Shown: positions 1 to 29,405 of the stretch, piece after piece | Numbering within the stretch: position 1 is the first letter of the stretch | Layout of the letters: each line of letters starts with the position of its first letter | IMG/VR virus record: IMGVR_UViG_3300030108_005191 | Span: 1-29,405 of that record | DNA length: 29,405 nt | Source: a virus | Strand: one strand, 5' to 3' | Translations under genes and position numbers: made by a program | Notes under the pieces: generated by a model | What the model was told of the DNA's origin: nothing | The model's input: the letters and a program-made list of their open reading frames with translations, nothing else | The model's database searches: none

Positions 1-167
1 GTTCATCTCAGTATTTATTAGATGAAAGAAAAGCATACGATCTTGTACCTCAAGGCACAACTTTAAACACATTTACAGAAACATTCGGTAAATTAAAAAA
101 GACAGAAGAAGACATTAATAAATTGACAGAAGAAGATCTTAAAAGAATATTTCCAGGTTTAAAATAA
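1..167 (+). CDS. C-terminal end of an unidentified phage protein (partial)
   Basis: An open frame enters from the left edge (codons in phase from base 3) and stops with TAA at 165-167. About 54 residues are visible. They are rich in Lys, Glu and Thr, look helical, and end in RIFPGLK. The stop overlaps the next start (TAATG), so it is probably translationally coupled to the large virion-type gene that follows and belongs to the same late operon. No domain can be recognised from this tail. A structural or ejection protein is a guess from position only. Confidence 0.75.
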   Translation, partial: SSQYLLDERKAYDLVPQGTTLNTFTETFGKLKKTEEDINKLTEEDLKRIFPGLK

Positions 168-3100
168 TGAGTACATTAGATACATTACAAAAAAAATTAG
201 ATGATCGAACATTAAATCCAGGTGAATTTAATGCAGAACAAAGAGCTATCATTGATGCATTAATTGATAGTGGCAGATTAAAAGGTCCTAAAATGCGTGA
301 ACTGTCTGATATGAGAGAAGGTGCAACGCAAGAGATAGTTTCTGAAAGAGAGTTTTTACAAGATCCATTAAAAGCAGCAACTAACGTTGGTCAACCAACT
401 TATGAATTAGTTGGTGATATAACTGGTTCTATTTATCCTTACGTTGCAAACAGAAAAAAAATTTTTAATGCAGCAAAGAAAGGGGAGCTATTTGGTAAGG
501 GTCCAGGATTTTTTGCACAACAGGCAGTAAAGATAGCTGATAAATTACCAGGTAGATTTAAATTATTTGGAGGTGCAATTAGAGGTATTGGTAAATTGTT
601 TGATCCATTATCAAGAGCTTACAGAGGTCCACTACTTAAAACAGAAGTACAATCAGTTCTTGGCGGTACAGTCGGTGCAGGAGTTGGATCTTTAACATAT
701 GACACTTTAAATGAACAAGTTGGTATTGATGTAGCCTCTGCATTAGCCGATGATTTATCAGAAATACCTGAGGGTGAAGTTGAAAGAGATCAATTAGTAA
801 ATGCGGGTGTTGCAATGAAAAATGCAATGTTGTGGAACACTGGTGCATCTTTATTGTCACCATTCTTATTTAGTCATTTGAGTAAAGGTATAAGAGCAGC
901 ATTTGGTACAGTTGGCCCAAAACAAAAAGAATTAGCTCAATTTGCAAGAGATAAAGGTTTACCATTACCATTATTATCTGCATTAAAAGAAGGACAAGGA
1001 CCATTGGCAGGATTAGGAAAAAACTATTTTAAATTTATGGGGGTATTCCCATTAGTATCACCAATAGGTAAAGTTGCTAAATCAGAAGCAGAGATCGCTG
1101 GTGGTAAGAGATATCTTGAAGATTTACAAGCATATTCACCTTTATTAAAAGTTAGTGCTATAAATACATCCATTAGAAAACAAGCAGAAAAGGTATTTGT
1201 AGAAAACGTAGATCTTTATAATAGTGCATATAAAACTTTTGATAATTTAGTTGCAACCTCTGGTAACCCTAAAATAATTAAATTAGAAAAAACACAAAAA
1301 GCTGCTAGAGAATTTTTAGAGGAGAACCAAGCACAATTTCCAGAATTCAGAGAATATCTTGATGGTTTTAGCAATGTACCATTTAAACAAGAAGATGTTC
1401 AAAAACTACTTACTATGCAAGGTGATCCAATAAATTTATTTATGAAATCAATGATAGCAATTAGAGATGGTATGATTACACCAAAACAATTCAAAGGTGT
1501 GATGACTATGTTAAATAATGCAATAGAAGGTAGTAGATATGCTACTTTAAAAAATAATATGTTTATTATGAGAGAAGCGTTAGAAACTGACTTTGCTAAA
1601 TTTGGTGAGGATATTTATAACCCTGCAAAATATTTACAAGATGAAGGTATAAAAGCTACCTATGACACAATCGTTAAACAAAGTGGTAAACCTTTAGCTG
1701 ATCAATTTATTGAACAAAATATTAAATCAGCGGAACAATTAAAAGGACAACTGTTAAAGGCAAATAAAATATTTGCTGATGTACAAGGATTTTATTCACT
1801 TTCACCTTTAGTCAAAACACTTAGATCTTTTGACAGAAATGCTTTTACTGCAAAAAGTTTAGAAGGTATACAAGGTGCAGGCACAAAATATAGAGATCAA
1901 TTATTTAGAGATATAGGTAGAGAAGTATTTGAAAATGATTCAGTAGATGCAGTTGTACAATTTAAAAAATTAATTGGAGCTGAACCATCGAAACAAGTTG
2001 GTATAAAAGCAACACAAGGTGGTAAAGATTTATTTAGAGCTGTTCAAGCTAAATATGCTTTTAACAAATTTTTAAGAGCTTTTAGTAGTCCGTCTGATTC
2101 AGGTGCTAATTCATTATGGAACTTTATAGATGAGGATGCATCTATTAATGCAGGTGCCTCTTATTTATCTGATACCTTAAAAGTTTTAACAAGAGATCAA
2201 AAAAGAAATTTAAAAGATTTTAGTATTAAAGAAGTCCAAAGAAACAATGGAATATTTAACACTACTGAATTAAAATTTGGTGGTGATGATTTTGCAGAGT
2301 TTAGTGCAGATGCATTTATGAAATCTTTTGGTATAAAAAATTCTTTTGATGAAGGTGGTCGAAGAAAAATTCAATATATGCTTGGTGATAAAGGTGCACA
2401 AGAATTTTATAATTTTGCATCTTACATGAAAGCAATTGGGGAAACAAAATTATCTGACCCTTCTCAGTTCTTAGCAAGAAGATTGACACTAGGTGGTGGA
2501 ATAGCAGGAGGTCTTATATTTGGTGGTCCAGGAGGAACTTTAATTGGAGCTGCTGCTTTACTTTTATTATCTAGAAGAGCTGGACAAATACTAACAGACC
2601 CTGTTGCATTAAGAGCTATGAATGATGCTTTATTACCAGATGAAACTTTAAAATTATTGAGGGGAGAAACACTGGGTACAGGAACACCAAAAGCAACATT
2701 TTTACCTGGAAGAGATTACTATTCAGGTAGAAGTATACAAACGATAGTAGACGCATTAAAAGTAAATGGTATTTTAGGTAAAGGTAAGGCTGTTACTGAG
2801 TCTGCTATGAAGTTAGGTATGACAAGAAAAAGAGATGCTTTAGCAAGATTAATAAACTACTTAGGTGAAGAAGATAAAGACATACCAAAAGTCGATCCAA
2901 AAACTATAAGTGAAGCTGAAATTATAGATAGATTGTCAGATTTACCAATGTCTATACCTGAGCCTTTATTCGAAAAAAATATTCCTGAAGTGGTTGAAGA
3001 GAATATGTTTGCAAATGATTTTAGTGGTTCATCAGGTAGTGCTGAAGAAGATAATAATTTAGTTTCTATGATAGATACATCTATAAGAAATAATGTAATT

Positions 3101-3298
3101 GTTGATCAAGAAGAGCAAGAAAGAGATAGAGAAGAGTATCAATCAGTATTAGGTGATTTACAATTACAAAGTCCAATTGCTGCGCCTCAAGCACCAACAC
3201 CACCGAACACCGGACAAGCAACAGCGGGACAAGTAGCAGGTTTGTTTCCAAATGACCCATTAAGTATAGAAATTGCAAGAAGGAGACAAAGTGCCTAG
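167..3298 (+). CDS. Large internal-virion / DNA-ejection-type protein (1043 aa)
   Basis: A long, mostly helical protein without a recognisable enzymatic motif. It has Gly-rich hydrophobic stretches near residue 165 and a strong one at about 773-805 (repeated GG pairs, then a run of Leu, then RRAG), which resembles a glycine-zipper membrane-active segment. The C-terminus is Gln/Ala/Pro rich. Large proteins of this kind in podoviruses are internal core or ejection proteins that enter the host envelope with the DNA; that role is inferred from size, composition and its place at the end of a structural block. The start overlaps the previous stop (TAATG) and the end overlaps the next gene by 8 bases. 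A tail-tube or tape-measure-like role is possible but less likely. Confidence 0.6.
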   Translation: MSTLDTLQKKLDDRTLNPGEFNAEQRAIIDALIDSGRLKGPKMRELSDMREGATQEIVSEREFLQDPLKAATNVGQPTYELVGDITGSIYPYVANRKKIFNAAKKGELFGKGPGFFAQQAVKIADKLPGRFKLFGGAIRGIGKLFDPLSRAYRGPLLKTEVQSVLGGTVGAGVGSLTYDTLNEQVGIDVASALADDLSEIPEGEVERDQLVNAGVAMKNAMLWNTGASLLSPFLFSHLSKGIRAAFGTVGPKQKELAQFARDKGLPLPLLSALKEGQGPLAGLGKNYFKFMGVFPLVSPIGKVAKSEAEIAGGKRYLEDLQAYSPLLKVSAINTSIRKQAEKVFVENVDLYNSAYKTFDNLVATSGNPKIIKLEKTQKAAREFLEENQAQFPEFREYLDGFSNVPFKQEDVQKLLTMQGDPINLFMKSMIAIRDGMITPKQFKGVMTMLNNAIEGSRYATLKNNMFIMREALETDFAKFGEDIYNPAKYLQDEGIKATYDTIVKQSGKPLADQFIEQNIKSAEQLKGQLLKANKIFADVQGFYSLSPLVKTLRSFDRNAFTAKSLEGIQGAGTKYRDQLFRDIGREVFENDSVDAVVQFKKLIGAEPSKQVGIKATQGGKDLFRAVQAKYAFNKFLRAFSSPSDSGANSLWNFIDEDASINAGASYLSDTLKVLTRDQKRNLKDFSIKEVQRNNGIFNTTELKFGGDDFAEFSADAFMKSFGIKNSFDEGGRRKIQYMLGDKGAQEFYNFASYMKAIGETKLSDPSQFLARRLTLGGGIAGGLIFGGPGGTLIGAAALLLLSRRAGQILTDPVALRAMNDALLPDETLKLLRGETLGTGTPKATFLPGRDYYSGRSIQTIVDALKVNGILGKGKAVTESAMKLGMTRKRDALARLINYLGEEDKDIPKVDPKTISEAEIIDRLSDLPMSIPEPLFEKNIPEVVEENMFANDFSGSSGSAEEDNNLVSMIDTSIRNNVIVDQEEQERDREEYQSVLGDLQLQSPIAAPQAPTPPNTGQATAGQVAGLFPNDPLSIEIARRRQSA

Positions 3299-3467
3299 AA
3301 AATCAGCATTACAAAAGATAGAGCATCACGAAAGAATTTGCAGATATATGCAAAAACAAACATTCGAAAGAATAGATAGAATGGAAGCTAGAATAATGAG
3401 AATGGAAAAGTTCATTATATGTGGATTAGGTGCAATTCTTTTAGCTGTACTTTCAAACCATATGTAG
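3291..3467 (+). CDS. Small coiled-coil plus single-membrane-helix protein
   Basis: Start chosen at GTG 3291 because AGGAG lies at 3281-3285, five bases upstream. An upstream in-frame TTG at 3273 lacks such a site. The 58-residue product has a basic N-terminal half, a short heptad-like stretch (RIDRMEARIMRMEKF), and then one hydrophobic helix (about 39-55) before the C-terminus. This layout recalls XhlA-like or holin-accessory phage proteins, which would fit lysis or virion entry, but the match is only architectural. It overlaps the end of the large virion-type gene by 8 bases. Confidence 0.6.
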   Translation: MPRKSALQKIEHHERICRYMQKQTFERIDRMEARIMRMEKFIICGLGAILLAVLSNHM

Positions 3468-3481
3468 TATCAATACTACAT
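3462..3481 (+). repeat. Near-perfect palindrome over a stop-start junction
   Basis: ATGTAGTAT at 3462-3470 and its exact reverse complement at 3473-3481 are separated by two bases (CA). The palindrome covers the TAG stop of the small membrane protein and the first two bases of the exonuclease ATG. In DNA it could be an operator for a dimeric protein. In RNA it could fold as an 8-bp stem with a 4-base loop that hides the start codon, which has no Shine-Dalgarno site of its own. Confidence 0.5.
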
Positions 3482-4136
3482 GAAACTTCTCAAAAAATAT
3501 CCTTACAAACATTATAATAGATTTTCTGATGAAAAAGGTAGAAAGTATTTAGTTGATAATATTAAAGTTCCAAGCGTTACAACCATACTAAGTAGAACAA
3601 AAGACATGACACAACTCAATGATTGGCGCAGAAGAGTAGGAAACGCAGAGGCAGATAAAATAATGAATCAAGCATCAACAGTAGGAACAGAGATGCATAA
3701 GGTTTTAGAGTACAGCTTAAATGGTCAAGGTTATTTTAATATGATGGATGAGGGCACAAAACCCAGAATGATGGCTAAAACCATATTAGAAAACATTAAA
3801 TTAGATGAAATATGGGGCAATGAGGTTAGCTTGGAATATAAGAATATGTTTGCAGGAACCTGCGATTTAACAGCGATAGCCTATGGAAAGCCTAGTATAG
3901 TGGATTGGAAACAATCGAATAGGCCTAAAAAAGAGGAGTGGGTTGATGATTATAAGCATCAGTTAGGTGCCTATTATTTGGCCCATACGCTTAATTACGG
4001 GCCCATAGAGCAGGGGGTAATAGCAATTTGTACCCGAGACCTCCAATATCAAGAGTTCAGGCTCTCAGAGGCTGATTTGCAAGAATATGCAGATAAATTT
4101 TTAGAGAGAGTTGAAAAGTTTAAAAAGCTAGATTAA
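3480..4136 (+). CDS. PD-(D/E)XK exonuclease, RecB/Cas4-like
   Basis: A 218-residue protein with the ordered motifs of phage RecB/Cas4-type nucleases: GTEMH with H73, E119 in the strand before the core, AGTCDL with D129, VDWKQ with D142 and K144, and a HQLGAYY motif at 160-166. These would bind metal and cut DNA ends, for recombination, genome processing or host DNA breakdown. Length is typical of stand-alone phage members. The start has no ribosome site and lies in a palindrome. The 3' end overlaps the convergent minus-strand helicase gene by 9 bases, so the two transcripts are antisense at their ends. Confidence 0.85.
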   Translation: MKLLKKYPYKHYNRFSDEKGRKYLVDNIKVPSVTTILSRTKDMTQLNDWRRRVGNAEADKIMNQASTVGTEMHKVLEYSLNGQGYFNMMDEGTKPRMMAKTILENIKLDEIWGNEVSLEYKNMFAGTCDLTAIAYGKPSIVDWKQSNRPKKEEWVDDYKHQLGAYYLAHTLNYGPIEQGVIAICTRDLQYQEFRLSEADLQEYADKFLERVEKFKKLD

Positions 4137-5555
4137 CCAAGATTTAAGCTCTTCTTCACCTAAAGTCTTTGCTGCAATCCTGCCTTTATTGACCAAAGAC
4201 TTCATAATAGCCTCATCAAGGGTATTTTTAGTGACTATATCACAATAAACTACAGAACCTTTCTGACCCATTCTATGTGCCCTATCTTCAGATTGCATTC
4301 TAACTTCTAAATTATAGTTATTTGAATAGTAAATTACGGTATTACACGCTGTTAATGTTAATCCAAAACCACCAGTTGTGGGGTTGATTACTATAAATCT
4401 TGTGTCTTTATCTTCTTGTATTCTCCTCACCGCTTCTTTTCTATCCTCAACATGAACAGCACCATATATAGAAACTGTGCTTTTTTTACCATACTTGTGT
4501 TGCAAAAATGCAACAATCTCATTGATATTGTATATATAGTTAGCAAAAATAATAACCTTACCATCTGTTTCCTCAATTATTTCTTCTAGTGCATTAAGTT
4601 TTTGTTTGTGTAACTCTACTATCTCACCATCGTCATTTTTAGTAAAACCATTACAAACTTGATGAAGTTTAATAATTTCTGTTAATTTATTAGAAAAAGA
4701 TATTGTACTATCTTCAACTATTGCTAGTGCTCTTTGTTTTAATGTTTCATATAATTCAAGATTTTTACCCTCAAGCTGTACATATCTTCTTTGTCTTATT
4801 TTAGGTTTAAGATCTAAACATTGATCTTTTCTAATTCTTGTTGAAAACAACCTTAGCTTTTCTTCAAGTTCATCTAATCTTTTGTAATATTTTGGTACAG
4901 AGATAAATCTTCCTGATCCAACAGGTATATCACCCATCTCAGCATATCTATTTCTAAATGTTAAATAACTACTAAAACCTAAAAGATCTGGACTTAAGAA
5001 AGCGCATTGTGTAAATAGATCTAATGGAGATTTTGTTATTGGCGATCCTGTTAGTATGCGCCTTATATGCGATAGTGGCCGTAGTCTTAAAATATTTTTT
5101 GTTCGTTTTGCTTGTCGGTTTTTTATTGTGGTGGATTCATCCAGCACTACAAAATTTAATATATTTTTAGATAAATAATCTTCACAAGCATCAAGTCCCC
5201 TTTTAGTTGATAAAGCCTCAACGTTTATTAGAAACATTCTAAACTCTTTGCATTTATTTAAAGCTTCATATTGTTTGGGTTTATCTATATTCCACTTAAA
5301 TATCCTATATTTTATATTATTAGGTAAATGTGTTTGTATTTCATCTTCCCATATTGTATATACTGATTTAGGTGCAATGATTAAAACTGCATTTATCTTT
5401 TTTTTAAAATATAAGTAAGCAAAATTATCAATAGTTACCTTAGTTTTGCCAGTGCCCATCTCCATAAAGTACGCCCATTGTGATTCATCTGCTGAATCTT
5501 TTAAAGCGTTCCTCTGATGTTCGTATGGTTTTGTTTTATACGGGTATGTCCACAT
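4128..5555 (-). CDS. SNF2-like superfamily 2 DNA helicase/translocase
   Basis: A 475-residue ATP-dependent DNA translocase. The N-terminal lobe has an HQ pair upstream of Walker A, EMGTGKT at 32-38, the DEST form of motif II at 139-142, and TGSP at 169-172. The C-terminal lobe has the TTGGFGLTLT motif near 393-402 and DRAHRMGQ (about 424-431), the SNF2/Rad54-type motif VI. In phages such proteins are placed with recombination and replication. It is the only minus-strand gene among the DNA-metabolism genes and has its own promoter (5564-5592), so it is expressed separately. The predicted transcript starts only about two bases before the ATG. Length is typical of compact phage SNF2 proteins without accessory domains. 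Confidence 0.88.
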   Translation of the reverse strand: MWTYPYKTKPYEHQRNALKDSADESQWAYFMEMGTGKTKVTIDNFAYLYFKKKINAVLIIAPKSVYTIWEDEIQTHLPNNIKYRIFKWNIDKPKQYEALNKCKEFRMFLINVEALSTKRGLDACEDYLSKNILNFVVLDESTTIKNRQAKRTKNILRLRPLSHIRRILTGSPITKSPLDLFTQCAFLSPDLLGFSSYLTFRNRYAEMGDIPVGSGRFISVPKYYKRLDELEEKLRLFSTRIRKDQCLDLKPKIRQRRYVQLEGKNLELYETLKQRALAIVEDSTISFSNKLTEIIKLHQVCNGFTKNDDGEIVELHKQKLNALEEIIEETDGKVIIFANYIYNINEIVAFLQHKYGKKSTVSIYGAVHVEDRKEAVRRIQEDKDTRFIVINPTTGGFGLTLTACNTVIYYSNNYNLEVRMQSEDRAHRMGQKGSVVYCDIVTKNTLDEAIMKSLVNKGRIAAKTLGEEELKSWLI

Positions 5556-5563
5556 CCTGCAGC

Positions 5564-5592
5564 TTTATAAATTTTTTTATTGATTTATGCAA
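5564..5592 (-). promoter_or_regulatory. Promoter for the SNF2-like helicase, leaderless type
   Basis: On the minus strand a -35 TTGCAT (5587-5592) and a -10 TATAAA (5564-5569) are separated by 17 bases. Only 8 bases lie between the -10 and the ATG, so transcription would start within a few bases of the start codon. TTGCAT recurs as a -35 at three other promoters in this window. Confidence 0.55.
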
Positions 5593-5625
5593 GGAGTTAA
5601 TTTAAGAGGTGTGCAGGAGGAAAAT

Positions 5626-6168
5626 ATGGATATAGAAAAAATGTCATCCATGGGCATTGGTCAGCATGATGTTAAATCAATTTCTGAAAAATGCCAACAA
5701 CTCAAAGATCTCCAACAACAACTCAAAAAAAAGAATGAAGAACTAGATCATATCAAATTTAAAGTAAGAGATATGGAAGAGCGAATCATTCCTGAAATGA
5801 TGCAGGAAGCAGGTGTATCATTACTTAAATTAAGTGATGGTTCACAAGTAGAGGTAAAACCTTTTTACGCTGCTAAGATTCCTGAGTCTAGAGTTGAAGA
5901 AGCATTTGGTTGGTTGCGATCTAACGGTCATGAAGATTTAATCAAGAATACCGTTACTGCTTCCTTTAACAGGGGACAGGACAACCAAGTTGCAGAGCTT
6001 ATAAAAGTATGTGAGGAGTATAACTTTACTTATAATCAAAAACAAAAAGTAGAGCCAATGACACTCAAAGCTTTTGTAAGGGAGCAAGTTGAAGGTGGTA
6101 AAAAACTACCTTTTGATTTGTTTGGAGTATACATCGCTAACAAAACTAAAATAACAACGAAGGAGTAA
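5626..6168 (+). CDS. Conserved phage coiled-coil protein of unknown function
   Basis: Start set at ATG 5626 because AGGAGG (5615-5620) is five bases upstream; an in-frame ATG at 5587 has no such support. The 180-residue product begins with a GIGQHD segment, then a heptad-rich coiled coil (about 20-60), then a mixed alpha/beta part. I believe similar proteins stand next to the ssDNA-binding gene in other phages, but I cannot name a function. Position upstream of the putative SSB and primase suggests an accessory role in replication or protection of DNA. Confidence 0.75.
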   Translation: MDIEKMSSMGIGQHDVKSISEKCQQLKDLQQQLKKKNEELDHIKFKVRDMEERIIPEMMQEAGVSLLKLSDGSQVEVKPFYAAKIPESRVEEAFGWLRSNGHEDLIKNTVTASFNRGQDNQVAELIKVCEEYNFTYNQKQKVEPMTLKAFVREQVEGGKKLPFDLFGVYIANKTKITTKE

Positions 6169-6170
6169 CA

Positions 6171-6983
6171 ATGTCGATAAAGAACAACGTAAAGTTCAAA
6201 GACGGACAAGCGACAGGAACTGACGTAGAAGTAAAGAAGACTGGCGCAATTGCAACTTTTAATATTGAAAAGTTTGCAGACACAGGGTTTGATAATGTTG
6301 ACGCAAAAAGTTTAGCATTACCATTCCTGAAAGTGTTAGGACAACTCTCTCCACAAGTAACTCAGGGAGATAGTTTATTCATACAAGAGGCTAGACCTGG
6401 TATGATTTATAACACTGTAACAGATGAATTATTTGATGGTGCTAAAGGTATCAGCGTAATTCCTTGTTATTATAAACTCGAGTACATTGAGTGGCAGGAT
6501 AGAGATAAAGGTGCAGCAGCACCCGTAAATGTTTATCCAGCAGATTCTGATATCATGAGTAAAACAACTCGTGGTGACGATGGTAAGGATAGATTACCAA
6601 ATGGTAACTATGTTGAGGAGACAGCTTCTCATTATGTCCTTATTGTAGAACAGGATAAAAACTCAACAGCTTTAGTGACTATGAAATCTACTCAAAGAAA
6701 AAAATCTAAGAAGTGGAATTCAATGATGATGTCACTAAGACAAAAGAGGAAAAGTGGTCAGGGTAGTTTTAGACCTGCACCATTCACTCAAATCTATACT
6801 ATGAAAACTGTATTGGAAAAAAACAATAAAGGATCTTGGTATGGTTGGGAGATAGAACACCAAGGAGCAGTTGGTAGCGAAGAGCTAATGAAAACAGCAT
6901 ACGAATTTTACGAAAGTTGTAAAAAAGGTGCTGTAAGAGTAAACCATCAAAAAGAGGAGCAAAGTCCAAAGACTCCATTTTAA
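6171..6983 (+). CDS. Putative single-stranded DNA-binding protein
   Basis: A 270-residue protein with an AAGGAG site five bases before ATG 6171. The core alternates beta strands with aromatic and basic residues, as in phage SSB-like proteins, and the last residues (EEQSPKTPF) end in a Pro-Phe tip like the protein-docking tail of bacterial SSBs, although it is only mildly acidic. A basic patch (QRKKSKKW, then LRQKRK) could contact DNA. It follows the coiled-coil gene by two bases and precedes the primase by three, so it is in the replication operon. The call rests on context and tail; a different nucleic-acid-binding role is possible. Confidence 0.6.
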   Translation: MSIKNNVKFKDGQATGTDVEVKKTGAIATFNIEKFADTGFDNVDAKSLALPFLKVLGQLSPQVTQGDSLFIQEARPGMIYNTVTDELFDGAKGISVIPCYYKLEYIEWQDRDKGAAAPVNVYPADSDIMSKTTRGDDGKDRLPNGNYVEETASHYVLIVEQDKNSTALVTMKSTQRKKSKKWNSMMMSLRQKRKSGQGSFRPAPFTQIYTMKTVLEKNNKGSWYGWEIEHQGAVGSEELMKTAYEFYESCKKGAVRVNHQKEEQSPKTPF

Positions 6984-6986
6984 TTT

Positions 6987-8558
6987 ATGGTAATACTTGA
7001 CAAAACCCTGGAGGAGTTTGTAGAACTCTTCCAGGGCTCCAACACATATTTTGGTGTTTCCAAACCTACAGGAAAGAAAAACTCTAAAGGTAAGGCAGAA
7101 TACAAACATTGGTTAGAACCTCAACCAATGACATTAGACCATTGGAAACAACATTTAACAGGAGAATCATATTATGGAAGTGTCCCAATTAGAGATGATA
7201 ATACATGCAATTGGGGTGTCATCGATGTTGATCGTTATAATATACAGCATAAGGAAGTTATTAAAACGATACGACAAAGAGGATATCCATTAGTACCGTA
7301 TAGATCAAAATCAAATGGCTTACATTTGATAATACATGTTGATGGTGTTGTTCCAGCATCATCAATGCGTAAAAAATTAATAGAGATAGCATCAGACTTA
7401 GGTATAAATGATACCACCACAGATATTTTTCCTGCACAAGACGAAGTAGATTTAACACCAGACAATTGGGATGATAAAAGAAAAGGTAATTTTGTAAACT
7501 TACCTTATCAAAAAGCACACATGACAACTAGAGTTGCTATGGATAACGAAGGCAATTCAGTAAAGATTGAAGATTTGTACGAGTTTGTAAAACCTTACAG
7601 AGTAACACCAACAGAATTTAAAAAAATTAAAATATTTCAAGATGATGAAACAAAAGATTACCCACCTTGTGTAATAAATTTTATGAAAAACAAAATACAA
7701 AAGGGTGAAGGTAGAAATGATGCAATGTTTAATGTTGCAGTATTGGCTAAAAAAATTAATCCTGATCCTGTAATGTATGAAGAATGGACAAGAGAGATGA
7801 TGTCTAAAGTTTGCTCAGAAAAATTACACCCAAAAGAATTACAAAATATTTTTAAAGGTGTTGAAAATAAAGAATATGCATACAAATGTAAAACTTCTAT
7901 TGCAAGAATGCACTGCGTATCTAGTGAGTGCATTAAAAGAAAGTTTGGAATAGGTGCTAACGAAGCCTTACCTGAGGTAGGTAAACTACAAAAAGTAAAC
8001 TCATATCCTGAACCTTATTGGATTTTACCCATCCAAGGTAAATCAATAAGACTTTCAACAAAACAATTATATCAACAACAATTATTAGGAGAGCAACTTT
8101 TAAATTATGATATTGTTTGGAGACCCTTAAAACCAACAAAAAGAGATCCAGATCCATATAGAGATTGGCTTGAGGAACTTATGTCAAACAAACAAGATAT
8201 GGAAGGATTTGATTCTTTTGAAGAGGGACAAGATGTATTTAATTCAAGAATGTCTAGATTTTTGGAAGATGTTGAAGATACCACAGAATTCGACCAGATT
8301 GACTCTGGTAATATTTGGAGAGATGATACAGATATGAGATTTAAATTAGAAACATTTAGATCTTTTATGAAAAAAATGGGGTACAATTGGAATGAAAAAG
8401 AATGTACTAAATTTTTAGAACAAGGAGGTGCAAAGCCCAAGAAAAAGTTTCAAAATATAAGTAGTAGGCACTGGGTGGTGTCTCTGCCAAAACAATCAGA
8501 GCATAAAAACAAAGATGTCAAATTTACTAAAACAAAAGCTGCGTGGGAAGACAATTAA
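6987..8558 (+). CDS. Archaeo-eukaryotic-type (TOTE-like) primase
   Basis: A 523-residue protein whose first 200 residues carry the archaeo-eukaryotic primase pattern: IDVD with D80 and D82 (metal ligands), SKSNGLHL with H113 (nucleotide binding), DIFPAQ at 146-151 and GNFVNLPY at 167-174. This spacing matches primase domains of the TOTE conflict-system type. A helical region follows, with Cys residues (Cys-x16 or so, CVSSEC) that may form a small metal-binding domain. No helicase motifs are present, so unlike many primase-helicases this one must work with a separate helicase, probably the UvrD-like protein encoded next. There is no obvious Shine-Dalgarno; translation may be coupled to the SSB gene three bases upstream. 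The 3' end overlaps the helicase gene by 44 bases. Confidence 0.8.
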   Translation: MVILDKTLEEFVELFQGSNTYFGVSKPTGKKNSKGKAEYKHWLEPQPMTLDHWKQHLTGESYYGSVPIRDDNTCNWGVIDVDRYNIQHKEVIKTIRQRGYPLVPYRSKSNGLHLIIHVDGVVPASSMRKKLIEIASDLGINDTTTDIFPAQDEVDLTPDNWDDKRKGNFVNLPYQKAHMTTRVAMDNEGNSVKIEDLYEFVKPYRVTPTEFKKIKIFQDDETKDYPPCVINFMKNKIQKGEGRNDAMFNVAVLAKKINPDPVMYEEWTREMMSKVCSEKLHPKELQNIFKGVENKEYAYKCKTSIARMHCVSSECIKRKFGIGANEALPEVGKLQKVNSYPEPYWILPIQGKSIRLSTKQLYQQQLLGEQLLNYDIVWRPLKPTKRDPDPYRDWLEELMSNKQDMEGFDSFEEGQDVFNSRMSRFLEDVEDTTEFDQIDSGNIWRDDTDMRFKLETFRSFMKKMGYNWNEKECTKFLEQGGAKPKKKFQNISSRHWVVSLPKQSEHKNKDVKFTKTKAAWEDN

Positions 8559-10125
8559 AATATTTGGACCCCCAGGCACAGGAAAAACAGAAAACTTACT
8601 CAAAAGAGTTCAACGTTATCTTAAACAAGGATATTCGCCAGACGAGATTTGTTACATATCATTTACCAACAAAGCAGTTGACGAGTGCATTGCAAGAGTG
8701 AGAAAAAGATTTAAGGAATATGATGAAGATGACTTTAAATATTTTAGAACATTACATTCGTTAGCCAGACAACAATTTGCTGAAATTCCTGTTTTAGATC
8801 CAAGAGCAGACTTGTTAATGTTTCATACTCAATATGGGACTGTAAAAGTAAATTATAAAGAAGGCCATGATGATCAAAAAGTTTATAATAATTGGTCTCT
8901 ACAAATATATGACCGTGCAAGAAATATGAAAGTTGACCCAGTTTCTTTATACAAACAGCAAGCAAGAAAAGCTGTTAGATTACAACAGTTTAAATCAATC
9001 ATAGCAGGATACGAAGAGTTTAAGACTATGGAATTAGAGAACGGACAACGTACACCGGACAGGTTAGACTTTACAGATATGGTACAGAAGTTTGTTAAAG
9101 ATGGGTTAGTTATTCCATTTAAAGTTTTAATGGTTGATGAAGCTCAAGATCTAACACCTCTTCAGTGGGACATGGTTGTAAAGATAGCTTTAGGTGTAGA
9201 TAGGATTTACATCGCAGGAGATGATGACCAAGCAATATACGAATGGAATGGTGCAGATGTAGAACATTTTCAAACTTTTCCTGGTAAATCTTTAGTATTA
9301 AAAAAATCTGTAAGATTAAATAAAAATATACATTTTTTTTCTAAATGTTTATTATCATCTATGGGTGATAAAAGGATTGAAAAAGAGTTTTATTCTAATC
9401 AAAAAGAGGGTTTTGTTTATAGATGGAACGGTTTAAAAAAAGTTCCTTGGGATATAGAAGGTGATTGGATGGTTTTGGCTAGGATTAATGATGTAAAAAA
9501 AGAATTACAACAAGAGGCTAAAAGTTTAGGACTATACTTTCAAGACGTTAAAAATAATAAGTCTTTTGATCCGAATCAGTTTTTAGCAATACAATACTGG
9601 GAAAAAATAGTTGACGGTGGCAGCATAAACCGTGAAGAAGCTTGCACCATGTATGAGTATTTATTGAATATTGATCACGGATACCGGTCACATGACAGCA
9701 AAAAATGGAGTTTTGCACATCCAAATCAAGTATTTACTTTTGACGAATTACATTTAAGATGTGGTATGCGAGACGAAAAAGGATTATGGCAAGACGTATT
9801 TAAACGTAAATTCAAAGATAAGGATAAGAAATACTTCAATAAATTAATGGGTGAAGGTGTAGATTTAAACCAACCACCTAAAATTATTATAGATACCATA
9901 CATCAAGTAAAGGGAGGAGAAGCTGATAATGTTGTATTAGCGAGCAAATGTAACTTCCCATCTCACTTTGAAAGAAAAAACTTAGAAGAAAAAGTAAAAG
10001 AGTTAAGAGTTTGGTACACAGGAGCGACTAGATCTAAAAGCACCTTACATTTACTTAGTACGTATCACCAATATCATTTTCCGTTAGGTAAATATTTTAA
10101 CTTATACGAGGCAAATTATGTTTAG
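8515..10125 (+). CDS. UvrD/Rep-like superfamily 1 DNA helicase
   Basis: A 536-residue SF1A helicase: Walker A GPPGTGKT at 18-25, SFTNKAVDEC (motif Ia) at 49-58, FRTLHSLA near 78-84, DEAQD at 208-212, GDDDQAIY at 235-242, DTIHQVKG near 465, and VWYTGATRS near the end (motif VI). It should unwind DNA 3'-5' during replication or recombination. At this length the 2B region is reduced compared with cellular UvrD. It starts inside the primase gene (44-base overlap), which suggests tightly linked expression. No DnaB-type replicative helicase is seen in the window, so this may serve as the fork helicase. Confidence 0.9.
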   Translation: MSNLLKQKLRGKTIKIFGPPGTGKTENLLKRVQRYLKQGYSPDEICYISFTNKAVDECIARVRKRFKEYDEDDFKYFRTLHSLARQQFAEIPVLDPRADLLMFHTQYGTVKVNYKEGHDDQKVYNNWSLQIYDRARNMKVDPVSLYKQQARKAVRLQQFKSIIAGYEEFKTMELENGQRTPDRLDFTDMVQKFVKDGLVIPFKVLMVDEAQDLTPLQWDMVVKIALGVDRIYIAGDDDQAIYEWNGADVEHFQTFPGKSLVLKKSVRLNKNIHFFSKCLLSSMGDKRIEKEFYSNQKEGFVYRWNGLKKVPWDIEGDWMVLARINDVKKELQQEAKSLGLYFQDVKNNKSFDPNQFLAIQYWEKIVDGGSINREEACTMYEYLLNIDHGYRSHDSKKWSFAHPNQVFTFDELHLRCGMRDEKGLWQDVFKRKFKDKDKKYFNKLMGEGVDLNQPPKIIIDTIHQVKGGEADNVVLASKCNFPSHFERKNLEEKVKELRVWYTGATRSKSTLHLLSTYHQYHFPLGKYFNLYEANYV

Positions 10126-10321
10126 ATTAAAAATGATAAAAGCTTTGCAAGATAAATATGATGCAATCATATCTGAATGTGAGGCTACAATAGAGATATA
10201 CTTGACTAAACCAGTCGGGATTGGAGAACATCCACAACATATAGAAGAAGTGGATAAATTAGTTAATAAAATAGCTGAGGCAGAGGATAAAATAGCTGTG
10301 TTAGAGAGATTTAAAGGATGA
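10118..10321 (+). CDS. Small helical phage protein, function unknown
   Basis: A 67-residue, mostly helical protein with a central VGIGEHPQH turn between two helices (EATIEIYL and KLVNKIAEAEDKIAVLE). The start lies inside the last codons of the helicase gene (8-base overlap) and its stop overlaps the next start (ATGA), so it is translated as part of the replication operon. I believe I have seen this helix-GIGEHPQH-helix layout in other phages, but no function is known to me. Confidence 0.75.
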   Translation: MFRLKMIKALQDKYDAIISECEATIEIYLTKPVGIGEHPQHIEEVDKLVNKIAEAEDKIAVLERFKG

Positions 10322-10566
10322 CAAACAAGGGTTTGTTTGAAGAAATCTTCCCTCAAGATAAACAAATTGGAGGATCTCATTACAAAGATATGGCTATACA
10401 ACCATTTGAGTTTATATCAAAAAATGAGCTCACGTTTTTTCAAGGGAACGTTATAAAATACGTGTGCAGGTACAAGCAGAAAAACGGGATACAAGATTTA
10501 GAAAAAGTAATTCACTATTGTCAGTTAGAAATATTAAAATTAAAAGATGCAAAAAAGAAAAAATAA
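10318..10566 (+). CDS. DUF3310 family protein (T7 gp1.7-like region)
   Basis: An 82-residue protein with the DUF3310 signature: GGSHYKDMAIQPFEFI, then GNVIKYVCRYKQKNGIQDLEK, then a HYCQLEIL helix. The family is common in phages and includes the conserved part of T7 gp1.7, a nucleotide kinase. Whether this short version has kinase activity cannot be told. The start overlaps the previous stop (ATGA), and the 3' end overlaps the tiny zinc-ribbon gene by 20 bases. A role in nucleotide metabolism would fit the neighbouring polymerase. Confidence 0.85.
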   Translation: MTNKGLFEEIFPQDKQIGGSHYKDMAIQPFEFISKNELTFFQGNVIKYVCRYKQKNGIQDLEKVIHYCQLEILKLKDAKKKK

Positions 10567-10726
10567 ATGCTGTGAATGCGAAAGAAATGGAGTTATAATT
10601 GAAAAAGAAAAAATTTATTGTGCTGAGTGTTATATGTTTAATAATAATATTCTTCCCCATGTCGTGCGTTCCACTAAAGGACGATATAAGTATAAATCCA
10701 TTAACTATAATAAAACACTTCACTAA
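10547..10726 (+). CDS. Tiny CxxC/CxxC zinc-ribbon protein
   Basis: A 59-codon frame from ATG 10547 with two knuckles, KCCECERN near the N-terminus and YCAECYM about 17 residues later, spaced as in a treble-clef or zinc-ribbon fold, followed by a basic tail. The start lies inside the DUF3310 gene (20-base overlap) and has only a weak AAAG upstream. The second half shares its DNA with the lipoprotein-like frame below. Both frames cannot be under strong selection everywhere, so one may be spurious. The paired CxxC motifs make this one credible. Confidence 0.5.
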   Translation: MQKRKNKCCECERNGVIIEKEKIYCAECYMFNNNILPHVVRSTKGRYKYKSINYNKTLH

Positions 10727-10736
10727 AAAGAAATGA
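10599..10736 (+). CDS. Small lipoprotein-like protein (possible spanin or surface protein)
   Basis: A 45-codon frame from TTG 10599, with GGAG about seven bases upstream. The product has a KKKK n-region, a hydrophobic core (FIVLSVICLIIIFF) and PMSC, which resembles a lipobox with Cys at residue 23, leaving a mature tail of about 22 residues. Its TGA stop overlaps the next ATG (ATGA), and that gene overlaps the polymerase in the same way; the chain supports expression. A small outer-membrane lipoprotein could be an o-spanin or act in superinfection exclusion. The TTG start, the imperfect lipobox and the overlap with the zinc-ribbon frame keep confidence moderate. Confidence 0.5.
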   Translation: MKKKKFIVLSVICLIIIFFPMSCVPLKDDISINPLTIIKHFTKKK

Positions 10737-10825
10737 CTTTTTTATATGGATTAGGAATGTTGTCGGTTGGAATACTTGCAATCGCAATAATATGTACAAT
10801 AGGATTTTACGTAATAAATAAATGA
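10733..10825 (+). CDS. Single-membrane-helix peptide (30 aa)
   Basis: A 30-residue peptide, MTFLYG followed by one hydrophobic helix with scattered Gly and Ala, ending VINK. It is linked by four-base ATGA overlaps to the lipoprotein-like frame upstream and to the DNA polymerase downstream, which suggests real translation by re-initiation. The function is unknown; it may tether a complex to the membrane or simply couple polymerase translation. Confidence 0.55.
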   Translation: MTFLYGLGMLSVGILAIAIICTIGFYVINK

Positions 10826-12696
10826 CACATCAATTAAATTTTATATATAATGATAGTGATTGGGTTTGCCCACAAGAATACCCGGATCTTTCACAAGCAA
10901 AAGAAATAGCAATAGATTTAGAAACTAAAGACCCTAATCTTAAAACAAAAGGATCTGGTTGGGCTACATTTGATGGAGCAATTGTAGGTTTTGCAGTAGC
11001 AGCATTAGGTCAACAATGGTATTTTCCCATTCAACATGATGCGGGTGGTAACATGGATCTTGGTATTACTACAGCTTGGATGCAAAATGTTTTAAAAACA
11101 CCAGCCGATAAAATATTTCACAATGCTTCATACGATGTTGGTTGGTTACTTATGAACGGTTTTGAGATCAGAGGTAAGATAATAGATACGATGATTGCAG
11201 CAGCTGTTGTAGATGAAAATAGATTTAGTTTTAGTTTAAATGCTTGTAGTAAAGATTGGTTGGGTGAAATAAAGAATGAGACATTCTTAAATGAAAAAGC
11301 GAAAGAATGGGGTATTGATCCTAAACAAGACTTATGGAAGTTACCTGCAGGTTATGTTGGTTTTTATGCTGAACAAGATGCAGGTTTAACTTTAAAACTT
11401 TGGCAGCATTTAAAAACAGAAATTAGTAAACAAAGTTTACATGATGTGTGGGACCTGGAGATGGATTTGTTGCCTATATTAATAGAAATGCGTAGGACAG
11501 GTATACGTGTTGACGAACAAAGGGCAGCAGATCTTAAAAAAGAATTTAAGAAAAAGGAGTCAATTGTTTTAGGTAAGATAAAAAAAGAAACTACATTAGA
11601 TGTTGATATTTGGGCAGCAAGGAGTGTTGCACAAATCTTTGATAGAATAGGTGTGGATTATCCACGGACACCGAAAACCGGAGAACCAAGCTTTACCCAA
11701 AACTGGTTAGTGAACTGTGATAACCCAATAGCGCAACTAATACGAGAAGCAAGAGAAATAAATAAATTCCATTCAACATTCATAGACTCCATACAAAGAT
11801 ACGTTCACAAAGGTAGAATCCACTCAGAAATAAATCAGTTAAGATCTGACCAGGGTGGTACTGTATCTGGACGTTTAAGTTATTCTAATCCAAATCTTCA
11901 ACAAATACCAGCAAGAAATAAAGAGTTCGGTAATAAGATAAGAAGTTTATTTTTACCTGAGGAAGGTAGACAATGGGGAAGTTTTGATTACTCACAACAA
12001 GAACCAAGACTGGTGGCTCACTATGCTGCGTCCGTAGATATTGACGGATCATTTACAGGTGCTGACGAGTTTATAAAAGCGTATGAAAGTGATGAAGCAG
12101 ACTTTCATCAAATTGTTGCTGATATGGCAGGTATATCTAGAACTAATGCTAAAACGATCAATTTGGGTCTTTTTTATGGTATGGGTAAAGCTAAACTAGC
12201 GAGAGAATTAGGTATATCAAAAGATGCTGCTGAAAATTTATTAAGTAAATATCATACTAGAGTGCCTTTTGTTAAAAGATTGGCTGAAGCTGTAACTAAT
12301 AGTGCCTCAAAATATGGCTTTATTCGCACGATAAGGGGCCGTAAATGCCGATTCAACATGTGGGAGCCTGCTACCTTCGGAATGAACAAAGCTATGCGAT
12401 ATGAGGAGGCTAAGGCCATTTATGGAAACAACATTAGAAGAGCCTTTACTTACAAGGCCCTGAATAGGTTAATTCAAGGATCTGCAGCAGATCAAACAAA
12501 ACAAGCTATGATAAATTGTTACAAGCAAGGGTTTAAACCTATGTTGCAAATTCATGATGAATTATGCTTTTCGATTAATGAGGAAAGTGATATAATAAAA
12601 ATTAAGGAGGTTATGGAAAGTGCTATCGAATATCTTAAAGTCCCATTCAAAACAGACGTTGCACTCGGAACAAGCTGGGGAAATGCCAAAGAATAA
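10822..12696 (+). CDS. polA: Family A DNA polymerase with 3'-5' exonuclease
   Basis: A 624-residue replicative polymerase. The proofreading domain has AIDLET with D32 and E34, HNASYD with D105, and YAEQD with Y182 and D186. The polymerase domain has the GRLSYSNPNLQQIP segment near 355, motif A FDYSQQEPR with D389, motif B with R440, K444 and Y452, and motif C HDE at 578-580. No 5' nuclease domain is present, as in T7-like enzymes. The residue matching E. coli Phe762 is Leu448, a variant linked in marine-virus surveys to slower or temperate-like life styles. It differs from the usual motif A (SQIELR) by QQEPR. The start overlaps the membrane peptide (ATGA); the end overlaps a zinc-ribbon gene by 14 bases. 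Confidence 0.95.
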   Translation: MTHQLNFIYNDSDWVCPQEYPDLSQAKEIAIDLETKDPNLKTKGSGWATFDGAIVGFAVAALGQQWYFPIQHDAGGNMDLGITTAWMQNVLKTPADKIFHNASYDVGWLLMNGFEIRGKIIDTMIAAAVVDENRFSFSLNACSKDWLGEIKNETFLNEKAKEWGIDPKQDLWKLPAGYVGFYAEQDAGLTLKLWQHLKTEISKQSLHDVWDLEMDLLPILIEMRRTGIRVDEQRAADLKKEFKKKESIVLGKIKKETTLDVDIWAARSVAQIFDRIGVDYPRTPKTGEPSFTQNWLVNCDNPIAQLIREAREINKFHSTFIDSIQRYVHKGRIHSEINQLRSDQGGTVSGRLSYSNPNLQQIPARNKEFGNKIRSLFLPEEGRQWGSFDYSQQEPRLVAHYAASVDIDGSFTGADEFIKAYESDEADFHQIVADMAGISRTNAKTINLGLFYGMGKAKLARELGISKDAAENLLSKYHTRVPFVKRLAEAVTNSASKYGFIRTIRGRKCRFNMWEPATFGMNKAMRYEEAKAIYGNNIRRAFTYKALNRLIQGSAADQTKQAMINCYKQGFKPMLQIHDELCFSINEESDIIKIKEVMESAIEYLKVPFKTDVALGTSWGNAKE

Positions 12697-12829
12697 TTGT
12701 CCAAGATGCGATGGCACCAGGTTAATACAAACCTGGCACGATATCGCTGAAACTCATAAAGTTACGACTGAGTGTCCTCTTTGTCTTCCTGACCTTGATC
12801 TTCAATCTCTTCGATCGTCTGGTCTTTGA
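12683..12829 (+). CDS. Small zinc-ribbon protein
   Basis: Start chosen at ATG 12683, just after GGGG, rather than an upstream in-frame ATG inside the polymerase. The 48-residue product has CPRC at residues 6-9 and ECPLC about 24 residues later, a zinc-ribbon pair, and then a short Leu/Ser tail. Such small zinc proteins commonly follow phage polymerase genes; no role is established. Its 3' half is antisense to the minus-strand 49-residue gene. Confidence 0.65.
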   Translation: MPKNNCPRCDGTRLIQTWHDIAETHKVTTECPLCLPDLDLQSLRSSGL

Positions 12830-12911
12830 ACCTAGGATCATAATTATAAAATTTTATTTTATAACCTTTCTCTTTAAGTTCTTTTAAACGTTTTTGATTC
12901 CAATAAAACAT
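12762..12911 (-). CDS. Small acidic-tail protein antisense to the zinc-ribbon gene
   Basis: A 49-residue frame on the minus strand with AAGGAG about six bases upstream of its ATG (12909-12911) and an extended -10 box 26 bases upstream. The product starts FYWNQKRLKELKEKGY and ends in a Glu/Asp/Gln-rich tail. It runs into the zinc-ribbon gene from the opposite strand for 68 bases. The good start signals make it more convincing than its size would. Function unknown. Confidence 0.6.
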   Translation of the reverse strand: MFYWNQKRLKELKEKGYKIKFYNYDPRFKDQTIEEIEDQGQEDKEDTQS

Positions 12912-12937
12912 TTGCTCTCCTTTTTTATTTATACCCT

Positions 12938-12946
12938 ATTATACCA
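12938..12946 (-). promoter_or_regulatory. Extended -10 promoter for the 49-aa minus-strand gene
   Basis: On the minus strand the sequence reads TGG then TATAAT (12938-12943), an extended -10 with consensus hexamer. No good -35 is visible, which is usual for extended -10 promoters. The predicted leader of about 19 bases contains AAGGAG. Confidence 0.55.
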
Positions 12947-13011
12947 TGAGCTATTTTTTGATTTTTTATTTTATTGAATAGTAGACGATCACTTGTTACA
13001 GGGGTTAAATT

Positions 13012-14583
13012 CTAGATGCGACACTGAATGCTTTTATAGAATTTATTAGTTTTACAAAAATCATTAATTATTTTATCTAAATCATGATTATTTTTTTCAT
13101 AAAAATCTTTCATTGGTTTATATAAATAAAAGCTTTGTAATTCTTCTTTTGCTAGTTTTGGATTAAAAAGTTTCATTCCTATGGCTACCTGATACCATAG
13201 TGTATTACCTAAATGATAAAAATTATTACCTATGTCATTAATATAATCATTTTCTCTTGGCATTTTATAACTCCACATTGACATTAATCTTTTTAATCTT
13301 GTAGACCATCTTTTTGTATCACTTGCTTCTTTCCAAAATTCAGAATCTTTTCTTGGGGTTATGTAATGAAATACAATAAAATCTCTAATATTATCCCACA
13401 TCTGTGTCATTTCTAAATTATATTGTTCATGAAATAAATTACATTTGTAATTCAAACCTTTTTTAAAATAATATTCTAAAAAATGATTTATTTGCATAAT
13501 TGTGGCATGTATGGACGTGGCCTCTAACGGTTCTATAAATGCACTTGATAAACCAGTTGATAATACATTTTTAATCCAAAATTTTTCTAATCTACCTGTA
13601 CTAAAATTTATTTCTCTCTGTACTTTTATTTTTCTATTTTTTAATTTTTTACTTATCTCTTCATAAGCTCTTTCAAAGTCTGTGTGTTTACTGCTAAAAA
13701 CATAACCACATCCCATTCTTGTTTGTGTAGGTATTTCCCAACACCATCCATGTTTTTGAGCCCAGGCATGTGTATAATTTTTTATTTCTTCATTATCTTC
13801 TATTTGATAATTAAAATTTAAGGCACTATCTACAAGTAAATTATCTTTATAAGATATCCATTTATTTTCTTCTATATTTTTAATTAGTATTCTTGCAAAT
13901 CCTGTGCAATCTACAAATAAATCTCCCTCAATGTTTTGTCCTGATTTTGTTTTTAAATATTTTACAAAACCATTTTCATCTTGTTCAAATCCTATTACTT
14001 GATCATCAACGTATTTACATTTGTGTGTATTTAAAGCTTTTTTCTTAAGATATTGTCCTACTTTATATGTATCTAAATGATAAGCTACTGGAATTGCAGA
14101 ACCCTTTTTTTGCATTGTATAAATATTTTCACCATTATTAGTAAAATGTAATTTGTTTGAGGCCATCAATCTTGATTGTAAAGTTTTGTCATAATCTAAA
14201 CCCTCTGCAATATGATAAATTCTAAAGTCATCATAACTGATGTGAGGGTAGCCAAAAAAATTATTATAATTATCACCAATAGGAGAATAAAATGATTTGC
14301 CAACTGTATGCCAATCACTATGTTTAATTCCTAATTTAAATGTAGATTCAGTTTCTTTTAAAAATTCTTTTTCATGAACACCAGTTAAATTATTTTTAAG
14401 ATTTATTAAATCATTAAACCGTCCTGTTGTGCTTTCTCCAACTCCAATTATTGGAATTTCTGGTGTTGCCACTAAAATTATTTTTATGTCATTACTTGTT
14501 TTATTAATGAAGTTATGTGCAGTAGACCATCCTGCAGTTCCCCCACCCACTATAACAATTGTTTCAGTTTTATTTTGAGACAT
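13012..14583 (-). CDS. Flavin-dependent tryptophan halogenase
   Basis: A 523-residue FAD enzyme of the PrnA/RebH type, which uses reduced flavin, oxygen and halide to halogenate an aromatic substrate. Visible marks: dinucleotide-binding GGGTAG at 13-18, the GVGES loop at 47-51, TFKLG with K83 at the place of the catalytic Lys79 of PrnA, the WxWxIP signature WCWEIP at 280-285, and FIEPLEAT with E351/E354 in the Glu346 region. PrnA-like enzymes have Ser after the second Glu; here it is Ala. Length is typical. No flavin reductase is seen nearby, so host flavin would be used. Viral homologues exist in cyanophages (VirX1 of Syn10, an iodinase). No ribosome site is seen; it probably follows the two small genes from the promoter near 15.0 kb. 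Substrate is unknown. Confidence 0.93.
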   Translation of the reverse strand: MSQNKTETIVIVGGGTAGWSTAHNFINKTSNDIKIILVATPEIPIIGVGESTTGRFNDLINLKNNLTGVHEKEFLKETESTFKLGIKHSDWHTVGKSFYSPIGDNYNNFFGYPHISYDDFRIYHIAEGLDYDKTLQSRLMASNKLHFTNNGENIYTMQKKGSAIPVAYHLDTYKVGQYLKKKALNTHKCKYVDDQVIGFEQDENGFVKYLKTKSGQNIEGDLFVDCTGFARILIKNIEENKWISYKDNLLVDSALNFNYQIEDNEEIKNYTHAWAQKHGWCWEIPTQTRMGCGYVFSSKHTDFERAYEEISKKLKNRKIKVQREINFSTGRLEKFWIKNVLSTGLSSAFIEPLEATSIHATIMQINHFLEYYFKKGLNYKCNLFHEQYNLEMTQMWDNIRDFIVFHYITPRKDSEFWKEASDTKRWSTRLKRLMSMWSYKMPRENDYINDIGNNFYHLGNTLWYQVAIGMKLFNPKLAKEELQSFYLYKPMKDFYEKNNHDLDKIINDFCKTNKFYKSIQCRI

Positions 14584-14619
14584 AGATAGCGTGCAGAATA
14601 TGTGAAAAAAATTTAAATA

Positions 14620-14638
14620 CTAGTTTTTTATTAACTAG
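14620..14638 (-). terminator. Weak stem-loop upstream of the halogenase
   Basis: CTAGTT (14620-14625) and AACTAG (14633-14638) form a 6-bp stem with a 7-base loop. Read on the minus strand it is followed by a T-rich run at 14604-14617. It sits at the stop of the 62-aa gene and could partly terminate before the halogenase. The stem is weak. Confidence 0.3.
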
Positions 14639-14819
14639 CTATATCAAGAAGACCTTTTCTAGCGTCTTCAACACTTTGGTCATTAATTTTGACCTTTACA
14701 TCTTTTAGTTCAATGTCGATCCACTTCATGTCAGGAGTTACTCTGCCCTGAGACAACGCTTGCGTTGCCCATTTGGATTCCAGCTGAAGTTTTTTCGCCA
14801 CTAGTTCTTGTAGAGACAT
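14631..14819 (-). CDS. Small helical protein of unknown function
   Basis: Start set at ATG 14819 because AGGAGG lies nine bases upstream; the longer in-frame extension lacks this. The 62-residue product starts SLQELVAKKLQLE and ends ARKGLLDIAS, with a mixed charged middle. It overlaps the preceding gene by 89 bases in another frame. It lies between that gene and the halogenase, all on the minus strand, and is probably co-transcribed with both. No family recognised. Confidence 0.6.
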   Translation of the reverse strand: MSLQELVAKKLQLESKWATQALSQGRVTPDMKWIDIELKDVKVKINDQSVEDARKGLLDIAS

Positions 14820-15006
14820 TTCTATCAACCTCCTCAAATGTAATATAGACACGATCAGTTCCATAAAAACCCTCATCAATGCCTGTTATCTCTCCTGAAT
14901 TCACGCCATTTGAAAACGTTTCAAGAGCAGCTTTATCATCTGATGCTTCAAGCGTCTTATCAATATATATGCTTTTATATCTTGCTTGGATGCGATAAAG
15001 CTTCAT
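14731..15006 (-). CDS. Small alpha/beta protein heading the halogenase operon
   Basis: A 91-residue protein, MKLYRIQARYKSIYIDKTLEASDD, with a strand-helix-strand pattern in the first 60 residues and a Ser/Thr/Gly-rich tail that overlaps the next gene. The start sits five bases after a strong -10, so the message is predicted to be leaderless, and no Shine-Dalgarno is present. It heads the minus-strand unit that continues into the halogenase. No family recognised; a link to halogenation is by position only. Confidence 0.65.
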   Translation of the reverse strand: MKLYRIQARYKSIYIDKTLEASDDKAALETFSNGVNSGEITGIDEGFYGTDRVYITFEEVDRNVSTRTSGEKTSAGIQMGNASVVSGQSNS

Positions 15007-15011
15007 AAGTC

Positions 15012-15041
15012 ATTATATAACAAAATGTGATATAAATGCAA
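15012..15041 (-). promoter_or_regulatory. Strong leaderless promoter of the halogenase unit
   Basis: On the minus strand a -35 TTGCAT (15036-15041), an 18-base spacer and a consensus -10 TATAAT (15012-15017). Only five bases separate the -10 from ATG (15004-15006), so the first transcribed base should be at or next to the start codon. Confidence 0.65.
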
Positions 15042-15071
15042 CACCCTACATTATGGATTAAGGCAAAATTA

Positions 15072-15080
15072 TGATATAAT
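15072..15080 (+). promoter_or_regulatory. Extended -10 promoter for the plus-strand small exported protein
   Basis: TGA followed by TATAAT (15075-15080), an extended -10 with consensus hexamer and no clear -35. The ATG is at 15095, giving a leader of about 7 bases without a ribosome site. It is divergent from the halogenase-unit promoter in the same 88-base gap. Confidence 0.55.
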
Positions 15081-15094
15081 ATTATTAGAGCGGT

Positions 15095-15313
15095 ATGGCA
15101 AAAACTTTAATTATTTTAGTGTTATTATTTGATGGATCTTTAATTCAAGAAAAATATGAATTAACTAGACCGATGGATGTGCATGAATGCTTACTCTTTG
15201 CAGACGATCATAGAGAGGCTATTTCTACCTATAAAGAATTTGATGATGCCATGAAAAATGGTTGGTATTTAAATGATGGTAGGGGTACAATTCAAGGATT
15301 TATGTGCGAATAA
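15095..15313 (+). CDS. Small exported-looking Cys protein, related to its convergent neighbour
   Basis: A 72-residue protein with a hydrophobic N-terminus (TLIILVLLF) that could be a short signal or anchor, then MDVHECL in the middle and GFMCE at the very end. The next gene, on the opposite strand, has NDMHDCL and FYCE in the same order, so the two look like diverged relatives. The two Cys could form a disulfide in the periplasm. It has its own promoter and ends exactly where the neighbour's stop begins. Function unknown. Confidence 0.65.
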   Translation: MAKTLIILVLLFDGSLIQEKYELTRPMDVHECLLFADDHREAISTYKEFDDAMKNGWYLNDGRGTIQGFMCE

Positions 15314-15526
15314 TCAGGCCTCAGGTACCTTTTCACAATAAAATTTAATATAAATCCCATGTTTATTTACTTTTTCTCTACCTAATTCCTTAGTTTTTTC
15401 TTGTGCCATTTGATAACCCATCATTAAACAATCATGCATGTCATTAAATGATTGTTTTACTTGATAAGGTGCAATGCAATCTCCAGTGGTAAAACTACAC
15501 ATTATTAGGGTAAGTAAAATTTTCAT
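15314..15526 (-). CDS. Small exported-looking Cys protein, convergent relative
   Basis: A 70-residue protein: MKILLTLIMCSF signal-like start, then SFNDMHDCL, a helical stretch (MAQEKTKELGRE) and IYIKFYCE near the end. It shares the DxHxCL and terminal CE pattern with the plus-strand gene it meets tail to tail with no spacing. AAGGA lies about eight bases before its ATG. Three or four Cys and the hydrophobic start suggest a periplasmic or membrane-attached product. The role is unknown; envelope modification or exclusion of other phages is speculation. Confidence 0.7.
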   Translation of the reverse strand: MKILLTLIMCSFTTGDCIAPYQVKQSFNDMHDCLMMGYQMAQEKTKELGREKVNKHGIYIKFYCEKVPEA

Positions 15527-15536
15527 AAAATTATCC

Positions 15537-15564
15537 TTGCATATCCCATTAAAAATATTATATT
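15537..15564 (+). promoter_or_regulatory. Promoter for the 15.6-16.5 kb gene run
   Basis: A -35 TTGCAT (15537-15542), 16-base spacer and -10 TATATT (15559-15564). The leader of about 20 bases contains AGAGGA five bases before ATG 15592. A minus-strand TATAAT (15557-15562) lies over the same place and may serve the divergent 70-aa gene, so the two promoters could exclude each other. Confidence 0.45.
15557..15562 (-). promoter_or_regulatory. -10 box for the minus-strand Cys protein
   Basis: A consensus TATAAT on the minus strand, 30 bases before ATG 15526. No good -35 at 16-18 bases was found. The leader would hold the AAGGA site. It overlaps the plus-strand -10. Confidence 0.35.
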
Positions 15565-15591
15565 GATATTAAAACTAACAAAGAGGATAAC

Positions 15592-15915
15592 ATGACTGAA
15601 GATCAAAAGATACAAGGTGTGGCGACAACAACTGGAACTACACATATTGAGACAGCCACATCTGCTGCATCAATAGAACCATTGGTTCTTAAACCTGAAT
15701 GGCAAATCAAAGATAAAGATATGGATGAATCAAAAGTAAGAAAGTTTGTTTTTACTTTTGATGAAGATACAAATAAACTTTCATTACACGTAAATAATAA
15801 ATTATATAGAGAGTTTAGTTGTAAAGATAATCTGAGTGCTTCAATTAAATTTCATGAAGCATTAGATAAAGCACTATCATGTTTCACTTCTTGGAAGATT
15901 TATGACAGGAACTAA
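15592..15915 (+). CDS. Acidic small protein of unknown function
   Basis: A 107-residue protein with a Thr/Ala-rich flexible start (about 1-30) and a compact C-terminal part of strands and a helix (KFVFTFDED, KLSLHVNNKLYREF, SIKFHEALDKALSCF). AGAGGA lies five bases before the ATG. It heads a plus-strand run of small genes and overlaps the next by 14 bases. No family recognised. Confidence 0.65.
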   Translation: MTEDQKIQGVATTTGTTHIETATSAASIEPLVLKPEWQIKDKDMDESKVRKFVFTFDEDTNKLSLHVNNKLYREFSCKDNLSASIKFHEALDKALSCFTSWKIYDRN

Positions 15916-16180
15916 ACTGAAATCACAAGGAGAGGCATTTAATAGTTGGATAAAAGAAGTTGATGAAATTATATCCAACACACAAGTAGTGACAGCAAGT
16001 GGGGATCCTATGGAATACAATGATCCTCATTTTCAAGATCAATTAAAGAGATTAACAGCTTGCTCTATTAATTTTGAATATATGCCAATATATCCAATAA
16101 ATGAGCAAATAGCAGTTGATTTACTTTGGGATGAAATAAAAGCAAAACAGGATGGGATAGATGAACAATCTGATACTTAA
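15902..16180 (+). CDS. Small protein of unknown function
   Basis: A 92-residue, slightly acidic helical protein with a central NDPHFQDQLKRL segment. It starts within the end of the previous gene (14-base overlap) and its end overlaps the membrane peptide by 20 bases, so the three are read as one unit. No Shine-Dalgarno of note (AAGATT only). No family recognised. Confidence 0.6.
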   Translation: MTGTKLKSQGEAFNSWIKEVDEIISNTQVVTASGDPMEYNDPHFQDQLKRLTACSINFEYMPIYPINEQIAVDLLWDEIKAKQDGIDEQSDT

Positions 16181-16268
16181 AACAATTATTTGTGCAATAT
16201 TGTTTGTAATACCTGCGAAAGCACTATTATTTATTATTGCATTTTTATCTTACGTAACATTTTATTAG
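16161..16268 (+). CDS. Membrane peptide (35 aa)
   Basis: A 35-residue frame from ATG 16161, almost wholly hydrophobic, with a possible break at PAKA (residues 18-21). It could be one long helix or two short ones. AGGATGGGA lies just upstream. The start lies inside the previous gene and the stop is nine bases before the next ATG, within the run of small genes. Function unknown. Confidence 0.5.
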   Translation: MNNLILKTIICAILFVIPAKALLFIIAFLSYVTFY

Positions 16269-16276
16269 GAGGATAA

Positions 16277-16492
16277 ATGGATATAAGTAAATGGAAAAGC
16301 TGTGCAGTTGATATAGATTCATATTGCATAATTAGAGCAATGGGTAAAAATGGTTTTAGAAGACCAGGTAGCATGATCGCTAAATTAGTCGATGAAGAAA
16401 TTAAAAAAATAGCGAGAAAAGAGGGAAAAAGCTATCAAAGTATGAAAGAGAATTTGCTTAGTCAGGGAAAGAAACTCCTGAACGGTAAATAG
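16277..16492 (+). CDS. Putative ribbon-helix-helix-like DNA-binding protein
   Basis: A 71-residue basic protein with an excellent AGGAGG site four bases before ATG. It starts with a short strand (WKSCAVDID), then a helix (SYCIIRAMGKN), a turn with RRPGSM, and a second helix (IAKLVDEEIKKIARKEG), then a basic tail. This order suits ribbon-helix-helix phage regulators, which bind palindromic operators as dimers. The call is from pattern only. The structured non-coding DNA that follows might hold its target. Confidence 0.5.
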   Translation: MDISKWKSCAVDIDSYCIIRAMGKNGFRRPGSMIAKLVDEEIKKIARKEGKSYQSMKENLLSQGKKLLNGK

Positions 16493-16532
16493 GCCTGCAG
16501 GTTGGATGGTTAACCTTGAACCTGGGGCTGTG

Positions 16533-16557
16533 TGGGGGCGCGGGAGACTGGCCCCCA
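16533..16557 (+). terminator. GC-rich hairpin after the ribbon-helix-helix-like gene
   Basis: A 7-bp stem TGGGGGC/GCCCCCA with an 11-base loop, followed by TTAATTATTTA and not a clean T run. It could end transcription of the 15.6-16.5 kb run, or be part of a structured RNA. Confidence 0.4.
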
Positions 16558-16676
16558 TTAATTATTTACTCATAACATTACCTCCTTACTGACTTAATAC
16601 CCGCAAATTTTTTAAATTTAACTGTTGCAATAAAGTCACAAATTTTATATTAATCGAATCAACGTATTTCTGAGCC

Positions 16677-16682
16677 TATAAT
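16677..16682 (+). promoter_or_regulatory. -10 box upstream of the 83-aa gene
   Basis: Consensus TATAAT, 79 bases before GTG 16762. The -35 position (TCGAAT, 17-base spacer) is poor. It would give a leader of about 70 bases, long for this genome. Confidence 0.35.
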
Positions 16683-16761
16683 GAGAAGGTGAGGCTTTCA
16701 AAACACCTTATTTCCAACGAACAACGAACGCTTTAATTAACTTAAATTATAAGGAGATTAA

Positions 16762-17013
16762 GTGGGTAAAGCTGTTAAAAAAAGCAGCCGAGAACAGTTA
16801 GAAGCTATTTTAAATAAACTTGTTATGGTTTGTCCTAACAAGAAAACTTATGATGAAGTAACTTCTGTTATGTTTCAGTTGTATTGTGGAAATGACTTTG
16901 GTTTAGGAAATTTTAGTTTATTGTTTCTTGAGATAGTTGAGAAGCAGTGGCAATCCGGTAGAAAGAAGGCAGCTCAAGAGAAGGGGCTGAAATTGATTGT
17001 CAAAAATGCGTAG
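16762..17013 (+). CDS. Small basic helical protein of unknown function
   Basis: Starts at GTG 16762 with AAGGAG six bases upstream. The 83-residue product has a basic N-terminus (KAVKKSSREQ), two helices and a Lys-rich end (GRKKAAQEKGLKLIVKNA). It ends directly before a 9-bp inverted repeat. No family recognised. Confidence 0.65.
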   Translation: MGKAVKKSSREQLEAILNKLVMVCPNKKTYDEVTSVMFQLYCGNDFGLGNFSLLFLEIVEKQWQSGRKKAAQEKGLKLIVKNA

Positions 17014-17055
17014 CCACGGTGTATTTTCACATCCATATCTTTTCCCACACCGTGG
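17014..17055 (+). repeat. Inverted repeat, 9-bp perfect stem with a 24-base loop
   Basis: CCACGGTGT (17014-17022) and ACACCGTGG (17047-17055) are exact reverse complements. The stem begins at the base after the previous stop codon and ends three bases before the next ATG. There is no T run, so it is not a standard terminator. It could be a protein-binding RNA stem, a processing site or a translation control element. Confidence 0.6.
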
Positions 17056-17057
17056 TT

Positions 17058-17261
17058 ATGCTGATGAGCAAGTTTGATTTTAAAGAGATAAGACTCTCTA
17101 CAATTGATACATGTAGGTCTCTTCCTGGCCTGGAGAAGACTGAATTAATTGAAGAAGTGTTAGATGATTATTATTGGACTGTTGATCTCCAGTCTCCGGT
17201 AAGAATTCAGAGGCATTACCGTGAGCTTTTCACCAAGCTTGTTAAAGATTTTGGGCACTAG
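17058..17261 (+). CDS. Small acidic protein of unknown function
   Basis: Start placed at ATG 17058 (a second ATG follows at 17064); upstream extension would run through the inverted repeat and is unlikely. No ribosome site is seen, and the start follows the hairpin at once. The roughly 67-residue product has LPGLEKTELIEEVLDDYYW, then a basic helix (RIQRHYRELFTKLVKDF). No family recognised. Confidence 0.55.
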   Translation: MLMSKFDFKEIRLSTIDTCRSLPGLEKTELIEEVLDDYYWTVDLQSPVRIQRHYRELFTKLVKDFGH

Positions 17262-17631
17262 TATTTCTTACGCCTTATTAGATACAGCAAGGCCATGTGA
17301 GCAGCGTTTGTTTCAAGCGATCATAGTTCAAGCGTTTGAAGATGCTTTAAATCCTAGCCCTACTAAAACAGAAACTTATTATAAGATTGATGCACATAAT
17401 TGGTTTACTTATCCTGATACTATGTTCGAGAAAATTTGTTGGTTAGCCGGTTTCGATCCAGATATAATCACAGATAGATACAAAAGATTACAGGACACCG
17501 GACAAGTGACATTTAGCAAAACACAAAAAACTTGGGTTCAATATAGAAAACTTTATAAGGCTTATCGAAGTTCAGATTGTAGTGATGAGAGAAGAAGTAT
17601 TATGGCAGAAATAAGGAAGTTAAAGTTCTAG
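17221..17631 (+). CDS. Phage protein with a LAGFDPD-type C-terminal helix motif
   Basis: A 136-residue frame from GTG 17221; a TTG at 17251 is an alternative because the GTG start overlaps the previous gene by 41 bases. It has a helical N-terminal half (PCEQRLFQAIIVQAFEDAL) and a segment, FEKICWLAGFDPDIITDRY, of the form seen in many proteobacterial phage proteins in which a DF..VC.LAG.DP..VR motif occurs. The C-terminus is basic. No function is known to me for that motif. It is the last gene before the long intergenic region. Confidence 0.6.
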   Translation: MSFSPSLLKILGTSISYALLDTARPCEQRLFQAIIVQAFEDALNPSPTKTETYYKIDAHNWFTYPDTMFEKICWLAGFDPDIITDRYKRLQDTGQVTFSKTQKTWVQYRKLYKAYRSSDCSDERRSIMAEIRKLKF

Positions 17632-17830
17632 TTTAGTCATGGTGGTCTCCTAGATTTGTCACTGGGGGTAAAACCATCAAGAGAGCAGTAATGAAAACCC
17701 CCAGGATCATATGAATCTAACAATGAATTCATAAGTTGACTATATCAAAAACTGATCGAAATGCAAAAATTATATTATATAGATTATTTAGACCCCTGAT
17801 TAAAATAAAATACCCCAAGGGGTAAAACAG

Positions 17831-17933
17831 GTGTCCCTGCTGTCCCTATTGATCTATTAGTCAAGTATATCAAGGATAATAGTCTATTTTAGTGGTGTCC
17901 CTCTGGTGTCCCTCTGGTGTCCCTCAGGGACAC
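17831..17933 (+). repeat. GTGTCCCT repeats: three tandem 11-bp units plus outliers
   Basis: TGGTGTCCCTC is repeated exactly three times head to tail at 17893-17903, 17904-17914 and 17915-17925. The last copy runs into its own inverse, AGGGACAC (17926-17933), making a 17-base dyad. Two related copies lie upstream, GTGTCCCT at 17831-17838 and CTGTCCCT at 17840-17847. An 11-bp period is about one helical turn, as in iterons and stacked operators. Confidence 0.8.
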
Positions 17934-17992
17934 GTCTTGCGGTAACGCTATCGAATGGTTTTTGGGTAGTTACTTTTTGATGAAATAATCTA

Positions 17993-17998
17993 TATAAT
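17993..17998 (+). promoter_or_regulatory. -10 box for the terminase unit, leaderless type
   Basis: Consensus TATAAT seven bases before ATG 18006, so the message would begin at or near the start codon. The -35 region (TTACTT, 17970-17975, 17-base spacer) is weak, so an activator bound to the repeats upstream is conceivable. Confidence 0.5.
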
Positions 17999-18005
17999 AG
18001 AAAAA

Positions 18006-18104
18006 ATGCTTATAGAAATATTATTGAGTATTGTTTATACAACCCTCTGTTTAGGTGTTGCAATAATGTTACTGTATAAATGGAATAAAGAAAAATGGGA
18101 CTAA
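18006..18104 (+). CDS. Single-membrane-helix peptide (32 aa)
   Basis: A 32-residue frame: one hydrophobic helix (about 4-25) and a charged tail KWNKEKWD. It starts about eight bases after the -10 box and overlaps the small-terminase gene by 10 bases, so it may serve as a leader for terminase translation. It resembles other tiny membrane peptides in this window in layout only. Function unknown. Confidence 0.5.
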   Translation: MLIEILLSIVYTTLCLGVAIMLLYKWNKEKWD

Positions 18105-18607
18105 AGAAAAAGGAATTAAGAACAGATCTTGACCTGACTCCAAAACAAAAAATGTTTGTTGAGGTGTATGTAAAAGACTGGGGTACGATTACACAAGCTG
18201 AAGCACTTAAAAGAGCTGGCTATGTTTGTAAGAATGAAAATGATTATAGTGTGATTGCATCTAGATTATTATCAAGAAAACATAATCCACATGTCGCTAA
18301 ATATTTTGATAAACGATTTGAGAAAGAGATTAAGATGTATGAAGGTGACAACCTTAGAAGATTTAAAAGATTTGAAAGACTTGCTGATAAGGCAGAGAAG
18401 AAAGATCAATTTGCTGCAGCTATAAATGCTGAGTATAGATCTGGTCAGTTAGCAGGTGCGTTTGTAGATAGAAAAGAAGTTAGAGTAACTGGTCTGGAGG
18501 GTATGTCACGTGAAGAGCTTGAAGAAAAACTCAAAGAGCTTTCAAACAAAATCGATGGACACAATGCAAAAACCATCGAAGTCGAGACAATTGATTCGGA
18601 AAGCTAG
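18095..18607 (+). CDS. terS: Terminase small subunit
   Basis: A 170-residue protein with the N-terminal LTPKQKMFVEVYVKDWGTITQAEALKRAGY segment, the helix-turn-helix DNA-binding region of phage small terminases, a second helical part with SVIASRLLSRK and NPHVAKYF, and a coiled-coil C-terminal half for ring assembly. It recognises the packaging site and hands DNA to the large subunit, encoded 3.5 kb downstream; the two are separated by an accessory island. The start overlaps the membrane-peptide gene. The control-like repeats at 17.8-17.93 kb lie just upstream and could be its pac/cos site. Confidence 0.85.
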   Translation: MGLKKKELRTDLDLTPKQKMFVEVYVKDWGTITQAEALKRAGYVCKNENDYSVIASRLLSRKHNPHVAKYFDKRFEKEIKMYEGDNLRRFKRFERLADKAEKKDQFAAAINAEYRSGQLAGAFVDRKEVRVTGLEGMSREELEEKLKELSNKIDGHNAKTIEVETIDSES

Positions 18608-18707
18608 TTGGTCTGTATTTATTAAAAAGTTTAATGAGAAACATAACTCTCATTTAAACACATCAATTGGAGTGGTTAGTGTTAAAACGAAAGATAACAG
18701 TAAATAA
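18555..18707 (+). CDS. Possible small basic peptide overlapping terS
   Basis: A 50-residue frame from ATG 18555 in another frame than terS, spanning the 71-base gap to the next gene. The product is very basic (KPSKSRQLIRKASWSVFIKKFNEKH). No Shine-Dalgarno site is seen. It could be a real peptide filling the gap, or chance. Confidence 0.3.
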   Translation: MDTMQKPSKSRQLIRKASWSVFIKKFNEKHNSHLNTSIGVVSVKTKDNSK

Positions 18708-18981
18708 AAAAGCAAAAACTTGGCAAGAAAGATATCCTCTCGTCTCGGTTCAATGGAAAGATATTTGTAGTGATTCAAGTTGGCAAAGCATCTCCAGCTG
18801 CCTTCAAAGTGAACTGCCACTTTGTGTAACAAAAGGACATTTATTAAGTCAGTCAAAGGGAGTAACAAGAATATTTGGTGACTATTCTGAATCAAGTCAG
18901 GGTAAGATTGATGAGATTGGTAATACAACAATCATACCTAATTCAGTTATTGTTTCTATAAAAAAACTGACTCAAAAATAA
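18679..18981 (+). CDS. Phage protein of a common small family, unknown function
   Basis: Start set at GTG 18679 with GGAG six bases upstream. The 100-residue product has a basic start and then YPLVSVQWKDICSDSSWQ, a short Cys/Leu helix, GHLLSQSKGVTRIFGDYS and a final IIPNSVIVSIKKL strand. This layout matches a family of small phage proteins often found beside nuclease and terminase genes. No activity is known to me. The stop shares a base with the next ATG (TAATG). Confidence 0.7.
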   Translation: MLKRKITVNKKAKTWQERYPLVSVQWKDICSDSSWQSISSCLQSELPLCVTKGHLLSQSKGVTRIFGDYSESSQGKIDEIGNTTIIPNSVIVSIKKLTQK

Positions 18982-19433
18982 TGGCAAAAAATCCTGAAAG
19001 TTTGTTATGGAATAAAGTTAAAAAAGGACTGACTAAATGTTTTTTAACACGCATAGAATCTAGCACAATCAACGGAATACCAGATGTTCACGGAGTGTTA
19101 AACAGCAATATATTTTGGATAGAATTAAAATCAGATAAGATCAGTTTTCCGCCACTAAATAAGTGGCAAGTAGTTTGGATTAACAAGTACGTAAAAGCAG
19201 GTGGTGTAGTATTTATCCTGTACGAAAACTTGGGCGAAGCCCTCTCGAAGAGGTCGCTTAAACTGTACAGACCGGTATCCGTGTTTACAGATCCCCGTTC
19301 ACTGAATCCCGTTCGCTCGTTCTCGTTTCCCGTACAATGGCCACAGGTTCAGGATGCCATCATGGGGGAGCTCCAGCAGCGTCCCGTGCGAAGCTCTCGT
19401 TCTCGTTCTCGTTCTCGGTCAAAGTTTCGTTGA
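18981..19433 (+). CDS. VRR-NUC type PD-(D/E)XK nuclease with a repeat-derived tail
   Basis: A 150-residue protein. Residues 1-98 form the VRR-NUC fold: GIPDVHG with D35, the core WIELK with E48 and K50, Q63 in the following helix, and GGVVFILY. These enzymes cut branched DNA and may resolve junctions before packaging. From about residue 100 on, composition changes: the coding DNA becomes GC-rich and the protein ends in an Arg-Ser repeat (RSRSRSRS) made by the TCTCGT tandem repeat at 19395-19418. That suggests the original 3' end was replaced by island DNA. The stop codon lies inside the island. Confidence 0.8.
   Translation: MAKNPESLLWNKVKKGLTKCFLTRIESSTINGIPDVHGVLNSNIFWIELKSDKISFPPLNKWQVVWINKYVKAGGVVFILYENLGEALSKRSLKLYRPVSVFTDPRSLNPVRSFSFPVQWPQVQDAIMGELQQRPVRSSRSRSRSRSKFR
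19233..19254 (+). repeat. Two adjacent small hairpins at the left edge of the GC-rich island
   Basis: GGGC-GAA-GCCC (19233-19243) is followed by CCTCT-CGA-AGAGG (19242-19254). They lie inside the nuclease gene where composition shifts to GC-rich, so they may mark an insertion boundary. Confidence 0.4.
19395..19418 (+). repeat. TCTCGT tandem repeat (four 6-bp units)
   Basis: TCTCGT at 19395, 19401 and 19407, and TCTCGG at 19413. In the nuclease frame it encodes Arg-Ser pairs. Related CTCG clusters occur near 19316, 19485, 20088, 20235, 20968 and 21095. Confidence 0.85.
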
Positions 19434-19498
19434 CCACGGGCACTGGATCCCGAAGGCAGACCTGTGCTTCCCGCAGCGTCTTCCCTCGTTCTCGTGCT

Positions 19499-19542
19499 GG
19501 TGACCCAGTTTTTTTATCCTTTTTGTTAGTTACTGGGTCACC
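19499..19542 (+). terminator. Perfect 11-bp inverted repeat after the nuclease gene
   Basis: GGTGACCCAGT (19499-19509) and ACTGGGTCACC (19532-19542) with a 22-base loop that is T-rich. The T run is inside the loop and not after the stem, so it may be a terminator of unusual form or the end of a mobile module. Confidence 0.4.
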
Positions 19543-19653
19543 TGCAGGTGAAGCTGCTGACGAAAATCTCGTACAAAAGCTAGGAAATATAACCCGTAGC
19601 ACAGCTTACAGCATCTGGCTCCAGGCAGCTCCTGGAACAGCGTGAAAAAGTTC

Positions 19654-19682
19654 TTGACTTATCTCCCATCAGCTCTTATCTT
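19654..19682 (+). promoter_or_regulatory. Promoter of the island two-gene cassette
   Basis: A -35 TTGACT (19654-19659), a 17-base spacer and a -10 TATCTT (19677-19682). ATG 19710 follows with AAAGGAG in the leader. The 5-bp-loop hairpin TCCAGG/CCTGGA (19620-19636) lies just upstream and may insulate it. Confidence 0.6.
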
Positions 19683-19709
19683 AGGATCATGAACAACAAA
19701 GGAGAGCAC

Positions 19710-19904
19710 ATGTCGATATCAAAGAAACCCAAGTGGCGTTACAGAAAGAACAAAGACGGATTCATGGGAAGCGAAAACCGCATACTCGTGAAGGAGGACA
19801 AACCAGAAGCAGGCAAGACTTACGCACTAACAGGTGCCCGTGGCACCAAATGCATTGCCAACGGTAACAGCTGGTCGGAGTCTGAAGTGGAGGAAAAGAT
19901 ATGA
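19710..19904 (+). CDS. Small basic island protein, unknown function
   Basis: Start chosen at ATG 19710, five bases after AAAGGAG, rather than an upstream in-frame ATG at 19689. The 64-residue product has a basic N-terminus (KKPKWRYRKNKDG), a GKTYALTGARGTKC segment and an acidic end. Its GC content (28 of 60 bases in 19741-19800) is above that of neighbouring phage genes, which fits acquisition from another source. The stop overlaps the next start (ATGA). No family recognised. Confidence 0.6.
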   Translation: MSISKKPKWRYRKNKDGFMGSENRILVKEDKPEAGKTYALTGARGTKCIANGNSWSESEVEEKI

Positions 19905-20086
19905 TGGACGATAAAGATCTAGAAGAATTCCATTCAATTGGGAAGCACAAGCTTACCATTGCATGGGGACAAGAGCAGCAGGAGACAAAGACGTACACAT
20001 TCGATACCGCTGCAGAGAAGACTGCGTTCCTGAAAGGAGTTGAGGCCATGGATGGCTGGATGAAGTATGAGGTCCTTCATGAGTAA
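19901..20086 (+). CDS. Small acidic island protein, unknown function
   Basis: A 61-residue protein starting MMDDKDLEEF, then two strands (KLTIAWG, KTYTFDT) and a helix (AAEKTAFLKGVEAMDGWMKYE). It is coupled to the previous gene by an ATGA overlap, and both lie between the two GC-rich module copies. A basic and an acidic small protein, co-expressed and repeat-flanked, could be a two-part unit such as toxin-antitoxin or regulator pair; nothing in the sequence proves this. Confidence 0.6.
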   Translation: MMDDKDLEEFHSIGKHKLTIAWGQEQQETKTYTFDTAAEKTAFLKGVEAMDGWMKYEVLHE

Positions 20087-20110
20087 CATCTCGTACCTCT
20101 CGGTATCTCG

Positions 20111-20310
20111 GGCCACAGGTCTCGTAACCGGTGGCCACGGCACTGGCATCTGCAGCCCGAAGGAGGTTCTCCGGTGGTGAGTGTAATTGGTACTTTACTA
20201 GTGTTATGGATAATATTCCCAAGAGCTATTACGATACTGCTCGTGCTCGCGCTGCTGGCAGCGACCTCGCTCGTTTCTTGAGACAACTGGGTACACAGGT
20301 AACCAGCAGG
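20111..20310 (+). repeat. GC-rich module, copy B (right flank of the two-gene cassette)
   Basis: Holds in order GGCCACAGGT (20111-20120), CCACGGCACTGG (20135-20146), CCCGAAGG (20156-20163), CTCGTGCTCG (20242 region) and ACTGGGTACACAGGT (20286-20300), matching the order in copy A with large length differences between blocks. A set of CTCG clusters precedes it from 20088. Confidence 0.5.
20174..20281 (+). CDS. Hydrophobic two-helix peptide inside module B
   Basis: A 35-codon frame from GTG 20174 with AGGAGG (20161-20166) seven bases upstream. The product is hydrophobic throughout, with two potential membrane helices separated by FPRA near residue 15-18. The Leu-Val pairs are encoded by CTCGTG repeats. 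It could be a small holin, a membrane toxin or chance. Another frame from ATG 20206 to 20352 (48 aa, basic) covers the same DNA but has no ribosome site. Confidence 0.4.
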   Translation: MVSVIGTLLVLWIIFPRAITILLVLALLAATSLVS

Positions 20311-20378
20311 AAGCTCTCCCCCGTAGGAGATACGGAGTATGGATTGTTTTAGTTTAGAACCATTCTAAAAGATAGAGT

Positions 20379-20406
20379 TTGACTTATTGATGGGATTTGA
20401 TAAGAT
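20379..20406 (+). promoter_or_regulatory. Promoter with repeated GGGATTTGATAAGATG element
   Basis: A -35 TTGACT (20379-20384), 16-base spacer and -10 TAAGAT (20401-20406). The 16-mer at 20392-20407 recurs exactly at 21263-21278. It lies 111 bases before the 137-aa gene. A second TTGACA at 20426-20431 is not followed by a good -10. Confidence 0.6.
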
Positions 20407-20517
20407 GACGATTGGAATTATCAGGTTGACACCCTAGCCGAGATACTTTGTATCCTGCCAATGCTGTCACTTAAGATTATGCTGATAGTTCCATAAAAAA
20501 CTAACAAAGGAGCAAAA

Positions 20518-20931
20518 ATGGGACTAGATATGTATGCCTTTAAACACAAGGGCGAACAATTTAAACCAAATCAAAACAGAGACGAAGCTGATGTAATACA
20601 GATTGCCGATTGGCGAAAGCATAACCGACTGCAAGGATTTATGCAGGAGTTGTGGGAAGCCCGTACACCTGAAGAGGTCAAGCAATCTGATAAGGGTTGG
20701 AATCAGTTCAACTGTGTGCCGTTGTACTTGTCCAAAGAGGATTTAGATATGTTAGAGGAACAAGTAAGGACTCGCACATTACCTGAAACAAGTGGGTTCT
20801 TCTTCGGTCAGGATAGTTATACTTGGGAAGGTGAGCAGGAAGATATGAAAGCCTACGATTTAAAATTTTGCAAGGAAGCTAAAGAAGCAATCTCGCAAGG
20901 TTGGAAAGTTTTTTATGAGTGCTGGTGGTAA
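20518..20931 (+). CDS. MGLDMY family phage protein, unknown function
   Basis: A 137-residue protein starting MGLDMYAFKHKG, with IADWRKHNRLQGFM, YLSKEDLDMLEEQV and TSGFFFGQDSY blocks, ending in FYECWW. This block order is that of a protein family spread among marine and T4-like phages and some bacteria; I know of no proven function. AAAGGAG lies six bases before the ATG. Composition is intermediate between the island and the rest. It overlaps the next small gene by 17 bases. Confidence 0.75.
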   Translation: MGLDMYAFKHKGEQFKPNQNRDEADVIQIADWRKHNRLQGFMQELWEARTPEEVKQSDKGWNQFNCVPLYLSKEDLDMLEEQVRTRTLPETSGFFFGQDSYTWEGEQEDMKAYDLKFCKEAKEAISQGWKVFYECWW

Positions 20932-21076
20932 GAAGAAAAAGAAAAAGAACGAGGCGACATCTGTCGCCTCGCCTCGCTCTCAAAAAAAAACTGATGATAA
21001 TTATAAAAATAAAAATCAGGAAACCAAGCACGAGTTACCAGATGAAATATTGGTAAAGACATGGGAGATAGATTAA
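20915..21076 (+). CDS. Small Lys-rich protein with a CTCG-repeat-encoded SPRS motif
   Basis: A 53-codon frame from ATG 20915, with GGAAAG upstream. It begins with a run of Lys, then EATSVASPRSQKK and a charged tail. Its stop overlaps the next ATG (TAATG at 21074-21078), which supports both frames. The ASPRS stretch comes from GCCTCGCCTCGCTCTC, nearly the same as in the next gene, so the repeat was copied within the coding DNA. No function known. Confidence 0.5.
   Translation: MSAGGKKKKKKNEATSVASPRSQKKTDDNYKNKNQETKHELPDEILVKTWEID
20950..20971 (+). repeat. 10-bp perfect inverted repeat with GGCGAC core
   Basis: CGAGGCGACA (20950-20959) and TGTCGCCTCG (20962-20971) with a 2-base centre. On the minus strand it is followed by a T/C-rich run (20932-20949), so it would look like a terminator for transcription from the right. 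It shares the GGCGAC/GTCGCC core with the hairpin at 21891-21920. Confidence 0.6.
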
Positions 21077-21258
21077 TGAAAAAGAAGAATAACGCCTCGC
21101 CTCGTTCTCGTAAGGAAAGAGAACACCAAAAGGCTAAAGAGAGTGAGCAGGAGTTTCTGGGGCAGATGCAAAAATTAGCTGATAAATTAAATGCACAACT
21201 TACAGTTGTAGAAAATAATACAATAAAGGAAAATTTTAAAAATAAACTGTTGCATTAA
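21076..21258 (+). CDS. Small charged coiled-coil protein with the SPRS motif
   Basis: Start set at ATG 21076, which overlaps the previous stop, rather than the in-frame ATG at 21061. The 60-residue product begins KKKNNASPRSRKERE, then has a coiled-coil helix (EFLGQMQKLADKLNAQL) and ends with a Lys/Asn stretch. The ASPRSR stretch is encoded by GCCTCGCCTCGTTCTC. It looks like a diverged partner of the preceding gene in its N-terminal part. Function unknown. Confidence 0.55.
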   Translation: MKKKNNASPRSRKEREHQKAKESEQEFLGQMQKLADKLNAQLTVVENNTIKENFKNKLLH

Positions 21259-21277
21259 AAGTGGGATTTGATAAGAT
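21250..21277 (+). promoter_or_regulatory. Second promoter with the repeated GGGATTTGATAAGATG element
   Basis: A -35 TTGCAT (21250-21255), 16-base spacer and -10 TAAGAT (21272-21277). The 16-mer at 21263-21278 is the same as at 20392-20407. It drives the gene at 21310, which has AAAAGGAG in its leader. Confidence 0.6.
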
Positions 21278-21309
21278 GTTGATGTCAAATAAACAAAAAG
21301 GAGTTATAT

Positions 21310-21633
21310 ATGACACAAGCACAAAAAAGGCTAAAGCAAGATGAAAAGAAAGTAGTCATTGCTTATGCTCAATTAAAGCTAAAGGCTAATAGGCTCAACA
21401 AAGAGATTGACACAATGAAACAAAATCTTGTTGATGTCTTTGAGAGAACTAACCAAAATTTAATTATTGTTCAAGACGAACAAGGAAATAATTTTGGAGT
21501 TCAAAAAATAAATCGTAAGAGAAAGAAATTTGAAACAGCAAATTTCAAAATTGCTCATAATGATTTATTCAATAAGTTCTGTACTGAAATAGAATACAGC
21601 GAGTACAAAGCGATTGGTGGTAATGATGCCTAA
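21310..21633 (+). CDS. Basic coiled-coil protein of unknown function
   Basis: A 107-residue protein with AAAAGGAG upstream of ATG. The first half is a charged helix (KRLKQDEKKVVIAYAQLKLKANRLNKEID) likely to form a coiled coil; a strand pair (NLIIVQDEQGNNFGVQKI) and a basic turn (NRKRKKFE) follow. It overlaps the next gene. It is driven by its own promoter. It could bind nucleic acid; no family recognised. Confidence 0.65.
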   Translation: MTQAQKRLKQDEKKVVIAYAQLKLKANRLNKEIDTMKQNLVDVFERTNQNLIIVQDEQGNNFGVQKINRKRKKFETANFKIAHNDLFNKFCTEIEYSEYKAIGGNDA

Positions 21634-21880
21634 TAATCATTTAATCAATATAGCACAAGTGTTGAGTGAGAGAGTTAATAATAATCAACCAACACCACAA
21701 AGCGACTTGCATATAACTATTGACGGCAAGAAACAACTCAACTACGAGATTATGTTTCAACTTCTACAAGGCGAAGTAGAGAAACATATTTTAGAAAATC
21801 AAGGCAATCAAGTCGTTGATGAGTTTAAACAAAACATTATTAACAAGTTCTCTAGTTTAATTAGTCAACTAGGCAATTAA
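21623..21880 (+). CDS. Small helical protein of unknown function
   Basis: Start taken at ATG 21623 (a second ATG follows at once), overlapping the previous gene by 11 bases with GGTGG just upstream. The 85-residue product is acidic to neutral, with HITIDGKKQLNYEIMFQLL and VVDEFKQNIINKFSSLISQL helices. It is followed by a strong hairpin, so it ends this unit. No family recognised. Confidence 0.6.
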   Translation: MMPNNHLINIAQVLSERVNNNQPTPQSDLHITIDGKKQLNYEIMFQLLQGEVEKHILENQGNQVVDEFKQNIINKFSSLISQLGN

Positions 21881-21890
21881 ACTACGAACA

Positions 21891-21920
21891 ACCAATGGCG
21901 ACCCCTATGTCGCCATTGGT
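21891..21920 (+). terminator. Strong 12-bp hairpin ending the small-gene unit
   Basis: ACCAATGGCGAC (21891-21902) and GTCGCCATTGGT (21909-21920) pair perfectly around a 6-base loop. No T run follows, so if it terminates it does so in a factor-dependent way, or it is an RNA-processing or stability element. It lies between the island unit and the terminase promoter. Confidence 0.6.
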
Positions 21921-22012
21921 GTATCTACAAGGCTCATTTAACCTACCATCTCCAAACCTGTAAAAATCTACAAAAACCACGCTATTCTCCCCAGCACACA
22001 CAGGCGCAAGGC

Positions 22013-22040
22013 TTTACAAAGCAATATACATAAATATACT
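22013..22040 (+). promoter_or_regulatory. Promoter of the packaging and head genes
   Basis: A -35 TTTACA (22013-22018), a 16-base spacer and a -10 TATACT (22035-22040). ATG 22056 lies 15 bases after the -10, so the leader is about 9 bases and has no ribosome site. Confidence 0.6.
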
Positions 22041-22055
22041 AGGGACCCAAACGGT

Positions 22056-23534
22056 ATGAATTTAGATCATCTATCAGAAGAAGAATTAAAAGATATAATT
22101 TTAAAAAAGCAGTTAGAGTGGATCAAGTTATGCCAGGATAATTTTTTAATTTTTGCTGAAACTGTTTGGCAAGATTTTATATATCGTAAAACAAAGGACC
22201 CAAAAAGATACGGTCATCATCAAATAATAGCTGAAGAATTTCAAAAGATAGCTGCTAATGAGGAAAAAAGGCTCATTATTAATATGCCACCAAGACATAC
22301 TAAATCAGAATTTGCATCTTATTTATTTCCTGCTTGGATGATTGGTAGGAATCCAAAGATGAAAATAATGCAGGTATCACACAATGCTGAACTTGCTACA
22401 AGGTTCGGTAGTAAGGTTCGAAACTTAATGAACACCAAGGAGTATAAACAGATCTTTGGTAATGTTACACTACGAGAAGATAGTAAGGCAAAAGGACGTT
22501 GGGAGACCAATCATGGTGGGGAATATTTTGCAGCGGGTGTTGGCGGTTCTATCACAGGACGAGGGGCGGACTTACTTATTATTGATGACCCACATACAGA
22601 ACAAGACTCAATGTCTGATTCTGCTATGGACAGAGCATACGAATGGTATTCATCAGGACCCAGACAACGTTTACAACCAGGCGGAAGAATTTGTGTTGTA
22701 ATGACAAGATGGGCAACTGATGATTTAACAGGAAGGCTCATCAAGGCACAATCTGAACCTAAAGCAGACAAATGGAAAGTTATTGAGTTTCCTGCAATAC
22801 TTCCTAACGATCAACCAGTATGGCCAGAGTATTGGTCAAAAGAAGATTTAGAAGCTGTCAAAGCTTCGGTGTCCATTAAAAATTGGAATGCACAATACAT
22901 GCAGGACCCAACTTCAGAGGAAGGGGCAATCATCAAACGTGAGTGGTGGCAAGATTGGGACAAAGAATATACACCTAAACTTTTACATGTAATACAAAGT
23001 TACGACACAGCATTTTCAAAAAAAGAATCTGCAGACTATTCAGCTATAACTACTTGGGGTATTTTTGAACCTGTGGAAGGTTATGAGAAATGCATAATAC
23101 TTTTAGATGCACACAAGGGAAGATATGACTTTCCAGATTTAAAAAATGTTGCGTTAGAGCAATATCATTACTGGGAACCGGAAACCGTAATCATTGAAGC
23201 TAAAGCATCTGGTCAACCATTAATACATGAATTAAGACGAGCAGGAATACCGGTCATCGACTACGTGCCTGCAAGAGGTAGAGATAAACACACTAGAATA
23301 AATAGTTGTGCTCCAGTCTTTGAGTCTGGCATGGTATATGCACCTTTAGATCAAAGTTATGCTCAAGAAGTTGTTGAAGAATGTGCAGCATTCCCTAATG
23401 GTCAATATGATGACTACGTTGATAGTATGACTCAAGCTGTGTTAAGATACAGACAAGGAGGATTTGTATCTACTTATTCTGATGATTGGGATGAACCTAA
23501 CATTAAAATAGAAAAAGATTATAAATATTATTAA
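22056..23534 (+). CDS. terL: Terminase large subunit
   Basis: A 492-residue packaging motor. The ATPase domain has the Walker A-like MPPRHTKS at 77-84, the adenine-side SHNAELA region near 108, and Walker B LLIIDD with D177-D178 followed by P. The C-terminal RNase H-like nuclease has SYDTAF with D317, VIIEAK with E381 and YDDYVDS with D453/D456. It is of the type whose C-terminal part carries the TIGR01630 family of phage terminases. It translocates DNA through the portal encoded 3 kb downstream. A short leader and no ribosome site are seen. The stop overlaps the next ATG (TAATG). Confidence 0.93.
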   Translation: MNLDHLSEEELKDIILKKQLEWIKLCQDNFLIFAETVWQDFIYRKTKDPKRYGHHQIIAEEFQKIAANEEKRLIINMPPRHTKSEFASYLFPAWMIGRNPKMKIMQVSHNAELATRFGSKVRNLMNTKEYKQIFGNVTLREDSKAKGRWETNHGGEYFAAGVGGSITGRGADLLIIDDPHTEQDSMSDSAMDRAYEWYSSGPRQRLQPGGRICVVMTRWATDDLTGRLIKAQSEPKADKWKVIEFPAILPNDQPVWPEYWSKEDLEAVKASVSIKNWNAQYMQDPTSEEGAIIKREWWQDWDKEYTPKLLHVIQSYDTAFSKKESADYSAITTWGIFEPVEGYEKCIILLDAHKGRYDFPDLKNVALEQYHYWEPETVIIEAKASGQPLIHELRRAGIPVIDYVPARGRDKHTRINSCAPVFESGMVYAPLDQSYAQEVVEECAAFPNGQYDDYVDSMTQAVLRYRQGGFVSTYSDDWDEPNIKIEKDYKYY

Positions 23535-24499
23535 TGAGTAAAATTAAGATTGCTAAGATAGCTGGGATGAAATTAGCGGATGTTGTAAAAAAACTTAAAA
23601 AAAGAAAATACGCTAAAGATTCAAAAAAGAATGTAGAAAGAGCAACAGGCGTAAAAATGAACAAAAGTGTCAAAGCTTATAACATTAGAGCTAAAGATGC
23701 AGAAACTAAAATAATCCCCGTAAAACGACAATCTCAAAAAGGTTCTACTTTTCAAATCCACAGAGTAAGAACCAAGATGGGTAGAGCTGCTGCACAATCT
23801 GAGGAGAGAGGTAAATTACCAAGCCCTTTGCCAACTTTAGAGCGTCTATTTAGAAAAGATGTTCAAAGGGGAAAATTAGATGACTACAGATTGACTAAGA
23901 GGTATTTAAAGAATAAACTAACAGATGTAGCCAAAAAAAAATATATAGGCGGTATGATGAAAAATAAAATGTTAACAGGTGGCCAAGCTAAATTGGACAA
24001 AAACAAAAATAACAGAATTGATGCAGAAGATTTTGCAATGCTAAGAAAAGAAAAATCCAAAAAGAAACCTATGAAAGCTGCACTTGGTGCAATGGCATTA
24101 GGAGCAATAGGTGCAAAAATTCTTAAAGATAGAAAGAAGAAAGCTTCTAAAATGTCAGGAGTTGGAGGAGCTGCGGGATCAGGACTTATTCCTGGTATGT
24201 CTGTTGCAGATATAATTCAAAAAAAATTAAAAAGATCTAAAGGTGGCGGTGCTGACTCTGGTAGAGCAGGAGAACATAGAAGTAGGATGGGTGTTGCTCT
24301 TAACAAAGTTAGAAGAACGGCTAGATTATTGAGAGACAAAGATAGGCTTACTGAAAAAGATATAGAAAAAGCTAAAGAGATTATAAAAAATAAAAAAATG
24401 GGTGGTGGTATGATGATGAAACCCATGGGTTACAAAGCAGGTAAATCTGTTAAAGTAAAATGTAAAATTGGTAGAAACAAACCTACAAAAATGTATTAA
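23534..24499 (+). CDS. Highly basic protein with an EF-hand-like loop
   Basis: A 321-residue protein very rich in Lys and Arg along its length. At 155-166 it has DKNKNNRIDAED, a calcium-loop pattern (D1, N3, N5, I8, D12; the last position is Asp in place of the common Glu), then a hydrophobic Ala/Gly stretch at about 180-197, and a Gly/Met-rich end (GGGMMMKPMGYKAGK, KIGRNKPTKMY) of a kind common at the ends of marine-phage proteins. It stands between terminase and portal genes. A virion protein that binds DNA or is ejected is a fair inference; a scaffold is another. Confidence 0.6.
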   Translation: MSKIKIAKIAGMKLADVVKKLKKRKYAKDSKKNVERATGVKMNKSVKAYNIRAKDAETKIIPVKRQSQKGSTFQIHRVRTKMGRAAAQSEERGKLPSPLPTLERLFRKDVQRGKLDDYRLTKRYLKNKLTDVAKKKYIGGMMKNKMLTGGQAKLDKNKNNRIDAEDFAMLRKEKSKKKPMKAALGAMALGAIGAKILKDRKKKASKMSGVGGAAGSGLIPGMSVADIIQKKLKRSKGGGADSGRAGEHRSRMGVALNKVRRTARLLRDKDRLTEKDIEKAKEIIKNKKMGGGMMMKPMGYKAGKSVKVKCKIGRNKPTKMY

Positions 24500-24508
24500 G
24501 GGGGATTT

Positions 24509-26425
24509 ATGTCCCTCAAAGGTTTATTCCAACTTGGGAAAAGACTTCTAAAAGGCAAGAAAGAATCAGCGACACCGACTACCGGACAACAACAAAAACT
24601 TCTTACATATGAAGGTAAAGGTTCGCAAGAGACTGGTCTTGAACTTGCTAAAAAAGAATTAATTAATCCACCAGTAAAACTTAATAAAACAAAACCACTC
24701 TACATGGGAGATGACGTTGCTCCTGCTTTTGGTTCATCTACTTATGATTGGGCGATGAGGATTGGCCCTGGTCGATACACTGCAGATGAATGGTTAAATC
24801 ATTTAACATCCACTAGAAAAGTAAACTTCAAAGTTTTTGGTAAACCATCAACTAGAACTGTTAGAGATCAGAAAAGATTTAAATATGACTCTGGTCCCTT
24901 TGCCGGTAGAGAGGCAAGTGTAACAAAAGAAGAACTGTTCGATTCTAATATTGCAACATTCGATGATGCAGGAAACCTAACAGGTGGCTTGTTAGCTGCA
25001 GCACAGAAGTTTGGCATTAAATTAGATGCTAATGAAGTTGGTAACATGATTAGATTAAATCCAATTAATAGATTAAAAGCAGTTGAGTTAGGAGTTCCAA
25101 GTGAAAGTTATGCTAACTTCTTAAAGGTAGCAAAAAATTCGTCCCAAGAACTAGATGAGATTGCAAAGAAATATGCTAATGCTCCAGGTGTTAAACAAGC
25201 AATAGAAGATGCTGCTTATGCTTTAAGAGGTGTTGAAGCAGATGCTCTATCAGAGACTGCTAATAAAGTTATACTTAAAGAGTTTTTAGATAATATTAAT
25301 AGAGCAAAAGCATTTACTAGAGACTTAGGTGCTTCAGATTTCAAAAGATTAAATAAAATTTTAGGTGAAGTAGATGGAGCTAATGCAAAGATTGTGGGTA
25401 AAAATGTTTCTACTAAATATGCTAACGAATCAAACTATACTTTGCAGGGTGGTAAAGATTATAGAGAAACAATTTTTAGATTAGATGAGGCAATACCTAC
25501 CAATAGTTCACCCTTAAGATCTCCTAGTCACTTTTCAGATGCTGGTACCAATCAAATCTACCACGTTCGATTTGATACAAGATTTACACCTGATGGTAAA
25601 AAAGGATTTTTTATTCATGAAATACAATCTGATGTTAATCAAAATATTGCAAAACAATTAACGAAAGCTCAACAACTTAGCACAGAATTTAGAAATAATC
25701 CTTTTCAAAGAGATATTGAATTAGGTTTATTGATGAATCAAAGACAAAGATTAACTGGTTTATTAGACGAAGCCGTAAGAAGTAATGATAGTAATTTAGC
25801 TGGCACAGTTTCAAATCAACTTGCTAGAACAACTACTGAGTTACAAAAGATTGCAGGTAAAACAAAACAGTTTGATTATTTTCCAATGGTAGAGGCTGAT
25901 CAATATGGTGATCATGCATTAAAATATTTGATGAATAAAGCTGCGAAAATGAATTATGATTTTGTAGCCGTTGCTCCTTTTGATAAATTAAGTTTTAGAC
26001 AAGGTTATAAAGCTGGTAACGAAAGATTTTATGGCTATGCAAGTGGTAAGGGAATTAATAGAAAAGGGACATCTGTTATGGCAAATGTAATGAAAAAGGC
26101 TGCAAGGTTTTACAATTCAAAGGCAGGTCCTATAAAAGTCTCCTTATCAGATCCAGCTAAACCATATAAGAAAATAGAAACCAATACTTTTAAATATCCT
26201 AGCACACATACTACTTTAGGAGGCAAGACTTTAAAAAGCATTTATCATTCAGAAGCTAGAAAAACTCAAGAAGCAGGCTTTAGATTCATAGAGGGATCTA
26301 ATCCTAACTTGTATTTTGATGCTTTTGCAGTTAAAGTAAATCCTTTAATGAAATACACTCAAAAAACCTATAAACGCTTTGGGGGCTTGGTAGTGGATAT
26401 GTTTAAACCAATAAGGTACAATTAG
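24509..26425 (+). CDS. Polyvalent-protein-type protein with the EIQSD domain
   Basis: A 638-residue protein with AGGGGG before its ATG. The middle has YRETIFRLDE, SHFSDAGTNQIYHVRFDTR and FFIHEIQSD with E371-D375, then a long helical insertion, then DHALKYLMNKAAKMNYDFVAVAP and GYKAGNERFYGYASGKG. This order matches a domain of unknown function found in very large phage and plasmid polyvalent proteins, which are thought to be delivered with DNA into the host. Here it lies in the head operon, so it is probably packed in the virion and ejected. Residues 1-300 are helical and not recognised. Enzymatic activity is unproven; an ADP-ribosyltransferase-like role is one guess. Confidence 0.6.
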   Translation: MSLKGLFQLGKRLLKGKKESATPTTGQQQKLLTYEGKGSQETGLELAKKELINPPVKLNKTKPLYMGDDVAPAFGSSTYDWAMRIGPGRYTADEWLNHLTSTRKVNFKVFGKPSTRTVRDQKRFKYDSGPFAGREASVTKEELFDSNIATFDDAGNLTGGLLAAAQKFGIKLDANEVGNMIRLNPINRLKAVELGVPSESYANFLKVAKNSSQELDEIAKKYANAPGVKQAIEDAAYALRGVEADALSETANKVILKEFLDNINRAKAFTRDLGASDFKRLNKILGEVDGANAKIVGKNVSTKYANESNYTLQGGKDYRETIFRLDEAIPTNSSPLRSPSHFSDAGTNQIYHVRFDTRFTPDGKKGFFIHEIQSDVNQNIAKQLTKAQQLSTEFRNNPFQRDIELGLLMNQRQRLTGLLDEAVRSNDSNLAGTVSNQLARTTTELQKIAGKTKQFDYFPMVEADQYGDHALKYLMNKAAKMNYDFVAVAPFDKLSFRQGYKAGNERFYGYASGKGINRKGTSVMANVMKKAARFYNSKAGPIKVSLSDPAKPYKKIETNTFKYPSTHTTLGGKTLKSIYHSEARKTQEAGFRFIEGSNPNLYFDAFAVKVNPLMKYTQKTYKRFGGLVVDMFKPIRYN

Positions 26426-26427
26426 AA

Positions 26428-28758
26428 ATGGCTATCGAAAAGAATAATGAAACTGTTGTAACTGAAGAAGATAAAATTGAAGAAACTGTTGAACAACCTG
26501 AAGGTTTACCAGTTGATGTCACTATAGAGGGCGAAGAGACAGTAGAGGAAAGACCTCAAGACGATTTTAATGCAAATCTTGCAGAGAGCATGGATGAGAG
26601 AGTTCTTAAATCTATGGCATCAGATTTAATGCAAGAGTATAAAAAAGATAAATTATCTAGAAAAGAGTGGGAAGAAACTTACATTAAAGGTTTAGACCTT
26701 TTAGGCACTAAATACTCTGAAGTCACCAGACCATTTAAAGGTGCATCTAATGTTACTCACCCGCTTCTTGCAGAATCTGTAACTCAATTTCAAGCACAAG
26801 CATATAAAGAATTATGTCCATCTGATGGTCCAGTAAGAACTCAAGTTGTTGGTGTGCAAACTCCAGCGGTTGAAGCTCAAGCTGATCGTGTAAAAGAGTA
26901 TATGAATTATCTGTTGATGGAGGATATGGAAGAGTACACGACTGATATGGATCAAATGTTATTTTATCTACCGTTATCTGGATCTACTTTTAAAAAAGTT
27001 TATTACGATCAAATACTTGGAAGACCTGTTTCTAAATTTATACCTGCAGAAGATTTAGTAGTTCCTTACTTTGCATCTGATTTAAAAGATTGTGAAAGGA
27101 TTACACATGTAATGAAGATGACTCAGAACGAAGTTATAAAAAAACAAGCAGGTGGATTTTATAGAGACATTGAATTGATACAGTCTAATCAAGAACCTGA
27201 TGCTTTGCAAAAAAAGATAAACGAGATTGAGGGAATTAAGAGAAGTGGTGATGACTATTTACACACAATTCTAGAAATGCATGTTGATTTAAATTTAGAT
27301 GACTATGAAGATTTTGATGACAAAGCAAAAAAAATAAAAATTCCTTATATTGTTACAATAGATGAAGGCTCTAGTGAAATATTATCAATTTATAGAAATT
27401 ATAAACCTGATGATTTAGGTTATGCGAGAATAGAATACTTTGTGCATTACAAATTTTTACCAGGATTAGGTTTTTATGGTTTTGGTTTAACACATATGAT
27501 TGGTGGATTAAGTAGAGCAGCGACTCAATCTCTAAGACAATTAATAGATGCAGGCACATTAAAAAATTTACCAGCTGGTTTTAAGTCTAGAGGCATAAGA
27601 GTTAGAGATGATGACCAACCAATACAACCTGGAGAGTTTAGAGATGTTGATGCACCAGGTGGAAACATTAGAGATCAATTTTTTAATCTACCTTTTACAG
27701 AACCAAGCACCACATTATACAATCTTTTAGGTTTCGTTGTGCAAGCTGGACAAAAATTTGCTGCTATTACAGATAGTAATATTGGTAATGATCTACAAAA
27801 CAGAGCTGTTGGCACTACAATTGCTATGATGGAACGTGGTTCACGTGTGATGAGTGGTGTTCACAAGAGATGTTACTACGCAATGAGGTTAGAATTTAAA
27901 ATTTTAGCAAGAATTTGCCAAGAATCATTGCCACCAGAGTATCCTTATGATGTTTATGGAGGTCCAAGACAAATAAAAGCATCAGATTTTGATAATCGTG
28001 TCGATATTTTACCTGTTGCTGATCCAAATATTATGTCTATGGCTCAAAGAGTGACTTTAGCACAAACACAATTGCAAGTTGCCTCTTCAAATCCACAAAT
28101 TCACAATATACATGAAGCATATAGAAGAGTTTATGAAGCTTTAGGTACAAAACAAATAGAAACTTTGCTCAAACCTGCACCAAAACAACCAGAACCAATG
28201 GATCCTGCAAAAGAAAATGCACGAGCATTACAAATGCAACTACTAACAGCGTTTGAATTTCAAGATCATGATGCACATTTAACTGCTCACATGTCTTTTA
28301 TGAACTCAAGAATGGTTCAAATAAATCCTGCGGTTTATGCGTTGTTACAATCACACGTTTCTGATCATATTTCTTTCAAAGCAAGAGCAGAAGTTAAACT
28401 TATGATGTCAGATGATCCAGAAATGGCACAGTTAGCACAAGAAAATCCACAAGCTTATCAAATTATATTTGATTCAGAGGTTGCAAAAAAGGCTGCACAG
28501 ATAACAAGCGAATTAGTACAAGCAGAGATGCAATCTAACGCTGCTAAACAAGATCCATTAGTTAGAATAAAACAACAAGAAGTAGATTTAAAAGCTATGG
28601 ACATGCAGAGAAAAGCTGAAGAGGCTAGAATGAAACAAGATTTAGAAAATCAAAGAGAAGGAGCTAAGTTACAATTTAACTATGATAAACTTCAACAACA
28701 AGATGAACAATCTGATGAAAGATTAGAAATTGCGAGACAAAAACTTGAGAAAAAATAG
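26428..28758 (+). CDS. Portal protein, P22-like
   Basis: A 776-residue portal. The N-terminus is acidic (1-50), followed by a helical start (SMASDLMQEYKKDKLSRKEWEETYIKGLDLL) and the segment with FKGASNVTHPLL typical of this portal group. The middle has YLPLSGSTFKKVYYD and GLTHMIGGLSRAATQSLRQLIDAGTL, and the C-terminal part is a long Gln/Glu/Lys coiled-coil barrel (after about residue 690). It forms the dodecameric ring through which DNA is packed and ejected. Length is slightly above that of P22 gp1. It is in the same unit as terminase; the stop overlaps a small basic-protein gene. Confidence 0.9.
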   Translation: MAIEKNNETVVTEEDKIEETVEQPEGLPVDVTIEGEETVEERPQDDFNANLAESMDERVLKSMASDLMQEYKKDKLSRKEWEETYIKGLDLLGTKYSEVTRPFKGASNVTHPLLAESVTQFQAQAYKELCPSDGPVRTQVVGVQTPAVEAQADRVKEYMNYLLMEDMEEYTTDMDQMLFYLPLSGSTFKKVYYDQILGRPVSKFIPAEDLVVPYFASDLKDCERITHVMKMTQNEVIKKQAGGFYRDIELIQSNQEPDALQKKINEIEGIKRSGDDYLHTILEMHVDLNLDDYEDFDDKAKKIKIPYIVTIDEGSSEILSIYRNYKPDDLGYARIEYFVHYKFLPGLGFYGFGLTHMIGGLSRAATQSLRQLIDAGTLKNLPAGFKSRGIRVRDDDQPIQPGEFRDVDAPGGNIRDQFFNLPFTEPSTTLYNLLGFVVQAGQKFAAITDSNIGNDLQNRAVGTTIAMMERGSRVMSGVHKRCYYAMRLEFKILARICQESLPPEYPYDVYGGPRQIKASDFDNRVDILPVADPNIMSMAQRVTLAQTQLQVASSNPQIHNIHEAYRRVYEALGTKQIETLLKPAPKQPEPMDPAKENARALQMQLLTAFEFQDHDAHLTAHMSFMNSRMVQINPAVYALLQSHVSDHISFKARAEVKLMMSDDPEMAQLAQENPQAYQIIFDSEVAKKAAQITSELVQAEMQSNAAKQDPLVRIKQQEVDLKAMDMQRKAEEARMKQDLENQREGAKLQFNYDKLQQQDEQSDERLEIARQKLEKK

Positions 28759-29029
28759 AGATCCAAAAGTAGGAACAGGTAAAAAACCTAAAGGTTCAGG
28801 TAGAAGACTCTACACTGATGAAAATCCAAGAGACACTGTAAGAATAAAATTCGCTACACCCGCAGATGCTAGTGCAACTGTAAGAAAAGTAAAAAATATT
28901 AACAAACCTTTTGCAAGAAAAATACAAATACTCACAGTTGGTGAGCAACGAGCTAAGGTCATGGGTAAATCTAGAGTAGCAGCAATATTTAAAGCAGGTA
29001 AAAATGCAATCAGAAAGACGCAACGTTAG
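28745..29029 (+). CDS. Small basic protein following the portal, unknown function
   Basis: Best start is TTG 28745; an earlier TTG at 28730 is in frame, and neither has a clear ribosome site. The 94-residue product has RDPKVGTGKKPKGSGRRLYTDENP, then TVRIKFATPADASATVRKV and a helix. This looks like a family of small proteins found downstream of the portal in marine podoviruses. It overlaps the portal by 14 bases. A virion or scaffold role is possible but not shown. Confidence 0.65.
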   Translation: MRKNRDPKVGTGKKPKGSGRRLYTDENPRDTVRIKFATPADASATVRKVKNINKPFARKIQILTVGEQRAKVMGKSRVAAIFKAGKNAIRKTQR

Positions 29030-29156
29030 AAAAGGACTAAGTGGAGGAGTCAAGTTTGGGCCACCGCCTAAAAAAGGACCAAATTCACAAGGAATTAAAA
29101 TAATGAGGTCTAGTAATGGCAAAAAACGATTACGAAAGTCTACCAGAAAAAAATAA
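29004..29156 (+). CDS. Very basic small protein (50 aa)
   Basis: A 50-codon frame from ATG 29004. It reads SERRNVRKGLSGGVKFGPPPKKGPNSQG and ends RLRKSTRKK. The GPPPKKGPN stretch is of a type I associate with small proteins near phage portal genes. It overlaps the previous gene by 26 bases and the homing-endonuclease start by 41 bases. Nucleic-acid binding is likely from charge. Function unknown. Confidence 0.6.
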   Translation: MQSERRNVRKGLSGGVKFGPPPKKGPNSQGIKIMRSSNGKKRLRKSTRKK

Positions 29157-29405
29157 ATTAATATTTTTAGCTGGTGTATTTGATGGTGAAGGAAGTTTTG
29201 GCATCTGGTCAAAATGGAAAAAACAAAAATACCTAGCTTGTTCAGTTGAAACAACCGATAAGGACATGGTCACTAGATTCTATGAATTTTTTGGTGGTTG
29301 TATGTATTTATGCAAAAAAAGACAAGCTCATCACAAAAATACGTGGAGGTGGCGTATCAATGGTAAAGGGGCTAGAACTAGTTTAGATAAAATGATAAGT
29401 TATAT
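29116..29405 (+). CDS. LAGLIDADG homing endonuclease (partial at the right edge)
   Basis: A frame from ATG 29116 with GAGG seven bases upstream, still open at the window end (96 full codons). Near the N-terminus it has FLAGVFDGEGSFGIW, the LAGLIDADG helix with the catalytic acid at the end of DGEG, followed by the strand-rich part WSKWKKQKYLACSVETTDKDMVTRFYEFFGG expected of that fold. Such enzymes cut a specific DNA site and spread their own gene. It overlaps the preceding small gene by 41 bases, so it appears free-standing and not inside an intron, as far as can be seen. Confidence 0.85.
   Translation, partial: MAKNDYESLPEKNKLIFLAGVFDGEGSFGIWSKWKKQKYLACSVETTDKDMVTRFYEFFGGCMYLCKKRQAHHKNTWRWRINGKGARTSLDKMISY

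Follow-up and report, generated by a model that had tools for sequence, protein, structure and literature searches.

A flavin-dependent halogenase gene in an exchange slot beside the DNA polymerase gene of a phage resembling HTVC023P

The DNA analyzed here, referred to as the window, is a single linear virus record from IMG/VR with a length of 29,405 bases, and we found that it carries a gene for a variant-A flavin-dependent halogenase (FDH) that sits in an exchange slot. The enzyme kind is known; what is new is its clade, in a phage type without prior listing, and its exchange-slot setting. The open reading frame (13012..14583, minus strand, 523 aa) begins with ATG and has no internal stop, and the gene is hence intact.

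The identity of the protein follows from its family HMM and its fold. Against the Pfam profile PF04820 (Trp_halogenase) it scored 347.6 bits (E=1.5e-103; cut-off 21), and it matched phrog_2928, labelled tryptophan halogenase, at 2.6e-103. Alignment with Thal and RebH placed the FAD dinucleotide motif GGGTAG at residues 13-18 (14530..14547) and the WxWxIP signature, here WCWEIP, at residues 280-285 (13729..13746), while Lys83 (14335..14337) occupies the aligned column of the catalytic Lys79 of RebH/Thal; EPLEAT aligned at residues 351-356 (13516..13533), where catalytic Glu354 is followed by Ala355 (all minus strand). Across 38 aligned homologues, Lys83, Glu351, Glu354, and Trp280 are invariant, and GGGTAG, Lys83, WCWEIP, and EPLEAT as a set are invariant or nearly so. 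The preliminary description had listed the FAD motif, the catalytic Lys, and WxWxIP as retained, and all three are indeed in place in the alignment with Thal and RebH, with no loss of FAD or catalytic residues. Its prediction of a phage-encoded FDH with a complete catalytic set that is probably active agrees with the conservation of Lys83, Glu354, and the motifs. The gene is under purifying selection as judged by a dN/dS of 0.12-0.20 against its orthologues (NG86). An AF2 model built from the 38-sequence alignment (pLDDT 88.9, pTM 0.89) gave PyrH, Thal, RebH, and other Trp halogenases as best PDB matches (TM 0.8-0.9, 24-28% identity), so that the structure comparison proposed earlier ranks tryptophan/indole halogenases at the top. 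Ala after the second Glu of EPLE had also been singled out; its position (Ala355) was correct, but it does not stand as a special trait, since it is common. EPLEAT occurs in 30/30 members of the viral FDH clade of the window, in 9/23 other viral FDHs (EPLEATS in eight, EPLEATG in one, with EPLEAS in five more), and in 10/49 bacterial FDHs. A private Ser-to-Ala change is ruled out by this clade-wide presence and by its frequency elsewhere in the family.

To judge from its genes, the phage is of the HTVC023P type, kin to the Pelagibacter podoviruses. The terminase large subunit (22056..23534, plus strand), portal, and DNA polymerase A (polA; 10822..12696, plus strand) are 70.6%, 59%, and 60% identical to those of Pelagibacter phage HTVC023P and collinear with them. 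Since HTVC023P is the nearest relative in these three genes and in gene order, the host is probably a SAR11-like bacterium. The HTVC023P genome gave no halogenase match to PF04820, and the text of a published survey covering 80 genomes of the HTVC023P type makes no reference to a halogenase (PMC9599517). Of 80 HTVC023P-type loci that we fetched by polA, 45 have at least 2.2 kb downstream, and none of these carries an FDH at the polA side; among T4-like gp47 loci whose upstream DNA was long enough, 6/76 carry one. These counts indicate that the FDH is a rare accessory in both HTVC023P-type and T4-like phages. Over marine phages as a whole, the earlier statement that halogenases are known in a few understates their number: the phage collection contains 65 matching records, one lineage search alone returned 50 IMG/VR loci with an FDH, and FDHs have been reported in 20/153 cyanophages (PMC10452541).

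The exchange slot became apparent upon comparison with sister contigs. Six of these (L125, L126, L129, L135, L138, and L140) align with the window on both sides of the slot, with a nucleotide identity of 72-89%; the match runs from the polA side, the left anchor, up to ~13035-13044 and resumes at ~14571-14670, and the middle differs. The slot is empty (<150 bases) in 31 of the 57 loci with both anchors and holds other DNA in the rest. Both edges are constant. The 3' edge (13012..13038), which reads AAAAGCATTCAGTGTCGCATCTAG on the minus strand and encodes the FDH C-terminus SIQCRI-stop, recurs where the slot is empty (L135, L138) and after cassettes of other kinds (L125, L126, L140, L155, L187, L194), and it or a close variant follows most cassettes. 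The 5' leader (14584..14630), common also to the non-FDH cassettes of L126, L133, L140, and L155, ends in CTATCT directly before ATGTCT; this leader/start junction is found at the FDHs of the window, L002, and L004 and also in L126, L133, and L155, and with changes in L140. SIQCRI thus comes from constant slot sequence and T4-like FDHs end otherwise, which implies that the slot existed first and that an FDH frame was then fused into it, probably via the short common stretch AAAAGC. The slot edges in the window showed no significant direct or inverted repeat (P=0.23 and 0.61), and site-specific recombination was set aside for want of such a repeat; exchange via the homologous flanks is enough to account for the slot.

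The other cassettes of the slot, usually one gene and two at most, lie on the FDH strand; loci filled with plus-strand or polA-proximal genes were not counted among them. By Pfam, they include 2OG-FeII_Oxy_5 proteins (PF13759; L126, L155), DUF6445/2OG proteins (L128, L129), a JmjC_2/Cupin_2 protein (L194), and NodU-type carbamoyltransferases (Carbam_trans; L187, L200), and by PHROG, members of phrog_274 (L125, L140, L200). When the partners were clustered by sequence, 7/8 clusters were of the 2OG/cupin type, with P ~4e-9 at the background of ~4/86 genes in HTVC023P and P ~7e-7 even at a background of 1/10, the clusters being not fully independent. phrog_274 is labelled 'DNA endonuclease V'. 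However, HxD, a further His, and an Arg (H96, D98, H140, R151) are retained throughout its 22 aligned members, and an AF2 model of the L140 protein (L140:6143-6628, minus strand; 161 aa; pLDDT 92.7) has Dictyostelium PHD, human PHD2/EGLN1, and Pseudomonas P4H as top matches (TM 0.5-0.7). Judged by modelled fold and signature, the L140 protein is a predicted 2OG-Fe(II) oxygenase; the invariant HxD..H..R and PHD2-like fold rule out a DNA repair role as endonuclease V for these partners, and the PHROG 274 label, which also covers L183:6936-7463, is likely a misannotation. Genes labelled in the same way adjoin FDHs in the cyanophage records S-H38 and Sf-CH3.

Immediately upstream of the slot on the same strand are a 62-aa ORF (14631..14819), 74-78% identical in L002-L004 and also found beside empty slots, and a 91-aa homologue of HTVC023P gp09 (14731..15006; 42%), likewise conserved in L002-L004. 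With these two small ORFs in front, a minus-strand unit of its own for the FDH, as had been suggested, is not supported, and the strong promoter placed before it did not emerge from a scan that gave 15 sites against 16.7 in shuffled sequences; the same scan found no terminator. The best site by eye, TTGCAT-18-TATAAT at 15041-15012, has a poor -35 element and precedes the 91-aa ORF, and we did not retain it. Elsewhere in the window we observed genes for an archaeo-eukaryotic (AEP-TOTE-type) primase (6987-8558) and then a UvrD-like helicase, a small zinc-ribbon-like ORF overlapping the polA end (12620-12829), at whose position L159 and L168 carry a different gene, methyltransferase-like by eye, the 11-mer TGGTGTCCCTC in three exact copies at 17893-17925, and a region at 19100-20300 with a GC content of 47-53%, versus ~33% for the genome; the small ORFs of this region have no Pfam match, and it gave no Rfam hit. 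No Rfam family was found anywhere in the window.

A tree of 105 FDHs, which contains no non-halogenating flavin monooxygenase, placed the window FDH inside PF04820 and in a purely viral clade of 30 members (SH-aLRT 100). Within this clade, the window, L002, and L004 group together (100) as sister to L006 (99), and the branch is nested among contigs that carry T4-like gp47, gp46, and UvsW genes. VirX1, which we located at L016:5998-7590 of Syn10 and confirmed by its match to PDB 6QGM, lies in a clade of eight (support 100) with the P-RSM6, P-TIM40, and Sf-CH3 genes; Thal, RebH, and the Trp-5-halogenases form a third group apart from both. As viral FDHs fall in separate clades of this tree, phage FDHs arose several times. 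The simplest reading of the phylogeny would be a transfer of the FDH from a T4-like pelagimyovirus to an HTVC023P-type phage, parallel to the curli (T8SS) gene set described as moved from a myovirus to a podovirus (PMC9599517). Between the window and L002, the FDH genes are 90% identical at the nucleotide level (dS 0.42) and the polA genes 80% (dS 1.04), a difference that may mean that the FDH was exchanged through recombination at a later time. The closest bacterial FDH that we found is 37% identical (L100, a 1.6-Mb alphaproteobacterial genome) and adjoins a peptide ABC transporter, which was read from ORF sequences and not by HMM search. At L119:7064-8590 (G427), in a small AT-rich alphaproteobacterial genome, the closest bacterial FDH overlaps an apparent oligopeptide ABC transporter ATPase gene. 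The FDH of a human fecal phage scaffold (L070, MT835646) groups with proteobacterial FDHs, either as a separate acquisition or since the contig is bacterial.

We also found FDHs in the company of 2OG-domain genes elsewhere among phages. Nine complete genomes contain 11 FDH blocks, of which 8 have a 2OG-domain gene at a distance of at most 2.5 kb (2.9 expected, P=0.0008), and 21 2OG-domain genes lie within 5 kb of FDH blocks (8.3 expected, P=0.005); both P values are optimistic, given the relatedness of the nine phages and the clustering of 2OG genes. One to several FDHs are found inside runs of 2OG-type genes in L014, L040, L042, L044, and L054 (labelled by Pfam matches for L014 and by PF13759/PF13640 matches for the others), and the runs in the first four adjoin glycine-rich or other tail-like genes. 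Syn10, Sf-CH3, P-RSM6, and P-TIM40 carry tandem or single FDHs in an apparent tail region. PhyH (PF05721), used as a further neighbor marker, gave no match above the cut-off.

How phage halogenases contribute to infection has not been settled from the first cyanophage 'prnA' genes onwards, and we know of no in-host substrate or product for any phage FDH. We consider the chances about even that a working FDH here serves as a one-gene tailoring module that would halogenate an aromatic ring on a bulky substrate, plausibly a polypeptide. By the chemistry of the family, FADH2 from the host and O2 would yield a flavin hydroperoxide that oxidizes a halide, likely chloride and bromide given their abundance in marine cells, to HOX; HOX would then reach Lys83, and an electron-rich aromatic ring would be halogenated with the help of Glu354. 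Free tryptophan is an unlikely substrate; the ring would be of the indole or phenol type and belong to a larger molecule, for which a polypeptide of the phage or host is the most plausible candidate, and the slot partners, as single-step modifiers, may share a target class with the FDH. We favor direct modification of a macromolecule over a pathway because the FDH is a single gene, its replacements are single-step modifiers, and several of these have a protein-hydroxylase fold. Several points count against this reading. In the T4-like relatives, the FDH lies in the gp47-gp46 run of recombination genes and not by tail genes; swapping at one site can mean a common entry point and not a common target; and the peptide ABC transporter of the bacterial relative would fit a small imported substrate equally. 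No 2OG gene was found in the window, but its end comes before the tail module, and HTVC023P carries three in that module.

If the FDH instead catalyzed a single step in a pathway for a small molecule or glycan, the product could be a halogenated metabolite or a decorated surface polysaccharide that affects competitors or superinfecting phages. In favor of this, carbamoyltransferases usually act on sugars or small molecules. Likewise, a 10-gene cluster of FDH, 2OG oxygenases, cupins, and carbamoyltransferases in jumbo cyanophages, the same enzyme kinds as the slot partners, has been read as a pathway (PMC7824862). However, the FDH stands alone in the window and its orthologues, and the slot holds one or two genes, although the rest of the genome could hold more; profile searches found no other pathway genes beside the FDH within the 29-kb incomplete contig. 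We therefore regard a pathway as a serious but unlikely alternative.

It is less probable still that the enzyme acts on the host's free tryptophan or indole and turns it into a halogenated antimetabolite or signal, which is the older antibiotic-protection reading of 'prnA' and was offered as speculation for cyanophages (PMC2984593). The annotation as tryptophan halogenase and the first places of Trp halogenases in phmmer and Foldseek searches speak for it. On the other hand, the alignment with Thal and RebH shows that the window FDH is without the tryptophan-binding motifs Trp1, Trp2, and Trp4 (PMC8269204): the first two are replaced (STTGRF for ATVPNL and SPIGD for HPFGL), and Trp4 is absent; the halogenases without Trp4 that were examined in PMC8269204 halogenated indole and not tryptophan. 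As the FDH also falls outside the Thal/RebH/Trp-5-halogenase clade, we rejected its identity as a tryptophan halogenase. Lastly, the FDH could be a flavin oxidase or monooxygenase that no longer halogenates or that releases only free hypohalous acid. Ala355 in place of Ser beside the halide site would suit such a loss, but EPLEA is widespread in the family and Lys83, Glu354, Thr356, and WxWxIP are kept clade-wide, and we deem this highly improbable.

Extending the preferred reading of polypeptide modification, we tentatively suggest, as a somewhat doubtful possibility, that marine phages maintain a swappable 'protein-decoration' slot with a fixed leader and tail, in which a halogenase, prolyl-hydroxylase-like oxygenases, a JmjC/cupin hydroxylase, and a carbamoyltransferase alternate and alter phage or host proteins such as receptor-binding tail proteins. 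If true, viral halogenases would serve to modify proteins rather than to produce secondary metabolites. The natural swap partners name the enzymes able to replace the FDH, the closest being prolyl-hydroxylase-like, and the slot thereby replaces the question of the metabolite with the testable one of which protein or polymer is concerned. The clade also offers biocatalysis a new and distinct group of FDHs that lack the tryptophan-binding motifs, and it adds to the probable instances of genes passing between pelagimyoviruses and HTVC023P-type phages.

Among known systems, VirX1 of the T4-like cyanophage Syn10 (PDB 6QGM) is, like the window FDH, a phage variant-A enzyme with the family signature and catalytic Lys/Glu. 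However, the two are ~28% identical, VirX1 has EPLESTG where the window has EPLEATS, and VirX1 stands in tandem with a second FDH. The tree rules out a VirX1-like identity; VirX1, with its separate clade and EPLES motif and brought in for comparison by the preliminary description, is a poor guide to the window FDH, and its iodide preference is not transferable. Thal, RebH, and PyrH share fold (TM 0.8-0.9) and catalytic residues with the window FDH but belong to a different clade and have the Trp1, Trp2, and Trp4 motifs that it is missing. The 'PrnA' of Pelagibacter myophage HTVC008M shares EPLEAT and lies beside a phytanoyl-CoA-dioxygenase/2OG gene, yet it is 33% identical and of a different clade. 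Much closer are the FDHs of T4-like pelagimyoviruses (L005-L013, L020-L037), 60-77% identical with the same motifs; these lie between a conserved 182-aa ORF and gp47 and end in YYKSL or similar, whereas the window FDH lies at polA and ends in YKSIQCRI. While the ~10 genes of the jumbo-cyanophage cluster occur together (PMC7824862), the window-type slot holds one or two that alternate. The pelagiphages of PMC9599517 are of the same HTVC023P type as the window, and the polA-side exchange slot is described here.
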